A stretch of 64,000 nt of DNA from Bacteroidota bacterium (GCA_018267365.1 JAFDYQ010000015.1:1-64000), one strand, 5' to 3'. Counted from the first letter of the stretch, positions 1 through 64,000 are shown. Notes: a model not told the origin generated them from the letters alone. Program-made: numbers and translations.

Positions 1-391
1 AATAGTTTTCTCAAGTTAAAGATTTTTATTTTGACAACACAATATGATAAAATAAAATATATAGATCTTGTCATAAAATGCAAATCCTATAAAAAATCAA
101 GCCAAATCTCTACTTTAAAGGTATATATTTGATTATCAACCACATTTGATTGCATTGACCTAATATTTTAATGAGTAGGTGTCCCCTTTTGAGGGCATTA
201 CCTTATTAAAAATGCGACAGCAGGTGATGACGCCTATTTTTGATTTTTAACAGCCGCATACCAGTCTGCAAGTCTCTGTGTTTACAATTCCATTTGACTG
301 GCAACCAATCCGGACCATATTATTGACGTCTGATATTTCCTGGCAATATTCAATGATCGTGTCTTATCGGCCTTTACCCTATATTTGAGGT
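1..391. other. AT-rich non-coding stretch at the window edge
   Basis: No reading frame of credible length or composition is present on either strand. The stretch is clearly more AT-rich than the cluster that follows. A TATATTTG motif at 380-387 matches the Bacteroidota -7 element (TAnnTTTG), but it lies only five bases before the first ATG and no convincing -33 TTTG is placed upstream, so I do not call it a promoter. Part of the stretch could be worn mobile DNA; nothing identifiable remains. Confidence 0.5.
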
Positions 392-1366
392 ATGTCACAC
401 GCATTGGTGCTAGGAGGGGGCGGCTTCATAGGCGGTCATCTGGTCAGAAGGCTGACCGGAGAGGGATATCAGGTGACGGCTGTAGATACTCATCTGCCGG
501 AGTTTAGTGTGAGTCCGGCGTGGCGTTTTTTGATAGGCGACCTGAGGGATCAGAAATTCTGCTCCGGAGTATTTGACAGGCCATATGAGCGTGTATATCA
601 GCTGGCAGCTGACATGGGGGGGGCGGGTTATATTTTTACAGGTACGCATGATGCAGCCATCATGGCTAACTCGGCCCAGATCAATCTGAATGTACTGCGT
701 GATGCTGTCAAAATACCCCCTGGCATCCTTTTTTATGCATCATCTGCCTGCATCTATCCGCCTCCGCACCAATATACTGATGCCATATATGAGGAGTCTA
801 CTGCCTATCCGGCCCAGCCAGACAGCGAGTATGGATGGGAGAAGCTTTTCTCTGAGCGACTGTATATGGCACATGCCCGCAATGCCGGATTGAATGTACG
901 CATAGCACGGCTGCACAATGTATATGGCCCGGAGTCGGCCTGGACAGGAGGCAAAGAAAAGGCTATAGCAGCACTGTGCCGTAAGGTGATCACTGCGGCT
1001 GAGGGTACCGAGATAGAAGTCTGGGGAGATGGTCAGCAGACACGCTCCTTTCTGTATATAGATGAGTGCCTGGATGGCCTGGAGCGACTGCTCCTATCCG
1101 ATAGTATGGAGCCGATCAACATAGGCTCTGCAGAAATGGTGACCATCCAGCAGCTGGCAGAGATGATCATAGATATATCCGGCAGGCGCCTGGGCATCAG
1201 AAATATAGACGGGCCAAAGGGCGTGGATATAAGGACCTCGCATAATGAGCGGATCCGGAGAGAGCTTAAGTGGTCACCCTCCTATCCCCTCCGCGCCGGC
1301 CTGGAGAAAACCTACACATGGATAAGGCAGCAAATAGATGTAAAGCAATCAGGCGGAGATGAGTGA
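392..1366 (+). CDS. GDP-mannose 3,5-epimerase-like NAD-dependent epimerase
   Basis: This 324-residue extended short-chain dehydrogenase opens with a Rossmann motif GGGGFIGGHL (residues 8-17). The segment SSACIYP, with Cys120, and the YxxxK pair Tyr147/Lys151 match the GDP-mannose 3,5-epimerase family, in which the Cys and a Lys do the acid-base epimerisation chemistry at C3 and C5. The later segment HNVYGPESAWTGGKEKA also resembles that family. The expected product would be GDP-L-galactose or GDP-L-gulose in the cytoplasm, feeding a glycan. It is the first gene of a run that overlaps the next gene by 8 bp. Assignment to this epimerase subgroup is fairly firm; a related sugar epimerase cannot be excluded. 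Confidence 0.8.
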   Translation: MSHALVLGGGGFIGGHLVRRLTGEGYQVTAVDTHLPEFSVSPAWRFLIGDLRDQKFCSGVFDRPYERVYQLAADMGGAGYIFTGTHDAAIMANSAQINLNVLRDAVKIPPGILFYASSACIYPPPHQYTDAIYEESTAYPAQPDSEYGWEKLFSERLYMAHARNAGLNVRIARLHNVYGPESAWTGGKEKAIAALCRKVITAAEGTEIEVWGDGQQTRSFLYIDECLDGLERLLLSDSMEPINIGSAEMVTIQQLAEMIIDISGRRLGIRNIDGPKGVDIRTSHNERIRRELKWSPSYPLRAGLEKTYTWIRQQIDVKQSGGDE

Positions 1367-2426
1367 TCCTACCAGGAAAAAGGTCAGGCTGGCCGCTATC
1401 GCTCTCCTTTTGATACTCACAGCAGCATTTTGTGAGATAACATTACGCTATCTGGGTTTCTACAAGATCTATACAGAGAAGATGGATGGTGAGTATGTGA
1501 GCTACTATGGCCGTCACATGCCTACATGGTTTTGGGGATACCATCCTTATGACTCTATATTGGTCAATAAGCCGGAATACACATATCATAGCAAAGCCAA
1601 CAATTACGGTTTTGCAGACAGAGACTTTGATACTTCAGATGATCCTCATATACTCAAGGCCTTGGTACTGGGAGATTCTTTTGTACAGGGTTTAGGCGCG
1701 CCGCCCGACAGCAGCTGGCCTGCGCGGCTAGAGGGGCTTTTAAACGGAAATACCGATAGTCTTCATTATCGCATATATAATGCGGGTGTAGCCGGCAGCG
1801 ATCCATTTTTTGAATACATATGGCTGAAGAAAAGGTTGATCAACCTGCATCCCGACCTTGTCATCATGAGCATAAATTATTCTGATGTCAATGACTGTAT
1901 TACCCGGGGAGGGCTGGAGCGTTTTCGGGCCGATGGCACTACGCAGTTTGCACCCGGGCCGTGGTTTGAGCCGCTATACAAGAATATCCACCTGATCCGC
2001 ATGTTTCTGCACTTTGTGCTCAGATATGATTTCTCCCTTTTGTCTCCCGCCCAGTATGAGCGCAGGTCTCGGGCTGCTCTGGCTGCGCTGGCCGATTGTG
2101 CTGACAGCGCGGCAGTGCTCTGCAGTGCGCATGGCGTTCAGTTTCTGGTAGTGCTGCATCCTTATCTGGATCCTTATGACCACTACCTGCAGAAGCAAGA
2201 CCTGCTGACCGGCATAGTGCCGCTACTGGATCACAAGCATGTGAGCGTTATTGATCTTTTTGGTGATTTCAAGGCTGTGGTTTCTACGGGCAACTACCGA
2301 GACTACTCCTGGCCGCGTGATATGCACTATACCTCGCGCGGATATGATCTCTTCGCTCACCTGCTGCTGCAGCGCCTCCATAGGCAGTACCCAGCACTCC
2401 TGACCAAAAAACAACCTGCCAGCTGA
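1359..2426 (+). CDS. Membrane-anchored SGNH/GDSL-type hydrolase
   Basis: The 355-residue protein has one hydrophobic N-terminal segment (about 11-27) and a soluble domain with the SGNH hallmarks: block I GDSF with Ser107, an SINYSD block with the oxyanion Asn, and a C-terminal DMH giving Asp321 and His323. Such proteins add or remove acyl esters on glycans and peptidoglycan. The short N-terminal anchor would place the domain outside the membrane. It overlaps the epimerase gene by 8 bp and shares the TGATG stop/start with the next gene, so the three are probably translated as one operon. Substrate is unknown; O-acyl modification of the cluster's glycan is an inference. Confidence 0.7.
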   Translation: MSDPTRKKVRLAAIALLLILTAAFCEITLRYLGFYKIYTEKMDGEYVSYYGRHMPTWFWGYHPYDSILVNKPEYTYHSKANNYGFADRDFDTSDDPHILKALVLGDSFVQGLGAPPDSSWPARLEGLLNGNTDSLHYRIYNAGVAGSDPFFEYIWLKKRLINLHPDLVIMSINYSDVNDCITRGGLERFRADGTTQFAPGPWFEPLYKNIHLIRMFLHFVLRYDFSLLSPAQYERRSRAALAALADCADSAAVLCSAHGVQFLVVLHPYLDPYDHYLQKQDLLTGIVPLLDHKHVSVIDLFGDFKAVVSTGNYRDYSWPRDMHYTSRGYDLFAHLLLQRLHRQYPALLTKKQPAS

Positions 2427-4201
2427 TGTGTGGGATAGTGGGAAATATCAGAGTAAGTGATCGGGTAGACCGCAGTCTGTTTGATCAGATGCGTGATGCA
2501 CTGGCACATCGGGGGCCTGATGATGCAGATAGCCAGTACCTGCTAGAGGACCGTATCGCTCTGGGTCACCGCCGGCTTTCCTTCCTGGATCTCTCACCGG
2601 CTGGTCGCCAGCCTATGAGCAATGAAGACGATACCATATGGGTAGTGCTGAATGGTGAGATATACAACTACCTGGAGCTACGCGAAGACCTGATCAGGGC
2701 GGGTCATCGCTTCCAAACCCACAGCGATACGGAGGTTCTCCTACATGGCTATGAAGAATGGGGAATGCATCTGCTGGATAAGATCAAAGGCATGTTTGCA
2801 TTTGGCCTGGTAGACCTGTCAGGGGGCAAGGTTTTTCTGGTGCGTGATAGATTTGGTATCAAGCCTATGTACTACCGGCACGATGGCGGCGGCCTGATTT
2901 TTGCCTCTGAGCTCAAAGCTATAATGATAGACCCGAGGGTCCCCCGGGCGATTGATTTCAGTGCCTTTGCGGATTATTTTGTCTACCGCTATATCCCCTC
3001 TCCCAAAACCATCTGGAGGGGTATATCCAAGCTGCCACCTGCTACCTATCTGGCATATGATATAAAGACTAATCAGGCCCGTATCAGCGAATACTGGGCC
3101 GTACCACATGGCCAAAACAAAATAAGCGCAGGAGAACTGGTCAATGCCTTTGGCATGGCACTGGACAGGTCCGTGCAGCTCCATGCGCGTAGTGATGTAC
3201 CTGTAGGTTCTTTTCTGAGTGGCGGGTATGACAGCTCTGCTATAGTGTACTATATGGCAAGGGCAAAACAGGATCCGCAAACGTTTTCGATAGGATTTTC
3301 AGGCTGGGGGCAGAGCGAGGATCAGTATGCCAGGATGGTAGCAGATCAGCTGGGAGTACAGATGTCTGCTACTGTAGTAGATAGCAGCTCACTGGGTCTG
3401 CTCGATATCATGCCTGATGTATATGACGAGCCGATAGCCGATATCTCTATCATCCCCACCTGGCTCGTGAGCCACCTGGCCCGAACAAAAGTAAAGGCTG
3501 TGATGAGCGGCGAGGGTGCAGATGAGCTGCTGGGCGGGTATACCTGGCAGAAAGAGTTTTTTGCACAAAGCCATATACCATACTGGCAGCGGCTCAAAAG
3601 ATATCTAAAAGGGGAAAGAACAGATGCAGTAGCTTACTACGCCCAGGCTATGGCCATGGGCAGATTTGACAGGACTGAACTGTCTGCTATGTTTACGGAT
3701 CATTATCAGCAGTACATAGCCCACGATCCCGACTGGTTTTACCGCCGGCACCACGATGAACATCTATCCCCTCTGCAGGCGATACAAAAAATGGATATCA
3801 AATGCTTTATGGGAGAGCTGGTCCTCACCAAAATAGACCGCGCCAGTATGGCCAACTCGCTGGAGGTAAGGGTGCCTTTTTTGGATCATGAGCTTTTTGA
3901 GCAGGTGCTGAGTACGGACGAGCGTATCTACTTCAGACCTGATACCACCAAGTACCTCCTCTATGAAAATATAAAAGGCCATCTGCCGCGGGCCATACTG
4001 GACCGGCGCAAACAGGGCTTCGTAGGGCCGGATAGCTACTATATGGATATCAGCTGGTACCGCAGTATAATGGATCAATCTAAACTGATAAGGGATGGAA
4101 TAATAAGGCACGAGTACTATGTGCGCCTCATAGCCGGGCAGGAGCACTGGAAACTATGGAAGCTAGCTGTGATGGAAAAATGGTACAGACGGTGGTCTTA
4201 G
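2426..4201 (+). CDS. asnB: Asparagine synthase (glutamine-hydrolysing) family amidotransferase
   Basis: The protein of 591 residues begins MCGIVGN, so Cys2 becomes the N-terminal nucleophile of the class II glutaminase domain (about 1-200). The synthetase half holds the pyrophosphate loop SGGYDS (265-270). Family members use glutamine ammonia to amidate an adenylated carboxylate, classically aspartate. Inside glycan clusters, AsnB homologues often amidate uronic acids or other acids instead. It starts within the stop codon of the preceding gene and is followed by two convergent dioxygenase genes. Full length and motifs are intact. Whether the acceptor is aspartate or a sugar acid cannot be read from the sequence. 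Confidence 0.88.
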   Translation: MCGIVGNIRVSDRVDRSLFDQMRDALAHRGPDDADSQYLLEDRIALGHRRLSFLDLSPAGRQPMSNEDDTIWVVLNGEIYNYLELREDLIRAGHRFQTHSDTEVLLHGYEEWGMHLLDKIKGMFAFGLVDLSGGKVFLVRDRFGIKPMYYRHDGGGLIFASELKAIMIDPRVPRAIDFSAFADYFVYRYIPSPKTIWRGISKLPPATYLAYDIKTNQARISEYWAVPHGQNKISAGELVNAFGMALDRSVQLHARSDVPVGSFLSGGYDSSAIVYYMARAKQDPQTFSIGFSGWGQSEDQYARMVADQLGVQMSATVVDSSSLGLLDIMPDVYDEPIADISIIPTWLVSHLARTKVKAVMSGEGADELLGGYTWQKEFFAQSHIPYWQRLKRYLKGERTDAVAYYAQAMAMGRFDRTELSAMFTDHYQQYIAHDPDWFYRRHHDEHLSPLQAIQKMDIKCFMGELVLTKIDRASMANSLEVRVPFLDHELFEQVLSTDERIYFRPDTTKYLLYENIKGHLPRAILDRRKQGFVGPDSYYMDISWYRSIMDQSKLIRDGIIRHEYYVRLIAGQEHWKLWKLAVMEKWYRRWS

Positions 4202-4202
4202 C

Positions 4203-5042
4203 CTAGAGCAGGTGAGACACTTTTTCTATAAGCTTATGTTTCCAGAAGGAATTCATACGCGCATCTATATAGGTAGCCGGCGAAGGCTTTATTTTGAGTA
4301 CAGGCTTTCCATATTCCGGCCGGCCACAGTGGGTATAGTGAATGAAAAAATCCGGCCCCGGCACATCATACAATTCTATCTCCGATCCCGGCTGGCAGTA
4401 GTGTAGCCAGGGCCCTTCTGCCGGAGCTAATGATAAGTTGATAGCCGGCCGTGGTTGCCCACTTTTATTAGGTGGAGAGAAATGAAGCAACGCATGATCA
4501 TACAGGACTACATCTCCTGCACGCATGGTCAATAGCTGGCCATAGCGGCGCTCCCACTGGGGTTCATTGTCTCGTGTGCTCTGGAGTATCTGAGGCCCCC
4601 GTACTTTGTTGGTTATTTTGTGAGAACCCTCTATGACCCCAAAGCGCCCGTTCAGCCGGTTAGTATCCACCAGCGGTGCCCAGACAGCCACTGAGCGATA
4701 CAGATTTTCATCTACGTAGGCCCAGTCAGCATGCAGATCCATAGACACATTGGGGTCCGGGTTTTTGATCATAAAGTTGCCAAACAAAGGCATATACCTA
4801 TCCAGATAGGGCGCGATAGCCGGGAAGACCGCCGAAGCCAGGGTCTCATGCACATGCTTTTTGTAGGACAAGTCAGCGCTGAAGTGGCTGGTATGAAAGG
4901 GGCCGGCATATTCACCCTCGTGAGAGGCCAGAAGCTGCCTGAGTAGCTGCAGGCGCGCATCATCGAGTAGCGAGGGGAAAATAATATACCCCTTCTGCTC
5001 AAATTCTTTTTGCAGTCTGCTATCCAGAAATGTCGGTCGCAT
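4203..5042 (-). CDS. Phytanoyl-CoA dioxygenase (PhyH) family protein
   Basis: This 279-residue protein has the Fe(II)/2-oxoglutarate facial triad of PhyH enzymes: His104-x-Asp106 in MDLHADW, and a distal His187 in ALLHFSP followed by Arg198, the usual 2-oxoglutarate ligand. It would hydroxylate or oxidise a small molecule in the cytoplasm. It ends one base after the asparagine synthase gene, which runs towards it, and lies 5 bp downstream of a second PhyH gene on the same strand, so the two form a pair. The substrate cannot be named. Placement inside a sugar-modification cluster suggests a sugar, amino-acid or lipid building block. Confidence 0.78.
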   Translation of the reverse strand: MRPTFLDSRLQKEFEQKGYIIFPSLLDDARLQLLRQLLASHEGEYAGPFHTSHFSADLSYKKHVHETLASAVFPAIAPYLDRYMPLFGNFMIKNPDPNVSMDLHADWAYVDENLYRSVAVWAPLVDTNRLNGRFGVIEGSHKITNKVRGPQILQSTRDNEPQWERRYGQLLTMRAGDVVLYDHALLHFSPPNKSGQPRPAINLSLAPAEGPWLHYCQPGSEIELYDVPGPDFFIHYTHCGRPEYGKPVLKIKPSPATYIDARMNSFWKHKLIEKVSHLL

Positions 5043-5047
5043 AAGCG

Positions 5048-5974
5048 CTATGACGGCATGTGTTTTTTGATCAGCCGCTCCAGCTGGCGCGTACTGATGT
5101 CAAACGGTTTAAACTTTACTATTTCCTTTTTCCATTTCGTTTCATCAGGTTTGGATATAAAGTCATAACCGTAGTAGAAGTTCTCATCTACTTCGTATTT
5201 TTCTATCAGATCATCAGCTATCTCTTTATTACGAAAGTAATATACAAGCTGGTAATTTTTGCGCAGTACGGTAACGGTGATAGCGTGCCGGATCTCAGTA
5301 GAGAGGTTAGGCGCGCTGGAGTGGATAGTGGCCGGATCAAAGACCAGCGCATCACCAGCCTTGATCAGGGCCGGTTTTACATATTTGTATAGTGTATCAG
5401 TATGATGGCGAAACTGCCACGGCACACCGAGGCTACGCTGCGTATTGCCCCAGAGGTGGCTGCCTGAGAGAAAGGCTACCGGACCATTCTCCATAGTGAT
5501 ATCGCAAAACGGTATCCAGACAAACAGGCAGTAATCCTTTTCCTCATCTATCACGGTGCTATCCTGATGGATCAGCAGGTCACTGTTTACATGAGGTGGT
5601 TTGACCTGATAGGCTCCTCCGGTATGTTCATCTACCTTATCCATCTGAAACATGCGGGGCAGAATGGTCTTGGCATTCTTGTTTATTACGGCCTGAGTCT
5701 TTTTCCTGATCTCAGGATTGAACAGGCGACCACTATTGAGAAGGTGCTTGTCCAGTTCAAAGCCTTCCAGTTTTGATATTTCGTGAAAAGTGTCCATAAA
5801 AGAGGCTATCTCTTCCGGGCGCACTACATTCTGCATCACACACCAGCCATTTTTCAGAAACTCCTCATGTTTGGAGGGATCTATAAAAAACTGGTCGCGG
5901 CGAATCTCTTCATATGGATTTGGCTGCTGATCTGCAGGTGCAAAAAGACCATTAAAAAATGAAGAAATGCCCAT
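5048..5974 (-). CDS. Second phytanoyl-CoA dioxygenase (PhyH) family protein
   Basis: I start this 308-residue protein at the ATG at 5974; a TTG start at 5995 would add seven residues. Numbered from the ATG, the Fe(II) ligands are His136-x-Asp138 in LIHQDST and His218 in ATIHSSAPN, with Arg229 as likely 2-oxoglutarate ligand. A segment WIPFCDITMENGPVAFLSGSH is typical of PhyH. It precedes the other PhyH gene by 5 bp and is transcribed away from the aminotransferase gene, so the 102-bp gap 5975-6076 must hold divergent promoters. The two proteins are only distantly similar and probably act on different substrates or in successive steps. Confidence 0.78.
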   Translation of the reverse strand: MGISSFFNGLFAPADQQPNPYEEIRRDQFFIDPSKHEEFLKNGWCVMQNVVRPEEIASFMDTFHEISKLEGFELDKHLLNSGRLFNPEIRKKTQAVINKNAKTILPRMFQMDKVDEHTGGAYQVKPPHVNSDLLIHQDSTVIDEEKDYCLFVWIPFCDITMENGPVAFLSGSHLWGNTQRSLGVPWQFRHHTDTLYKYVKPALIKAGDALVFDPATIHSSAPNLSTEIRHAITVTVLRKNYQLVYYFRNKEIADDLIEKYEVDENFYYGYDFISKPDETKWKKEIVKFKPFDISTRQLERLIKKHMPS

Positions 5975-6076
5975 CAGACGGTTGGTGTTTCCCAAATATA
6001 AGCAATAAGTGCGTTAGGACGCAGAATGAACTTTGTCATTATATTTACCAGTATAGATTAATTCATCCTTCAGCGC

Positions 6077-7180
6077 ATGCAGGTCCCCTTTGTGTCTTTA
6101 TCTCCGCTACATGAGCCCGTGCGTGCTGATATACATAGTGCGGTAGACCGTCTGCTGGATCGCAGTGACTTCATTCTGGGCGAGAGTGTAAAAGATTTTG
6201 AGCAGCATTTCGCCAGCTACTGTGCGTCGAAATATTGTCTGGGTATCAGTAATGGGCTGGATGCCCTGAAGATCTCACTACGCGCGCTGCATATAGGTGC
6301 CGGAGATGAGGTGATAGTACCCGCCAATACTTACATCGCCTCTTTGTTTGCTATTTCAGATACTGGTGCGACTCCGGTGCTAGCTGAGCCTGATCCGCAT
6401 ACGTACAATATCACAGCAGAGAGTATAAAGGCGCTGCTGACCCCGCGCACCAAGGCCATCATGCCTGTACACCTGTATGGCCAGCCCTGCGATATGGACC
6501 CGATTCTGACATTGGCAAAGGAACACGATCTCTATGTAGTAGAAGATAACGCACAGGCGCAGGGTGCTGTATATAAAGGCAAAAAGACAGGCAGCTTCGG
6601 ACAGATCAACGGCACGAGTTTTTACCCATCTAAAAACCTCGGCGCCATGGGTGATGCCGGAGCGATCACCACTGATGATGAGTCACTGTATCGCAAAGCG
6701 GCGCTGCTGCGCAATATGGGTAGCACAAAGAAATACTACCACGAGCTAGCCGGCTACAATGCGCGCATGGATACGATACAGGCGGCTATACTCCGTATCA
6801 AACTGCCCCATCTGGACACATGGAATAAGGAAAGACAGAGAATAGCGGCGCGCTATCTCGGCCACCTGAAAGAGAGTGGTGTCATTCTGCCCCGGGGGAT
6901 AGCAGATGCCACGCATGTGTACCACCTATTTGTGATCCAATATGAGCGGAGAGATGAGCTGCAGGCATATCTGGCAGACAATGGTATACAGACGCTGATC
7001 CATTATCCGGTACCACCGCATCTGCAGCCGGCACTTGAGGATTTCGGCTGGATAGAGGGGCAGTTTCCCATCACTGAGCAGCTATCACGCACCTGCCTCA
7101 GCCTGCCTCTGTTCGTAGGTATGACAGATGGGCAGGTAGACTATGTGTCTGAAAAAATCATAGCTTTCACACGCAGATAA
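6077..7180 (+). CDS. DegT/DnrJ/EryC1/StrS-family sugar aminotransferase
   Basis: The 367-residue protein is a fold-type I PLP enzyme of the sugar aminotransferase family. Lys186 in FYPSKNLGAMGDAG is the Schiff-base lysine and Asp157 in VVEDNAQAQGA pairs with the PLP ring. Residues such as NGLDAL and PANTYIAS are characteristic. The overall pattern is closest to the 3-keto sugar aminotransferases (FdtB/QdtB type), which make 3-amino-3,6-dideoxy sugars on dTDP, though regiospecificity cannot be decided by eye. It starts the plus-strand operon 6077-10816 with a 4-bp gap to the amidotransferase gene. No dTDP-glucose enzymes lie in this window. Confidence 0.85.
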   Translation: MQVPFVSLSPLHEPVRADIHSAVDRLLDRSDFILGESVKDFEQHFASYCASKYCLGISNGLDALKISLRALHIGAGDEVIVPANTYIASLFAISDTGATPVLAEPDPHTYNITAESIKALLTPRTKAIMPVHLYGQPCDMDPILTLAKEHDLYVVEDNAQAQGAVYKGKKTGSFGQINGTSFYPSKNLGAMGDAGAITTDDESLYRKAALLRNMGSTKKYYHELAGYNARMDTIQAAILRIKLPHLDTWNKERQRIAARYLGHLKESGVILPRGIADATHVYHLFVIQYERRDELQAYLADNGIQTLIHYPVPPHLQPALEDFGWIEGQFPITEQLSRTCLSLPLFVGMTDGQVDYVSEKIIAFTRR

Positions 7181-7184
7181 ATAT

Positions 7185-8375
7185 ATGGTAGTCGTCAGCG
7201 GCATAGAAAAAGATATCACCTATCAGCAGTGCACCCGATGTATCTGTGATAATACGATACCTGGTGTAGAATTTGACGATAGCGGAGTCTGCTCACTCTG
7301 CCATATGCACGATAGCTTTGATGCTGCCTTCCCAAATGATATACGCGGCGAAAAGGCGCTTCAGCGAAAGTTTGACAAGATCCGAAAGGATGGCACCGGC
7401 AAAAAGTATGACTGTGTGATAGGTATCAGCGGCGGCCGTGATAGTATCTACCTGCTATACCTGGCCGTCACAAAGTGGAAGGTTCGTCCCCTCGCAGTAC
7501 ATTTCAATGATGGCTTTGACAATCCGGTAGCCGGGGAAAATATGCTGAAGGCGGTGCGCAAGCTAGGGGTAGAACTACGCACCATCACATCAGACTTTCG
7601 CGAGTGCAAAGATCTGAAGATAACAGACCTCAAAGCCTCTACACCGCTGCTCAATAATGGCACGGACGTAGGCATAGGTGCCTCGCTCTATGGGGTGGCA
7701 TACAAAGAGAGGATCAATCACATACTATTTGGCCAGAGTTTCCGTACGGAGGGTATACGCCCTATAGCCTGGGCCTACTTTGATGGCGATCATCTGCGTG
7801 CAGTACATAAGATTTTTGGCAAAGTGCCGCTCCGCAAATGGAAGCCCGATGATCCTGGCTTCAATCTTGGAGTCAAAGAGATGTTCTTTTATACTGTTTT
7901 GAATGGCATCCGAGTACACTCGCCACTATATCACTATCCCTATAATCGTGAAGAAGCTGGTGAGATTCTAAGCCGCGAGCTGGACTGGGTGTATCCGGGC
8001 GCCCATTATTTTGATGATCTCTATTGGGCTCTGATCACCTATATACATCGTACCAAGTTCAGCATCAACTTTCGCCTGATAGAATACTCTGCATTGGTCC
8101 GCAGCGGACAGCTGGACCGCCGGGAGGCACTGGAGCGCGCACAGCGCCCCTATCAGATAGAAGACCCCAAAGTGATCTCTCTCTGCATCAAGCGCCTGGG
8201 ACTCACAGAGCGGGAGTTTGAGCAGATCATACAGAGCCCGCCGCGAAACTGGTGGGACTATCCGAATAGCTACAAATGGATGAAACTGGCCCAGGGACCT
8301 ATTTATATCCTCACGAAAATGGGCATCTTTACGCAGGTGGTATATGATAAGTATTTCAGCATCAAATTCAGGTAA
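7185..8375 (+). CDS. N-acetyl sugar amidotransferase (WbpG/PseA-like)
   Basis: The 396-residue protein begins with a zinc-binding-like pattern, Cys16-x2-Cys19 and Cys36-x2-Cys39, followed by the PP-loop ATPase motif SGGRDS (82-87). This is the layout of the N-acetyl sugar amidotransferase family, which turns a 2-acetamido sugar into its acetamidino form using ATP and ammonia. Known members take ammonia from a HisH/HisF-like pair encoded beside them. No such genes occur here; the next gene, 3 bp downstream, is a nitrilase-superfamily amidase. The protein is probably cytoplasmic and acts on a nucleotide-linked amino sugar, plausibly the product of the upstream aminotransferase. Confidence 0.82.
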   Translation: MVVVSGIEKDITYQQCTRCICDNTIPGVEFDDSGVCSLCHMHDSFDAAFPNDIRGEKALQRKFDKIRKDGTGKKYDCVIGISGGRDSIYLLYLAVTKWKVRPLAVHFNDGFDNPVAGENMLKAVRKLGVELRTITSDFRECKDLKITDLKASTPLLNNGTDVGIGASLYGVAYKERINHILFGQSFRTEGIRPIAWAYFDGDHLRAVHKIFGKVPLRKWKPDDPGFNLGVKEMFFYTVLNGIRVHSPLYHYPYNREEAGEILSRELDWVYPGAHYFDDLYWALITYIHRTKFSINFRLIEYSALVRSGQLDRREALERAQRPYQIEDPKVISLCIKRLGLTEREFEQIIQSPPRNWWDYPNSYKWMKLAQGPIYILTKMGIFTQVVYDKYFSIKFR

Positions 8376-8378
8376 GAC

Positions 8379-9194
8379 ATGCGGATAGGTATGGCACAGC
8401 TCCTCGTAGAGGGCGGCGAGCCCGACCGCAATCTGCAGCGCGCAGAGAAACTGATCCGTGATGCGAAGTCAGAACATTGCGATCTGGTGCTACTGCCTGA
8501 GACGCTCGATCTGGCCTGGACCCATCCTTCTGCACTCACAGAGGCAGAGCCTATACCGGGGCGGTTTTCAGACTTCTTTTGTGCATTAGCCAAAGAGCTG
8601 GATATCTGGCTCTGCCTGGGCCTGACAGAACAGAGAGGAGGTAAAAGATATAATGCTGCACTCCTCATAGATGATAACGGCGAGATAGTCCATGTATATC
8701 ACAAGATCAACCTGCTGGAGGTGGAGTTTCCCTTTTATGAGCCGGGCCGATCGCTTAGCGTGGTGGAGACACCCTTTGGCCTCATAGGCATCAATATATG
8801 CGCTGACAATTATCTCTACTCTACGCACAATGCGCACATGCTGGCGCGCATGGGGGCACAGCTCTTACTTTCGCCGTCATCATGGACCGTAGATCACTCT
8901 ATCACTGAGGAGATGGACCCCTACCGCGACAAGTGGATACACCCGCTGCAAAGTATATCACGGCTATACGATATACCATTCGTCAGCGTGACGAGCGTAG
9001 GCTATATAGTGGGTGGGCCATATGAAGGCAAGAAGATGATAGGTTGCTCGCTGGCTGTAAATAAAGAGGGGATCATTGCTCAGGGAGAGTTCAATGAATT
9101 TGCCGGAGATCTCAAAGTGGTGGATGTCACGATTAAAGCGCCGCAATGGAAAGGAACCCAGTTTGATGACCTCGAAAAGGCGCAAAAGAAATGA
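8379..9194 (+). CDS. Carbon-nitrogen hydrolase (nitrilase superfamily amidase)
   Basis: The 271-residue protein carries the full catalytic set of the nitrilase superfamily: Glu41 in LLPETLD, Lys109 in YHKINLLE and Cys141 in GINICADN. It hydrolyses a C-N bond, usually of an amide. It lies between the N-acetyl sugar amidotransferase (3-bp gap) and the carbamoyltransferase (ATGA overlap), so all three are almost certainly co-expressed. One inference is that it serves as the ammonia-releasing glutaminase for the amidotransferase, as the related domain does in glutamine-dependent NAD synthetase. Alternatively it trims an amide or carbamoyl compound in the pathway. Confidence 0.82.
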   Translation: MRIGMAQLLVEGGEPDRNLQRAEKLIRDAKSEHCDLVLLPETLDLAWTHPSALTEAEPIPGRFSDFFCALAKELDIWLCLGLTEQRGGKRYNAALLIDDNGEIVHVYHKINLLEVEFPFYEPGRSLSVVETPFGLIGINICADNYLYSTHNAHMLARMGAQLLLSPSSWTVDHSITEEMDPYRDKWIHPLQSISRLYDIPFVSVTSVGYIVGGPYEGKKMIGCSLAVNKEGIIAQGEFNEFAGDLKVVDVTIKAPQWKGTQFDDLEKAQKK

Positions 9195-10816
9195 TCATAT
9201 TAGGTATAAACGGCGGCTTCCGTCCGGGCTATCAGGATGTCAGTGCAGTACTGATCAGAGATGGCGCTATAGTAGCAGCTATAGAGGAGGAGCGACTCAG
9301 CCGCGTGAAATATTCTGCGGGTCGCCTGCCACACCTGTCCATACTGGAGGTGCTGCGCATAGGGGGCATCAGCATACGAGATGTGGCCGTAGTAGCCTTT
9401 CATGGCTCTACCTGGGAGGCTGAGATAGATATGCGGATACAGCAGTATTTTGAAAATCATTTTGGCTACTGCCCGCCTATCCGGCGCTATCATCACCATG
9501 ATTGCCACGCTGCCGCTTCTTTTTTTAGTTCCGGCTTCCCGGAGGCTATGATCATGACCATGGACAACTCCGGCGATGGCATATCGCTACAGATAGCTGT
9601 GGGGAAAGGGAATACCATTGAAGTCGTAAAACGTTTTGCCCGGCCCAATAGTCTGGGACTTTTCTATTCGCTGCTGACACAGTTTTGTGGCTTTGTGAAG
9701 GATGGCGATGAGTACAAGCTAATGGGCCTCGCTGCCTATGGCGATAAGACACGCTATGACTTTTCCTGGCTGATCGCTTTTGACGGGGAGGAGTTAAAGC
9801 TTAACACGGACTATATCCATACTGTAGGTCCTAAAGCTCCCTCGTTGCATCGGGATGAGATGATCTTCAATCAGCTCTTTGAGGAGCGCATGGGTATGAG
9901 GCGCAGGCTGCCGCACGAAGAGATCAGTCAGGTATATAAAGACATAGCAGCCTCAGGGCAGTTGCTCTTTGAAAACATCGCACTACAGATAGCAGCTCAC
10001 TATCTCGTCACATCCGGTCAGAAATATCTCTGCACTGCGGGGGGGGCGGCACTAAACTGCCTCGCCAATCAGAGACTCATGAATGAGCTGCCGCTTCAAG
10101 GGTTTTTTGTGCAGCCCGCAGCATCAGATGCTGGTATCTCCCAGGGGGCAGCCTGGCTGGCATGTGTAGAGAATGGTATCACACCCGTAGCTCCCACAGA
10201 CGCATTTCTCGGCAATGAGTATACTGATAGAGAAATACAGCAGGTGCTGGATATCTGCCAGGTGCGATATGAGCATGTGGGCGATCCCGCTGCTATAGCT
10301 GCAGATCTGCTCGCCTCTGGCCTGGTCATAGGCTGGTACCAGGGGCGCATGGAGTTTGGCCCCAGGGCACTGGGCAATAGAAGCATTCTGGCTAATCCGG
10401 CTACTCCAGACATACAGTCGTTAGTAAACCGGAAAATAAAATTTCGTGAGGGTTTCCGGCCCTTTGGAGCGAGCGTGCCGGAGGAGGATTGCGCTACAAA
10501 TTTTGAGGGCAGGCTACCGGTAGCGCCCTACATGACTGTGACCTATCAGACACGAAAGGAAAAGGCTGATCTGCTGAGAGGCGTGACGCACGCTGATGGC
10601 AGCTGCCGCATACAGACTGTAAACGAGAAACAGAATAAACTATACTACAGGCTGCTCCATCTACTGAAAGAAAAGACAGGCTCAGGTGTTTGCCTCAATA
10701 CTTCTTTTAACCTGAAGTATGAGCCTATCGTCTGCACACCGCAGCAGGCGCTGGGTACATTTTTTGCCAGCGGTCTGGATGCGCTGATCATCGGTCACTT
10801 TATCATCAGAAAGTAG
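9191..10816 (+). CDS. NodU/CmcH-family carbamoyltransferase
   Basis: The 541-residue protein starts MIILGINGGF and holds the family's metal-binding run YHHHDCHAA (His102 and His106 the likely ligands) in a Kae1-like N-terminal domain. The C-terminal YrdC-like part contains FGPRALGNRSILANP (from residue 389), a hallmark of O-carbamoyltransferases such as NodU, CmcH and TobZ. The enzyme transfers carbamoyl from carbamoyl phosphate, via carbamoyl-AMP, to a hydroxyl group of a sugar or natural product. It overlaps the amidase gene by 4 bp and ends the operon, 2 bp short of a convergent glycosyltransferase gene. Length and motifs are intact. Confidence 0.88.
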   Translation: MIILGINGGFRPGYQDVSAVLIRDGAIVAAIEEERLSRVKYSAGRLPHLSILEVLRIGGISIRDVAVVAFHGSTWEAEIDMRIQQYFENHFGYCPPIRRYHHHDCHAAASFFSSGFPEAMIMTMDNSGDGISLQIAVGKGNTIEVVKRFARPNSLGLFYSLLTQFCGFVKDGDEYKLMGLAAYGDKTRYDFSWLIAFDGEELKLNTDYIHTVGPKAPSLHRDEMIFNQLFEERMGMRRRLPHEEISQVYKDIAASGQLLFENIALQIAAHYLVTSGQKYLCTAGGAALNCLANQRLMNELPLQGFFVQPAASDAGISQGAAWLACVENGITPVAPTDAFLGNEYTDREIQQVLDICQVRYEHVGDPAAIAADLLASGLVIGWYQGRMEFGPRALGNRSILANPATPDIQSLVNRKIKFREGFRPFGASVPEEDCATNFEGRLPVAPYMTVTYQTRKEKADLLRGVTHADGSCRIQTVNEKQNKLYYRLLHLLKEKTGSGVCLNTSFNLKYEPIVCTPQQALGTFFASGLDALIIGHFIIRK

Positions 10817-10818
10817 TT

Positions 10819-11727
10819 TTATAACGAAGCATCAGTAGCGGTGCGCCAGATGCGGTACTTGATCTGCTCCAGTATACCGGGCATCTGGTATAGGTCAGAG
10901 GCCCGGATGCCATCTCTGTATTTGGAGAGATTCTCCAGATAGGTAGCGAGCGGTTTTTTTAGCAGCGGCTCCTCTCCCTGCTCTATGGCGCGCACAGTAG
11001 TCCCGTTAAAGTGGATGAAGATGAGCGGATATTTTTCATCGAGGTAGATCTCGCCATCTCGTTCGGTCCGGTTTATCACAGCTTTATTCCACTCGGCCAC
11101 ATTGCAGCCCTTGTGGCGCAGTACATATGCTCCTTCGTTCATCACAGGCATCAGGTCCAGGTATTTCTGATCGTCAAACATGCCGCGAAGCGGATTTTTT
11201 TCACAGCGATAGGCACAGCAGGCTGCCCACCAGTCCAGGTGATCGATAGCCGCCCGGCTCACGGCTACAAAGCCAGCATTATACAGTCCCACACGAAAGT
11301 TTGCCTCCAGCCAGTTTTGATCTTTGCCGGGATCCCGCGGGTAGTGATGTGGTGTCAGCAAAAAATTGTAGGTATCCAGCTGATCGAAAAGGAAGGCATA
11401 GTCGCCAAAGAAATAAATATCATTATCAATATAGATCACTTTGTGGGCCTTCTCCTGCAGCAGATAGTGGAGGAATACCGGCTTCAGCGACCACCGCATC
11501 CTGTCTGCAGCGGATCCGTATTTGGATATAATGGTCTGTGCAGATGGCAGATGAGCCAGATCCGGAATGTGATACAAAGCTATATTGCCGAGAGGCAACT
11601 TGTCCATCAGATCCTCCGTGCACAGCACGTGAAGGAATGCGTCAGTATGTATCCTGCGCAGAGAGTCGTATAGAGCCAGTGTCTTGTGGAGATGATCTGC
11701 GGATGATATCGTGCAGAAGTGATACAT
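10819..11727 (-). CDS. Glycosyltransferase-like protein with DxD motif
   Basis: The 302-residue protein shows a GT-A-type architecture: an N-terminal segment VLCTEDL, a conserved KPVFLHYLL stretch, and then the strand KVIYIDNDIYFFGD with a DxD metal and nucleotide-sugar site at Asp101-x-Asp103. A later NAGFVAVSR and DQKYLDL resemble GT8-like enzymes. It would attach a sugar using a nucleotide-sugar donor in the cytoplasm. It faces the carbamoyltransferase gene tail to tail and closes the glycan cluster. There is no membrane segment. Donor and acceptor are unknown, and the family assignment rests on motif order only. Confidence 0.7.
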   Translation of the reverse strand: MYHFCTISSADHLHKTLALYDSLRRIHTDAFLHVLCTEDLMDKLPLGNIALYHIPDLAHLPSAQTIISKYGSAADRMRWSLKPVFLHYLLQEKAHKVIYIDNDIYFFGDYAFLFDQLDTYNFLLTPHHYPRDPGKDQNWLEANFRVGLYNAGFVAVSRAAIDHLDWWAACCAYRCEKNPLRGMFDDQKYLDLMPVMNEGAYVLRHKGCNVAEWNKAVINRTERDGEIYLDEKYPLIFIHFNGTTVRAIEQGEEPLLKKPLATYLENLSKYRDGIRASDLYQMPGILEQIKYRIWRTATDASL

Positions 11728-11766
11728 GATATCCGAAGTTATGCAAAATGCCCTAATCCTTCCTGA

Positions 11767-12567
11767 TTATAATAGTTGAAAAGGGTCCGCGTCTCTGAGA
11801 AACTGAAACTGACGGCGCACCTTCACCAGCTCGCTATAGCTCAGGCTCGTAGTAAATACATCTGCATCTTTTTCTCTACGGTAAATGATATTTCCCAGTG
11901 GGTCTATCACGGATGTATCACCCTGGTACAGCATCCCTGCACCGTCCTCTCCCACGCGATTGACGCCGATCACATAGGTTTGATTTTCTATGGCCCGGGC
12001 TTGCAGCAGCGTCTTCCATGCCAGCGCTCTGCGGTCAGGCCAGCAGGCAGAGTATATCAGCAGGTCGTAAGCAGCCTCGCGCTGGTCATTGATCGCATTT
12101 CGCGACCATACCGGAAATCGAAGATCATAGCAGATCATAGGGCATATACGCCAGCCCTGCAGCGTCACTATCAGCCGCTCTGCGCCTGCGGTATATATCT
12201 TCGGCTCATCTGACAGGGAGAATAGATGCTTTTTATCATAGCTTTCAAGGCTGCCATCGGGACGCATCCAGATGAGGCGGTTATAATATTTGCGGTCCTG
12301 GCCGTCATCTTCGTATAGCATCAGGCTACCGGTTATCACACAGTTTTTTCTGGCTGCTGCCTGCCGCATCCATCCCACCGCCCTGCCGTCCATAGCCTCT
12401 GCGAGGCGTACCGGCACCATGCTAAAGCCCGTGCTGAACATCTCCGGCAGCACCACCAGATCCACATCAGTGATGCTATCAGTCAGTCTGTCTATCATGC
12501 CGAGATTGGCACCTATATCTTCCCAGTGGAGAGCCGTCTGTATAGTAGCGATGCGCAGATCAGTCAT
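11767..12567 (-). CDS. Omega-amidase (YafV/Nit2-like nitrilase)
   Basis: The 266-residue protein has the nitrilase triad Glu42 (LPEMFSTGFSM), Lys112 (YDKKHLFSLSDE) and Cys146 (ICYDLRFPVW). The sequences around the triad match the YafV/Nit2 omega-amidases, which hydrolyse alpha-ketoglutaramate and alpha-ketosuccinamate in methionine salvage and glutamine transamination. It is cytoplasmic, transcribed alone, and divergent from the histidine kinase gene. It differs clearly from the amidase at 8379 in the neighbourhood of each catalytic residue, so the two are not recent duplicates. Confidence 0.85.
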   Translation of the reverse strand: MTDLRIATIQTALHWEDIGANLGMIDRLTDSITDVDLVVLPEMFSTGFSMVPVRLAEAMDGRAVGWMRQAAARKNCVITGSLMLYEDDGQDRKYYNRLIWMRPDGSLESYDKKHLFSLSDEPKIYTAGAERLIVTLQGWRICPMICYDLRFPVWSRNAINDQREAAYDLLIYSACWPDRRALAWKTLLQARAIENQTYVIGVNRVGEDGAGMLYQGDTSVIDPLGNIIYRREKDADVFTTSLSYSELVKVRRQFQFLRDADPFQLL

Positions 12568-12638
12568 TGGTGCAAAGATAATGAAAGGTTAACCACCCTC
12601 ATGGGGATAATCAGCTATTTTATGGAACTTAGCATCTG

Positions 12639-13679
12639 ATGAAAGGCAGCATACAATGGGGCGTGTCCGTACTGACGGCTATGGTCGTATCACTGACTAC
12701 TACCCTCATCATGTATCTGGCAGATCTGCTGCACTGGGCCAGATTTGATCAGTCTCTTTATTTTATCCTGCCACCGCTTGTTTTTCTCTCATGCTATCTG
12801 ATAGTGTATGTCACCGTGCGGGAGTTTATTTTCATCAAGCTACTGCGCATATATGAGCTGATAGATGGTTTCCGGCAGGATAAAAGTGATATAGAGGACA
12901 AGAATATTTTTGATGCAGTGCAGACTCGTGTGATAGAGTTTTCGCTGCAGAAATCAAAAGAGATAGAGCAACTAAAAAAACTAGAGCAGTACCGCAAGGA
13001 ATTTTTAGGTAATGTGTCACACGAGCTCAAGACACCTATCTTTAATATACAAGGCTACCTGGAGACGCTCCTAGATGGTGGGATGGAAGACGGCAAGATA
13101 GCCAGAGACTTTCTCACGCGTGCCTCACGCAATACGGAGCGCCTCAGCGAAATAGTGAGTGATCTGCTACTCATATCTCAGTATGAGTCCGGAGACCTGA
13201 CGCTGCATATGAGTACATACGACATCGTAGACCAGGTGCGGGAGGTCTATGAGAGCTTTATGATACAGGCCCGGTCTAAGAATATTGATCTGCGATTTCG
13301 TGATATGACCATGGCACCTGTATTCGTCACGGCAGACAAACTGAGGATCGGACAGGTATTTTACAATCTCGTGGCCAATGCGATCAAATATTGCAATGAG
13401 GGTTGTTTTGTTTCAGCATCCTTTACAGACCAAGGGGATAAAATACTAATAGAGATACGTGACAATGGTCCTGGCATAGCCCAGGAGCACCTGAGCCGGC
13501 TGTTTGAGCGCTTCTATAGGGTAGATCGTGCGCGATCGCGTGACAAGGGGGGTACTGGCCTCGGCCTGGCTATCGCCAAACACATCGTAGAGGCACACAA
13601 GCAGTCCATCACTGTGACCAGCGCCGTAGGCCTCGGTACTACGTTCTCCTTTTCGCTGCAAAGACCGGTGGCCGGCTGA
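12639..13679 (+). CDS. Sensor histidine kinase (PhoR-like)
   Basis: The 346-residue protein has two N-terminal membrane helices (about 8-30 and 40-60) with a very short external loop, so it probably senses within or near the membrane. A linker is followed by a HisKA domain with His128 in NVSHELKTPIFNIQGYL, and a HATPase domain with an N box (NLVANAIKY), G1 (DNGPGIA) and G2 (GGTGLGLAIAKHIV). No response regulator gene is adjacent. The only OmpR-type regulator in the window, at 38656, is 25 kb away; pairing the two is speculation, although PhoR-like kinases in Bacteroidota commonly act with that type of regulator. Confidence 0.88.
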   Translation: MKGSIQWGVSVLTAMVVSLTTTLIMYLADLLHWARFDQSLYFILPPLVFLSCYLIVYVTVREFIFIKLLRIYELIDGFRQDKSDIEDKNIFDAVQTRVIEFSLQKSKEIEQLKKLEQYRKEFLGNVSHELKTPIFNIQGYLETLLDGGMEDGKIARDFLTRASRNTERLSEIVSDLLLISQYESGDLTLHMSTYDIVDQVREVYESFMIQARSKNIDLRFRDMTMAPVFVTADKLRIGQVFYNLVANAIKYCNEGCFVSASFTDQGDKILIEIRDNGPGIAQEHLSRLFERFYRVDRARSRDKGGTGLGLAIAKHIVEAHKQSITVTSAVGLGTTFSFSLQRPVAG

Positions 13680-13775
13680 CCTGTCTGTTAAATCGTTCAA
13701 ATTTGTAGCGACTAGCGCTTGTTTCTGTGAAAAAGTGAGGACACGTCCCCGATTAGGATTAACTTGCTTAGCGGA

Positions 13776-16700
13776 GTGAAAAAGATACTTTTTCTGGTTA
13801 GCTTTTGTCTGCTGATGGCCGATATGGGGCTGGCCCAGCCGGAGGTGTCGCACTATGCAGACTCCGTACGCTGGAGCCTGCAGTATGTCCGGCGGCGTCT
13901 GGCCGTGCGGGATAGTTTTTTCACGGTCACTGCAGACTCTCTGAGCCGCTATGCCGTCAGTGATACTTTCTCTCCCGGTCAGCAGGTGGCAAATCTTCAC
14001 GGCCTGCACCAGCTACTGCTGCGAATGACAGATCGCAGTGCGCTGCTGGATGGCAGATATATGGATCAGCTCCAGTTTGCTTTCTCTGTCATGGACTGGC
14101 GCAGAGAGGGCGTATTGTATGATCAGCTATCCCTTTCTGCCGGCTTTGCCCTGAGATGTGCGGCGCTTTTTGCAGGAGATACAGCCGGTCGGCGGTTTAT
14201 CAGCTATATGGCAGAGAGCGATCCCGGCCAGGTCCTTGCGAGTGCAGACCAGCTCCCTGGTGACGTCTATTATCGCCATGTGATAGAGCAGGCTATCCTC
14301 AGCGATCCGGATTTTGCCAAGCGATATTTATTCAGTGACAATACTGTCAGTCGCACCGCAGCCTCGAGTACTGATACTCAGGTGCGAGGGCTATTTAAAT
14401 TATTCAGCGACTACGGAAGCAGAACTCCGGCATATGTACTATACGATGCAGTGGCGAGGGATATCATCTCAAAGTCAGAGGCGGACTCTATAGCACAAGA
14501 TAGCCGTATGATGCTGCGCATCCTTATCTCTCTGCTGGCTACTGAGCACCCGCTGGGCAAACGCTCCCTGCTGCGCGAAACAGAATATAGGGTGGTGGAG
14601 CAGATGAGGGCATCTTCCCTATGGTCACAGGCCAGGATTTCTGAGGTTTTCGCCCCTCTGAGTGCTGACGAAAAGCTGGTCATGCTGGCATACGGCTACA
14701 GAGAGTGCGGGTCCAGGGCGCTGGGAGTATACCTGCACCTCATGGAGAGCGCTGACCTCAGTACCGTGAGTCCCGCACTGATCAGAAACCTATCTGATGG
14801 ACCACTGCCCGGCCTTATCAAAGCACTGGACAAGGAAGACAAGCTTGCTGCATTTCTGGAGCCTTTCGGGCCGGAGGAGCAGCACAGTATGACCAGGCTG
14901 CTGGCGGCTGGTGACAGGCACGAAGGCACCCCGCTGCTACGTACTGTGATAGCTACTGCCGAAGCTGAAAACCCGAGCGCACCCGCAGAGGAGCCTGAGC
15001 CGGAGGCAAAGGCAGAGCCGGTCGTAAAGGATACTGCCCGGCCGCACAAAACGTCAAAACCCAAGCCGGAGCCTGCTGATGAGATAGCTGTACAGCCGAT
15101 ACATATAGTACTCAGTGACTCAGCCCGAGGACTGCTCGCGCTGAAGCGAAATATCTTTATGGCGCTGCAGGACATACCCTCCTTTGTGCATAAATCCTAT
15201 GCCCGCGCTGCACTGCTATTCGCCGCAATGGTAGAGCCTGACGAGGTGATCAAGAAAATAGAAATGTATAAGGGCAAATACTGGTGTAAGGAGGTACTGG
15301 AGCGGGCAGCGCTGAATGCCCCCATAAATGCGCGTAGATACCTGGACAATAAAACACACCCCGTCACAGTGATCCTCACATATAGCCAAAACCCCGCCAT
15401 AAAAAAGCTGATCAGGCTCAACCGTGAGGCAGAGTACCAGTCTAAGCCCTTTCTGCTGTTTGATGAAATAGTACGTGATAGCCTCAGCCTCTCAGATGCC
15501 ACAGAGATCAGCAGCAGTGAGGCGCGTCTGTTTCGCGAGCTGATGCGTATCTCTGCCCGGGCCAACTGTCTGGGCCGGTACAATGTAGAAGAAGAGATGA
15601 ACTACTATGCGCTGCACTATGTGCGGACGCTCAATGATAAGACCGGCCAGCCGGAGGCCATCAGGTTTGCGGCGGTAGATGAGCTGAGCTGTGATGAACT
15701 CTACTATATGATGGTATATGGCAGGGAGGAGGTATTCAACTCTACATTTGAGGGTATGTATGCGCGGTTTGAACGCAAGTGCAGCGCCAGCGGACAATGG
15801 ACAGCAGCACATTTTGCAGCTTTTCCGCACTATAGGTCTTTTATAGCGCTGTGCGCTACATATGGCAGACTGGACAGGTTTCTTTCCCTATTCGCCCCGT
15901 CAGACCGTATAGAGCTGCTCACCGCCTTTGCTACCGGCCTGCAAAACGAACCCGACGAGCTATCTGAAGCGGCTACGGTCGCAGAGACCATAGCCAATAC
16001 AAATACCCCGTCTACGCTGCAGACCCTGCTCTCTGTGGTCAAAAATTCTTATGAGGTATTTGATTCTGTACAGGATTACAACGGTATGTCTATCTACGGT
16101 ATACTGGCTGCGCTCTGCCGTGACAAAGCCTCCCCTGACAGACCCTGGTATACTATGATGGCACGTAAATATAAGACGGGCTCATTGACTACTTTATCCA
16201 GCCGGGCACTGACCGGGCAGAAGCCCTTTATAGAGCGTATGTATTTCTATGATGATGAAGATGGCCGCGACTCTTATCAAAATTTTATAAAGACTTTCTC
16301 CGGGTCACATGACTGGCGCATAGAGCAAAACTATAGCTATGTGAAAGTGGCCTCGCAGACAGGCGCAAAGATCGAACTATATGCCAATAAGGCAGACCTG
16401 CCGGAGAGTGGAGACAAGGAGATATGCAAGATCATAGCGGACAATGGCTACGAGGTGAAATGCGTGATACACAGAGGTCATAGTTTTCATACGGAGGAAA
16501 CGCTGAATAAAGTGCCTAGTACGGCACGCTTTGTACTGGTCGGCTCGTGTGGCGGCTTTTACAAAATAAACATAGCCCTGCGCAAAGCTCCTGATGCACA
16601 GATCATAGCCACCCGGCAGATTGGGGTAAAGCAGGTGAACGACCCGCTACTCTACAGCTTTAATGAGTACCTCCGCCAGGGTCGTGATATCAATTGGAAG

Positions 16701-16823
16701 ACCTTCTGGGATGAGATGAAAACCAAGGTAGGTGCCAGTAGTTACTTTAATGATTATGTGCCGCCGCACAAAAACCTGGAGGCCATGTTTGTCAGGGCAT
16801 ATTACGAGATCATGGGCGGATGA
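13776..16823 (+). CDS. Large exported protein with caspase-like C-terminal domain (paralogue A)
   Basis: I place the start at GTG 13776 (1,015 residues), because it gives a clean signal peptide MKKILFLVSFCLLMADMGLAQ; a TTG at 13764 is possible. No known family is recognised as a whole. A helical module near residues 208-278 recurs near 555-620, and a Pro/Glu/Lys-rich linker lies around 390-435. From residue 822 the domain beginning MYFYDDEDG is shared with the next gene. It contains a strand ending VIHRGHS (His902) and a second strand ending LVGSCGG (Cys925), the arrangement of the catalytic His and Cys of clan CD cysteine peptidases. Peptidase activity is inferred, not shown. It overlaps the next gene by 4 bp. 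Confidence 0.75.
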   Translation: MKKILFLVSFCLLMADMGLAQPEVSHYADSVRWSLQYVRRRLAVRDSFFTVTADSLSRYAVSDTFSPGQQVANLHGLHQLLLRMTDRSALLDGRYMDQLQFAFSVMDWRREGVLYDQLSLSAGFALRCAALFAGDTAGRRFISYMAESDPGQVLASADQLPGDVYYRHVIEQAILSDPDFAKRYLFSDNTVSRTAASSTDTQVRGLFKLFSDYGSRTPAYVLYDAVARDIISKSEADSIAQDSRMMLRILISLLATEHPLGKRSLLRETEYRVVEQMRASSLWSQARISEVFAPLSADEKLVMLAYGYRECGSRALGVYLHLMESADLSTVSPALIRNLSDGPLPGLIKALDKEDKLAAFLEPFGPEEQHSMTRLLAAGDRHEGTPLLRTVIATAEAENPSAPAEEPEPEAKAEPVVKDTARPHKTSKPKPEPADEIAVQPIHIVLSDSARGLLALKRNIFMALQDIPSFVHKSYARAALLFAAMVEPDEVIKKIEMYKGKYWCKEVLERAALNAPINARRYLDNKTHPVTVILTYSQNPAIKKLIRLNREAEYQSKPFLLFDEIVRDSLSLSDATEISSSEARLFRELMRISARANCLGRYNVEEEMNYYALHYVRTLNDKTGQPEAIRFAAVDELSCDELYYMMVYGREEVFNSTFEGMYARFERKCSASGQWTAAHFAAFPHYRSFIALCATYGRLDRFLSLFAPSDRIELLTAFATGLQNEPDELSEAATVAETIANTNTPSTLQTLLSVVKNSYEVFDSVQDYNGMSIYGILAALCRDKASPDRPWYTMMARKYKTGSLTTLSSRALTGQKPFIERMYFYDDEDGRDSYQNFIKTFSGSHDWRIEQNYSYVKVASQTGAKIELYANKADLPESGDKEICKIIADNGYEVKCVIHRGHSFHTEETLNKVPSTARFVLVGSCGGFYKINIALRKAPDAQIIATRQIGVKQVNDPLLYSFNEYLRQGRDINWKTFWDEMKTKVGASSYFNDYVPPHKNLEAMFVRAYYEIMGG

Positions 16824-18916
16824 ATAATTGGATCAGACATATCACGCTTTGCATCTGTATGATGGCTGGCTGCACTATGCAGGCACAGCTTCATCCGCCG
16901 GAGAGCCGGATGGATTTTATACAGGCAGATATTCAGCGCATAGACAGGCTGGATGGCCGGGAAGATCGCAAGGCTGAGACCGGAGACTCCGCGCGCAGTG
17001 CCCTTGCTTTTCATGCTTTTTTTGTTTTGCCGGATACGATAGACACCTATATCAAAGGAAATTTTGATGAGGCCGACAAAGCGTTCTACAGGGATTATCT
17101 CTTTCGCTCATTGCGCAGGGTACATGGCCGCAATTACTACGCGGCCAGGTTTTTTGATGCCCTTTTTAGTCAACTCTATAAGGAGCTGAAAGGTATCAAG
17201 TCCGGCCAACTCTATCCGGTGCTGGTAGCCAATGTGCCCCTCTCTATCCAGACCATCGGTATGTATAAGCGAGATCCGGCTGCGGATTCGTTTCTGTGCT
17301 ATGCCGCACATATCAACCCTGATTTGATCTTTCTCAATATCGAGGAGTTTCAGAAACAATCCTATGCGCCCCATGTGGTAGAGTATGCTGCGAAATATGC
17401 ACCGCAGATGGCCAAAAAGTATTTTCTCAAAAACGATCCGGTCATGAATATCCTGCAGAATAGTGCAGACAGTGCAGTCCGGGTACTGCTGCAGATCACG
17501 CATGATATAGGTAAGAAGTCTAATGGCTATGTATTGCTGGATGATATAGTGAATGGTCGCCTCACCATACCACAGGCCGACTCCATAGGCTCAGACAGCT
17601 ATGCCTGTCTCACCGCGCTGATGAATATCCGCAAGAAAAAGCACCCTCTGGGAGAATACTCTCTGGAGCAGGAGCTGGAGGTGCAGGCGCTAAAATACGT
17701 GCGCAGGGTGAATGATCTGCACAATGAGAAAGATGAGGTCCGCTTCCGGTCGGTAAATAAGTTTTCTGCGGAGCAGCTGTATACATTGATAGTGTATAGT
17801 GAGGAGGAGATATTTACGAGTACTTTCAATGGTATCTATAAAAGGTTTAGCGTAAAGCTGGGCAAGGAAGACGGCTTCAGATTCATCCAGTCCATGGGTG
17901 GCAACCGCTTCCGCACTTTTATCAAGCAGTGTGCCGCCTATGGCAATCTGGATGTGTTTCTCCAAACAATGACACCCGAGGAGCGCAATATTTTGCTGGT
18001 GAAATTTGCGGCAGGCCTGGACCGCGATGGTACAGACATATCTCAGGCGGTAGAGGTAGCGGATGCCTATACGAGTATCCATGACACGGCTATACAGTCC
18101 ATACTGCAGCGGACTATAGCCATGGAGCTGGAGCGCGTCACTGCCGGGCATGACAAGAAGGGCATGGCGATCTATGGTCTGCTGTCCAATCTCTTTGCCA
18201 ACAGTACCCTCTTCCAGGCAGCCTGGTATGCCAATATCTCTGACAAGTATAAATTGCCTCCTATAGATATCCTGCCGTCTGCGCGGCTTTTTGAGTCAAA
18301 TAAGTCGTGTATATGGCACATGTATTTCTATGATGATGAGGACGGCGGAGTTTCCTTTCAGACATTCCTCAATACTTTTCGTGACGCAGCCTGGACCATA
18401 GATGAGCATAGTCCGCTCTATGTGCGCATCACCTCCAGGGGAGGCAAACCGGTAGAGATCTATGCCAATAGGCCCAAGGAGGAATATAACGGTCAGGCCT
18501 ACCTGGAGCATTACTTTGATAGTCTGGGCATCACGCCTGATGTACTCATACACCGCGGCCACAGCTACTATGCCTCCAAGACGATCGAAAAAACCAAAAC
18601 AGATACAAAAATATTTGTATTGGGATCATGCGGCGGCTATCACAACCTGACCAATATCATAGACCGGGCACCCGAGGTCAATATCATCTCATCCAAACAG
18701 ATAGGCGTCTATGCTGTCAATAATCCCATCCTTAAGGAGCTGGCAGACACCATCCGCAGTGGCAAGGATATAGACTGGCAGCTGCTCTGGGCGCGTGTGG
18801 ACGCCCGCCTGAAGGGGCACTCACAATACTCTAAATTTCTAGACTACGTACCGCCACACAAAAACCTCGGCGCTATCTTTATCCGTGCCTATAACAATCT
18901 GGTAGCGACTAACTAA
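16820..18916 (+). CDS. Exported protein with caspase-like C-terminal domain (paralogue B)
   Basis: This 698-residue paralogue begins inside the stop of paralogue A (ATGA). Its N-terminus has a hydrophobic segment ending MMAGC, which could be a lipobox (lipidated Cys18), with an alternative cleavage after AQA. It holds one copy of the helical module that A holds twice (LFDEIVRD-like segment, then HPLGEYSLEQELE and the EEEIFTSTFNGIYKRF region). From residue 501 it carries the same C-terminal domain, with VLIHRGHSYY (His581) and FVLGSCGGYH (Cys604). The His-Cys spacing of 23 residues is identical in both proteins, which argues that the pair is functional. No function is known; co-expression suggests that A and B work together on the outer or periplasmic side. 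Confidence 0.75.
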   Translation: MNNWIRHITLCICMMAGCTMQAQLHPPESRMDFIQADIQRIDRLDGREDRKAETGDSARSALAFHAFFVLPDTIDTYIKGNFDEADKAFYRDYLFRSLRRVHGRNYYAARFFDALFSQLYKELKGIKSGQLYPVLVANVPLSIQTIGMYKRDPAADSFLCYAAHINPDLIFLNIEEFQKQSYAPHVVEYAAKYAPQMAKKYFLKNDPVMNILQNSADSAVRVLLQITHDIGKKSNGYVLLDDIVNGRLTIPQADSIGSDSYACLTALMNIRKKKHPLGEYSLEQELEVQALKYVRRVNDLHNEKDEVRFRSVNKFSAEQLYTLIVYSEEEIFTSTFNGIYKRFSVKLGKEDGFRFIQSMGGNRFRTFIKQCAAYGNLDVFLQTMTPEERNILLVKFAAGLDRDGTDISQAVEVADAYTSIHDTAIQSILQRTIAMELERVTAGHDKKGMAIYGLLSNLFANSTLFQAAWYANISDKYKLPPIDILPSARLFESNKSCIWHMYFYDDEDGGVSFQTFLNTFRDAAWTIDEHSPLYVRITSRGGKPVEIYANRPKEEYNGQAYLEHYFDSLGITPDVLIHRGHSYYASKTIEKTKTDTKIFVLGSCGGYHNLTNIIDRAPEVNIISSKQIGVYAVNNPILKELADTIRSGKDIDWQLLWARVDARLKGHSQYSKFLDYVPPHKNLGAIFIRAYNNLVATN

Positions 18917-19003
18917 CATAGGCTTAGGCTGGAAGTAATAACCACCACTGCGATACGTGGACAAGCTGTGATAAAATAGTCTGCATATCGATGTGAATCG
19001 GAC

Positions 19004-19011
19004 TATTTTTG
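19004..19011 (+). promoter_or_regulatory. Possible purH -7 element
   Basis: TATTTTTG fits the Bacteroidota -7 consensus TAnnTTTG and lies 18 bases before the purH ATG at 19030. No clear TTTG is present at the -33 distance, so the call is tentative. If it is right, an upstream TTG start at 19009 for purH is excluded because it would lie within the promoter. Confidence 0.4.
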
Positions 19012-19029
19012 CGCGCAAAATCCTGCCAT

Positions 19030-20553
19030 ATGTCAAAGCCCATCCGCTCCGCACTCATTTCCGTATTTTACAAGGACAAACTGGACCTCCTCGTCCACGA
19101 GCTACATAAGCACAATGTGACCATCTATTCTACCGGTGGTACGCTGTCGTTTATAGAGTCACTCGGTGTGCCTGTGGTGGCAGTAGATGCGCTGACGGGA
19201 TTCCCGGAGATACTAGGTGGGCGTGTCAAAACACTGCACCCAAAAGTCTTTGGCGGTATCCTGGCCCGTAGGGACAATGACTCTGATATAGCCCAGCTCC
19301 AGCAGCATGATATACCTGAGATAGACCTCGTGATCGTGGATCTCTATCCCTTTGAGGAGACGGTCAAGGCTACCCGCAATGAGCAGGAGATCATAGAGAA
19401 AATAGACATAGGCGGTATCTCCCTGATCCGCGCTGCGGCCAAGAATTTCAAGGACACGCTCATCGTATCCTCGCGGAGCCAATATGAGGAGCTGCTCGCC
19501 CTGCTCCAGGCCAAGAATGGAGCTTCGGATATAGAAGATCGCAAGCTTTTTGCCGCCAAGGCTTTCATGATATCATCACACTACGATACACTGATTTTTA
19601 ATTATTTCAATAAGAATTTCAATCTCCCGGTCTCCAAACAGAGCATACTGGAGGCCAAGCCCCTCCGCTACGGCGAGAACCCGCACCAGAAAGGTACCTT
19701 CTATGGTGACCTGAGCGAAGTGTTTGAGATACTGAATGGCAAAGAACTTTCTTACAACAACCTCGTGGATGTAGAGGCTTCTATCAATCTCGCAGCAGAG
19801 TTTACCGAGCCTACCTTTGCCATTATCAAGCATACCAATAGCTGCGGCCTCGCCTCTCGCAGTACCATAGCGGAGGCATATACCGCTGCGCTGGCCTGCG
19901 ACCCTACATCTGCCTTTGGCGGCGTGCTCGCGGCCAATAGGAAGATAGACGTAGCCACTGCTACAGAGGTGAGCAACCTCTTCTTTGAGGTACTCACCGC
20001 CCCTGACTACGAGCCGGAGGCGCTCGGGATACTGATGCAGAAAAAGAACCGCATCCTTCTCAAGCTGAAAGACGGCTGGAAGCAACCGGCTAAAATGTTT
20101 AAGTCCCTGCTCAATGGCGTATTGGAGCAGGATGTAGACAGCGTGAGCGACAAAAAGGAGACCTTCAAGGTAGTGACCGAGAAGAGTCCTACACCTCAGG
20201 AGCTGACGGACCTGGAGTTTGCCATCATAGCAGTGAAGCACCTCAAGAGCAACGGTATCGCTCTCGTCAAAAATAAACAGCTCATAGGCATGGGCTGCGG
20301 CCAGACCTCTCGCGTAGACTCACTGGAGTCTGCACTGAAGAAGGCTAAGGCATTTGGTTTTGATACCAGGGGAGCGGTGATGGCCTCAGAGGCCTTCTTC
20401 CCGTTTCCAGACTGTGTCAATATCTCTGCGGAGGCTGGTATCGTGGCCATTTCCCAGCCGGGGGGCAGTATCAAGGATCAGGACTCCATAGCCGCCGCTA
20501 ATGTCAACGGCCAGGCTATGGTCATGACCGGCGTCCGCCATTTCAAGCATTGA
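19030..20553 (+). CDS. purH: Bifunctional AICAR transformylase / IMP cyclohydrolase
   Basis: The 507-residue protein starts MSKPIRSALIS at ATG 19030; an in-frame TTG at 19009 only adds seven unconserved residues. The N-terminal IMP cyclohydrolase domain has STGGT and the segment GGRVKTLHPKVFGGIL. The transformylase domain shows RYGENPHQKG, KHTNSCG (the catalytic Lys-His) and DPTSAFGG, and ends GVRHFKH. It catalyses the last two steps of de novo IMP synthesis. Length is normal for the Bacteroidota enzyme. purQ lies elsewhere in this window (41306), so purine genes are dispersed here. Confidence 0.97.
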   Translation: MSKPIRSALISVFYKDKLDLLVHELHKHNVTIYSTGGTLSFIESLGVPVVAVDALTGFPEILGGRVKTLHPKVFGGILARRDNDSDIAQLQQHDIPEIDLVIVDLYPFEETVKATRNEQEIIEKIDIGGISLIRAAAKNFKDTLIVSSRSQYEELLALLQAKNGASDIEDRKLFAAKAFMISSHYDTLIFNYFNKNFNLPVSKQSILEAKPLRYGENPHQKGTFYGDLSEVFEILNGKELSYNNLVDVEASINLAAEFTEPTFAIIKHTNSCGLASRSTIAEAYTAALACDPTSAFGGVLAANRKIDVATATEVSNLFFEVLTAPDYEPEALGILMQKKNRILLKLKDGWKQPAKMFKSLLNGVLEQDVDSVSDKKETFKVVTEKSPTPQELTDLEFAIIAVKHLKSNGIALVKNKQLIGMGCGQTSRVDSLESALKKAKAFGFDTRGAVMASEAFFPFPDCVNISAEAGIVAISQPGGSIKDQDSIAAANVNGQAMVMTGVRHFKH

Positions 20554-20559
20554 TAGCAC

Positions 20560-20859
20560 TCACTGGCCCAGCGAGAGAAAGGTATAGGCGTAATACGTAC
20601 CCGCCAGAGCAGGGAGGGTAAAGGCGAACTGGTAGAGCACAAACCATAGCCAGAAAAAGGCGGGCCTCAGGTATGTGCCGTATCGTATCAGCATCAAACC
20701 GAGTACGACACCCATCAGAGCAAAGAGGGTGATAACCACTGTTTCTGTATCTAGCGGCTCCCATCCATCCGGTCCGTAGCAGAAGAGATCAATAGACAGT
20801 GCCCACCCCGTGACCATGGCCACCATGCCAAACCACAATATCCGGACTGCCATCTTCAT
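20560..20859 (-). CDS. Small predicted membrane protein
   Basis: This 99-residue protein has about three hydrophobic segments (roughly 5-24, 41-60 and 65-92) and few charged residues, consistent with an inner-membrane protein. It converges with purH, ending 6 bp beyond the purH stop. Codon use resembles the neighbours. No family is recognised and no function is proposed. A second frame on the same strand (20543-20764) overlaps it but has no coding character. Confidence 0.55.
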   Translation of the reverse strand: MKMAVRILWFGMVAMVTGWALSIDLFCYGPDGWEPLDTETVVITLFALMGVVLGLMLIRYGTYLRPAFFWLWFVLYQFAFTLPALAGTYYAYTFLSLGQ

Positions 20860-21024
20860 CTGCTAAAGATAAAAATTAAGCTCGGTGCCTGCTGCAGGCC
20901 ACCATTTATCAGAGCAAATATTTTAATATATGTCAATCCTTGGATGCGAAAAAAAATCTCATACGAAGATACTTTCAAACCCTTTCTATGCGTTGTATAC
21001 GCAGTGTCTTTTTTGTTAGGCCTT

Positions 21025-21057
21025 TTTGCTGATTTGCTGTGAATTTATCTACATTTG
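21025..21057 (+). promoter_or_regulatory. mreB promoter
   Basis: TTTG at 21025-21028 and TACATTTG at 21050-21057 are separated by 21 bases, matching the Bacteroidota sigma-A consensus (TTTG, 17-23 nt, TAnnTTTG). The ATG of mreB follows at 21098, leaving a 5' leader of roughly 35 nt. Confidence 0.65.
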
Positions 21058-21097
21058 ACCGTTCATTGTTTAGACCAGATTTTCATTAAGATATAGT

Positions 21098-22123
21098 ATG
21101 GGTTTGTTTAATTTCTTCATGGAGGAGATCGCTATTGACCTTGGTACGGCCAATACGCTCATCATCCATAATGATAAAGTAGTAGTAGACCAGCCGTCTA
21201 TCGTAGCCATAGACCGCCGCACAGATAAAGTGATAGCTGTAGGCCAGCGCGCCATGCAGATGCATGAGAAGACCCATGAGAATATCAAGACCATCCGCCC
21301 GCTCAAGGACGGTGTGATAGCAGACTTCTACGCCGCAGAGAATATGATCCGCGAGATGATCAAGATGATCTTTGACAAGAAGAAGTTCCTCTTCCCTCCG
21401 CGCTTCCGCATGGTGATCTGTATCCCATCCGGTATCACAGAGGTAGAGAAGCGTGCGGTCAAGGACTCTGCCGAGCAGGCAGGTGGCCAGGAGGTCAAAA
21501 TGATCTATGAGCCGATGGCAGCTGCTATCGGTATCGGTATAGACGTAGAGGAGCCCAATGGCAATATGATCATCGATATAGGTGGCGGTACTACTGAGAT
21601 CGCTGTGATAGCTCTCTCCGGTATAGTGTGCGACCAGTCTATACGCGTAGCGGGAGACGAGTTTACCCTCGATATCGTAGACTACATGCGCCGCCAGCAC
21701 AATATGCTCATAGGCGAGCGTACCGCAGAGAATATCAAGATCAACGTAGGCTCTGCCCTCACAGATATAGACAATGCGCCGGATGACTATCCTGTTAATG
21801 GCCGTGACCTCATGACCGGTATCCCTAAGCAGATCATCGTATCCTACTCAGAGATAGCACACGCACTCGACAAGTCTATAGCCAAGATAGAGGAAGCGAT
21901 CCTCAAGGCACTGGAGACCACTCCACCGGAGCTCGCAGCAGATATCTTCAAGACCGGCCTCTACCTCACCGGTGGTGGTGCCCTCCTGCGTGGCCTGGAC
22001 AAGCGCGTGAGCCAGAAGACAAAGCTACCTGTACACGTAGCTGAGGATCCACTGCGCGCAGTGGTACGCGGCACCGGCATCGCTTTGAAAAAGATAGACT
22101 CCTTTACCTTCTTGATGGATTAA
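21098..22123 (+). CDS. mreB: Rod shape-determining protein MreB
   Basis: The 341-residue actin homologue begins MGLFNFFMEEIAIDLGTANTLI, with the phosphate-1 loop DLGTANT, the central DIGGGTTEIAV motif, and YEPMAAAIG. It polymerises in membrane-bound filaments that steer the elongasome. Length and motifs are complete. In most Bacteroidota mreB is followed directly by mreC, mreD, mrdA and rodA. Here an oppositely oriented gene begins 10 bp after the stop and mreC is 1.7 kb away, so mreB has lost direct coupling to the rest of the operon. Confidence 0.97.
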   Translation: MGLFNFFMEEIAIDLGTANTLIIHNDKVVVDQPSIVAIDRRTDKVIAVGQRAMQMHEKTHENIKTIRPLKDGVIADFYAAENMIREMIKMIFDKKKFLFPPRFRMVICIPSGITEVEKRAVKDSAEQAGGQEVKMIYEPMAAAIGIGIDVEEPNGNMIIDIGGGTTEIAVIALSGIVCDQSIRVAGDEFTLDIVDYMRRQHNMLIGERTAENIKINVGSALTDIDNAPDDYPVNGRDLMTGIPKQIIVSYSEIAHALDKSIAKIEEAILKALETTPPELAADIFKTGLYLTGGGALLRGLDKRVSQKTKLPVHVAEDPLRAVVRGTGIALKKIDSFTFLMD

Positions 22124-22133
22124 CGCGCCAAGA

Positions 22134-23732
22134 TTAGCCAAAAATTTCAGCCTTTAAGTTTTGATAAACTTGTGTTTCCATCGTCACTAATGGAGCTAGA
22201 GTATCCCTTAGAAACGCACTAGTATTGTTTCCCGATTCGGTTAATGAAAGAATTCTTTTCATCTCGACGACAATCTCTCCTGAAGCTGATTTTACGTCGT
22301 CGCTAGGATTACCCCTCCTTACACTGTTTTCAATAGCTATCCGTTTTGCGCTTTGGCATGAAGGAAAAAGCTCCTCTTTACCAGTTTTTATGGAAAGCTT
22401 TTTTATTATTTCATCATCTAAGAGATAGCTTTCAATATGTCTTTTTTGAGATGTCTTTACGCCCTTTAATCTCAGTTCCTCTACCTCTTCCGGGCTTCTT
22501 CCGTCTCTATCGATAAATTTCAAAATTTCTGATGATTTTAAAATATTAGCAATAATCTTTAAAGAAGTATTTTCAATATTTTCTAGCTCAGAGGATGAGC
22601 CTATCGAAATAAAAATTGTATCGTAAAACTCATTACTAAAGATTTTTCCGTAAATCTGAGCATCGAAGTCTTTGTACTTCCGACCTAGCGATGTGCCCTC
22701 GCAAAAAACAATTTTAGAAGGAGCTATTAAGGACGCAAAATCGGCAAATGTTAAATCAAAGAATTTTTGCCAAATAGTTTTATTTATTGGCGAGGGGGTT
22801 ATAGTCTCTGAAACGTCAAAGTCTCGATTGTCAAAGTCTAAAAAAAATACAGTATTAGGATTTGCGTTTTCTAAATCTTCAGCCTCTTTCAGCATGCCAA
22901 TGGAATGAGTGGAAATCCATAATTGTGACCCATCTGGAATTAGGGTATAAAGTTCCTTCAAAACCTTGGATTGAAGACGAGTATGCATGTGCGCTTCTGG
23001 TTCGTCTATACAAAAAGTAGCATTTTCAAAATATGTTGACTTGATTATTAGATCTAGAATTAAATCAAAAACAGATTTTTCACCCGCTGACAAGTTCTTA
23101 TAATGAAAATCTTTTGATGAGCCTTTTTCGAAAAAGAAGCTTCCGTTAGATAATGGATTGCCTATGGAGCTTAAGTTTAAATCGTTGAATATTCTTGACA
23201 TTGACTCCTTTATTTTGCCAATGATTTCTTCTCGGAGAGTTAGAACTGTTTTAGTATCGTTTGATGCGTTGAAAACTCCGGTTAATGTTTGAGAAACAAG
23301 TCTTTGGTAATTTTCTGATACTGTTCTATCATTCTGCATCAGTGTTTCAAGTTTAATATTTTGTCTCGGATCATTTTGTTGAGTGAGTTGATTGATAGTA
23401 AAATCAGGTTCATTTCTATAGGCGGTTCTGAAATAGAATTTGCCCTGTAAGTCTTTATTGACAGTTGGTGGTGTGTCGAAAAATTCAACGTCTACTAACC
23501 CATTCCAATTGTTATTAAAATAAGGTGCGTCTTTTTTAAGAAAATACTGCTCATCTCCTGCACGACTAAATGCTCTTAGCTTATACCATAAATTAAAAGC
23601 TTCAAACAAGGATGTTTTGCCGCTGCCATTAGGGCCAACTAACAAAATTAGTTTTGCTGTTTCAGGAATGCCTTCCACAGTTAGGTCAGTAAATCTTTTA
23701 AATCCTTTAATTTTTACTTTCTTTATTTTCAC
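22134..23732 (-). CDS. AAA ATPase with TOPRIM/DUF4435-like C-terminus (OLD-like)
   Basis: The 532-residue protein (GTG start) has an SMC/OLD-type ATPase domain: Walker A GPNGSGKT (33-40), signature LSAGEKS, Walker B with FCIDEPEAHMH, and a switch His in ISTHSIG. The C-terminal part has FCEGTS (Glu345) and FIDRDG (Asp408, Asp410), then HIESYLLDD, a TOPRIM-like metal-site pattern seen in OLD nucleases and DUF4435 proteins. Such single-gene ATPase-nucleases are commonly phage-defence or accessory genes. It is much more AT-rich than mreB and mreC and lies head-to-head with mreC and tail-to-tail with mreB, which suggests acquisition by transfer. Nuclease activity is inferred. Confidence 0.75.
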   Translation of the reverse strand: MKIKKVKIKGFKRFTDLTVEGIPETAKLILLVGPNGSGKTSLFEAFNLWYKLRAFSRAGDEQYFLKKDAPYFNNNWNGLVDVEFFDTPPTVNKDLQGKFYFRTAYRNEPDFTINQLTQQNDPRQNIKLETLMQNDRTVSENYQRLVSQTLTGVFNASNDTKTVLTLREEIIGKIKESMSRIFNDLNLSSIGNPLSNGSFFFEKGSSKDFHYKNLSAGEKSVFDLILDLIIKSTYFENATFCIDEPEAHMHTRLQSKVLKELYTLIPDGSQLWISTHSIGMLKEAEDLENANPNTVFFLDFDNRDFDVSETITPSPINKTIWQKFFDLTFADFASLIAPSKIVFCEGTSLGRKYKDFDAQIYGKIFSNEFYDTIFISIGSSSELENIENTSLKIIANILKSSEILKFIDRDGRSPEEVEELRLKGVKTSQKRHIESYLLDDEIIKKLSIKTGKEELFPSCQSAKRIAIENSVRRGNPSDDVKSASGEIVVEMKRILSLTESGNNTSAFLRDTLAPLVTMETQVYQNLKAEIFG

Positions 23733-23783
23733 GGCACTATTTTTATTATTTAAATATATCTATTTCGATTAAGCATTTTTCTT

Positions 23784-23800
23784 ATTCATTGAAAATGAAT
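23784..23800. repeat. Inverted repeat between the ATPase gene and mreC
   Basis: Seven-base arms ATTCATT and AATGAAT are separated by GAA, in the 114-bp divergent gap between the start codons of the ATPase gene and mreC. It could be an operator for one of the two genes. No transcriptional regulator is adjacent, so the role is open. Confidence 0.35.
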
Positions 23801-23846
23801 CTTTCTTGTCATTTTTCCCACTTCATAACAATATCTCTAAAGAGAG

Positions 23847-24686
23847 ATGTATAATCTCATACGCTTTCTGATCAGGTACCACCTGTTTTTTTTCTTCCTG
23901 CTATTGGAGGGTTTTTGCTTTTATCTCATCTATCAGAATAATCAGTTTAACCGGGCCTCTATGGTCAATATGAGCAATGAGGCCAGCGGCAGGCTCTATC
24001 AGTCCTATGCAGGGGTCACAGACTACTTGTACCTGCGCCGCTATGCAGACTCTCTGAGCCATGAGAACGCGTTTCTGCGCGCACAGCTCATGGACTCCCG
24101 TAGTGACAATACGGTAGATAGCCTTCGCCACGTAGATACGCTGCCCAAAAAGATCGAGCAGGTCTACACCTATACCACTGCAAAGGTGATCCGCAACTCC
24201 GTCAATCAGTCCTCTAACTATATCTACATCAATCGTGGCCGCCTGCAGGGTATCACCCCGCAGATGGGCGTGATAGATCCATCTGGTGTGGTGGGTCAGG
24301 TGGTCAATGTGAGTGACAACTATGCCGCAGTCATGTCACTGCTGAATAAGAAGTTTCAGGTGAGCGTAAAGCTCAAGGGGTCCAACTACTTTGGGCCACT
24401 GTCCTGGGAAGGGACCAATACCACTATAGCCAAAGTCAAGGAGATACCAAAGCATGTCAGGATCAGAGTGGGAGATACGCTGGTGACCAGCGGTTATTCG
24501 GAGCTCTTTCCTGAGAACGTAATGGTGGGTGTGGTAAAGCACTACAATGCGGAGCCGGAAGAAAACTTTCTGGATATTGACGTAGCTTTGTCTACCAATA
24601 TGGGTAACCTGTCATACGTATATGTAGTGACCAACCTGAAGAGAACAGAGATACAACTATTGGACTCCCTGACCAAAAACAAATGA
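23847..24686 (+). CDS. mreC: Rod shape-determining protein MreC
   Basis: The 279-residue protein has one N-terminal membrane helix (about 12-30), a coiled-coil stretch (about 55-95) and the periplasmic beta domain with NRGRLQGITPQMGVIDPSGVVG and the GDTLVTSGYSELFP region, all diagnostic of MreC. It bridges MreB filaments and the periplasmic synthases. The gene now needs its own promoter in the 114-bp gap after the inserted ATPase gene. It is followed after 21 bp by a small soluble protein gene, not by mreD. Confidence 0.92.
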   Translation: MYNLIRFLIRYHLFFFFLLLEGFCFYLIYQNNQFNRASMVNMSNEASGRLYQSYAGVTDYLYLRRYADSLSHENAFLRAQLMDSRSDNTVDSLRHVDTLPKKIEQVYTYTTAKVIRNSVNQSSNYIYINRGRLQGITPQMGVIDPSGVVGQVVNVSDNYAAVMSLLNKKFQVSVKLKGSNYFGPLSWEGTNTTIAKVKEIPKHVRIRVGDTLVTSGYSELFPENVMVGVVKHYNAEPEENFLDIDVALSTNMGNLSYVYVVTNLKRTEIQLLDSLTKNK

Positions 24687-24707
24687 TCCACCCCAAATCA
24701 TAATAGC

Positions 24708-25073
24708 ATGAAAGACTACATTCAGTTTATCAAAAACGAAAAGGAAGGCAGCGTCTCTGTACGCTTTGATATCAAGAGTGACAAGATCGCAGCACTGGGA
24801 GATAAGATAAAGGCGGTCAATGGCGGCGTGGCCATGAATGGCTCCGGCTGGGAAGCCCTGCTGGAGTGGTACCTGGATGAGTTTTACCCCGGTGTATCGG
24901 GCGGTATGGGTTCCAACTCAGTAGCTGGCATGTACAAAGCCTACTATAAACTCACACCTGCCAATGAGAAAAAAGCGGAGCAACTCGCAGAGGTACTCTC
25001 AAACATGGTAGAGAATGACGACAAGCTGATAGCGACACTCAAAGAGCGCGGCGATGAGATAGACTGGGATTGA
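24708..25073 (+). CDS. Small soluble protein, possibly Imm51-like
   Basis: The 121-residue acidic protein has no signal or membrane segment. The segment GSGWEALLEWYLDEFYP followed by a SVAGMYKAYY stretch and a C-terminal helical part resembles Imm51-type immunity proteins (GxxWeaLl ... DPEaGmf), but I judge this from memory of the pattern only. It lies 21 bp after mreC and may be read with it. No toxin gene is visible next to it, so an immunity function would be as an orphan. Hypothetical cytoplasmic protein is the safe description. Confidence 0.55.
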   Translation: MKDYIQFIKNEKEGSVSVRFDIKSDKIAALGDKIKAVNGGVAMNGSGWEALLEWYLDEFYPGVSGGMGSNSVAGMYKAYYKLTPANEKKAEQLAEVLSNMVENDDKLIATLKERGDEIDWD

Positions 25074-25099
25074 CCCCTTCCATCATTTTCATAGAGCAG

Positions 25100-25675
25100 C
25101 TACTCTTTGTACAGCGCATTCAACGAGTCCAGTACATGCTCTGCTTCCTTTTCATGTCCGGCTATGGCCCCCTGCGCGTAGAATAGTATTTTACCATCAC
25201 GCCCTATCATAAAGAATGAAGGGAAGCCATCATTCGTATCTACAGGTACATGCTGTGTCAGGCAGATCTGCTTTAGCTGAGACCGTAGTCCTTTGATGGC
25301 ATAGTATTTCTCCCAGTCCAGGTGCTTGTTTACCCTTTGCAGCGTAGCTGTGGCAGCCACGGAGTCATCATCGCAAAAGGACATGAACCTGATATCAGGA
25401 TTTCCGTTGTATTTGCTTTTTACATCATTCAGGTTGGGAAACTCTTTGATGCAGTTGACGCACCACGTCGCCCAGAAATTTACAAAATAGATATGTGTAT
25501 GAGAATCCAGGGGCTGCTTGGTGTATTGCTGTAGCAATACGAGTGACGAATCTGTAGTCAGTTTATAGTCACTCATGGCTTGGTATCGAGCGCGGCCTAT
25601 GCCCAGGAGGCCAGTGGCGAAAGCAATAGCAATGACAACGGCCAGTATGGCGACTGCGATCAGGATTTTTTTCAT
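25100..25675 (-). CDS. TlpA-like thioredoxin-family protein
   Basis: The 191-residue protein has an N-terminal membrane anchor (about 4-25) and a thioredoxin-like domain with the redox motif Trp-Cys72-Val-Asn-Cys75 in VNFWATWCVNCIKEFP. This places a disulfide oxidoreductase on the periplasmic side, as for TlpA/ResA-type proteins in cytochrome maturation or protein folding. A C-terminal FFMIGRDGKILFY strand carries the usual part of the fold. It is convergent with the upstream gene and belongs to the accessory block inserted between mreC and mreD. Confidence 0.82.
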   Translation of the reverse strand: MKKILIAVAILAVVIAIAFATGLLGIGRARYQAMSDYKLTTDSSLVLLQQYTKQPLDSHTHIYFVNFWATWCVNCIKEFPNLNDVKSKYNGNPDIRFMSFCDDDSVAATATLQRVNKHLDWEKYYAIKGLRSQLKQICLTQHVPVDTNDGFPSFFMIGRDGKILFYAQGAIAGHEKEAEHVLDSLNALYKE

Positions 25676-25732
25676 AGTGTAAAAGTTTGATAGCTTCCCA
25701 ATAAGTTAATCGTATCCGAAAATAAGATTTTA

Positions 25733-26527
25733 TTAAAATTTTTTGATCCCTGTCGTAAATATCGAATAGCCTAAAGCGACAGAAAACCAGGGTTTATTGG
25801 CATAGCGCCAGTTATATACATCAGTCACATACTGAGAGGGAAAATCATATCCGGCAAACATACCTATCTGTGCAGATCCTATTTCGAGCATGACCCCAGC
25901 GGTGGGCGAAAAGGCAAAAATATCTGTGGGCTGCATGACCTTGCCGCTGGTATTCAGGCTATCAAGCGTATTGGATGATACACCCAATCCCGCTAAAACA
26001 TCAAACGATATGTTTTTATAAGAGTTCAATAGTATTTTGGCTCCAAAGGTGGTACCTATAGTTACATCTTTAGTAAAATCAAAAGGACCAGTTCTGAATT
26101 TGATAGGGATGACAGCTGTACCCATAGAGAAGGCTATAGATTTCTTAAATATCTGCCTGGTCTTAAAGTCAAGTTGGGCTTTAGTAATCAGGAAATACTT
26201 ATAGGCCATATAGTCCTCACTTTCATAGTTCAATGCCTTTCTAAGGTATTTGCTTTTCGAAAAAATATCAAACCTGATCACACACTTGTCTGCAGTCATA
26301 TCTATCAAGACAAACTTAGAATGCACAGGCGCAATAAGATAAAGTGTGTCCTTTAGCGTGCCTGTGATATCGCATGATTTTACGGGGCACTCCACTGTAA
26401 ATTCAAAATAGTTTGTATTTCCGTTCAGGGTCGACTGCACGACCTGGGCTTTGGCCGTGACACAAAAAGCCAATAGTACGAGCAGTATAAATAGATTGCT
26501 CCTTAGAGCAGCATGTGGGAGATCCAT
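25733..26527 (-). CDS. Predicted outer-membrane beta-barrel protein
   Basis: The 264-residue protein has a signal peptide ending near TAKAQ. Its second half alternates aromatic and glycine-rich strands (GTTFGAKILLNSYKNISFDVLAGLGVS, FSPTAGVMLEIGSAQIGMFAGYD, WFSVALGYSIF) and ends in Lys-Lys-Phe, the pattern of a small outer-membrane barrel. No family name is assigned. It lies 9 bp after the stop of a small secreted protein gene on the same strand, so the two may be co-transcribed. Confidence 0.62.
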   Translation of the reverse strand: MDLPHAALRSNLFILLVLLAFCVTAKAQVVQSTLNGNTNYFEFTVECPVKSCDITGTLKDTLYLIAPVHSKFVLIDMTADKCVIRFDIFSKSKYLRKALNYESEDYMAYKYFLITKAQLDFKTRQIFKKSIAFSMGTAVIPIKFRTGPFDFTKDVTIGTTFGAKILLNSYKNISFDVLAGLGVSSNTLDSLNTSGKVMQPTDIFAFSPTAGVMLEIGSAQIGMFAGYDFPSQYVTDVYNWRYANKPWFSVALGYSIFTTGIKKF

Positions 26528-26536
26528 ATAAGCACA

Positions 26537-26920
26537 TTAAAAAATAATGTTGTATTCATTGTTGTCATACGTTACGTCATATTTCCCCGCGTGTATGATG
26601 AAGGCATCCAGGCCTATAGCTTTACATACTGCCTCCGGGACCTCAAAGTCCTTGTCCATGCTAAATACACCAGTAGAAAAAAACTTGAAATAAGCCTTGT
26701 CAGGCAGGCTTTGCTTTTTTACAGAAAATTGCAAATGTTTCCCTTTGACTACCCGCACATCCATCAGCACGTCGTTATAGTCTTTGGGGGATTCCTGGGT
26801 CATACCACATACGCCATAGCCCTCACAGCTTTGCCCCCCACCCAGGCGGATCGTATATACACTGGCACCCGCGAGTGTACAAAATAGAAATACCATAAGA
26901 GTCAAAACGCTTGTTTTCAT
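26537..26920 (-). CDS. Small secreted protein
   Basis: I start at ATG 26920, which gives a 127-residue protein with a canonical signal peptide (MKTSVLTLMVFLFCTLAGA); a longer reading from 26965 adds 15 polar residues before the signal and is unlikely. The mature part has two or three cysteines near its start (SCEGYGVCG) and ends with AGKYDVTYDNNEYNI, similar to the tails of the two secreted proteins that follow at 27009 and 27599. Function unknown. Confidence 0.6.
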   Translation of the reverse strand: MKTSVLTLMVFLFCTLAGASVYTIRLGGGQSCEGYGVCGMTQESPKDYNDVLMDVRVVKGKHLQFSVKKQSLPDKAYFKFFSTGVFSMDKDFEVPEAVCKAIGLDAFIIHAGKYDVTYDNNEYNIIF

Positions 26921-26949
26921 AACAGTTGGATTGTGTTTGCACGTAATGG

Positions 26950-26981
26950 TATACCCCTCCCGCAAAATGAGGAGGGGTATA
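26950..26981. terminator. Hairpin between two small secreted-protein genes
   Basis: Eleven-base perfect arms (TATACCCCTCC and its complement) flank a 10-base loop, in the gap after the stop codon of the gene ending at 27009 on the minus strand. There is no U-run on that strand after the stem, so it may act as an mRNA-stabilising or attenuating hairpin rather than a strong terminator. Confidence 0.5.
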
Positions 26982-27008
26982 GCCAGAAAAGGATTTATTC
27001 GATACTTA

Positions 27009-27509
27009 TTATTTTGAAGTGGTCAGTTTGCCCACATTTACAATGTAGTAGGCGCCATCACTGCTCAGCGATGCTGCATAATGACCCGATGCTACGTAGC
27101 GTGCTGCAGATACATCTACCTTTTGATCGGCGAGTATCTGAGGGTATACATAGAGATTGATGGTCGGGGTAAAATAACCATCGGCTATTATACTGGATAG
27201 GTCAGATGAATGCCCGGCCTTGTTTACATACAAAGTCGTGGTCAGGTCCTTATTGACGGAGATGTAATCTGACACACTTGAGTTAGGGCTGGAGATGTAT
27301 TGCAGGCAAAACCAAAAGGCCTTTATACAGCCACCGCCCCAGGTGCTCGGATCTGCGTATGAGTATACGCCATTCGGTCCGGTATTTTTGCCACCCACCC
27401 AGATAGACAGTCCATTTGGTGCTGCGGCCTGGTCCGAGTTTGGCAGGGAGGCGTGCGCAAAAAGAAATACTGCGCAGGTGAAGAGGATAGAGCAAATTAT
27501 CTTTTTCAT
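27009..27509 (-). CDS. Small secreted protein, tandem paralogue 1
   Basis: The 166-residue protein has a signal peptide (MKKIICSILFTCAVFLFAHA) followed by LPNSDQAAAPNGLSIWVGGK. It is closely similar over its full length to the protein encoded at 27599-28084: both have NTGPNGVY-type and YISVNKDLTTT segments, a VYPQILADQKVDVS stretch and the tail DGAYYIVNVGKL. Mature proteins contain a pair of Cys (about residues 61 and 68). No domain is recognised. The two are clearly a local duplication, each with its own hairpin downstream. Confidence 0.68.
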   Translation of the reverse strand: MKKIICSILFTCAVFLFAHASLPNSDQAAAPNGLSIWVGGKNTGPNGVYSYADPSTWGGGCIKAFWFCLQYISSPNSSVSDYISVNKDLTTTLYVNKAGHSSDLSSIIADGYFTPTINLYVYPQILADQKVDVSAARYVASGHYAASLSSDGAYYIVNVGKLTTSK

Positions 27510-27558
27510 AGAGTTTAATGTTTGTGATATGATGAAATTTCAGATGTCGTGAAAAAGG

Positions 27559-27589
27559 AAAGAGGGCTGAAATAACTTCAGCCCTCTTT
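27559..27589 (-). terminator. Rho-independent terminator of paralogue 2
   Basis: Thirteen-base perfect arms (AAAGAGGGCTGAA and complement) with a 5-base loop lie 9 bp after the stop of the minus-strand gene at 27599. On the minus strand the stem is followed by CCTTTTT, a fair U-run. Confidence 0.75.
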
Positions 27590-27598
27590 GCAAATGGC

Positions 27599-28084
27599 TT
27601 ATTTCAGCTTGCCAACATTTACAATGTAGTAGGCGCCATCGCTGCTGAGCTTGGCAGCATAGCTTCCGGCTGCTACATAATGCGTTTTAGATACGTCTAC
27701 CTTTTGATCAGAAAGTATCTGTGGGTATACATACATGTCCGCTGGAGGAGCAAATGAACCATCAGATATGATGCTAGAGATATTCTCATGGCCACTTTTA
27801 TTGACATAAATAGTTGTAGTCAGGTCCTTGTTCACAGAGATGTAGTCAGATGAGGAGTTTGGTGCTTTCAGAAACTCGAGGCAAAAACCCATGCCATTTA
27901 CGCAGTTACCACCCCAGGTTACTGTATTGCCAAAAACATAAACACCATTGGGGCCTGTGCTTTTAGAGCCTACCCACAGTACCATTCCACTTGGAGCGGC
28001 TCCTTGGTCAGAGTTAGGCAGGCCAGCATACGCACCCAAAAACATTGCAACTGTAAACATCAGTGATCCTATTAGCTTTTTCAT
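27599..28084 (-). CDS. Small secreted protein, tandem paralogue 2
   Basis: The 161-residue protein has a signal peptide (MKKLIGSLMFTVAMFLGAYA) and the mature start LPNSDQGAAPSGMVLWVGSK. It is the paralogue of the product at 27009, with the same conserved blocks and the identical tail YYIVNVGKL. It differs mainly between about residues 50 and 75 and in the Pro-rich stretch near 115. It is followed by a good terminator, so each copy is its own transcription unit. Likely a surface or extracellular protein of unknown role. Confidence 0.68.
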   Translation of the reverse strand: MKKLIGSLMFTVAMFLGAYAGLPNSDQGAAPSGMVLWVGSKSTGPNGVYVFGNTVTWGGNCVNGMGFCLEFLKAPNSSSDYISVNKDLTTTIYVNKSGHENISSIISDGSFAPPADMYVYPQILSDQKVDVSKTHYVAAGSYAAKLSSDGAYYIVNVGKLK

Positions 28085-28331
28085 AATTCAATTCCTCATT
28101 TATAGATCAAAATGGAGGCAAAACTTTGATTATTGGATTAAGTGCCTACTCTGATCTGGGATTTTCGGCTTGCTCCCTTCGCAAATGCTCGCGATCATTT
28201 GCTGATACAAAGGTCTCATTCCGATACTTTTTATGGTAATTCTGCGTTTCATGTTTTGGAAGTGTTTTTTTCTATCTTTAGAATTGAATCTTGCGTGTTT
28301 TAGAAATTTATTGAACTTATAACCTTTTGGC

Positions 28332-28748
28332 ATGGGAATTGGAAACGTGATTAAGCGCTTGCGCTTGATAAGGGGCTATAACCAGAAATACATGGCTAGC
28401 CAGCTCGGTATCTCAGAGAGACAATACAACAACATCGAAAACGAAATCACAGTCAAAGTGACGGAGGCACGAAAAAAAAGAATCGCTGAAATATTGGAAA
28501 TCGACAGTGACCTACTGAGGGAAGATGGGTCTGTGATGCTCAACTTTCAGAGCAATGTTATTTCCGGTAGTAAGGAGAGTGCATCGTTAGGTGAAACAGA
28601 ACTACAATCGTTAGATCTTCTGGTCAAGAGGATTGATTTTATGGAGAAGCAATCGGAACAAGACCGCGGTATGATCAAGGAACTCATGCAACAACTTAAA
28701 ATGAGTAGGGCTATCATTGATAAGTTCATAAACCTGGATGAACAATAA
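28332..28748 (+). CDS. XRE-family helix-turn-helix regulator
   Basis: The 138-residue protein starts with a Cro/C1-type HTH (about residues 3-60): VIKRLRLIRGYNQKYMASQLGISERQYNNIEN. The C-terminal part (about 88-130) is a heptad-rich helix (LLVKRIDFMEKQSEQDRGMIKELMQQL) likely to dimerise. It is divergent from the secreted-protein genes, separated by 247 bp, and lies just upstream of mreD. It may control the accessory genes to its left. Composition is more AT-rich than mreD, as expected for acquired DNA. Confidence 0.82.
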   Translation: MGIGNVIKRLRLIRGYNQKYMASQLGISERQYNNIENEITVKVTEARKKRIAEILEIDSDLLREDGSVMLNFQSNVISGSKESASLGETELQSLDLLVKRIDFMEKQSEQDRGMIKELMQQLKMSRAIIDKFINLDEQ

Positions 28749-28785
28749 GCTAAGTGTATTATTTTTAGCACCTTAATCATCTCCC

Positions 28786-29319
28786 GTGCTCAGCCTGCTC
28801 CCTATCAATATGCTTCGTTTCATCGCCCTGCTGGCGGTGCAGGTCCTTATTTTCAGCACGATCAATCTGGGTGCCTCACTAGGGCCGTACGTCAATATTT
28901 TTGTCTATCCGCTATTTATATTGCTATTGCCTTTTAGCACACCTACCTGGCTACTCATGATCTTGGGTTTTGCTACAGGGCTATCGTTGGATTTCTTTCT
29001 TGGTTCATGGGGGGTACATGCCGCGACCTGTCTGCTTATAGCCTATATGCGTCCGTCACTTATCTCCATCATTACCCCAAAGGGTGCTGAGTTTGAGGTA
29101 GAGCCTAATATATACCTGCAGGGTTTCACCTGGTTTCTGATCTATGCAGGGCTGGCTACACTTATACATACTACCTTCTACTTTATCATAGAGAGCTGGA
29201 CCTTTTACAACCTGTTTATCCTCTTTGCCCGCATTCTCATCAGCAGCGCCTTCTCGGTCCTTTTCATGATGATGTTCCTCTACCTCTTTACCCCTACCCG
29301 CAAGCGGCGGATGGCGTAA
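28786..29319 (+). CDS. mreD: Rod shape-determining protein MreD
   Basis: The 177-residue protein has about five membrane helices and the MreD patterns LGPYVNIFVYPLFILLLPF and GFATGLSLDFFLGSWGVHAATC. The GTG at 28786 is taken as start since other Bacteroidota MreD proteins have a similar short lead; ATG 28810 would remove eight residues. It works with MreC in the elongasome. It directly precedes mrdA (83-bp gap) but is separated from mreC by about 4.1 kb of unrelated genes. Confidence 0.85.
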   Translation: MLSLLPINMLRFIALLAVQVLIFSTINLGASLGPYVNIFVYPLFILLLPFSTPTWLLMILGFATGLSLDFFLGSWGVHAATCLLIAYMRPSLISIITPKGAEFEVEPNIYLQGFTWFLIYAGLATLIHTTFYFIIESWTFYNLFILFARILISSAFSVLFMMMFLYLFTPTRKRRMA

Positions 29320-29402
29320 AAAATAAGTGCTAAAACCACGCTACGGTTAGCATAGAATGTAGCAAACTCCGTTATTTTTACAGCCGGTTTTCCCGCCCTC
29401 CC

Positions 29403-31280
29403 GTGAATAAAGATCTCTTTCAAAACAGGTACAATGTCGTGCGCATCATTATCGTGGTGTTTGCGTCGGTATTTGTCCTGCGCCTGGCCTATCTCCAGCT
29501 ATTTGAAAAGAAATACGACAAGATCGCCTTTGACAATGCCATAAAAGAGGTAGAGGTCTACCCCACACGAGGCCTGGTCTATGACCGCCACGGAGAGCTG
29601 ATAGTCTACAACGAGGCTATCTACGACATCATGGTCACGCCCCGCCTGGCCAAGACCGCAGACTCTGCCAAGATCTGCTCCCTGCTGAAAATACCAATGG
29701 AGGACTACTCCACCCGCATGGCCAAGGCGCGGCAATACTCTGCGCATAAGGCATCCGTCTTTATGAAGCAGGTATCACTGGAGGACTATCAGCGCTTTGA
29801 GGAGTCGCAGTACCTCTTTCCGGGTTTTGATGGTCAGGTGCGCACCATCCGCAAATATCCGCATAACTGCGCTGCCGTGATACTGGGTGACGTGGGTGAG
29901 GTAGATGATAATCAGATCAAGAACTCTAACGGCTACTACAAGCCCGGCGACTATGTGGGCCAGAGCGGCCTGGAGAAATACTACGAGAAAGAACTCGGCG
30001 GTACGCAGGGCAAGAAGTTTATCTACGTAGACGTACACAACCGCGAGCAGGGCCGCTTTGCCGAAGGCAGATATGACACCGCAGCCATAGCGGGAGACAA
30101 TCTCTACTCTACCATAGATATCAAGCTGCAGGAGTACGGCGAGCAGCTCATGGCCAATAAGAAAGGCAGCATCATAGCCATAGAGCCTGAGACCGGCGAG
30201 ATACTCTGCATGGTCAGCTCTCCGGGCTATGATCCTAATCTGCTCTGCGGGGCCATACGTGGCGAGAACTTCAAGAAGCTGGTCTTTGACTCGCTGAAGC
30301 CACTCTTCAACCGCGCCACTATGGCTACCTATTCGCCCGGCTCTACTTTCAAACCGATGGTAGGCCTTATTTCGCTGGACGAGGGGGTACAGGGAGAGGT
30401 ATACACCGTGCCGTGCAATGGCTTCTATCCATTTGCCGGCCTCTCGCTAAAGTGCTCCCACCACCACCCATGGGCTACCAATATAGAATACGCCCTGGCC
30501 CAATCCTGCAATCCCTACTTCTGGCAGACCTTCCGCAATGCGATAGAGAACCCCAAGTATACGCGTATACAAGATAGCTATGGCCAGTGGGCTGACTACT
30601 GCCGCAGCTTTGGCCTCGGGGCCAGGCTCGGTGTGGATCTGCCCTCCGAGGCGCGGGGCAATATCCCATCTATCAACTACTACAATAAGATCTATGGCGA
30701 GAAGGGCTGGCACTCGGCCACCATCATCTCCCTCGGTATCGGTCAGGGTGAGATACTCGTCACGCCACTCCAGCTTGCAAATTTCTATGCGGCTGTGGGC
30801 AATCACGGCTGGTATATCAAACCCCACCTTGTCAAGGCCTTCCAGAAAGTACACGAAAAGAACGAGGTAAAGCCTGACCTCAAAAAGATCTACGCATCCA
30901 TAGATACGCGCTGGTACACACCTGTGAATGATGGCCTCCGCCAGGTAGTAGAGGCGGGTACCGCTATGGAGTCACGCATAGATGGCATCAGTCTCTGCGG
31001 CAAGACGGGTACCGTGCAAAATAGCCACGGTGACCACCACTCGGTCTTTGCCGGCTTTGCGCCAAAGGATAATCCTAAGATCGCCATCGCCGTGATCGTA
31101 GAGAATGCAGGCTTTGGCGCCACCTTCGCATGCCCTATAGCCAGTCTCATGGTGGAGCGGTATATCAATGATACCATAGCTGATAATAGGCTCGCCAAGC
31201 AAAAGAAAATGATGGAGACCAACCTGCTGGATAAATACGCGATGGGCAGAAATATGCCGGTCACAAACGGACACCACTGA
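29403..31280 (+). CDS. mrdA: Penicillin-binding protein 2 (elongasome transpeptidase)
   Basis: The 625-residue protein (GTG start) has one N-terminal membrane helix (about 12-30), a pedestal/dimerisation domain beginning PTRGLVYDRHGELIVYN, and a transpeptidase domain with S314-T-F-K317 (SPGSTFKP), SCN in AQSCNPYFW, and K534-T-G. It cross-links peptidoglycan during side-wall growth with RodA. It shares a one-base stop/start overlap (TGATG) with rodA. All catalytic motifs are present. Confidence 0.95.
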   Translation: MNKDLFQNRYNVVRIIIVVFASVFVLRLAYLQLFEKKYDKIAFDNAIKEVEVYPTRGLVYDRHGELIVYNEAIYDIMVTPRLAKTADSAKICSLLKIPMEDYSTRMAKARQYSAHKASVFMKQVSLEDYQRFEESQYLFPGFDGQVRTIRKYPHNCAAVILGDVGEVDDNQIKNSNGYYKPGDYVGQSGLEKYYEKELGGTQGKKFIYVDVHNREQGRFAEGRYDTAAIAGDNLYSTIDIKLQEYGEQLMANKKGSIIAIEPETGEILCMVSSPGYDPNLLCGAIRGENFKKLVFDSLKPLFNRATMATYSPGSTFKPMVGLISLDEGVQGEVYTVPCNGFYPFAGLSLKCSHHHPWATNIEYALAQSCNPYFWQTFRNAIENPKYTRIQDSYGQWADYCRSFGLGARLGVDLPSEARGNIPSINYYNKIYGEKGWHSATIISLGIGQGEILVTPLQLANFYAAVGNHGWYIKPHLVKAFQKVHEKNEVKPDLKKIYASIDTRWYTPVNDGLRQVVEAGTAMESRIDGISLCGKTGTVQNSHGDHHSVFAGFAPKDNPKIAIAVIVENAGFGATFACPIASLMVERYINDTIADNRLAKQKKMMETNLLDKYAMGRNMPVTNGHH

Positions 31281-32551
31281 TGCGGAAGGAAGAAAAATTT
31301 ACGGGCAATATAGACTGGATCACAGTGCTGATATATGTAGCGCTGGTGCTGATGGGCTGGGCTGCCATCTACTCTGCTGTGTACACAGAGGGCCTCAGCC
31401 CTTTCAATACCGTAGGCCGTGACACCACAGTCAATACCGGCAAGCAGTTTCAGTGGATCATCGCCTCCGCTATCTTTGCCGCTATCATCCTGATCATAGA
31501 TGGCAAATTCTTTGTCACCTTCTCGTATGTCATATATGGTGCCTTCATACCGCTTTTGATAGGTGTGATGTTTTTTGGAGCAGAGTCTCACGGCCAGCGA
31601 AACTGGATACGCATTGGCGGCTTTCAGATGCAGCCATCAGAGCTGGTCAAGTTTACCACCAGCCTGGCACTCGCCAAATATCTCTCTACACTCAACGTTG
31701 ATATCCGCCGCTGGCGCGATAAGTGGATCGCCTTTGCTATCATAGGCATACCCATGCTGATCGTGATCGTGCAGGGAGATGCGGGGTCTGCCATCGTATT
31801 TGTGGTATTTGCATTGGTACTCTTCCGCGAGGGGCTGGAGTCATACTATCTGATCATCGGGGGCTCGGTTATTTTACTGTCACTGATGGCGCTCATCGTG
31901 CCGCATCTATGGTATCTGTGGGTCGCCTTTGCGCTCGTGGCAGCACTGCTGATATACTTCAATTTTAAAAACCGCCGCCTGGTATATGCCATAGCAGGTA
32001 TCGCCCTCGTAGCGTCGGTATATGTGACGGGTGTCAATTTTATCTTCGACCATCTCAAACCTCACCAGAAGGACAGGATCAATGTACTCCTGGGCAAAGA
32101 AGTAGAGAAAGGCAAGGACTGGAATATCCGCCAGTCTATCATCGCCATCGGCTCCGGTGGCCTCACCGGCAAGGGCTATCTGCAAGGCACACAGACCAAG
32201 CTCAAATTTGTGCCGGAGCAGAGTACAGATTTTATCTTTAGCTCTATAGGAGAGGAGTTTGGCTTTGCAGGCAGTGTGCTGCTCATCGGTCTCTTTGTAG
32301 CATTGCTCCTGCGGCTCATGTACCTGGCGGAGCGGCAGCGGTCCAAGTATAGCCGTGTCTATGGCTACTGTGTGGTCTCTATCCTCTTCTTCCACTTCCT
32401 GATCAATGTGGGCATGGCCATAGGTGTAGCGCCGGTCATAGGCATACCACTGCCCTTTATCAGCTACGGGGGCTCCTCACTGCTGGCGTTCACCCTGCTG
32501 CTCTTTGTCTTCATCCGCCTCGACTCCCAGCGCCTCGAGGTATTGAGATAG
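31280..32551 (+). CDS. rodA: Peptidoglycan glycosyltransferase RodA
   Basis: The 423-residue SEDS protein has about ten membrane helices. Recognisable segments are HGQRNWIRIGGFQMQPSELVK, the WNIRQSIIAIGSGGLTGKGY loop, FVPEQSTDFIFSSIGEEFGF and the terminal PFISYGGSS. It polymerises lipid II for cell elongation. It is the last gene of the mreD-mrdA-rodA run and is followed by a cluster of hairpin repeats instead of another gene. Confidence 0.95.
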   Translation: MRKEEKFTGNIDWITVLIYVALVLMGWAAIYSAVYTEGLSPFNTVGRDTTVNTGKQFQWIIASAIFAAIILIIDGKFFVTFSYVIYGAFIPLLIGVMFFGAESHGQRNWIRIGGFQMQPSELVKFTTSLALAKYLSTLNVDIRRWRDKWIAFAIIGIPMLIVIVQGDAGSAIVFVVFALVLFREGLESYYLIIGGSVILLSLMALIVPHLWYLWVAFALVAALLIYFNFKNRRLVYAIAGIALVASVYVTGVNFIFDHLKPHQKDRINVLLGKEVEKGKDWNIRQSIIAIGSGGLTGKGYLQGTQTKLKFVPEQSTDFIFSSIGEEFGFAGSVLLIGLFVALLLRLMYLAERQRSKYSRVYGYCVVSILFFHFLINVGMAIGVAPVIGIPLPFISYGGSSLLAFTLLLFVFIRLDSQRLEVLR

Positions 32552-32577
32552 ATTTGCTCGGATCCTCAGATGCATTG

Positions 32578-32887
32578 AACCCGTTTCAATGGGTTTGCAA
32601 ACTTCCCCAGCAGTTGGTTTCAACCAACAGCAAAACGACCACGACTCCCACTACTCGACACACTTACATTTTGTTTAAGCCCCAACGGGGCGCCATATAT
32701 CAGCGTAGGGCATCGCCCTACGCTGATATATGGCTGTTGCCCTCTCCTATTTTAGGAGAGGGTAGGGTGTGGTAAGGCTGCGTCTCAAGGGCTCTTTTAA
32801 CCTCCAATCTACATCTGGAATCAAACAAAAGCCCGGCACTACACCGGGCTTCCTGTATTTTGTCTTAGTCCTCCCCCTTTGGGGAGG
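32578..32887. repeat. Cluster of short palindromic repeats after rodA (REP-like)
   Basis: The gap of 348 bp between rodA and the DUF3078 gene is packed with hairpins: 32578-32595 (5-bp arms), 32613-32628 (7-bp arms), 32679-32691 (GCCCC/GGGGC), 32692-32734 (20-bp perfect arms, 3-nt loop), 32740-32762 (10-bp perfect arms, TTT loop), 32829-32851 (8-bp arms) and 32870-32887 (7-bp arms). The 20-bp palindrome and the GCCCCAACGGGGC unit in front of it resemble interspersed repeats common in Bacteroidota genomes. No open reading frame of substance is present. Confidence 0.7.
32829..32851 (-). terminator. Terminator hairpin downstream of the DUF3078 gene
   Basis: Arms AAGCCCGG and CCGGGCTT flank a 7-base loop. 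On the minus strand the stem runs into TTTTGTTTG, so it can end transcription of the gene whose stop is at 32900. It may also serve rodA from the other side, with a weaker U-run. Confidence 0.6.
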
Positions 32888-32899
32888 GTTGGGTGGGGC

Positions 32900-34042
32900 C
32901 TACTTAAACTTATACCCAAAGCCCAGTGTAAAGGCCTCGCGAAACTGTGTACCTCGGCCCTGGTAGGTAGTACCATCAGGCAGCAGGTGTGGCACAGCTA
33001 CGGTATGGTCATACAGGAGCTGTGTCTCCAGGCTGGCAGTGATGAACTTGTTTACCTTAAAGGTGATCGCGGTATTCCAGTTTACGTAAGTGTTAGATCG
33101 ATTATCGTAGTATAGGTGATTTTTGGTCAGGTCCTGCACACGCGTCTGTGCACCTGTGTTAGTCGCATAGTCTGGCAGTGCTTCCAGGTTATTGATCTCG
33201 GTCTGCACGATACCATCCAGCATGCGCTTGTCTGTATAGTTTTGAAAGAGCTCTATGGATGTCTTTAGGTTGATGTTCTTGAAGATATCTTTCTGAAAGT
33301 CTGCACGCAGATAGGCTCCCACAGATGCACGGTAGCTCATACCATTATCCAATCCGTAGCGGGTGCGATCTACTTTTTCTGTGTATGTGCCATTAGCTGT
33401 ATCTATCTTATTCGCATTCATTATCGTCATCTTGGCGGTCACAGGCGAGAGGAAAACGGAGAAGTACGACACCGGCTTATAGTTGATACCCAGAGAGAGC
33501 AGTACATAGCTCGGAGAGAAAGACGTAGACGATAGCTGCCTGGGCCCCGTACCGGCGTCATACGCAGAATAGTCCCAGCCGTTCATCACATTAGTCTTGA
33601 GATCGGCCAGAAAGGCTGCGGTCCAGTGCTTTTTTGGATCTATGATATAGCCTATACGTGAGGTGATCTGGAGCATGTCCACATTCTTGCGAAAGGGGTA
33701 AGCATTCTTGGCACTATGCTGGCGCAGACGCCCTTGTGCTATCCCACCCAGCGCAAAGAGGAGCTGATTGTCCCAGAGCAGGTGCTTTTTCTCATACGTG
33801 ACGGTCGCGTTTGCATTAGCCTGTATCGAGATGGAGTTCTGGCCGCCGGCAGCCCAGTTGACCAGCGCCACCTGGCCAAAGTTGACACCAAAAAAACCTG
33901 TGTATCTCCAGTAGTGTGTATTGGTATCGTTGATGGTGACCTCTTGTGGCTTTAGCGCATCTTTGAGGTCAGTCTTCGCCGGCTGGGCCATCGCGGCCAA
34001 TACGCACAGCACGGCTATACCCGAGAGTATATATTTTTTCAT
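32900..34042 (-). CDS. DUF3078-like outer-membrane protein
   Basis: The 380-residue protein has a signal peptide (MKKYILSGIAVLCVLAAMAQ). The region HYWRYTGFFGVNFGQVALVNWAAGGQNSISIQ followed by HLLWDNQLLFALGG is the pattern I associate with DUF3078, a Bacteroidota outer-membrane barrel family. The rest alternates aromatic strands and ends with GFGYKFK, a typical barrel C-terminus. Its function is unknown. It is preceded by no co-directional close neighbour, so it is probably a single transcription unit. Confidence 0.78.
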   Translation of the reverse strand: MKKYILSGIAVLCVLAAMAQPAKTDLKDALKPQEVTINDTNTHYWRYTGFFGVNFGQVALVNWAAGGQNSISIQANANATVTYEKKHLLWDNQLLFALGGIAQGRLRQHSAKNAYPFRKNVDMLQITSRIGYIIDPKKHWTAAFLADLKTNVMNGWDYSAYDAGTGPRQLSSTSFSPSYVLLSLGINYKPVSYFSVFLSPVTAKMTIMNANKIDTANGTYTEKVDRTRYGLDNGMSYRASVGAYLRADFQKDIFKNINLKTSIELFQNYTDKRMLDGIVQTEINNLEALPDYATNTGAQTRVQDLTKNHLYYDNRSNTYVNWNTAITFKVNKFITASLETQLLYDHTVAVPHLLPDGTTYQGRGTQFREAFTLGFGYKFK

Positions 34043-34149
34043 GTTGAGTAGTTTGGTTGAATAATTCCCGCTGCGAAGATTCCACTATTGCAGCAATGAT
34101 GCTAGGCACTTATAGACAGCCAAAATTTGACTGTCCAATGACCGGCCTT

Positions 34150-34641
34150 TTACTTGGCAGATGTTTTTGATATGATAGCGCTGGTACTCAGCCCCTTGAC
34201 CAGGGGCACGATCCTGACCTCACCACCTGCCTGGCGTACGATATCTGCTCCCACTACTTTGTCTGCTTCGTAGTCGCCGCCCTTTACTAATACATCGGGC
34301 TGTATGGTTTTTATCAGCTCCAGCGGCGTATCCTGGTCAAATATCACTACCGCGTCTACAAAGCTCAATGCGGCAAGCACCGCTGCACGGGCCTCCTGGT
34401 CATTGATCGGGCGGTTCTCTCCTTTCAGCCGCTTCACAGAGGCATCAGCGTTGAGCCCCACTATCACATAGTCGCCGTATGTGCGGCACTGTGCCAGTAG
34501 CTCTACGTGGCCGAGATGTAAAATATCAAAGCAGCCATTGGTAAAGACGATCTTATTGCCCACCGCGCGCCAGTGCTGCAGGCGCTGCCGCAGCGTCTCG
34601 ATGTCGAGTATCTTATGCGAGATATAGGGGTGGAGTTTCAA
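34150..34641 (-). CDS. rfaE2: D-glycero-beta-D-manno-heptose 1-phosphate adenylyltransferase
   Basis: This 163-residue cytidylyltransferase-fold enzyme has VFTNGCFDILHLGH (the HxGH nucleotide site), the segment RLKGENRPINDQEARA and LVKGGDYEADKVVGAD, all as in the C-terminal half of HldE and stand-alone RfaE2. It activates heptose phosphate with ATP for lipopolysaccharide core synthesis. The HldE kinase half is not in this window. It is the last gene of a minus-strand run flippase, hypothetical, dut, rfaE2. Confidence 0.9.
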   Translation of the reverse strand: MKLHPYISHKILDIETLRQRLQHWRAVGNKIVFTNGCFDILHLGHVELLAQCRTYGDYVIVGLNADASVKRLKGENRPINDQEARAAVLAALSFVDAVVIFDQDTPLELIKTIQPDVLVKGGDYEADKVVGADIVRQAGGEVRIVPLVKGLSTSAIISKTSAK

Positions 34642-34719
34642 GACTGTGAGATGTATATATTTAAACGATATGCGTCCGCTTTTGGTATCTAATTGCTTAT
34701 CTCTCTGGTATGGCGGTGG

Positions 34720-35151
34720 TTATTTGCCGGTGTGGCCAAAGCCCCCATGGCCGCGCTGCGTTTCGCTCAGCTCCTCTGTCGTTTCCCACTGCACGCGCTC
34801 ATATTTTGCTATCACCATCTGGGCTATACGGTCACCGCTCTTGATCACAAAGTCCTCCTGAGAGAGATTGATCACCGCCACCTTTACCTCACCGCGGTAG
34901 TCGCTGTCTATGGTAGCAGGCGTATTGGGCAGCGAGATACCATGCTTGAATGCCATGCCGCTCCTCGGCCTGATCTGCGCCTCGTAGCCATCCGGCAGCT
35001 CTATATGGATACCTGTAGGTACCAGCAGGCGCGCGCCCGCTTTCACTGTGATATCGGCATCTATGTAGGCCCTCAGATCCATGCCCGCAGAGCCCGCCGT
35101 CTCATACGCCGGGAGGGGGTTATTTGACTTATTGATGATACGTACCTGCAT
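34720..35151 (-). CDS. dut: Deoxyuridine 5'-triphosphate nucleotidohydrolase
   Basis: The start is ATG 35151 (143 residues, MQVRIINKS); a longer reading to 35241 would overlap the upstream gene by 50 bp and adds a non-conserved stretch. The five dUTPase motifs are seen in order: [40 protein letters not shown] and the C-terminal arm [10 protein letters not shown]. It removes dUTP as a trimer and supplies dUMP. Length and motifs are normal. Confidence 0.96.
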
Positions 35152-35191
35152 TCGGCAAAGAAGCAAAATTAATTCTAAATAGGATTGTAAG

Positions 35192-36094
35192 CTATTTCGT
35201 CTTCCTGCGGCACTCTCGCTCTGTGGATAGAAGAAGGTCATAAAGATGCATTAGCGCATAAGAGCCCTGCATGCCGTAATCTTCTATGGTTTTCCTTTCG
35301 CCGTCATCATAGCTTATATATAAACTTCCAGTAGCGGCATCGGTCCATTGTACGGTATATGTACTATCGATTCGAGTAAAATCTGAATAATTCAACAGAT
35401 CAGCTGCTTCCTTAAAAATTGACTTTCCTTTAGGGGTATTGTACAATCCACACGTTTCTGGGCCGTTCGCATCCAAGGCAACGGAACGAAAATCACCCCA
35501 GACGCTCTCTAGATGAAACTGTATTTTAGAGATAAAGTGATTAGATGGATGTAGATTCAGCTCAGTCAGAAAGCCTTTTCTGAATATCAATGTATCGACG
35601 TGAAGCAACTCGAGAGAATCATTATAATGATGCTTATCGCGGGTGTTGTAGTATAGAATAGCACATTGCCCACCTATCATTTTTACGACAGGGTATGTTG
35701 CAGGCTGAAATTCCAGCGTAGTCAGGCGGACGGTATACAAATGACTGTTACCGCTATCCATGATACAATATGACCTAAAGTACTCATCTATCATGCCGGA
35801 CACGATCATGTCTGTATACCCGTTGCCATCCAGATCTACTTTGACCCACATTTTCGCGCCGAGAGAATCCATAAGGTATTTACATCTCTTTTTGGATTCG
35901 TATAAAGCGCCAATAGAATCTGTGACTACAAAGTTGGAATCATAAGGGTCAAGGCTGATCAATAGTTTTTGGATATCAGGTAGGGTCTTGAGATCATCTA
36001 TCTTATTGTGATGACTACCCTGGGGCAAATTCTCTTGCGCCGATAATGACGACGTAAGCAATAATGCCAGTAAAAAAGAGACTAGCGCTTTCAT
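35192..36094 (-). CDS. Secreted hypothetical protein
   Basis: The 300-residue protein has a clear signal peptide ([20 protein letters not shown]). A segment [17 protein letters not shown] resembles the calcium-binding FG-GAP-like or dockerin-like DxDxNG pattern (about residues 84-100). No other motif is recognised. It lies between a flippase gene (23 bp upstream) and dut (40 bp downstream) on the same strand and is probably in that operon. Composition is more AT-rich than its neighbours. Confidence 0.6.
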
Positions 36095-36117
36095 TTGATT
36101 AGTTAGTGTATTGCAGC

Positions 36118-37596
36118 CTATTTCAGCTTTAAGATCATACGTAGACTCTTGCCGTCTACTATAATTACAAACACCCCAAAAAGCAACATAAACCCAAGCG
36201 AAGTAGCATAATGTACCAGCTTAGAACCATCCACTACAGCAAAGGTATAGACAGCATACAGGACTACTGCCAGCGTGATATATAGCACCACTTTCAGCGT
36301 CTCGTATGGTACAGGATAGTAGTGCTGACCCATCACAAATGAAACCAGCGCCATAAGGAAATAACACACCAGCGTAGCCCAGGCCGAGCCCATATAGCCC
36401 ATGGTAGGTATCAGTAGCAGGTTGAGAGAGATGGTCACAGCCGCGCCACCCAATGCTACCCAGGCACCGGTCATGGTGTGGTCCGTCAGTTTGTACCAGA
36501 CGGAGAGGTTCACATAGACGCCGAGGAAGAGATTGGCCAGCATCAGGATAGGCACCACGGGCAGGCCCACGCGGTATTTCTCTCCTATAAAGTGGCCAAA
36601 GAAATCAAGGTTCAGCGTGACCATCAGGAAGATGAAGCAGCAGAAGATCACAAACCATGTCATCACATCTGAGATCGTCCGCCGCGAGTTCTCCTTATCA
36701 GCATTGGCAAAGAAGAACGGCTCCGCCGCAAAGCGGAATGCCTGTATGAAGAGCGACATCAGGATACTGATCTTGTAGCAGGCGCCATAGATGCCCGTCT
36801 GCTCCCGCTTGAAAGTATCTGATCCCACGATATAGTGCGGCAGGATGGCGCGGTCCAGCATCTCATTGGTCACGCCGGCCAGGCCTATCACCACCATCGG
36901 CATGGAGTAGGAGAGCATGCGCCGGAATAGCGGCCTGTCAAATCCATCCTTGATGCTTTGCAGTTGCGGCAGGAGCAAAACCAGTTTTACTGCGCTGGCC
37001 AGCAGGTTGGAGATAAAGACATAGCCCACGCCGATAGCCGGGCTGTAAAACCGCGCCCACAGCGAGGTCGGGTCTTTGTCATAGGCGCTTTTGCATAGCA
37101 CGATGAAGAAGATGTTAAATCCGATATTGACGCCTATCTCTATCAGCTTGATAGCGGCGAACTGTACAGGCCGCCCCTCCTGCCGCAGCCGGGCGAATGG
37201 CATAGCCCCGATAGTATCGATGGCCAGTATGAGCCCAAACCACTTAAAGTACTCCAGATGCTCCTGATAGTGCAGGGCCTGCCCCATGAGCGGTGCAAAT
37301 AGAAATACCAGCGCCGCAAAACAGAACGACATGACAGACAGGAAGATAAGCGCCGTGGAGTAAGTTCTCTGCCCCTCGTCCGACTTACTGAAACGGAAGT
37401 ACCCCGTCTCCATACCAAACGTCAGAAATACCCACAAAAAACCGGTATAGGAGTAAAACTCAGAGATCACGCCATACTCTGCCGGCAGAAAGACTCGGGT
37501 GTATAGCGGTACGAGTAAGTAATTGAGAAACCGCCCGATAATGCTGCTGACACCATAGATCGCAGTCTGGGAGGCTAATTTTTTGAGTGGATTCAA
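36118..37596 (-). CDS. Polysaccharide flippase (Wzx-like, MATE/MOP superfamily)
   Basis: The 492-residue integral membrane protein has 12-14 hydrophobic helices and opens LASQTAIYGVSSIIGRFLNYLLVPLYTRVF, the N-terminal pattern of polysaccharide-biosynthesis flippases. It probably turns over a lipid-linked glycan to the periplasmic face. It is 25 kb from the glycan cluster at 392-11727, so the two need not belong together. It is the first gene of the run leading to dut and rfaE2, and diverges from the MORN gene. Confidence 0.85.
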   Translation of the reverse strand: MNPLKKLASQTAIYGVSSIIGRFLNYLLVPLYTRVFLPAEYGVISEFYSYTGFLWVFLTFGMETGYFRFSKSDEGQRTYSTALIFLSVMSFCFAALVFLFAPLMGQALHYQEHLEYFKWFGLILAIDTIGAMPFARLRQEGRPVQFAAIKLIEIGVNIGFNIFFIVLCKSAYDKDPTSLWARFYSPAIGVGYVFISNLLASAVKLVLLLPQLQSIKDGFDRPLFRRMLSYSMPMVVIGLAGVTNEMLDRAILPHYIVGSDTFKREQTGIYGACYKISILMSLFIQAFRFAAEPFFFANADKENSRRTISDVMTWFVIFCCFIFLMVTLNLDFFGHFIGEKYRVGLPVVPILMLANLFLGVYVNLSVWYKLTDHTMTGAWVALGGAAVTISLNLLLIPTMGYMGSAWATLVCYFLMALVSFVMGQHYYPVPYETLKVVLYITLAVVLYAVYTFAVVDGSKLVHYATSLGFMLLFGVFVIIVDGKSLRMILKLK

Positions 37597-37626
37597 AACC
37601 TATACAAAGATTTTACGTAAACAAAG

Positions 37627-38487
37627 ATGAGAATTAAACGCTCACTTCCCCCTAAGATTATGACCAGAATAGCCATCCTTGTCGCTTTTTTTGTGCTATG
37701 CTACGGTAGTATACATGCACAATCCGGAATCAAATATATCAATGGCACCTACGATGGCCGCCACGATGCCGATGGGCAGCGTACAGGTTTCGGCAATGCC
37801 ATACTAGATGATGGATCTACCTACAAAGGAAACTGGGAGGCCAATATGCGCAATGGTCAGGGCGAGGCTACTTTCCCAAATGGTGACCGCTATGTAGGCG
37901 AGTGGAAAAATGACCAGCGCAATGGCAAGGGTAAATACTTTTTCAAAAACGGAGACATCTATACGGGCGACTTTGAGGCCGATATCATGAATGGACAGGG
38001 CGTCTACCGCTTTGCTAATGGTGATGAATATACCGGTAGTATAGCCAATGGTCAGGTGACAGGTGTAGGCATGTGTCTCTACGCCAATGGCGAGACTTAT
38101 AGGGGCACTGTGCTGAATGGTAAGCGCACCGGCCAGGGCACCTATACTTATCGCGATGGCAAGGTCTATGAAGGCCTGTTCTCAGAGGATATCAAGATCG
38201 GAAAGGGTACGATGACCTTCCCTAATGGTGATAAGTACGTAGGGGATTTCACTAATAATAAGCGCACCGGTCAGGGCACCTACTACTATGCCAATGGCGA
38301 TACATATGAAGGTCAGTTTGTGAATGGCCTGATGGACGGCACCGGCAAGTTCAAATGGGCAGATGGCGACATGTTCATTGGTACCTGGAAGGCCAACAAA
38401 CGCCAGGGCGCAGGTAAGTTGGTATCTAAAGACGGCGAAGAGTCAGTAAAGCAATACTCAGCCGGCATAGAGGTAGCCAGCAACTAA
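37627..38487 (+). CDS. Secreted MORN-repeat protein
   Basis: The protein of up to 286 residues has a signal peptide ending near SIHAQ; ATG 37660 would give a more standard one and is a good alternative start. The mature part consists of ten consecutive MORN-type repeats of about 23 residues (YxGxxxxxxxxGxG, for example YVGEWKNDQRNGKG and YEGQFVNGLMDGTG). In eukaryotes such repeats bind lipids or proteins; in bacteria the role is unclear. It is monocistronic and divergent from the flippase gene. Confidence 0.85.
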   Translation: MRIKRSLPPKIMTRIAILVAFFVLCYGSIHAQSGIKYINGTYDGRHDADGQRTGFGNAILDDGSTYKGNWEANMRNGQGEATFPNGDRYVGEWKNDQRNGKGKYFFKNGDIYTGDFEADIMNGQGVYRFANGDEYTGSIANGQVTGVGMCLYANGETYRGTVLNGKRTGQGTYTYRDGKVYEGLFSEDIKIGKGTMTFPNGDKYVGDFTNNKRTGQGTYYYANGDTYEGQFVNGLMDGTGKFKWADGDMFIGTWKANKRQGAGKLVSKDGEESVKQYSAGIEVASN

Positions 38488-38655
38488 GACCACACATTCC
38501 ATAAATGTTCTATGCGTTTTATGTATATGGAGGTTTTATTCTGATACTTTGTTTCATACATAAGTCGCATATGAACAGATTAAAATGAATATCAGAATAC
38601 TGAAACCGACATTCCTCCTCTGTCGAAAAACTTGAAATTGTAATATATAACAGAT

Positions 38656-39336
38656 CTACGCGTCGAACTTGTAGCCGATGCCTTTGATCGTCTTGAAGAG
38701 GTCCTCACCGATCTTCTCTCTCAGTTTGCGGATATGTACGTCTATGGTGCGGTCACCTACTATGGTATCATTGCCCCATACCTTATTGAGTATCTCTTCC
38801 CGCTTGAATACGCGTCCCGGCTTGGACGCCAGCAGGCACAGCAGCTCAAACTCTTTGCGAGGCAGGTTGATGTCTCGGCCGTTTTGTATCACCTTGTACT
38901 TTTCCCTGTCTATCTCTATGTTGGCCACTTTGATATTGCTCACCTGAGAGCCATCGTCCAGGCGGCGCATCAGGGCGTGTACGCGCGTAGTGAAGACCTT
39001 CGGCTTGATAGGCTTGGTGATATAGTCATCCGCGCCGGACTCCAGACCGGCTATCTGAGAGTAGTCCTCGTCTCGCGCAGAGAGGAATGTGATCAGTGTG
39101 TTCTTAAACTCGGGCATAGAGCGCAGCTCGCGGCAGGTCGTGATGCCATCCTTTACCGGCATCATCATATCCAGCACGATCAGGTGCGGGCGCACTTTCT
39201 TGGCTATCTGTATACCGTCAGCGCCATTAGAGGCCGTATACACCCAGAAGCCCTCTTTCTCGAGGCTATACTTCATAAACTCCAGTACATCCGGCTCATC
39301 ATCTACCAGTAGTACCTTAAAGTCATTCATCTCCAT
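38656..39336 (-). CDS. OmpR/PhoB-family response regulator
   Basis: The 226-residue protein has a receiver domain with acidic pocket Asp12/Asp13, phospho-acceptor Asp56 in VLDMMMPVKDG and Lys108 in DDYITKPIKP, then a winged-helix DNA-binding domain with GRVFKREEILNKVWGNDTIVGDRTIDVHIRKLREKIG. It is similar in type to the regulators that act with PhoR-like kinases, but no kinase gene is adjacent; the only kinase in the window is at 12639. Confidence 0.92.
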   Translation of the reverse strand: MEMNDFKVLLVDDEPDVLEFMKYSLEKEGFWVYTASNGADGIQIAKKVRPHLIVLDMMMPVKDGITTCRELRSMPEFKNTLITFLSARDEDYSQIAGLESGADDYITKPIKPKVFTTRVHALMRRLDDGSQVSNIKVANIEIDREKYKVIQNGRDINLPRKEFELLCLLASKPGRVFKREEILNKVWGNDTIVGDRTIDVHIRKLREKIGEDLFKTIKGIGYKFDA

Positions 39337-39471
39337 GCCATGCTATTTGCCTGCAAACCTATTGACGAAATGTTACCTCAAAGTTAAGATTAGCAGGGAG
39401 CCTGCGGGAATAGAATATTATGGATACAAGGATGCCCTATTAGACCAAAGATACGTATCATCGTCGCTGCA

Positions 39472-40128
39472 ATGCGATTCAAAACCACCGAGCATGAACT
39501 GACGATAGGCCAAAGGCTCTATCGCATACTCTCCGTCACCAACTTTGACGAGCTGTATGATGAACTGGTGTCGAAAGGTTTGCAGCACGAGGAGGTGGCA
39601 GATGAGCGTATTCCTTACTGGGCGGAGCTGTGGCCATCGGCTTTAGGTCTCGCGCTGCATATCGCTACGTATCCAGATCTCATTCGCCATAAAGCTACGT
39701 TGGAGATAGGTGGAGGACTAGGCCTTCCCGCGCTCGTCGCTGGAGCGCTAGAAGCCGAGGTGACATCCACAGATTACCTGCAAGACGCTGTAGACTTTGC
39801 CAGAGAGAATGCAGAAAGAAATGGCATCACAGACATGACATTTCAAACACTAGACTGGAGAAACTCATCCGGCATAGCGCCCTGCGAGGTACTCCTCGCC
39901 TCAGACGTAGCCTATGAGCGCCGACAGTTTGAGCCATTACTGAAGGCCTTTGAAGCTTTAGTCAAACCTGACGGGCTTATCTTGCTGAGCGAGCCTAACC
40001 GCTACATAGCGGAACCTCTTATAGCGGAGCTGCAAGCATCCGGATATAACTTGAAAAAGTATTCCTACGAAGTAGCAATCAGAGAAGTAAAAAGCAAGGT
40101 CTCGGTCTATGAGATAAAGAGAACGTAA
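39472..40128 (+). CDS. SAM-dependent methyltransferase (METTL/lysine-methyltransferase-like)
   Basis: The 218-residue protein has a class I SAM fold: RIPYWAELWPSALGLALHI before the glycine-rich motif LEIGGGLGLPALVAG, then TSTDYLQDAVDFARENAERNG and LLASDVAYERRQFEPLL. The WxELWPSA segment is typical of the Methyltransf_16 group, whose members methylate lysines of proteins or small amines. It is divergent from the response regulator gene. The substrate is unknown. Confidence 0.75.
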   Translation: MRFKTTEHELTIGQRLYRILSVTNFDELYDELVSKGLQHEEVADERIPYWAELWPSALGLALHIATYPDLIRHKATLEIGGGLGLPALVAGALEAEVTSTDYLQDAVDFARENAERNGITDMTFQTLDWRNSSGIAPCEVLLASDVAYERRQFEPLLKAFEALVKPDGLILLSEPNRYIAEPLIAELQASGYNLKKYSYEVAIREVKSKVSVYEIKRT

Positions 40129-40172
40129 CAAATTGTATTTCTCTGCGTCTCCCCGTCTCTGCGGTAAAAGTA

Positions 40173-41192
40173 TTACCAAGTCACCGTGATCTTACCCACT
40201 GTCTTGCGACCCTCCAAAGCAGCATGTGCCTCTGCCAGCTGAGACACGGGATATACGCCACCTACCAGCGGCTTGAAGATGCCCTGCTCATGTAGCGTGA
40301 CCACTTCTTTGAGGCAGCGTGCCAGTGTGGTCGGTTTATTGTCAGCTATCCTGAGCATATTGACCCCTATCAGTGAGCGAGAGGTAGACATAAACTGTAT
40401 GGGATGGTAGAGACCAAAGCCCAGCAGCGTACTGATCTTGCCAAAAATGTTTTGCCCGGTGATAGTAGACGCGCCATAGCAGACGATACGGCCACCGCCA
40501 TGTATGAGTGAGCGGAAGCCCTTTTTCACATTACTACCGCCCACCGCGTCAAAGATGGCATCTACACCCACGCCATTCGTTTTGGCGCGTATCACATGCT
40601 CAAAGTCTTCTGTCTGGTAGTTGATCGCATGCTGTACGCCCTCGTCACGCAGCATTTTGAGTTTAGACTCAGAGCCCGCAGTAGCAAAGATCTCACACTT
40701 CTTGTAGCGGGCATATTGTACCAGCGCGGTACCTACGCCACCCGCAGCGGAGTGTATCAGCACGCGGTCGCCCTCTTGTATATTGGCTGCTTCAGCAGCT
40801 GCATAATAAGCGGTGCAATACTGCGTAGTGAGTGCGGTAGCCTCGCCCACGGGCATATCATCAGGTATCACAGAGATGGCCAGCGAATTAGCAGCAGCAT
40901 ACTCTGCATAGCCACCAAAGCGTGTAAGCGCAGTGACCCGGTCACCCACCTTGGCCGTCTGTACGTCAGGTGCGACCTCTGTGATGCGGCCCACCACGTC
41001 ATACCCCAGTATGGCCGGGATAGGCGGCGCATCCTGATACATACCTTCGCGGGCTACGACATCTGCAAAGTTGAGACCGAAGCCTTCTACCTTGATGAGT
41101 ACCTCTCCGGCCTGTATCTTAGGCACTGGCACCTCTCTGATCTCAAATGCTTTGGTCGCATCGCCGGTGCGTATGAGTACGGCTGCTTTCAT
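40173..41192 (-). CDS. Zinc-independent quinone oxidoreductase (MDR family)
   Basis: This 339-residue medium-chain dehydrogenase/reductase has an N-terminal GroES-like domain (GEVLIKVEGFGLNFADVVAREGMYQDAPPIP), lacks the structural and catalytic zinc cysteines of alcohol dehydrogenases, and has the NADPH-binding AAGGVG in VLIHSAAGGVGTALVQYA. These features point to the quinone oxidoreductase/VAT-1-like branch, which reduces quinones or enones. It converges with the methyltransferase gene. Confidence 0.85.
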   Translation of the reverse strand: MKAAVLIRTGDATKAFEIREVPVPKIQAGEVLIKVEGFGLNFADVVAREGMYQDAPPIPAILGYDVVGRITEVAPDVQTAKVGDRVTALTRFGGYAEYAAANSLAISVIPDDMPVGEATALTTQYCTAYYAAAEAANIQEGDRVLIHSAAGGVGTALVQYARYKKCEIFATAGSESKLKMLRDEGVQHAINYQTEDFEHVIRAKTNGVGVDAIFDAVGGSNVKKGFRSLIHGGGRIVCYGASTITGQNIFGKISTLLGFGLYHPIQFMSTSRSLIGVNMLRIADNKPTTLARCLKEVVTLHEQGIFKPLVGGVYPVSQLAEAHAALEGRKTVGKITVTW

Positions 41193-41305
41193 GTATAGCT
41201 GGTTTAGATATGGCTAATATCGCTGTCAGACGTGCTGCAGCATACATTATTGCAGAAAGATAAGTAAACACCGCAAATCCGGCTATCAACCGCCGGAGAT
41301 GATGA

Positions 41306-42043
41306 CTAGTAGGAAGAGATGGCCTTGCGAGGCTCCAGCTCAGTGCTGAGTACGGACTCTATCAGTGACTGGAAGATAAGCCTGCCATCTGTATTGCCCA
41401 GGTCCTCCTCAGAGGCACGCTCAGGGTGCGGCATCATGCCATATACATTGCGGCCTTCATTGCAGATACCGGCTATATTTTCCAGTGATCCATTAGGATT
41501 GGCCTCGTCGGTTATATTGCCTGCAGCATCGCAGTAGCGGAATATCACCTGGTCGTTATCCTTTAGCTGCTGTAGTGTGGCAGCATCAGCATAGTAGCGG
41601 CCATCACCATGAGCGATAGGCACTTTCAATACAGTGCCCGGCTTCATGGATTGAGTGAGGAGAGACTCCCTGGTCTGGGTCTTCAGATAGATATTTTTGC
41701 AGACGTATTTCATGTTGTTATTGCGTAGCAGTGCGCCCGGCAGCAGGCCCGCCTCGCAGAGTATCTGGAAACCATTGCAGATGCCAAACACCCTTCCCCC
41801 GTTATTAGCAAAGTCTATGACTGCGCTCATGACAGGAGAGAACCGTGCGATAGCGCCTGTACGCAGATAGTCACCATAGCTGAAACCTCCCGGCAGGATG
41901 ATACAGTCGCGATGTGTAAACCCATCGAGGGATGTCTCCTTGTGAAAAATCGACACGACCTCCTGGCCCATTACATTGCCCAGCACATGCATCATATCCC
42001 TGTCACAGTTGGACCCCGGGAAAACTACCACACCAAACTTCAT
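41306..42043 (-). CDS. purQ: Phosphoribosylformylglycinamidine synthase subunit PurQ
   Basis: The start is ATG 42043 (245 residues, [16 protein letters not shown]); a longer frame up to 42199 would run back into the upstream gene. Catalytic Cys lies in [13 protein letters not shown], with the His and Glu of the class I glutaminase in [12 protein letters not shown]. PurQ feeds ammonia to PurL in the fourth step of purine synthesis. It is the last gene of a three-gene run after the hypothetical at 43078 and the membrane protein at 42070, with gaps of 3 and 26 bp. Confidence 0.95.
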
Positions 42044-42069
42044 ATGATTATACTTTTCAGATTTTAAAA

Positions 42070-43074
42070 CTATACCGGCACGAATATAGGCAGGTATTGG
42101 AATGTAAAGACGGACAAAATTAAGACTATAAACAGGATTTCGGCGATGAAGGTCATTTTTGTTTCTACAAAATACATAGCAGACAAGATACTCAGGCATG
42201 TAAGCATAAATATAAGATGAGTCAGATGAAAGTTAAACACCAACGTGATGGCCAGCAGGGAGAAGAAGCCGCTCATGATCAGTATCGTAATATACTTGCG
42301 GGTCTGTATCACAGATGAGTAGAGGATAGCAGGCACATTGGCCAGGATCCAGGCACCTATCAGCACTATCCATGCTACACTGATCTCTTGCCAGTGGGTG
42401 AGCCGGACCAGAGATAGCGGTTTTCTATTGGGCAGGTTGGCGATATCAGGCAGCATATCAGGCAGCATATCATACCACAGGTAATACGTAAATACGATAG
42501 CCAGCACGGACGTAAAACCTGTAAAGATGATCAGTATACCCTTGATAGTGCCCGTACGCATAGTAAGAAAACCTATGATCACGACGGGTAGCATAAAGAT
42601 GGCCGGGAAATAAATCAGGATAGCAATGCCTGTCAGAAAGCCAAGATCAAATTTATTTGTATAAAGCTTTTCTGGCCGGGAGAGATCAAAGAGCTGATCA
42701 AAAACAAGTAGCATAAACAGCGCTGCCACCAGCGCAGGTCCTAGTACAAGGCACTCCGGGATCATAGATGAAAAGACTACAAAGAGGATACCGCCCAGAT
42801 AATTTTTGCGTGCAGAGACCTTATGGCGGTTTATGATGCGGTTTACCAGCAGCGACTCTATGAAGCAAAGTATCCCTCCGCCTATAGCCAGTCCCAGCTG
42901 ACTGACATGTACCGGATCTAAGAGGTGTATGAAGAGTGCAGATGCAGGCTCAGAGTGGCGATAGATACCACCGAGGTCAAATGTATGTATCAAAAAAACA
43001 AAACGGAACAGTATGATCAATATCACATTGATGACGGCCAGCGCGGGATTGTTTGATTTGAAAAAACTGAACAT
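42070..43074 (-). CDS. DUF6427-like multi-pass membrane protein
   Basis: The 334-residue protein has about ten hydrophobic helices, starts [20 protein letters not shown], and contains [17 protein letters not shown] followed by [14 protein letters not shown]. This resembles the Bacteroidota-specific DUF6427 proteins, which are found near purine and pyrimidine genes. Here purQ follows 26 bp downstream on the same strand. No function is known. Confidence 0.7.
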
Positions 43075-43077
43075 AGA

Positions 43078-44544
43078 TCAATACTGTACTCTGACCAGAC
43101 GGAATGCCCCACCTTTGACACTCGGTATGATCACTTCATTAGGCGCTACCTGCCTGCCCTGGCGGGGTATGAGAAATACATCTTTTTCCTCCTGGCCAAA
43201 CAGGCTGGTGCGCTCTGAGGTGCCGGAGCTGGTCAGGTCATAGCTGTCCAGTGTAGCAGATGCACTGATCTCATCGAGATACAGGAAGTGTACTTTGTCC
43301 TTTTCATTCACAAAAGCGAAAGACGAGTTGAAGCCATCATCATCTTCGCTGAGTTGTTTCTTGCGCATGATATTGCTCCAGTTTATACTGCCATCAGGCT
43401 TGAAAGAAAAGGCAATGATGTCGTTGTAGGCAAAAGTGTATATAGTCCTGTAGGTATTATAGGGTGTACTCATGATGGAGGGCGACATGGTCACTACCTC
43501 CCGTTTGTCACGTATCACAGACTCGGCAGCGATCATGGCCCCACCATCCAGGCGCAGCAGCATCTTGCGGATATTGAATGTGAAAAGCCGGTTGCTCATG
43601 CCTGTGGCATCCCGTCCTGTCAGCAGTGTCATAAAGTTGACCGGAAAGGGAGAATAGGTAGATTGTTTCAGCACACCGTCAGGTGCATCATAGCGCAGAA
43701 AGAAAAAGCCGCTGGCCGCAGCATCAGCAGGGTCACCTTTGGCATCATAGAAACCGCAAAAGATCAGTGTGCCGTTCACATTGTCAAGATCAAACTGAGG
43801 CTCACCAAATATCTCTTTCTCGCACTTGACCGTATAGCTGCTTTGTTTGCCATTATATTTATCTATCCGGATCACATAGAATTCGTCGCCCAAAACATTG
43901 TCTTTGGCATCTTTCTCTGCCGCAAATATCAGGTAGCCGTTACCGGCATTATCTACCAGTGCCTTGGCGTATTCCATGTCGCGCTCCGGGCGGTTGATAG
44001 TGAGGTAGTTCTTGTACAGTACACTGCCAGTCCGATCCATGCACGTCATCTGCATGTAGCGTATCATACCGTCTCCAAACACAGGATAGTAAAAAAGGGT
44101 GTAATTCTGGTCTATGGAAAGCTTGTAGTGCAGATTAGCATCTACCAGATCTCTCCTATCAGCAAAAGTATCTATGATGACCGGCTTACTTATCTCGATA
44201 AACTTTGAATTGACCGGCTGCAGCATCAGTTGGGTTTGCCTTTTATCACCGTGCAGATAGAGTAGCGAGGCGCCCGTGCGGTTCAGCAGGATCTGTTGCA
44301 GATTGCCGTCTCCTGATTTGAAGTCAAGTGTCCGCGCGGCTGCCAGCTTCAGGTCATTATCGTACACATGTATCAGCTCCTCGCTGCCGGAGAATCGTAC
44401 TACATAGCCGTCCTGGTTCTTGCCTATGATACGCACTTTATTCAGCCGGGAGCTGAGCCGCGTAGGAGATGAGAATGAACTGACCTGCGCTATAGCCAGC
44501 ACCTGACAGGATAATAATATGGCAAATAAAATGCCTCTGCGCAT
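43078..44544 (-). CDS. Secreted hypothetical protein
   Basis: The 488-residue protein has a signal peptide (about 1-20, ending near CQVLAIAQ). The mature part shows repeated short strands with Phe/Tyr-rich turns (for example YTLFYYPVFGDGMIRYMQM and ESVIRDKREVVTM), which suggests a beta-propeller-like fold, but no family is recognised. It lies 3 bp before the DUF6427-like gene and so heads the run ending with purQ. Long frames on the opposite strand are shadows. Confidence 0.6.
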   Translation of the reverse strand: MRRGILFAILLSCQVLAIAQVSSFSSPTRLSSRLNKVRIIGKNQDGYVVRFSGSEELIHVYDNDLKLAAARTLDFKSGDGNLQQILLNRTGASLLYLHGDKRQTQLMLQPVNSKFIEISKPVIIDTFADRRDLVDANLHYKLSIDQNYTLFYYPVFGDGMIRYMQMTCMDRTGSVLYKNYLTINRPERDMEYAKALVDNAGNGYLIFAAEKDAKDNVLGDEFYVIRIDKYNGKQSSYTVKCEKEIFGEPQFDLDNVNGTLIFCGFYDAKGDPADAAASGFFFLRYDAPDGVLKQSTYSPFPVNFMTLLTGRDATGMSNRLFTFNIRKMLLRLDGGAMIAAESVIRDKREVVTMSPSIMSTPYNTYRTIYTFAYNDIIAFSFKPDGSINWSNIMRKKQLSEDDDGFNSSFAFVNEKDKVHFLYLDEISASATLDSYDLTSSGTSERTSLFGQEEKDVFLIPRQGRQVAPNEVIIPSVKGGAFRLVRVQY

Positions 44545-44609
44545 GTATCAAATCTAACGAATATCCTGATTGCAATCAGGGCTTATTTAAGCTTTATGTG
44601 CGGGGCAGA

Positions 44610-45908
44610 TTACTGCTTCAGCCTCGGATCCAGCGCTTCTGTGAGGCCATCGCCTATCAGGTTGAAAATAGTCACTGTGATGAAGATATTGAAACCCGGG
44701 AAGATGGCTATCCACCAGGCCTGTGGCACACCACGCGCCAGAGAGAGCATGCTACCCCAGGTCACCTGCTCGGGCGGTACGCCTATACCCAGGAAGGACA
44801 GGCTCGACTCGGTGAGGATAGCAGATGCTATACCAAAGGATACGGAGATCAAAACTGAAGTGAGCGAGTTAGGCAGGGTGTGGCGGATAATAATGCGCCA
44901 CTCAGGGTAGCCCAGCGCCTGGGCAGCCTCTACGTACTCCAGGCTGCGCACACGTAGCAGCTCACCACGCAGGTAGCGGGCTATGCCTGTCCAGCGGGTG
45001 AGACCGATGATCACCATTACCATCATGAGTGACGGTTTGTCCATGATGGCTACGATGGAGAGCAGCAGCAGCAGGCTCGGTATAGACTCCAGTATCTCTA
45101 TGAGGCGGGATACCAGGATATCTACCGGCACAGAAACTTGCGCACCGAGATACGGTATTTTTTTCAGGAACCTGTCCAGCAGATTTGGAATCGCCATGAT
45201 GGAAGAGAAAATGAGGAGGCTGAGTACAAAGTGGAAGAGGAACTTCCATACAGACAGGGCCAGAGCATCACTCAGCGTATAGGACCGCGCGCTGAATGCG
45301 TAGAAAATGGCAAAAGGCAGCAACACCACATTCAGTATGATAGTGAGCCGGGTCATTTTGAGCCTATTGTCACCATAGTATCCTGCCAGCGAGCCAAAAA
45401 ATAATCCCAACAACAATGCTACAGACATAGATACTACACCTACCATCATAGCCACGGTGGTGCCATGTATCATACCTGATAGTACATCTCTGCCCAGATT
45501 GTCCGTGCCGAGGTAGTGTTTCCATCGGGGTGAGGGTACATCCTGCTGCGCAGAGGGACTGACATAGTCCTTATTCTTTATATCCAGTGTGGTAGGAGAA
45601 TAAGGTACCAGGGGCCAGACGACTTTCTGATAGTTTAGGTCACGCCAGTTTACATTAGAGAGTTCTGGAGGCCAGTTAGTGAGCCCCCAGTCTACCCCTA
45701 CACCCCTGAATACAGGAAAATAGGTGTGCCCGTTCAGCTCACAGTAGTAGGGCTTCTCGTTTGCTATAAAGTCTGCTGAGAGTCCTATCAGAAAGATCAG
45801 GATCAATAGACGGAATGACCATAGTGCCGGCTTGTTCTTTTTGAACTGCCGGATGACTATCGCATTTAGGGTCTCAGCCTTTTCTTCTTTATTTTTTTCC
45901 TTAGCCAT
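44610..45908 (-). CDS. ABC transporter permease, OppC/DppC type
   Basis: The 432-residue permease has an N-terminal helix (about 28-48), a periplasmic stretch (about 50-125) and five further helices. The LGTDNLGRDVLSGMIHG segment and the EAA loop EYVEAAQALGYPEWRIIIRHTLPNSL are typical of OppC. It is one half of the membrane channel of a peptide or oligosaccharide importer. It overlaps the OppB gene by one base. The extra soluble stretch before the first core helix is a common Bacteroidota feature. No ATPase gene is near. Confidence 0.88.
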   Translation of the reverse strand: MAKEKNKEEKAETLNAIVIRQFKKNKPALWSFRLLILIFLIGLSADFIANEKPYYCELNGHTYFPVFRGVGVDWGLTNWPPELSNVNWRDLNYQKVVWPLVPYSPTTLDIKNKDYVSPSAQQDVPSPRWKHYLGTDNLGRDVLSGMIHGTTVAMMVGVVSMSVALLLGLFFGSLAGYYGDNRLKMTRLTIILNVVLLPFAIFYAFSARSYTLSDALALSVWKFLFHFVLSLLIFSSIMAIPNLLDRFLKKIPYLGAQVSVPVDILVSRLIEILESIPSLLLLLSIVAIMDKPSLMMVMVIIGLTRWTGIARYLRGELLRVRSLEYVEAAQALGYPEWRIIIRHTLPNSLTSVLISVSFGIASAILTESSLSFLGIGVPPEQVTWGSMLSLARGVPQAWWIAIFPGFNIFITVTIFNLIGDGLTEALDPRLKQ

Positions 45909-47335
45909 TATTTGTCAAAAGAGATTCTAGGGTCCACCACTGCATAAAGAATATCTGATATAAGCGTGCCCAGCAGCGTGAGGAATGCAGAAAACATCAT
46001 CACCGTGAAAACCATAGGATAGTCACGCGATTGCAGCGAGAGATAGGCTACCTTGCCCATGCCCGGCAGGCTGAATATGATCTCGATGATAAAGGCACCA
46101 CTGATCGCCGCGGGCAGCAGGCTGGCAAAGATCGTGATGATCGGTATCAGAGAGTTGCGCAGGGCATGCTTCCATACCACTTTGCCCTCACTGAGGCCTT
46201 TGGCGCGAGCTGTGCGTATATAGTCCTGACGGAATACACTCAGTACCCCTCCGCGCATCTGGCGGGAGAGATAGGCCAGAGAGCCGTATGTAATGCAAAA
46301 TACAGGTAGGATGAAATGAGGTATACGCACCATCAGCACATCGGTCCAGCTCATACCGTCTGTCACCTCACCCACACCAAAGGTCGGAAACCAGTCCATA
46401 CCGTATTCAGGCGTGGTGATAAAAGTGATAAGCAGGGTGGCTACCCAGAATACCGGCAGTGAATAAAGGATAAACAATACTACAGTGGTGACCTGCTCTC
46501 CTATGCTACCCTTGGTACGCGCCGAGTGGATACCGATAGGGATAGCTATCAGATATGATAGTAGTATAGAGATCAGGTTTAGCATGAGCGTCCATGGCAG
46601 CGCTTCTTTGATCTTAGACCATATCGGGCGCTTGTCTATATAGGAGATGCCAAAGTCCAGTACCAGAAAGTGGCTGAGCCACCTATGGTACTGATTATTC
46701 AGCCCGTACCATTTGATAGATGGTATGAGGTTTTTAGATGGTGTTGCCTTTTGCTTGATGGCGGTGTAGGACGCCTGCAGGTTCTGTACGTCCTGATGTA
46801 TACCGGTCAGTAGCGGTGATGCGGCAGAGGCTTTATCCATCTCGGTAAGCATATCCTGTATGGTCACATCCTTGTACTCCAGCAGCAGCTTGCCGGCATC
46901 GTCACGTATCAGCTTGTCCTGATCAAAGATCGTGGAGTCCTTTTTTACATCCAGCAGGTTAAAGTCTACTTTTTTGATATTATGATAGTATTGCTCTATC
47001 TCAGGCCAGTCACCATACTGCGCTATGAGCCTCTCCAGATTGTCCCGCTCCGGCTTTTTGATGATCCTGTACAGCGTATCCGGTGTAGCGGCATTGGAAA
47101 AGAGGAAGTAGAAAGAAGGCAGATTAAATCCGAGCTGCTCCGCCATATCGAGATAGGCCTTTTCTCCGGCCATCTTGTCTGCCGAGCCGTTAGTCTCGCC
47201 CTGTGCCTCCTGATTGCCCAGTGCGATCCGCACAGAGTCGCCGGGAGACAATTTGCTGAGAGCAAAGGTCAGGATAGAAATGATCAGCATCGTAGGGATG
47301 AAGATCAGTATCCGCTTTAGTATGTATGAAAACAT
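45908..47335 (-). CDS. ABC transporter permease, OppB/DppB type, with a large periplasmic insert
   Basis: The 475-residue permease begins MFSYILKRILIFIPTMLIISILTF, the usual OppB start. A hydrophilic stretch of about 190 residues (roughly 35-225) then separates helix 1 from the core, which is long compared with the roughly 70 residues in the E. coli protein. The EAA loop DYIRTARAKGLSEGKVVWKHALRNSL is intact. It sits between the binding-protein gene (33 bp upstream) and oppC (1-bp overlap). Confidence 0.88.
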   Translation of the reverse strand: MFSYILKRILIFIPTMLIISILTFALSKLSPGDSVRIALGNQEAQGETNGSADKMAGEKAYLDMAEQLGFNLPSFYFLFSNAATPDTLYRIIKKPERDNLERLIAQYGDWPEIEQYYHNIKKVDFNLLDVKKDSTIFDQDKLIRDDAGKLLLEYKDVTIQDMLTEMDKASAASPLLTGIHQDVQNLQASYTAIKQKATPSKNLIPSIKWYGLNNQYHRWLSHFLVLDFGISYIDKRPIWSKIKEALPWTLMLNLISILLSYLIAIPIGIHSARTKGSIGEQVTTVVLFILYSLPVFWVATLLITFITTPEYGMDWFPTFGVGEVTDGMSWTDVLMVRIPHFILPVFCITYGSLAYLSRQMRGGVLSVFRQDYIRTARAKGLSEGKVVWKHALRNSLIPIITIFASLLPAAISGAFIIEIIFSLPGMGKVAYLSLQSRDYPMVFTVMMFSAFLTLLGTLISDILYAVVDPRISFDK

Positions 47336-47368
47336 CTACTCTTTTGAAGGGCTGATGATGACTGTGGC

Positions 47369-49141
47369 TTAGTTGCCCGCCAGTTTAAATTCATTGTAAA
47401 GGAAGCCCGGATTGAGCAGTGTTTCTTCTACGGTATACCGCTTATTGATCGCGATCCTATTGGCCGGGATAAACATGAAGACACATGGTATATCGTCATG
47501 GATCATTACTTCTAGCTTCTTGTACATTTCTATACGCTTGCTCTCGTCCAGCTCAGAGCGGATATCTTCTATCAGCTTGTCAGACTCAGCATTGCCATAG
47601 CTAAACATATTAGACCCGCCGGTCACAGCTGATGACGTGTGCCACATCTGCTTAGGATCGCCCATGGTAGCAGACATGCTGTAGCCGCCGTAGGTGGTTT
47701 CAAAATCCCTCTTGTCCATATCTTGTATGTATACACTCCACTCACGGGCTGTGATAGTGAGGTCTATACCTACCTTCTTGAGGTCTTCTTTGATCATGAT
47801 ACCGGTCTGCTCGCGGCCTTTATTGCCGGCAGGGATCTTAAAATCGAGAGTCAGCTTTACCTTCTGTCCTTTGATCATCTTATCGCGGAAACCATCGCCA
47901 TCAGAGTCTTTCCAGCCTGCATCGTCCAGCAGCTTGCGTGCCAGGTCCAGATCATAGTCAAAAGGCTTGATATCGTGATTGTAAAAGTTCTGAGAAGGGT
48001 GTACAAAAGTCTCGCAGATCTGGTTTCTTTTGAAATTGATCACATCATTGATCTCATTTCTATTGATACAGTGTGCTATAGCTTCGCGTACCTTGCGGTC
48101 ACTGAGCTTAGGATTTTTAGTGTTGAACCCTATATATGTCCATGCAAAAATAGATGGAGCATCCATTTTGAGCTTTTGCTTGGCCACATCATTTTTCAGG
48201 AGATCTTCGTAGTTTTTGGGATTGATGCTGTTCATCTCATCTATCTGGCCATCCTTCAGTGCAGTCACTGCAGTATTGCCGTCATTGATCACCTTAAAGA
48301 TGATCTTGTCAGGATATGCTACAAAGTCACGCACATCCTTGATCTTGTCACCCCACCAGTTTTTCTTTCTTACCAGAGTGATGTCCTGGCCAGTTTTCCA
48401 GCCGGCAAACTCATACGGGCCGCAGCCTACTATGCCGCCTTTCTCACGCTGAAACTTCTCGCCATTAAACTCATCTGCAAATTTGCGGATATCTGCATTG
48501 TCTTTCAGATTGTTGCGCTTGTCATTGGTGTTCAAATCTTTGATGCTGAATTTTGCCATCAGGTGCTCAGGATCGTACACATACTCAGGGAGAACATAAT
48601 ATCCGGAAAACTCCTCTATCATAAAGTACTTTTCCTTGGCATATACTGTAAACTTCTTAGGATTGGCAGAGTCTATCTGCACATCACCCAGCCAGTCATA
48701 ATATGGGCGAAGCGGGGTGCACTTAGTATTAGGATTGAGGATACACTTCAGTGTGAATGCATAGTCAGAAGCTGTGACAGGGGTACCATTATCCCAGGTA
48801 GCCTCCGGCCTGATCTCATACTCCAGCTTTTCGCCGCCCTTCCATTCACCTTCTGTCACCTCAGATACCTTAGCGCGTGCTACTGCGAGGGCCGGTGTCA
48901 GTTTGTAATCTTTTGGATCCTGTCCGTACATAGACATAAATACCAGACCAGCTATATACCTTCCATCTACGGATGTCAGGTTGATAGGGTTGAGCATATC
49001 AGGGTCACTAAGCGTGTAGGCGTTGAGGATATTTTCGCCGCTGGCAGCACCGTTGTCGGTGTTTTTGCCTTTGCAGCCACTCAATATGCTACCAGCTATT
49101 ACCACCATTATCAGGAGCCTGTAGGAAACTTTCCAAACCAT
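47369..49141 (-). CDS. Peptide/oligopeptide-binding lipoprotein (SBP family 5)
   Basis: I start this 590-residue protein at ATG 49141 since the -7 promoter element lies at 49184-49191, so the longer frame from 49186 cannot be fully transcribed. The signal ends in a lipobox SILSGC (Cys23). The mature protein has NPINLTSVDGRYIAGLVF-, GCGPYEFAGWKTG- and WTYIGFNTKNP-like segments of extracytoplasmic family 5 binding proteins. It captures peptides or related solutes for the OppB/OppC pair downstream. A long antisense frame (47639-49168) is a shadow. Confidence 0.92.
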   Translation of the reverse strand: MVWKVSYRLLIMVVIAGSILSGCKGKNTDNGAASGENILNAYTLSDPDMLNPINLTSVDGRYIAGLVFMSMYGQDPKDYKLTPALAVARAKVSEVTEGEWKGGEKLEYEIRPEATWDNGTPVTASDYAFTLKCILNPNTKCTPLRPYYDWLGDVQIDSANPKKFTVYAKEKYFMIEEFSGYYVLPEYVYDPEHLMAKFSIKDLNTNDKRNNLKDNADIRKFADEFNGEKFQREKGGIVGCGPYEFAGWKTGQDITLVRKKNWWGDKIKDVRDFVAYPDKIIFKVINDGNTAVTALKDGQIDEMNSINPKNYEDLLKNDVAKQKLKMDAPSIFAWTYIGFNTKNPKLSDRKVREAIAHCINRNEINDVINFKRNQICETFVHPSQNFYNHDIKPFDYDLDLARKLLDDAGWKDSDGDGFRDKMIKGQKVKLTLDFKIPAGNKGREQTGIMIKEDLKKVGIDLTITAREWSVYIQDMDKRDFETTYGGYSMSATMGDPKQMWHTSSAVTGGSNMFSYGNAESDKLIEDIRSELDESKRIEMYKKLEVMIHDDIPCVFMFIPANRIAINKRYTVEETLLNPGFLYNEFKLAGN

Positions 49142-49183
49142 TGGATATCTATTAAGTTTTGTGAATAGTATGATAAGTGCGAA

Positions 49184-49216
49184 CAAATATAGTAGAATCT
49201 GTTACAGTATTACAAA
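49184..49216 (-). promoter_or_regulatory. Promoter of the Opp-type operon
   Basis: On the minus strand TTTG (49216-49213) and TATATTTG (49191-49184) are separated by 21 bases, an excellent match to the Bacteroidota consensus. Transcription should begin near 49177, about 36 nt before ATG 49141, which decides the start of the binding-protein gene. Confidence 0.75.
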
Positions 49217-49275
49217 ACGGTGTCTGAGCAGCAAGATGCTCTGGCGGGAATAGTTTTTGTCTAAAATAATATGCT

Positions 49276-50184
49276 ATGAGTAAAGTATTGATCACCGGAG
49301 CCGATGGCCTGATAGGCACCAGATTGCAACAGCTGCTGAAGGTAAAAGGCTATACCATGCATTGTATAGGTCGCGCCAGAGAGGGCCGCAAAAAGGCCCA
49401 TCACTATATATGGGATGTGAAAGGCCAGTCTATGGACCCCGCAGCCCTGGAGGGGGTGACTGGTATCATACACCTGGCCGGTGCCGGGGTAGCCGACCAG
49501 CGGTGGACAGAAAGCCGGAAGAAAGAGATCTATGATAGCCGGATAGACTCTACCAGGCTACTGTACCAAACGCTGGCTACCATACCTAATCAAGTGAAGA
49601 CCATAGTCTCTGCCGCTGCCGTAGGCTATTATGGTGACCGCGGAGCGGATGTGATAGGGGAGTCTGAGCCGGCAGGAGATAGTTTTCTAGCCAAAGTGGT
49701 ACTGGACTGGGAGCGTGCGGTAGCGCAAATGGGAAAGCTCGGCGTGCGTCATGTCTGCTGCCGGATAGGGGTGGTACTGGCACGCGAGGGAGGCGCGCTG
49801 CCCCAGCTGGACAGGACAGTTGCGTTTGGTGTAGCACCTTATTTCGCTAAGGACAACCTCTACTACCCGTGGGTGCATATAGATGATGTGTGCGGTACTA
49901 TGATCCACGCACTGGAGAGTGAGACTATGCATGGCAGCTACAATACCACAGCACCCCAGCCGGTCTTGATCAAAGATATGATGAAGGCTATCATCGCTGC
50001 CCGTGGAGCTCATGCACTGCTGGTACCGGTGCCTCCACCGGCGCTAAAGGTGATGCTGGGGGAAATGTCTGAGGTAGTACTGCAAAGCCAGCGCTGTAGC
50101 GATGCTAAACTACTGGCTACCGGGTATCGGTTCAGGTATCCGGATTTAAGCGCGGCGCTGAAGGATATATATAAGAAAGGCTAG
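49276..50184 (+). CDS. TIGR01777-type epimerase (YfcH/SDR39U1-like)
   Basis: The 302-residue protein has the atypical SDR start VLITGADGLIGTRL, then IIHLAGAGVADQRWTESRKKEIYDSRIDSTRLL and SAAAVGYYGDRG, and the late segments FGVAPYFAKDNLYYPWVHIDDV and the C-terminal RFRYPDLSAAL. All are diagnostic of the YfcH/SDR39U1 family. The substrate of these NAD(P)-dependent proteins is not established. It diverges from the transporter operon and converges with the small secreted protein at 50181. Confidence 0.88.
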   Translation: MSKVLITGADGLIGTRLQQLLKVKGYTMHCIGRAREGRKKAHHYIWDVKGQSMDPAALEGVTGIIHLAGAGVADQRWTESRKKEIYDSRIDSTRLLYQTLATIPNQVKTIVSAAAVGYYGDRGADVIGESEPAGDSFLAKVVLDWERAVAQMGKLGVRHVCCRIGVVLAREGGALPQLDRTVAFGVAPYFAKDNLYYPWVHIDDVCGTMIHALESETMHGSYNTTAPQPVLIKDMMKAIIAARGAHALLVPVPPPALKVMLGEMSEVVLQSQRCSDAKLLATGYRFRYPDLSAALKDIYKKG

Positions 50185-50540
50185 AAACCTTGCTTTAGCA
50201 GGACGTAGTCCGTTACGATATTGCCCTGATCGCCAGTGCTATTGGCACTCATCAGGATGTAACCCTTTTTGCGCAGCTTATTGATGTTATCTACTATGAT
50301 CTTCAGATTACCCGGCTCTGTTTTCTCACTATATGCCTCGAGAGGTATAGTTTCTTGGTTGCCATCTTCATATGTGATGATGATCTTTGACCCGATAAAG
50401 CCCGCCCCCTGCGCAGCAAACTTATTGATATCAAACACACGCATGAGACAGTAGCCGCTTTGAGCCGGTGCACCCTTCTGGGCGCTGGCGGCTACGGTAC
50501 CCAGGCAGATGATCATTATTATACTGAGGATATGGCGCAC
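50181..50540 (-). CDS. Small secreted hypothetical protein
   Basis: The 119-residue protein has a signal peptide (about 1-20, ending VAASAQ). The mature part contains GSKIIITYEDGNQETIPLE and INKLRKKGYILMSANSTG. No family is recognised. It overlaps the stop region of the epimerase gene by 4 bp on the opposite strand, so the two converge. Confidence 0.62.
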   Translation of the reverse strand: MRHILSIIMIICLGTVAASAQKGAPAQSGYCLMRVFDINKFAAQGAGFIGSKIIITYEDGNQETIPLEAYSEKTEPGNLKIIVDNINKLRKKGYILMSANSTGDQGNIVTDYVLLKQGF

Positions 50541-50657
50541 GATAATAGTTTTGATGATAAATATAGGGTATCCATGGCAAATGAGGCGGCAATGACTTTA
50601 ACAATAGGGTATAACATTTAGCCGGCGACTACCGTATATATATCAAAACACACCCTT

Positions 50658-50768
50658 ATGTACATTACACTCTTCAAGCAAGCCGTTATCGTATTTGTAC
50701 TCACAGCAGCCAATGCTGTCATCGCCATCTCGCTGGCCAATATACTCCGCGCCTCAGGAGCTATCTGA
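50658..50768 (+). CDS. Possible 36-residue single-span membrane protein
   Basis: An ATG-initiated frame of 36 codons encodes MYITLFKQAVIVFVLTAANA followed by VIAISLANILRASGAI. It has a hydrophobic core of about 20 residues preceded by a lysine, typical of a small membrane protein. It fills the otherwise empty gap between the secreted-protein gene and scpA and is on the same strand as scpA. The Shine-Dalgarno region is weak. It was found by eye; coding status is uncertain. Confidence 0.4.
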   Translation: MYITLFKQAVIVFVLTAANAVIAISLANILRASGAI

Positions 50769-50855
50769 TTACTGGTCAGGGCATAATGGGACTTTCTGAT
50801 TACACCTTGCTATCCCGCACAAATGGGTTAAATTCGTGTCCCTTTTGGTAAGGAT

Positions 50856-51653
50856 ATGAATAATCCTAACGATACATACTCGATCAAGCTGCCTCAGTTT
50901 GAGGGGCCGTTTGACCTCCTGCTCTTCTTTATAGAACGGGATGAGCTGGATATTTATGATATTCCGATCTTTAAGATCACGCAGGACTTTCTGGATTACA
51001 TACACCAGATGGAGCACCTCAATATCGAGCTGGCGGGAGAGTTTATACTCGTAGCTGCTACGCTCATGCGTATCAAGGCAAAACTGCTGCTGCCACGCAA
51101 GGAGGTAAACCCGGAGACCGGCCAGGAGATAGACCCGAGAGAGGAGCTCGTGACCCGGCTGATAGAGTACAAGAAGTTTAAAGAGGCTACAGAGCTCCTG
51201 CGCCAGATGGAGGATGACCGCCAGAGCATCACCAAGCGAGGCAATATCAGCGGCGAGATGAGCGAGATCGCCACGCTCTTTGAGACGGAGTACGAGATGC
51301 AGTCCCTCACGATGTTCCGCCTGCTCAAGGCGTTTCAGACTGTAGTGACCCGTGTGGAGCGCGAGCGCAATAAGCCAGTACACACAGTAGTAGCGCCGGC
51401 ATATACGATAGAGGGAGAGAAGATGCTCCTGCGCGATATGGTCAGGGAAAGAGAGCAGGTACTCTTTGAGCAGATATTTGATAAAGTAGAAAACCGGGTT
51501 CATGCCATCTTTACATTTCTGGCCATGCTGGAGCTGATACAGGAACAGGTACTGACCATCATAGTGGGTGATGGATATAATAACTTCTGGATCCGCTCCA
51601 AGACTGATGAAGAGCGACATCCGGCTGCCGTAGACCACGGCGATCAGGCCTAA
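50856..51653 (+). CDS. scpA: Segregation and condensation protein A
   Basis: The 265-residue kleisin starts SIKLPQFEGPFDLLLFFIERDELDIYDIPIFKITQDFLDYI and continues AGEFILVAATLMRIKAKLLLP, which is diagnostic of ScpA. A C-terminal winged-helix segment (ENRVHAIFTFLAMLELIQEQVL) contacts SMC. It works with SMC and ScpB in chromosome condensation. No scpB or smc lies in this window. Confidence 0.95.
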   Translation: MNNPNDTYSIKLPQFEGPFDLLLFFIERDELDIYDIPIFKITQDFLDYIHQMEHLNIELAGEFILVAATLMRIKAKLLLPRKEVNPETGQEIDPREELVTRLIEYKKFKEATELLRQMEDDRQSITKRGNISGEMSEIATLFETEYEMQSLTMFRLLKAFQTVVTRVERERNKPVHTVVAPAYTIEGEKMLLRDMVREREQVLFEQIFDKVENRVHAIFTFLAMLELIQEQVLTIIVGDGYNNFWIRSKTDEERHPAAVDHGDQA

Positions 51654-51719
51654 AAGCATCTCCCGGCACAATTTCCCTGTTTGCCTTTCGTCTGTATCTT
51701 TATCCAAAACCAATTCACA

Positions 51720-52052
51720 ATGAATACTGCACTACTCGTCACTACCAGCACCAATCTGGAGGGATACAAGATCACAAAGCAACTAGGCCTCGTCCGTGGC
51801 ATCACCGTCCGCTCCCGTAGCGTCGTGGGCAATTTTGCCGGAGGTATACTGGCCATCTTTGGCGGTCGCAATAGCATCTATACTGATCTATGTGAGAAAG
51901 CCCGTGAGGAGGCCTACGAGCTCATGATGGAGCATGCCCAGAAGATGGGTGCCAATGCCGTGATCAACATGCGCTATGATGCCAATGAAGTGATGCCCGG
52001 CATGACAGAGGTGCTGGCATATGGCACAGCTGTATCAGTAGAGAAGGCCTAA
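51720..52052 (+). CDS. YbjQ-family protein (heavy-metal-binding domain)
   Basis: I use ATG 51720 (110 residues), since the frame from 51681 adds a non-conserved stretch. The core ITKQLGLVRGITVRSRSVVGNFAGGILAIFGGRNSIYTDLCEKAREEAYELMMEHAQKMGANAVINMRYD matches the small YbjQ/DUF74 family, which forms pentameric rings. The function is not established. It is 66 bp downstream of scpA and on the same strand. Confidence 0.9.
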   Translation: MNTALLVTTSTNLEGYKITKQLGLVRGITVRSRSVVGNFAGGILAIFGGRNSIYTDLCEKAREEAYELMMEHAQKMGANAVINMRYDANEVMPGMTEVLAYGTAVSVEKA

Positions 52053-52102
52053 TACTTTCGTTATATCCTACTCGGTTTCTCTCACTATCTTAGCCCACGC
52101 TG

Positions 52103-53176
52103 ATGGCAGAGATCCCCTCTAATAGTCCCTTATCACAGTTCCGGCCCCGCCGGGTACTGCTGCCTGTAGCTATAGGAGTAGCCGTCACACTATACCTCAT
52201 CTTTGGCCTGTCACGGCTGGATATGTCCGGCCTGTCTCAGATATCTTTCTCTCAGCATCTGGCTATAGGTGGCATCATCTCTATACTGACTGTGGCTGTG
52301 CGGGATATAGCCTATATCTACCGCATGTGGCTGCTCACAGACCGGCAGCTCTCCTGGTGGCGGTGCTTTGAGGTCATCATGCTGTGGGAGTTTGGCTCCT
52401 CTGTCACACCTGCCTCTGTAGGTGGTGTCACTGCCATCTTTGTACTGCGCAAAGAGAAGCTCAGCTTTGGCAAGGGAGCTGCTATTGTCTTACTATGCTC
52501 CTACATGGATAATATTGCTTTCATCGTCGTGTTCAGTTCGCTCTTTCTGATCAATGGCACATCTATGTTTATCCTGCCGCCAGGCTGCGCCGAGCTGGGC
52601 CATGCTCCTGTCATGACAGCTATCCGCACTATGGCCGGCTATGCCTGGATCGGTTTTCTGGTAGTAGGTATCACAGGCAGTTTGCTGGGTTTTGGCATAT
52701 TCGTCAGGCCGCAGTGGGCGCGCTCCTTTTGCCACAAGGTGGCACGCATCAAGTGGCTGCACCGCTGGAGACTCAAGATAGAACTGCTGGGAGACGAGAT
52801 ATGGTATACCTCCAAAGAGTTTAAGACCAAGGGAGCATTCTTTTTAATAAAGGTGCTCATAGCTACCATTATATCCTGGACCGCGCGCTATGCCCTGGCC
52901 AATGCGCTGATATGGACCTTCGCTACAGTAGACCTAAATATGCTGGACGTCTTTGTACGCCAGTGCCTGCTCAGGGTCATCACTTTCATACCTACCACGC
53001 CCGGTGGCAGCGGCGTGTCTGAGCTCGGCTTCATAGCGCTAAACTGTGACTATCTGCCGGCAGGCCTGACCACAGCAGTGGCTATCATATGGCGGTTGCT
53101 TAATTTTTACCTTTATTTGGGTATCGGCGCTATTGTACTGCCACGCTGGATAGCCAGGGTCAATCAGACATCATAA
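52103..53176 (+). CDS. Flippase-like membrane protein (LPG synthase TM-domain family)
   Basis: The 357-residue protein has about eight membrane helices and the UPF0104/lysylphosphatidylglycerol-synthase TM-domain pattern: YRMWLLTDRQLSWWRCFEVIMLWEFGSSVTPASVGG and the final block LLRVITFIPTTPGGSGVSELGFIAL. Family members are often lipid or polyprenyl-lipid flippases. It lacks the aminoacyl transferase domain of MprF. It lies 33 bp upstream of the HisB-N-like gene and may be co-transcribed with it. Confidence 0.85.
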   Translation: MAEIPSNSPLSQFRPRRVLLPVAIGVAVTLYLIFGLSRLDMSGLSQISFSQHLAIGGIISILTVAVRDIAYIYRMWLLTDRQLSWWRCFEVIMLWEFGSSVTPASVGGVTAIFVLRKEKLSFGKGAAIVLLCSYMDNIAFIVVFSSLFLINGTSMFILPPGCAELGHAPVMTAIRTMAGYAWIGFLVVGITGSLLGFGIFVRPQWARSFCHKVARIKWLHRWRLKIELLGDEIWYTSKEFKTKGAFFLIKVLIATIISWTARYALANALIWTFATVDLNMLDVFVRQCLLRVITFIPTTPGGSGVSELGFIALNCDYLPAGLTTAVAIIWRLLNFYLYLGIGAIVLPRWIARVNQTS

Positions 53177-53209
53177 TATAGATTATCTCACTACTCAATA
53201 CCAGATAAA

Positions 53210-53785
53210 ATGAAAAAAGTTCTTTTCATAGACCGCGATGGCACCATGATCCTCGAGACAGATGATTTCAAGATCGAGACCATGGAGAAAATTATTTTTT
53301 ATCCTGAGGTATTCTATTGGCTGGGTCGGATCGTGCGTGAGTTTGACTTTGAGCTGGTATTGGTCACTAATCAGGATGGCCTGGGATCGGATGCTTTTCC
53401 CCATGAGCCTTTCTACAGCACCCACCGCTTCATCATGAATACATTTGCCGGGGAGCGCATATTCTTTGCAGAAGAGTGTATAGATCCACATTATCCGCAC
53501 GAGAATAAGGATACCCGCAAGCCCGGTACAGGTATGCTGAAGAAATACATCAATAACCCAGAGTACGATCTCAAAAATTCATTTGTGATAGGTGACCGTA
53601 TCACAGATGTGCAGCTGGCCAAAAATCTCGGCGCCCGCGCCTTCTGGCTGAATGACGGACGCTCGCTGGGAGGTACAGAGGTGCAGGATAGCCAAGAAAC
53701 ACTCTCTGCATATGTGGCCGTAGAGAGCCGCAAGTGGGAAGACATCTACAACTACCTGATAGAAAACAGGACCGGTATACTCTAG
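53210..53785 (+). CDS. HisB-N-like HAD phosphatase, stand-alone
   Basis: The 191-residue protein matches the N-terminal histidinol-phosphate phosphatase half of HisB: FIDRDGT (Asp8, Asp10), VTNQDGLGSDAFP, and the KPGTGML-to-IGDRITDVQLAKNLG block. The IGPD dehydratase half is absent. The positions aligning with the zinc cysteines of E. coli HisB (Cys93, Cys101, Cys103) are Asp92, Lys100 and Thr102 here, while His94 remains, so a zinc site of that kind is unlikely. The C-terminal AYVAVESRKWEDIYNYL resembles the HisB linker. Histidine synthesis is likely but another HAD substrate is possible. Confidence 0.75.
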   Translation: MKKVLFIDRDGTMILETDDFKIETMEKIIFYPEVFYWLGRIVREFDFELVLVTNQDGLGSDAFPHEPFYSTHRFIMNTFAGERIFFAEECIDPHYPHENKDTRKPGTGMLKKYINNPEYDLKNSFVIGDRITDVQLAKNLGARAFWLNDGRSLGGTEVQDSQETLSAYVAVESRKWEDIYNYLIENRTGIL

Positions 53786-53840
53786 GATGATTAATAAGTG
53801 ATTCTCATCATTTTTAGCATTTTATTGTGGCACTGATGTT

Positions 53841-53848
53841 TATATTTG
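53841..53848 (+). promoter_or_regulatory. -7 element of the T9SS protein gene
   Basis: TATATTTG matches the -7 consensus and lies 20 nt before ATG 53869. No TTTG is found at the expected -33 distance, so this is a half-supported promoter. Confidence 0.45.
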
Positions 53849-53868
53849 AAAGATAACACCAGCCCACG

Positions 53869-55209
53869 ATGAAGAAACTCTACGTAGTAGCATTGTTCCT
53901 AGGTCTTTATGGTTTCTCAGATGCGCAGATCACTATCACGCGCGCTGATATGCCGTCTATCAGAGATACAGCCCGCTACAGCACTACTAATAATAACATT
54001 GATATAAACACGACAGGTCCTAATATGACCTGGGACTTCTCCAATCTGGTGATCAATGGTCAAGGCATAGACAGCTTCCGCTCTATCCTGTCTGTCAACC
54101 CGCTCTATGTACTATCATTCAACATCCTGGACTACGCTATCCGCAATGATGCCTTTCCGGCCATCGCCCAGTTGCAGATATCCAATCAGTATAGCTTCTA
54201 CAAGAAAACCAACTCCTATGTCGAGATAGAGGGCTTTGGCGCAGAGTTTAATGGCATCCCTCTACCGGCTGCGTATGATGTACCGGATAAGATCTACCAG
54301 TTTCCACTCACCTACGGCCGGAGAGATACTACTGCGTATGAGCTGACCATCTCCATACCTAACCTGGGCAAGCTGCATATGGTAGGCAAAAGATTTAATA
54401 ACGTGGATGGCTGGGGCACTGTCATTACACCTTACGGTAGTTTCCCATGCCTGCGCCTGCGCTCTTATCAGCAGGAGACGGACTCCTTTACCATAGATGC
54501 ACTGGGTACTACGCTAGGTATACCTAATAATAAGATCACCTATCAGTGGCTGGCCAATGGCCAGAAAATACCTGTAGTAGAGGTAACGGGTAACGACCAG
54601 TTTGGTTTTTACACAGTGACACGTCGTAGATTTCGCGACGGATTCAGAGTGCCGCCGCCGCCATTTACGGTACAGGCAGACTTTCGCGCTAACCATACCT
54701 CCTGCACTACGCGCGATACGATCTCTCTGATCAATCGCTCTACACCTTTTGTAGCCGGCACGTCGTACCGCTATGATATCACACCTTCTACATACACTTA
54801 TGTGCAGGGTACTAATGATACTTTCTCTTTGGCCAAGGTTAATTTTACCGCACCGGGTCTCTATACAGTATCGCTTCACATAGTCAGTCCTACGGGGGGT
54901 ACGCCAGCCACCGGCGATACTACCAAAGTAGACTACATCACAGTGACCTGGCCCACAGGCATGAGTGATCTCTATAAGGACCCAGCCCTACAGGTTTATC
55001 CTAACCCGGTCTCTGATATCCTCACAGTGCGTGCCTCAGAACCCATCACAGAGTTGACTCTGATCAATACCCTGGGGCAGCGCGTCATGACACGGACAAA
55101 TGAATCAAAGAGTGTATCCTTTAGTGTAAAGGCGTTGGAAGATGGTACCTATCTCATGGAGGTAGTCACCCCATCTGGCCGTCAGATGCAAAAGATAGTG
55201 ATACAGTAA
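53869..55209 (+). CDS. Type IX secretion system cargo with a C-terminal sorting domain
   Basis: The 446-residue protein has a signal peptide ending SDAQ, a region (about 260-370) with PKD-like strands (FRANHTSCTTRDTISLINRS, YTVSLHIVSPTG) and, from about residue 375, a type A sorting domain: VYPNPVSDILTVRASEPITELTLINTLGQRV with the terminal GTYLMEVVTPSGRQMQKIVIQ. It is exported through Sec and T9SS to the cell surface or medium. Its activity is unknown. Its stop is 6 bp from the severed tail of the gene at 59603, i.e. next to the transposon. Confidence 0.88.
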   Translation: MKKLYVVALFLGLYGFSDAQITITRADMPSIRDTARYSTTNNNIDINTTGPNMTWDFSNLVINGQGIDSFRSILSVNPLYVLSFNILDYAIRNDAFPAIAQLQISNQYSFYKKTNSYVEIEGFGAEFNGIPLPAAYDVPDKIYQFPLTYGRRDTTAYELTISIPNLGKLHMVGKRFNNVDGWGTVITPYGSFPCLRLRSYQQETDSFTIDALGTTLGIPNNKITYQWLANGQKIPVVEVTGNDQFGFYTVTRRRFRDGFRVPPPPFTVQADFRANHTSCTTRDTISLINRSTPFVAGTSYRYDITPSTYTYVQGTNDTFSLAKVNFTAPGLYTVSLHIVSPTGGTPATGDTTKVDYITVTWPTGMSDLYKDPALQVYPNPVSDILTVRASEPITELTLINTLGQRVMTRTNESKSVSFSVKALEDGTYLMEVVTPSGRQMQKIVIQ

Positions 55210-55215
55210 ACGCTT

Positions 55216-55287
55216 TTATCGCGTGCGCCAGGCTTTGGCATAGCTGATAGCAGCAGCTTTCGATGCTACATATGTTATATAGTCAAA
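55216..55287 (-). pseudogene. Severed 3' end of the gene at 59603-61060
   Basis: Read on the minus strand, 55287-55216 encodes 23 residues beginning FDYITYV and ending AKAWRTR, then TAA. If the transposon and one copy of its 8-bp target duplication are removed, these codons join in frame to the last host codons (…YYNY) of the gene at 59603-61060. This is therefore the original C-terminus of that protein, cut off by the insertion. It has no start codon of its own and is not expressed as part of the host protein now. Confidence 0.85.
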
Positions 55288-55293
55288 ATAGTT
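55286..55293. repeat. Left target-site duplication of the transposon
   Basis: AAATAGTT directly precedes the first GG of the left inverted repeat and is identical to 59637-59644. An 8-bp duplication is what IS1595-family elements make. Confidence 0.88.
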
Positions 55294-55317
55294 GGTGTGT
55301 ATCCCTTCTGGACAGTT
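55294..55317 (+). repeat. Left terminal inverted repeat
   Basis: The repeat is 24 bp, GGTGTGTATCCC… at the outer end, perfectly complementary to 59613-59636. Two further matching bases outside it (TT/AA) belong to the target duplication, not to the repeat. Confidence 0.9.
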
Positions 55318-55352
55318 ATAGGAAATAAAAATGTTTGTTGCAGATAATTGTG

Positions 55353-55360
55353 TAGGTTTG
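55353..55360 (+). promoter_or_regulatory. -7 element of the first passenger gene
   Basis: TAGGTTTG fits TAnnTTTG and lies 18 nt before ATG 55379. A TTTG at 55334-55337 is spaced by 15 nt, shorter than usual. It supports ATG 55379 rather than ATG 55331 as the start. Confidence 0.45.
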
Positions 55361-55378
55361 GGGGAAAACCATATACAA

Positions 55379-55585
55379 ATGAATACTGCTACCATTACCA
55401 TATACAATGTAAACGGATCTGATAGGACAATAGAATACACATCGAAAGAACTAAAGGATAATATAATCCCAGATAATGGTATGCCATTTAGCATGTCAAT
55501 AGATATAACTGATTCAAAAGGCGCAACCATCACAATAAGTTTTGGAACGGATGGTAATTGTACGATTTATAAGGATGCGCAATAA
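55379..55585 (+). CDS. Small passenger protein of the transposon
   Basis: From ATG 55379 the frame gives 68 residues, MNTATITIYNVNGSDRTIEY onwards, rich in beta-prone residues (SMSIDITDSKGATITISFG) and without signal or membrane segment. An ATG at 55331 would add 16 residues but lies upstream of the -7 element. It ends 3 bp before a bidirectional hairpin terminator. No family is recognised. Confidence 0.5.
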   Translation: MNTATITIYNVNGSDRTIEYTSKELKDNIIPDNGMPFSMSIDITDSKGATITISFGTDGNCTIYKDAQ

Positions 55586-55587
55586 AA

Positions 55588-55605
55588 AAGCCCCTCTCGG
55601 GGCTT
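55588..55605. terminator. Bidirectional terminator between convergent passenger genes
   Basis: Arms AAGCCCC and GGGGCTT flank TCTC. On the minus strand the stem is followed by a T-run (the AAAAAA on the plus strand), so it best serves the minus-strand gene ending at 55610; it also lies just past the plus-strand stop at 55585. Confidence 0.75.
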
Positions 55606-55609
55606 AGTA

Positions 55610-56149
55610 TCATTTATCTGATTCTGATTTCTTTTTCCTATTAGATGCCTTAGATGTTTCATCGTACACCTCATGCCCGTAATTGTGTTTTTCGTTAAGC
55701 TCCCAAAGCATGTCATATAGTTTTATCGGGTCTTGAGATTCAGTTACCCATTGTAGTATGACCTCTAACATTTCTTTCATCACTGGTTGATATGTCATTC
55801 TCCCATCGCTACCCCTTATACCCTTATTGTCTGACTTCTTTTTACCTAAGTTAAGAAAGATGTTTTTCTCGTCGTATATCAATTCACGTCCCGCCTTGTT
55901 TTCTTTGCCTGACGGTAGGTATTTACGCAATATGCGCCCAATACCCTTATAGTATATATCATACTTTTCCTGTGGGTTTTCAAAGTCTTTAGCAACAAGA
56001 GATTTAATCTCGTCAAATTGCTGTAGCTCCCCCGATATAATGTCTACGCCCAGTTTCAAACCCTTATTCTCTCTGGATTTTTGGAGCATTTCTAATCTCT
56101 CAAGTTCTTCGGCTTGAAGGTTAGGATTTGATGTCTTGATGTTACTCAT
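55610..56149 (-). CDS. Passenger protein encoded with the ImmA-like gene
   Basis: The 179-residue protein is hydrophilic, with many Lys and Glu, and contains LQAEELERLEMLQKSRENKGLKLGVDIISGELQQFDEIKSLVAKDFE near the start and LIYDEKNIFLNLGKKKS later. No domain is recognised. Its start overlaps the end of the XRE/ImmA gene by 8 bp on the same strand, so the two are translationally coupled and probably function together. It is AT-rich like the whole element. Confidence 0.65.
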   Translation of the reverse strand: MSNIKTSNPNLQAEELERLEMLQKSRENKGLKLGVDIISGELQQFDEIKSLVAKDFENPQEKYDIYYKGIGRILRKYLPSGKENKAGRELIYDEKNIFLNLGKKKSDNKGIRGSDGRMTYQPVMKEMLEVILQWVTESQDPIKLYDMLWELNEKHNYGHEVYDETSKASNRKKKSESDK

Positions 56150-57353
56150 CGGCAGTTGTGTTTAATTCAAAAATTTGTTTAATGTCGTTAGCTATCTGAG
56201 GGAGCATTTCACCTTCTTTCCATTTAATGATGCCTATGTTTTTAGTTGCTCTGCTGTAATCGGGGAAATACTCCCGATACAAACCATACATATTCTTTCC
56301 GTATAGCTTGTCTTGATAGTGCATATAAGCCCAATAAAGTATAGAAACATGCACCTCATTTTGATCGGCGAACTTCTTTATTACATAAGGGTTGTTGATG
56401 TGAATTTTGATGAAGTTAAACCTGTCAACATCACAAAAGTAGTTCCATGAAAATTCGATAGCCTTATCTTCCACTAAGAATAGATCAGGCTCACCCGATA
56501 TATGAAAACCGTTGTTTTCTAGATGTTCAAAATCAAATAACACGTGCTCTAATTCATGAAGCAGGGTTATCCATAGATTAGGATAGCTTTTCCCGTAGTC
56601 GGTCAATACAATACACGGCTTGCCTTTTATCACAAATGATGCACCAACTGTACTTGTATTTGTGAGTTGAGATTGTACTATCACGGTCACGCCTACATGA
56701 AATAAGGCGCGACACACCAACTCAAGTCCCATATCTACATCCTGTGAGTATGGACGGATTTTTGAAACAATATCCTTTAGTGCATCCCTATCATACTCAT
56801 GAGGGTTGCTAATGTCGTTGAATAGCTTAATCGCAGACGCGACCCAAAGGTCTTTCATTTTATCAGAAAACGACCTTTTCGCTTTTCTATATAGCGGAGT
56901 ATTGAGATTTGTTTGATATTCATATATACTCTCGTAGCCGAAAAAGTTTAGTATAGTTTGAGTGAGTATGTCTACGTCACTAGTATTAGGAAGAAACCCA
57001 ATCTTGATTAGCTTTTTTAAGTCAAAGTTTTTAGCAAGGAAAGTGGCTTTACGAGCCTTGTCTATTGAACTTATATACTGAGCATCCAAGTTTTTTAATA
57101 CAGCAGCTATGGCATCACTTTCGCTTATTTCAAGAAACTGGGCTAACTTTAAGACATTGATTAAAGAGGGCTGTTTAGCTGTACCATTTATCATGTCCAC
57201 GAAAGTGTCATACTCTATGCTCAGCAAATTCCTAACCTTAGTTTCGGTTAGATCATACTCCTTCATTTTAGCTTCCAATAGGGGTCTAAGGTCTAAGTCC
57301 TTATTTCCCCCCAAGGCTTTTTGAAGTATATCGTCTATGCTGTTATCTGACAT
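56142..57353 (-). CDS. XRE/ImmA-IrrE-type metallopeptidase
   Basis: The 403-residue protein has an N-terminal HTH-like region (about 27-80: LLEAKMKEYDLTETKVRNLLSIEYDTFVDMINGTAKQPSLINVLKLAQFL) and a zinc-peptidase domain with His266-Glu-Leu-Glu-His270 in TLLHELEHVLFDF, followed by a distal acidic region AIEFSWNYF. This is the ImmA/IrrE (COG2856) layout, in which the peptidase cleaves a repressor or senses stress. It is divergent from the transposase gene and likely controls its own region through sites in 57354-57479. It is the main passenger of the transposon. Confidence 0.82.
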   Translation of the reverse strand: MSDNSIDDILQKALGGNKDLDLRPLLEAKMKEYDLTETKVRNLLSIEYDTFVDMINGTAKQPSLINVLKLAQFLEISESDAIAAVLKNLDAQYISSIDKARKATFLAKNFDLKKLIKIGFLPNTSDVDILTQTILNFFGYESIYEYQTNLNTPLYRKAKRSFSDKMKDLWVASAIKLFNDISNPHEYDRDALKDIVSKIRPYSQDVDMGLELVCRALFHVGVTVIVQSQLTNTSTVGASFVIKGKPCIVLTDYGKSYPNLWITLLHELEHVLFDFEHLENNGFHISGEPDLFLVEDKAIEFSWNYFCDVDRFNFIKIHINNPYVIKKFADQNEVHVSILYWAYMHYQDKLYGKNMYGLYREYFPDYSRATKNIGIIKWKEGEMLPQIANDIKQIFELNTTADE

Positions 57354-57356
57354 TTA

Positions 57357-57365
57357 GTAGGAATT
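57357..57365 (-). promoter_or_regulatory. Operator half-site downstream of the ImmA-gene promoter
   Basis: GTAGGAATT recurs here and at 57410-57418, 53 bp apart (about five helical turns). This copy falls between the -7 element and the ATG of the metallopeptidase gene, where a bound regulator would block transcription. Confidence 0.45.
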
Positions 57366-57372
57366 TACACCA

Positions 57373-57405
57373 CAAATATAAGGATATTGCTTGCATATTT
57401 GCAAA
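57373..57405 (-). promoter_or_regulatory. Promoter of the XRE/ImmA gene
   Basis: On the minus strand TTTG (57405-57402) and TATATTTG (57380-57373) are 21 bases apart, a full consensus match. It drives the metallopeptidase gene, with ATG 57353 only some 13 nt beyond the expected start of transcription. Confidence 0.7.
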
Positions 57406-57409
57406 TAAA

Positions 57410-57423
57410 GTAGGAATTCCTAC
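57410..57423. promoter_or_regulatory. Palindromic operator between divergent passenger promoters
   Basis: GTAGGAATTCCTAC is a perfect 14-bp palindrome placed between the -33 boxes of the ImmA-gene promoter (57402-57405) and of the transposase promoter (57433-57436). It is a likely binding site for the XRE-type N-terminal domain, able to affect both directions. Confidence 0.6.
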
Positions 57424-57432
57424 TGATTTTAT

Positions 57433-57462
57433 TTTGAGATTTCGATTTTGTCCTTATCTTTG
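57433..57462 (+). promoter_or_regulatory. Transposase promoter
   Basis: TTTG at 57433-57436 and TATCTTTG at 57455-57462 are spaced by 18 bases, a consensus match. The transposase ATG is at 57480, giving a leader of about 12 nt. Confidence 0.7.
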
Positions 57463-57479
57463 TACTACAATTCAGCCCA

Positions 57480-58403
57480 ATGACCAAGTACACTATAAAA
57501 GACTTCCGCGCTCAATATCCTAGTGACACCGTATGTTTGGATAAGATATTTCAACTCAGGTATGGCAAGCTAACTCATTGCCCTGAGTGCGCCGAAGAAA
57601 CGACCTTTAAACGTATATCTACCCGCAGGTCATATCAGTGCCGTAAGTGCTATACTCAATTTTACCCGACCGCTGGCACAGTTTTCGAGAAAACCCGCAC
57701 TCCGCTTTCTGACTGGTTCTTTATCATCTATATGTTTACCACTACAAGGAACGGCGTTAGCGCAAAGGAAATCGAAAGGGCTTTAGGTGTTACCTACAAA
57801 TGTGCTTTCCGCATGGGTCACAAGATCAGGGAACTGATTAGCGGAATTGACCCTGAAATGCTGAAAGGCTTTGTAGAATTTGACGAGGCATATTCAGGTG
57901 GGATAATGAAGAATAAGAGCAATGCTGAACGTAAAGAGGCAAGAGAATTAGCAGAAGGGCAGAAACAACGCATAGGACGCAACTCAGATGGCAAGACACC
58001 TATCTTTGCAATGGTTGAGCGTATGGGTCGTGTAAGGGCTTATGTGATGCCTAAAATACGCAAAGAGGCTGTCTACAAGCTTATCAAAGATAACGTAGAT
58101 CGCACAGCTATAGTGAGCACAGATGAAAGCAGGTTATATGATAATTTGAACAAACAATTAGGCTTTGAGCATGGACAGGTCAATCACTCAGCCAGTGAAT
58201 ACAAAAAGGGCATATTCTGCACCAATACTGTTGAGGGCTTTTTCTCTCAGGTAAAGCGTACTATCAAGGGAACGCACATATCAGTATCAGAAAAGTATCT
58301 ACAATCCTACGTCAATGAATGCGCATTTAGGTATAATAATCGTGGTACTGGCGGTGCGATGTTTGGCATCGTGCTAGATCAGATTAAGCACGTAGGCGAA
58401 TAA
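57480..58403 (+). CDS. IS1595-family transposase
   Basis: The 307-residue protein has an N-terminal zinc ribbon (Cys34, Cys37, Cys54, Cys57) and an RNase H-like DDE domain: Asp135 in FVEFDEAYSGG, Asp215 in IVSTDESRLYD, and the HSASEYKKGIFCTNTVEGFFSQVKRTIKGTH block with Glu252. These are the marks of IS1595 (ISXO2-like) transposases. All catalytic residues are present and the ends are intact, so it is probably active. It would act on the inverted repeats at 55294 and 59636. Confidence 0.93.
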   Translation: MTKYTIKDFRAQYPSDTVCLDKIFQLRYGKLTHCPECAEETTFKRISTRRSYQCRKCYTQFYPTAGTVFEKTRTPLSDWFFIIYMFTTTRNGVSAKEIERALGVTYKCAFRMGHKIRELISGIDPEMLKGFVEFDEAYSGGIMKNKSNAERKEARELAEGQKQRIGRNSDGKTPIFAMVERMGRVRAYVMPKIRKEAVYKLIKDNVDRTAIVSTDESRLYDNLNKQLGFEHGQVNHSASEYKKGIFCTNTVEGFFSQVKRTIKGTHISVSEKYLQSYVNECAFRYNNRGTGGAMFGIVLDQIKHVGE

Positions 58404-58574
58404 ACATATTGATCTCTTTTCTATTCATTACAAAGTAATACAACCTTTTCCGTGTATAAGGAAAAGAAATATTCCACATCTTTTTTTTGGTTTTAACATC
58501 TATCCCCCTATATTTGGTACAGAATTGGTTTTAGTAGTAGTGGGGAAAATAGAAAATTTAATTATTTTCGCGCC

Positions 58575-58619
58575 CCGATTTTTGAGGTTTTTTATCAGAA
58601 AACCCGAAACTAAAATCGG
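58575..58619. repeat. Nested hairpin upstream of passenger genes
   Basis: Outer arms CCGATTTT (58575-58582) and AAAATCGG (58612-58619) enclose an inner stem GGTTTT (58586-58591) with AAAACC (58599-58604). The structure lies 20 bp before ATG 58640, inside the 236-bp gap after the transposase gene. It may be a regulatory RNA leader, an element-internal site for the transposase, or a terminator without a strong U-run. Confidence 0.45.
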
Positions 58620-58639
58620 CTCTCAGTCGTTAATATATC

Positions 58640-58915
58640 ATGAGTAAGCGTGATAGAAATAAGGACGCAAAACTAGGAATTATGGAAAAGATAGCATTAA
58701 CCCTGTACGCTCACTTAGAGGAGATGGGGCTTGCTATGGCTGGGTCATATCGCGCTACAAGTGATATTTTAATAAAGGACTTTCTCATCGAATTTTACGA
58801 TATTGATATTCCACGTCCTCATCATGATAGGGAGAACTTAAAAAAGGACAGAGGATTGGTTTCGTCTGAACTCAAAAAAGCAGTTGACGATAAGAAAATG
58901 GAATTGTCAGAATAA
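58640..58915 (+). CDS. Small passenger protein
   Basis: The 91-residue protein begins MSKRDRNKDAKLGIMEKIAL and is strongly charged, with a helical pattern and no membrane segment. It shares one base of stop/start (TAATGG) with the gene that follows. No family is recognised. Composition matches the transposon. Confidence 0.6.
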   Translation: MSKRDRNKDAKLGIMEKIALTLYAHLEEMGLAMAGSYRATSDILIKDFLIEFYDIDIPRPHHDRENLKKDRGLVSSELKKAVDDKKMELSE

Positions 58916-59358
58916 TGGCAAAACATAATCGTCATATCTCAGCCGCTAAGCAGGGGCAATTAGCTAGATTAGAACAATCAGAAGTTTTTGATGACAACCT
59001 GTTACCAGATGCGGCAGAAATTGAAAAACTCCACTCTATTGATCCTGACATTCTAACTTGGTTAAAATCCCGAGCAGAGAAGGAGCAAGATTTTAGACAC
59101 AAAGGGTATACAGATCGGGTAAAACTAGTCGATGAACATAATTGTAGGGAACATAATACAGTAAGATATGGGCTAACTATATACTTTGTCTTAGTGTTTA
59201 TGGCAGGTCTTGCTTCTTTCTATTTGCTAATGGCTGGCAAAAATCTTCAAGGGTCTTTATTTGGTGGTGCTGCTGCTATTTTGGCTTTAGCTGTGCTAAT
59301 AAGGAAGCCACCTAAAGACCCACTCGCTAATAACAAGCAAGGTCAAGGGCAGATATAA
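58915..59358 (+). CDS. Passenger membrane protein, DUF2335-like
   Basis: The 147-residue protein has an N-terminal hydrophilic part with LPDAAEIEKLHSIDPDILTWLKSRAEKEQDFRHKGY and two membrane helices (about 83-105 and 110-128). The order ending in HRHK-like residues, then two helices, resembles DUF2335 proteins, which are frequent in prophages and mobile elements. It is coupled to the upstream small gene. A membrane role in stability or exclusion is possible but unproven. Confidence 0.65.
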   Translation: MAKHNRHISAAKQGQLARLEQSEVFDDNLLPDAAEIEKLHSIDPDILTWLKSRAEKEQDFRHKGYTDRVKLVDEHNCREHNTVRYGLTIYFVLVFMAGLASFYLLMAGKNLQGSLFGGAAAILALAVLIRKPPKDPLANNKQGQGQI

Positions 59359-59359
59359 G

Positions 59360-59563
59360 CTATTTATTCCTGTCAGCCTTTTTTACATACTTTACAGGCG
59401 GTACTAAAGCCTGTAGCACTTTCTCCATATCAGCTTTAGCATTAGGGTTTCTATCCTTGTCCTCTATGGACGCATCAAATGAATCCTGACGGGCTTTCTT
59501 ACTCTTATTCTCAGCCTTAGTGGCTACCCTCTTTTTGTCCCGCGCGTATTCCTTTTTCTTCAT
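59360..59563 (-). CDS. Small charged passenger protein
   Basis: The 67-residue protein (MKKKEYARDKKRVATKAENK then ASIEDKDRNPNAKADME…) is very rich in Lys and Asp/Glu, without hydrophobic segments. Its start lies 50 bp inside the right inverted repeat. A near-consensus promoter (TTG, 20 nt, TAGTTTCG) reads inward on the minus strand just before it. It converges with the DUF2335-like gene. Coding status is probable, function unknown. Confidence 0.5.
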   Translation of the reverse strand: MKKKEYARDKKRVATKAENKSKKARQDSFDASIEDKDRNPNAKADMEKVLQALVPPVKYVKKADRNK

Positions 59564-59602
59564 TTCGCGAAACTACAATCAATAACCCATATCTTCAACT
59601 GC

Positions 59603-61060
59603 TCATTTTAACAACTGTCCAGAAGGGATACACACCAAATAGTTATAATATGTTGTATCTGTTTTATCCAGCGCGCGATCCAGTTTCACTCCGAGCTTTT
59701 CCCAGTCTGATTTTTGCGGTTGCTTTACGGCAAAGTGGCTGACGCTGTTCAGCAGCTCCAATGTGCTTTCTGAGGCCATCTCATTATGCTGTTTTAGCTT
59801 GCGCTTGGCAGATTTCACGAGGCTGTCTATGATAGAGTAATTCTTTAGCTCATAGTGGCAGAGGACCTGCATGACTGCCGCCATCACATCTGGCGCTGCG
59901 GCAGTGTCTGTGCGGCGGTAGCGCTGCACACCATCCAGCATAGAGGAGGCCGCACTATACTGCCCTGAGCCAAAAAGTGCATATGCGCACAAGTACTCCA
60001 TATTGATGCGGTGATGTATCGGTATATTGTCTTTATGCTCTTTGAGCCCGTTTTTTACCGGTTCCAGCAGTTCTGCTGCCTGCTCAAATTCCCCTCGTGC
60101 TATCAGGAAGTTCAGCTCCGCCTGATAGGTGATACGGAATATGTTTATCTCCAGGTTCAGTAATTTCCGGAATGCGGGATTCTCTTTTAATCCCCGCATT
60201 TTGGAGAGCGTTTGCTGAAAGGAGCCTGTCTCAGACAGGTTGAAGCAATCTATGAGGTAGTTATTTAGCGCGGAGAAGTAGCGCTGGGGGTACAGACTGA
60301 TCAGAGTGCTATCGGCCTCTATCATAGCGATGAAAGCTGTATTGATCCGAAATGCCTTTACAGCATCGCGATGCATGAAGTGATATAGTGCCTCGGTTTG
60401 CATTTTATCCATCTGTGCTTTGCGCGTCAGGCTTTTTTTGCCTGACTGTATGGTAGCTTTTTTCAATAAAGACTTGACCCTACCGGCGTTTGCCTCACTT
60501 TTGCCGCCGGCCTGTAGTTGTATCTTTTGTGCCGCGTTATAAGTATAGCGCCATAGTGACTCTAGCCAAATCTGATCTGTAATGCCGGCAGTGTTCTGAT
60601 GATACATACCTATATCCTCCATATCAGTATCGCGAAACTGCTCCCGTGCAGCGATAGCAGCCCCCAGCTGAAGCGCCTGTAGCATTACCTCATGTTGTTC
60701 ATACTGCTCGGCACTCTGCCTGATTTGGTTTTGTTTTACTTTTGCCTGCTGTGTCAGTCCCTTCTGCAGTAGTATCTTGGTAGCGAAAATCTCCTGCTGC
60801 AGTTTTTGCGGCAGGTCCGTCTCTGTGTTATATTGTATCAGCGCCTGGAGCAATTGCTTGTAGAGTATGGTTTTTTGTACCGCATAGTGGTTTCGGCCCA
60901 GGCCGGTAGCACCGATAGCAGCGGGTTCGTCATAAGTATTTTGCCTTTGGAGAGTCTCATAGAGGGTCAGTGAAACACTGCCACCTTTGAAGTGACGACG
61001 CAGAAAGAGGTTAAAGTAGCGTTTCTCAGAGCCATTCAGACTTTTAATCAAATCGAACAA
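59603..61060 (-). CDS. Helical-repeat (TPR-like) protein with a transposon-derived C-terminus
   Basis: The 485-residue protein (TTG start at 61060; no ATG lies nearby) consists of helical pairs such as FLIARGEFEQAAELLEPVKNGL and YALFGSGQYSAASSMLDGV, suggesting TPR-like repeats, and has no signal peptide. The last 11 residues, LVCIPSGQLLK, are read from the right inverted repeat of the transposon; the original tail of 23 residues is now at 55216-55287. Loss of the tail may or may not inactivate it. It diverges from the T9SS propeller gene. Confidence 0.72.
   Translation of the reverse strand: MFDLIKSLNGSEKRYFNLFLRRHFKGGSVSLTLYETLQRQNTYDEPAAIGATGLGRNHYAVQKTILYKQLLQALIQYNTETDLPQKLQQEIFATKILLQKGLTQQAKVKQNQIRQSAEQYEQHEVMLQALQLGAAIAAREQFRDTDMEDIGMYHQNTAGITDQIWLESLWRYTYNAAQKIQLQAGGKSEANAGRVKSLLKKATIQSGKKSLTRKAQMDKMQTEALYHFMHRDAVKAFRINTAFIAMIEADSTLISLYPQRYFSALNNYLIDCFNLSETGSFQQTLSKMRGLKENPAFRKLLNLEINIFRITYQAELNFLIARGEFEQAAELLEPVKNGLKEHKDNIPIHHRINMEYLCAYALFGSGQYSAASSMLDGVQRYRRTDTAAAPDVMAAVMQVLCHYELKNYSIIDSLVKSAKRKLKQHNEMASESTLELLNSVSHFAVKQPQKSDWEKLGVKLDRALDKTDTTYYNYLVCIPSGQLLK
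59613..59636 (-). repeat. Right terminal inverted repeat
   Basis: It is the 24-bp perfect complement of 55294-55317. It overlaps the last codons and stop of the interrupted gene, whose reading frame runs into the element and ends at 59603-59605. Confidence 0.9.
59637..59644. repeat. Right target-site duplication of the transposon
   Basis: AAATAGTT follows the outer end of the right inverted repeat and is identical to 55286-55293. Confidence 0.88.
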
Positions 61061-61201
61061 AAAATCTGATTGTGGCTTCAGATGCTACTATATTTAATCT
61101 CAAATGTAAAAAATAAGCTGAGATCAGACCTTTAATTTTCGTACAAATCTTTGGTTCTGTATAAATGGAATACAAAGTTACTTTGCAGTAAAATAGTAAG
61201 T

Positions 61202-63277
61202 ATGAAAAAGGCGATAACAATGATCCTGTCACTCTGGCTCACAGCCTGTGTACAGGCAGCAGACTGGACTAACTTCTCCAACTTTGCGTCCGTGACCGCC
61301 GTGCAGGAGCGCGGTAGCAAACTCTGGGTAGCAGGGCGGGGTGGAGTGATGGTCATAGATACAGCTACCCTCCAGAAAACTTATTATGGAAAAAAGTCAG
61401 GGCTACTGCCATCACTCATGGTAGAGGATATGGCTCTGGCAGTCAATGGCACTACCTGGATAGGCACATATGATCTGGGACTGGTCAGGATAGATAATGG
61501 TCAGTTTACCCATTTCCCTTTTGCAGACTCTACCATTCGCCTTTATCACCTCGCAGTAGACCCTGCCGGTACGGTATGGTGCGCTACTACAGATGGGTTG
61601 TATAAAAATGAAAACGGTATTTTTACTCAGATCAGCTCATCCGGCGCACTCAGCGGCGGCTGGGATGTCAAGGTGATGCCTGACGGCAAAATACTCATGG
61701 CCGGCAGCCAGCCTATCCTCTATGATCCTGTCACTAATGCGTCCTATGTACAGCCTACTACTGTTTTTGCCTATAGTGATGCGACCATAGAGGTAAAGGA
61801 CTCGGACTCTTATTACTTTGCTACCGACCATGGCGGTATTATATATGTACAGGATACCACTGTCACAGATATTTCTGATACTCTCGTGTCAGATCACTTT
61901 GGTCCGAAGATAGAACAGCTCAAAAAACTGGCAGATGGAACGCTGCTGGCACTCCGCGCAGATGGCAAGGTATTCGCTTTTGACGGCACTCACTGGGCCC
62001 CATATGGGTATAGCAGCGCAGCCGAGGGGGCGGCGGCTACTTATCTCTATCAGCGCAGCTCGGGAGAAGTGATGGCCGGTGGTACCTATCATGGCGGCCT
62101 GATCAAGAGCCTGACTGGTGGCAATGATTTCTCTATACAGAAATTTGATATCTGGTCCGACAGGATCAATGCTGTGAAAGCAAAGAGTGATCATGAGCTG
62201 TGGATAGCAGGCGGTACTCAGATAGGCCTCTATGATATCAATACCGCAGCATTTGAGCATATAGAGGAGCTGCCCGGTGTCACAGCCTCGGGCAATGCCG
62301 GTATCGTCTATTGGAACGGCTCCTATATAGCCTATGGCTACAATCAACTATATCAATGGGACGGCAGCGCCTGGCAGCTGATGAATATAAGCGGGCTGCC
62401 TTTCTATAGTATTTTATGTGCCGCAACCGATACATCCGGCAACCTGTATCTCGGTGCCTACGACGGCCTGTACGTAGTCCGGGGCACCAATGTGACACAC
62501 TATAGCGCCAGCACTCCTGTTTTTACCAATAATGACCTGATACGCGCTATTCACTTTGACAGCGGTAGCAATACTGTATGGATAGCCACCGTGCATGGTA
62601 TTGTGCGGTATACCGGAGGCACTTTTGCCCTGGTCAATGGGGCCAATACCCCAGCTATACAGGGCTACGATTATATTCAATCTATAGCGCAGGATGCGAG
62701 CGGCACTATGTGGTTTGGCACCGCATATGGAGGTATGATCACCTATGATGGTAGCTCCTATGCGCTGCAGATGCTGCCCGGCTCTGCTGGCAATCAGACC
62801 GTAAATGGAATCGCCTTTGATGGGTCTACGGTATATGTGGTAGATAATGTTTATGGATTCTGGATCAAGGAGAATGGCGCGTGGACCAACTATAACATGC
62901 GCAACTCAGACCTGACAGCCGGCTACCTTACATCGGCTACGGTAGATGGCCATCACAATGTCTGGCTCACGGCCTGGGACAATGGTACCAGCAATGCCTT
63001 TGGCCTGGATGTATATAATAAAAATGCCATCGCCTTATCTGTACAGGATATCGGCAAGACCTCTATCATAGCCTATCCAAATCCGGCCTCTTCGTTTGTC
63101 ACTATTCCTGATCCGTCTCTGAGAGAAGGATCACTGGTTACATTGACAGATGAGCTAGGCCGGAGCTATCCATTCACCCTGCATGCACAGCATATAGATA
63201 TATCTACTCTGGCAGCAGGTATCTATATACTGGATGCGCACACGGCTGCTGCGCCTACACGCATCCTAAAGCAGTAA
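61202..63277 (+). CDS. T9SS-sorted beta-propeller protein (two-component-regulator propeller type)
   Basis: The start is ATG 61202 (691 residues, MKKAITMILSLWLTACVQA signal); a longer frame to 61151 precedes it. Repeats such as VWCATTDGLYKNENG, LWIAGGTQIGLYD, VWIATVHGIVRYTGG and MWFGTAYGGMITYDG are Reg_prop-type propeller blades. The C-terminus SIIAYPNPASSFVTIPD … AAGIYILDAHTAAAPTRILKQ is a type A sorting domain. It is a surface or secreted protein, not a hybrid kinase, since the kinase part is missing. It diverges from the gene at 59603. Confidence 0.85.
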   Translation: MKKAITMILSLWLTACVQAADWTNFSNFASVTAVQERGSKLWVAGRGGVMVIDTATLQKTYYGKKSGLLPSLMVEDMALAVNGTTWIGTYDLGLVRIDNGQFTHFPFADSTIRLYHLAVDPAGTVWCATTDGLYKNENGIFTQISSSGALSGGWDVKVMPDGKILMAGSQPILYDPVTNASYVQPTTVFAYSDATIEVKDSDSYYFATDHGGIIYVQDTTVTDISDTLVSDHFGPKIEQLKKLADGTLLALRADGKVFAFDGTHWAPYGYSSAAEGAAATYLYQRSSGEVMAGGTYHGGLIKSLTGGNDFSIQKFDIWSDRINAVKAKSDHELWIAGGTQIGLYDINTAAFEHIEELPGVTASGNAGIVYWNGSYIAYGYNQLYQWDGSAWQLMNISGLPFYSILCAATDTSGNLYLGAYDGLYVVRGTNVTHYSASTPVFTNNDLIRAIHFDSGSNTVWIATVHGIVRYTGGTFALVNGANTPAIQGYDYIQSIAQDASGTMWFGTAYGGMITYDGSSYALQMLPGSAGNQTVNGIAFDGSTVYVVDNVYGFWIKENGAWTNYNMRNSDLTAGYLTSATVDGHHNVWLTAWDNGTSNAFGLDVYNKNAIALSVQDIGKTSIIAYPNPASSFVTIPDPSLREGSLVTLTDELGRSYPFTLHAQHIDISTLAAGIYILDAHTAAAPTRILKQ

Positions 63278-63543
63278 GCCACACCACCCTTTAGTTTTGG
63301 TTAGTTTGATGAGGTTTTGTTCGACCCCGTATCAGTCTGTGCGTCTCTGTAGCACGGACTGATTTTGGTTTAGAGCCTGAGCGTCCTGCATGCGGTGCCG
63401 AGTCTCGACCTGTCTCTGCATTCCTCCGGAGTTGTTCCTTCGCTGTCCACTATCTCCGTCCATACACAGCTACTTGTTTATCATCTGTTTTGACTTGTGG
63501 TGGGCATGGGTTACTTTTAGACAAACCAAAAAAACTCTCCCCT

Positions 63544-64000
63544 TTGTCCAAAAACGCTTCAGGACCGTTTTTGAGTGATGAAGAATTGGTGCATCGCTAC
63601 CGCAATTCTCACGATACCGCCTATATAGGGGAGCTATATGTGCGCTACACCCACCTGGTCTATGGTGTCTGTCTGAAATACTTTCAAAATGATGCTGACG
63701 CACAGGACGCCGTCATGCAGATATTCGAGAAGCTGATCGTGGAGCTCAAGAAACATCATGTGGAAACCTTCCGCCCGTGGCTGCATACGGTAGTGAAGAA
63801 TCACTGCATGATGCACTTTCGCAAGGAAGCTGCTACTAATAGAAAGGAAGCCCAGCTGCTAAATAATGTCAAGGGCGCTATGGAAAACGGAGACTCAGAA
63901 CATCAAGAGAGCGAACAGGAAAAGGAAATGATGGCACAACACCTCACCTCAGGCCTCACTGTACTGAAAGCGGAGCAGCGACAGTGTGTAGAGCTGTTTT
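63544..64000 (+). CDS. RNA polymerase sigma-70 factor, ECF type (partial, cut by window end)
   Basis: In frame from a TTG at 63544 (or 63571) the sequence reads FLSDEELVHRYRN, then ELYVRYTHLVYGVCLKYFQ and DAVMQIFEKLI, the region 2 pattern of ECF sigma factors; region 4 begins TSGLTVLKAEQRQCVELF at the window edge. The exact start is uncertain because no ATG is in frame. In Bacteroidota such genes are often followed by an anti-sigma factor or membrane protein, which would lie outside the window. Confidence 0.82.
   Translation, partial: MSKNASGPFLSDEELVHRYRNSHDTAYIGELYVRYTHLVYGVCLKYFQNDADAQDAVMQIFEKLIVELKKHHVETFRPWLHTVVKNHCMMHFRKEAATNRKEAQLLNNVKGAMENGDSEHQESEQEKEMMAQHLTSGLTVLKAEQRQCVELF

Follow-up and report, generated by a model that had tools for sequence, protein, structure and literature searches.

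An IS1595-family transporter element of a Bacteroidota bacterium with a candidate repressor–protease operon among its passengers

Transporter insertion sequences and repressor–protease pairs

The carrier habit of the IS1595 family is already known from the work of Siguier, Gagnevin and Chandler (2009), to which PMC3129680 and PMC11891212 refer, and ISNha5 is cited as a transporter insertion sequence (tIS) carrying a transcription regulator. Other mobile elements are governed by pairs of a repressor and an M78 protease: ImmR/ImmA pairs control ICEBs1 and TnSmu1 (PMC10233336). In these two elements, as in the CapH/CapP pair located before CBASS, the protease removes the repressor on DNA damage (PMC10233336, PMC13373217). 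Component B of the PD-Lambda-2 system, which combines an XRE-type helix-turn-helix (HTH) with a C-terminal M78-type peptidase, is toxic alone and is rescued by its upstream partner (PMC9519451). More generally, HTH-M78 fusions have been predicted to be toxin–antitoxin-like (PMC2701414).

The stretch of DNA analyzed here, referred to as the window, comprises 64,000 nucleotides from a Bacteroidota bacterium and includes an IS1595-family element at positions 55294-59636 (4343 bp). Overall, this locus is probably best explained as a transporter IS1595 element with a repressor–protease switch operon as its main passenger. The transposon part of this reading is close to certain, and the function of the cargo is what we infer.

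The element, its insertion site and its relatives

The element begins with a 24-bp left terminal inverted repeat, GGTGTGTATCCCTTCTGGACAGTT (55294..55317, plus strand), and ends with its reverse complement (59613..59636, minus strand); the two match at 24/24 positions and start with GG. An 8-bp duplication, AAATAGTT, read directly at 55286..55293 and again at 59637..59644, flanks both ends. Such GG-starting ends and 8-bp duplications are features of IS1595 family members, and the chance expectation for a perfect 24-bp inverted repeat with an 8-bp direct repeat at such range is about 4e-11 in 64 kb. Between the ends, a 307-aa transposase (57480..58403, plus strand) contains a zinc ribbon and a DDE domain, and exceeds the cut-offs of PF12762 (DDE_Tnp_IS1595; 1.4e-37, 129.5 bits, cut-off 27), PF12760 (zinc ribbon; 1.5e-8, 34.9 bits, cut-off 25.4) and NCBIfam NF033547 (1.7e-59, 201 bits, cut-off 75). 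In an alignment with relatives, D135, D215, E252 and K259 fall on conserved positions, and they also line up with the signature of IS1595 type published for ISApl4 (PMC12561309). The G+C content of the element is 38.7%, vs 48% for the window, and it contains seven ORFs that are 60 aa or longer. A search against Rfam matched nothing. The initial annotation, which had described a precisely delimited IS1595 transposon with perfect GG-starting repeats, a duplication on both sides, an intact transposase and a seven-gene content, is thus borne out by the ends, the duplication, the family models and the conserved catalytic residues. The outcome that it had named as contrary, i.e., the whole segment in relatives without the repeats, was not seen. 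Since passengers lie between its ends, the element is of a known kind, and its sequence makes it almost certainly a complete transporter IS of the IS1595 family.

The insertion is precise and is located in the 3′ end of a BT2802-like host gene (59603..61060, minus strand; NF058569 2.3e-28, under the curated cut-off of this model). When the element and one duplication are removed, this minus-strand gene grows to 497 aa, with the end ...YYNYFDYITYVASKAAAISYAKAWRTR. Two same-genus orthologues, 66% and about 70% identical, read across the exact junction (YFEYRVYVSAQARRIPYEVAWRS in genome G006 and YFDYRTYVAARAWSTSYAEAWQK in genome G005), which documents the empty site at the protein level, as the initial annotation had advised checking. 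It also indicates that the uninterrupted gene is ancestral and that the element inserted at its 3′ end, where approximately the last two dozen host residues gave way to some twelve encoded by the end of the transposon. A tRNA target was ruled out, as none lies nearby.

The element is present as a single copy in the 76-contig genome, where its ends match only themselves; the look-up of other copies with the same ends, also proposed in the initial annotation, therefore found none. In another genome of the genus (G002, contig C205; L028 38-526), a 489-bp unit without transposase, containing one 122-aa ORF, has near-identical ends (GGTGTGTATGCCTTCAAGACAGTT) and its own 8-bp duplication (AATTTTAT). 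This unit is a non-autonomous derivative that shares the end type of the window element, and it provides independent evidence for the mobility of such ends in the genus. Used as a degenerate pattern, the 24-bp end had no match in viral contigs. The genome contains five IS1595 transposases in 4.6 Mb; for two further copies, on contigs C24 and C12 (the latter near the contig end), ends were not found. A further IS1595-type element of 2468 bp (L036 5561-8028) has the duplication ATATCTTA and ends that start with AATGACTATCC, not GG.

IS1595 transposases were also surveyed in 398 genomes of the order, and their loci were examined in a sample biased toward the transposases most like that of the window. 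Delimited elements, defined by an 8-bp duplication and GG ends at least 19/24 identical, numbered 26 with the window element included; their median length was 3.4 kb, the shortest being 1739 bp and the longest 6606 bp. All 26 contained passengers, and none was a bare IS. Their cargo includes PIN and DUF433, PemK-like, GmrSD_N/HNH, P63C, Bro-N, Fic and DUF1828 proteins, and the PADLOC models matched were PD-Lambda-2_B, SoFic, BstA and candidate PDC proteins, names that are annotations and not tests. The passengers of several of these elements thus appear to be toxin–antitoxin or defence-like genes, and the sampled IS1595 elements of this order seem to be passenger carriers as a rule, moving genes of these types.

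Several recurrent features were observed in this collection. Small XRE proteins occur in seven elements (L143, L146, L148, L149, L153, L154, L166), in six of which the gene directly adjoins that of the transposase. A coiled-coil protein of approximately 150-190 aa recurs in L136, L140, L141, L146, L154 and L155; its C-terminal part looks winged-helix-like by eye, and it is perhaps a transposition accessory factor. Near the transposase, a 55-74-aa helix-turn-helix-like ORF (...YIYKLIKEGK...IDGVQFID...) is found in L140, L146, L149, L154 and L167. The elements L148 and L163, from different genomes, share a two-gene cargo of 256-284 aa and a PIN-like 177-183 aa. A 6606-bp element with perfect ends and the duplication AAAAATTC (L018 594-7199, on a contig shared with L027), from a metagenome-assembled genome of the same family, contains four unknown ORFs in a run, among others, for which PHROGs gave nothing convincing.

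The HTH-M78/partner operon

The main passengers of the window element form a two-gene operon. The first gene (56142..57353, minus strand) encodes a 403-aa protein with an N-terminal XRE-type HTH, a middle domain and an M78 metalloprotease, and the second (55610..56149, minus strand), which overlaps the end of the first by 8 bp, encodes a 179-aa partner predicted to be all-helical. The Pfam matches of the HTH and M78 domains are weak and under cut-off; the HExxH motif (H266, E267, H270) and E295 are invariant among relatives. In an AlphaFold model of the HTH-M78 protein (pLDDT 71.8), XRE repressor domains match the N-terminus, and the nearest structure is that of CapP, with moderate scores (Foldseek E 2.5e-3, VIA Z 7.7), followed among proteases by IrrE/PprI (Z 6.3), both Z values being under the guide value of 8 and such scores possibly reflecting a common arrangement. 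The XRE/ImmA-type peptidase initially annotated here is retained, with a protease that is ImmA/IrrE/CapP-like. The partner matches no Pfam, NCBIfam or PADLOC family, and its model from four sequences (pLDDT 54.8) is too low in confidence for a fold search.

The coupling of the two genes, likewise proposed at the outset, is found elsewhere: a partner homologue usually lies directly 3′ of the HTH-M78 gene in 19 further Bacteroidota genome loci, in plasmids and in viral contigs. In the plasmid locus L020, the gene after HTH-M78 encodes a P63C-domain protein instead of a partner homologue, and a tblastn search of plasmids with the partner found no match. No IS1595 transposase was present in the fetched flanks of the 19 genome loci outside this genome; the operon is thus conserved without IS1595, as befits tIS passengers unrelated to transposition. 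It is rare: in this order, 8 of 398 genomes have it. The search for a published account of such cargo, which covered open-access papers, found none.

The only other HTH-M78/partner pair of the genome, on contig C55, is also contained in a delimited IS1595 element, of 3025 bp, which is flanked by the duplication ATAAGGAA and whose 24-bp ends match at 20/24 positions. The transposases of the two elements are only 32% identical, and the two HTH-M78 copies fall in separate supported clades of a 28-row tree, which argues for double capture rather than duplication and rules out a shared ancestral transposon. The operon adjoins the transposase in both elements; by our own estimate, based on five transposases in 4.6 Mb, a second copy would fall within 3 kb of an IS1595 transposase by chance in about 0.7% of cases. 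Sequence comparison thus indicates that the operon has been captured twice, independently, by two divergent IS1595 elements, which makes its function directly testable.

The remaining passengers are small. A 91-aa ORF (58640..58915, plus strand) ends at the start of the gene for a 147-aa protein (58915..59358, plus strand) and is coupled to it; the latter has two hydrophobic (membrane) stretches and matches phrog_3996, annotated as a membrane protein (PHROGs 1.8e-8). The initial annotation had called it a DUF2335-like membrane protein, of which the membrane part holds; the DUF2335 assignment had been made by eye, and Pfam gave no match. An 84-aa ORF (55331..55585, plus strand), whose status as a gene is uncertain, converges on the partner gene, with a bidirectional terminator-like hairpin between the two (55588..55605), and a lysine-rich 67-aa ORF (59360..59563, minus strand) lies at the other end. 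None of the 91-, 84- and 67-aa ORFs had a convincing family match in Pfam, NCBIfam, PADLOC or PHROGs; homologues or families support the transposase, the HTH-M78 protein, the partner and the 147-aa protein.

Control, alternatives and comparison with known systems

Promoters of Bacteroidota have a -7 box with the consensus TAnnTTTG. In the region that separates the HTH-M78 gene from the divergently oriented transposase gene, TATCTTTG (57455..57462, plus strand) fits this consensus and is a putative -7 box for the transposase, and its mirror TATATTTG (57373-57380, minus strand) is a putative one for the HTH-M78 gene. A perfect palindrome between these promoters, AGTAGGAATTCCTACT (57409..57424), is a putative operator; its 8-bp arm was reached by 1 of 100 shuffles, and a partial repeat, AGTAGGAATT (57356..57365), just before the HTH-M78 start may share its role. 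Upstream of members of the HTH-M78 family, the motif AGGTRA-N0-3-TYACCT occurs in 8 of 28 regions, vs 0.09 expected from its density, a count that is not fully independent because three of the eight loci are near-identical. The palindrome of the window is related to this motif but is not its strict form. Longer hairpins upstream of some homologues may be terminators of the preceding genes.

These palindromes suggest that the HTH-M78 protein represses its own expression. By binding the palindrome that lies in the divergent promoter, the HTH domain would repress the operon and, in the window element, might do the same to the transposase; once DNA damage, phage attack or a similar signal activated the M78 protease, repression would end and the partner would be produced or set free. 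Either persistence of the element or protection of the host could be the benefit. A repressor–protease switch of this kind is, by a modest margin over even chances, the role that we assign to the cargo, and a toxin–antitoxin or defence system fits no better. Repression of the transposase from 57409-57424 could follow from the divergent geometry. In C55, the transposase gene is located upstream of the operon and has the same orientation; such control is therefore not common to both elements. The fuller proposal, that DNA damage or phage attack would free both transposase and partner, is distinctly unlikely.

The switch is favored over the reading of the pair as a toxin–antitoxin-like abortive infection module related to PD-Lambda-2 and kept as an addiction or anti-phage module, which we regard as doubtful but the foremost rival. 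The HTH-M78 protein has the architecture of PD-Lambda-2 B (PMC9519451) and matches PADLOC PD-Lambda-2_B (PDLC03982) at 5.8e-15 (3.7e-21 for the better of the two IS1595-borne copies); the toxicity of that component, the toxin–antitoxin prediction for HTH-M78 fusions and the 8-bp gene overlap point the same way, as do the PIN/DUF433, PemK-like, SoFic, BstA-like and GmrSD-like genes in other IS1595 elements of the order. However, the similarity is limited to residues 99-283 of 403. PD-Lambda-2 has a HigB-like component A upstream, whereas none of the seven ORFs encodes one and HTH-M78 has the divergently oriented transposase gene as its upstream neighbor; neither the partner nor the other cargo proteins match component C in PADLOC, and gene order and partner differ, the partner being downstream and without a match to any toxin or antitoxin family. 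Full membership in PD-Lambda-2 is therefore rejected. The maintenance or defence cargo of the initial annotation, whose transposon part stands, is plausible only: it is supported by the PD-Lambda-2_B match and the nearest fold, CapP/IrrE, and weakened by the absence of the other components.

We consider it rather unlikely that IS1595 elements took the pair from prophages as an immunity switch of phage or ICE type, i.e., repressor and antirepressor, with no benefit to the host. Homologous pairs do occur on the IMG/VR contigs L092, L093 and L096, the second gene of L020 encodes a P63C-domain protein, P63C and Bro-N genes are found among IS1595 cargo, and ImmR/ImmA provides a precedent in ICEBs1 and TnSmu1, but most homologues were found in bacterial genomes and the HTH-M78 protein had no match among 50,697 phage records. 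It is unlikely that the passengers are host genes trapped by accident between the ends and do nothing for the element: the very varied cargo of the order and two terminal small ORFs without relatives would fit, but an operon this rare was taken twice in one genome, each time beside a transposase, against the chance estimate given above.

The locus thus provides an IS1595 transposon that is delimited in full and whose empty site is documented, and defines a conserved two-gene operon of repressor–protease type. Like ISNha5-type tIS, it has an IS1595 transposase, GG inverted repeats, an 8-bp duplication and passengers between its ends; in contrast to them, its cargo is the HTH-M78/partner operon and a membrane protein. 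This cargo resembles CapH/CapP, ImmR/ImmA and DdrO/IrrE in combining a repressor HTH with an M78 protease and in its association with mobile or defence loci (PMC13373217, PMC10233336). CapH/CapP and ImmR/ImmA consist of separate repressor and protease genes, whereas the window encodes one fused 403-aa protein and a second gene; their M78 active-site residues are present in it as H266, E267, H270 and E295. To our knowledge, ImmR/ImmA-type control has so far been known from ICEs and defence operons; if the fuller proposal, with release of the transposase, is true, this element would place such stress-sensing control on a small DDE insertion sequence of the IS1595 family.
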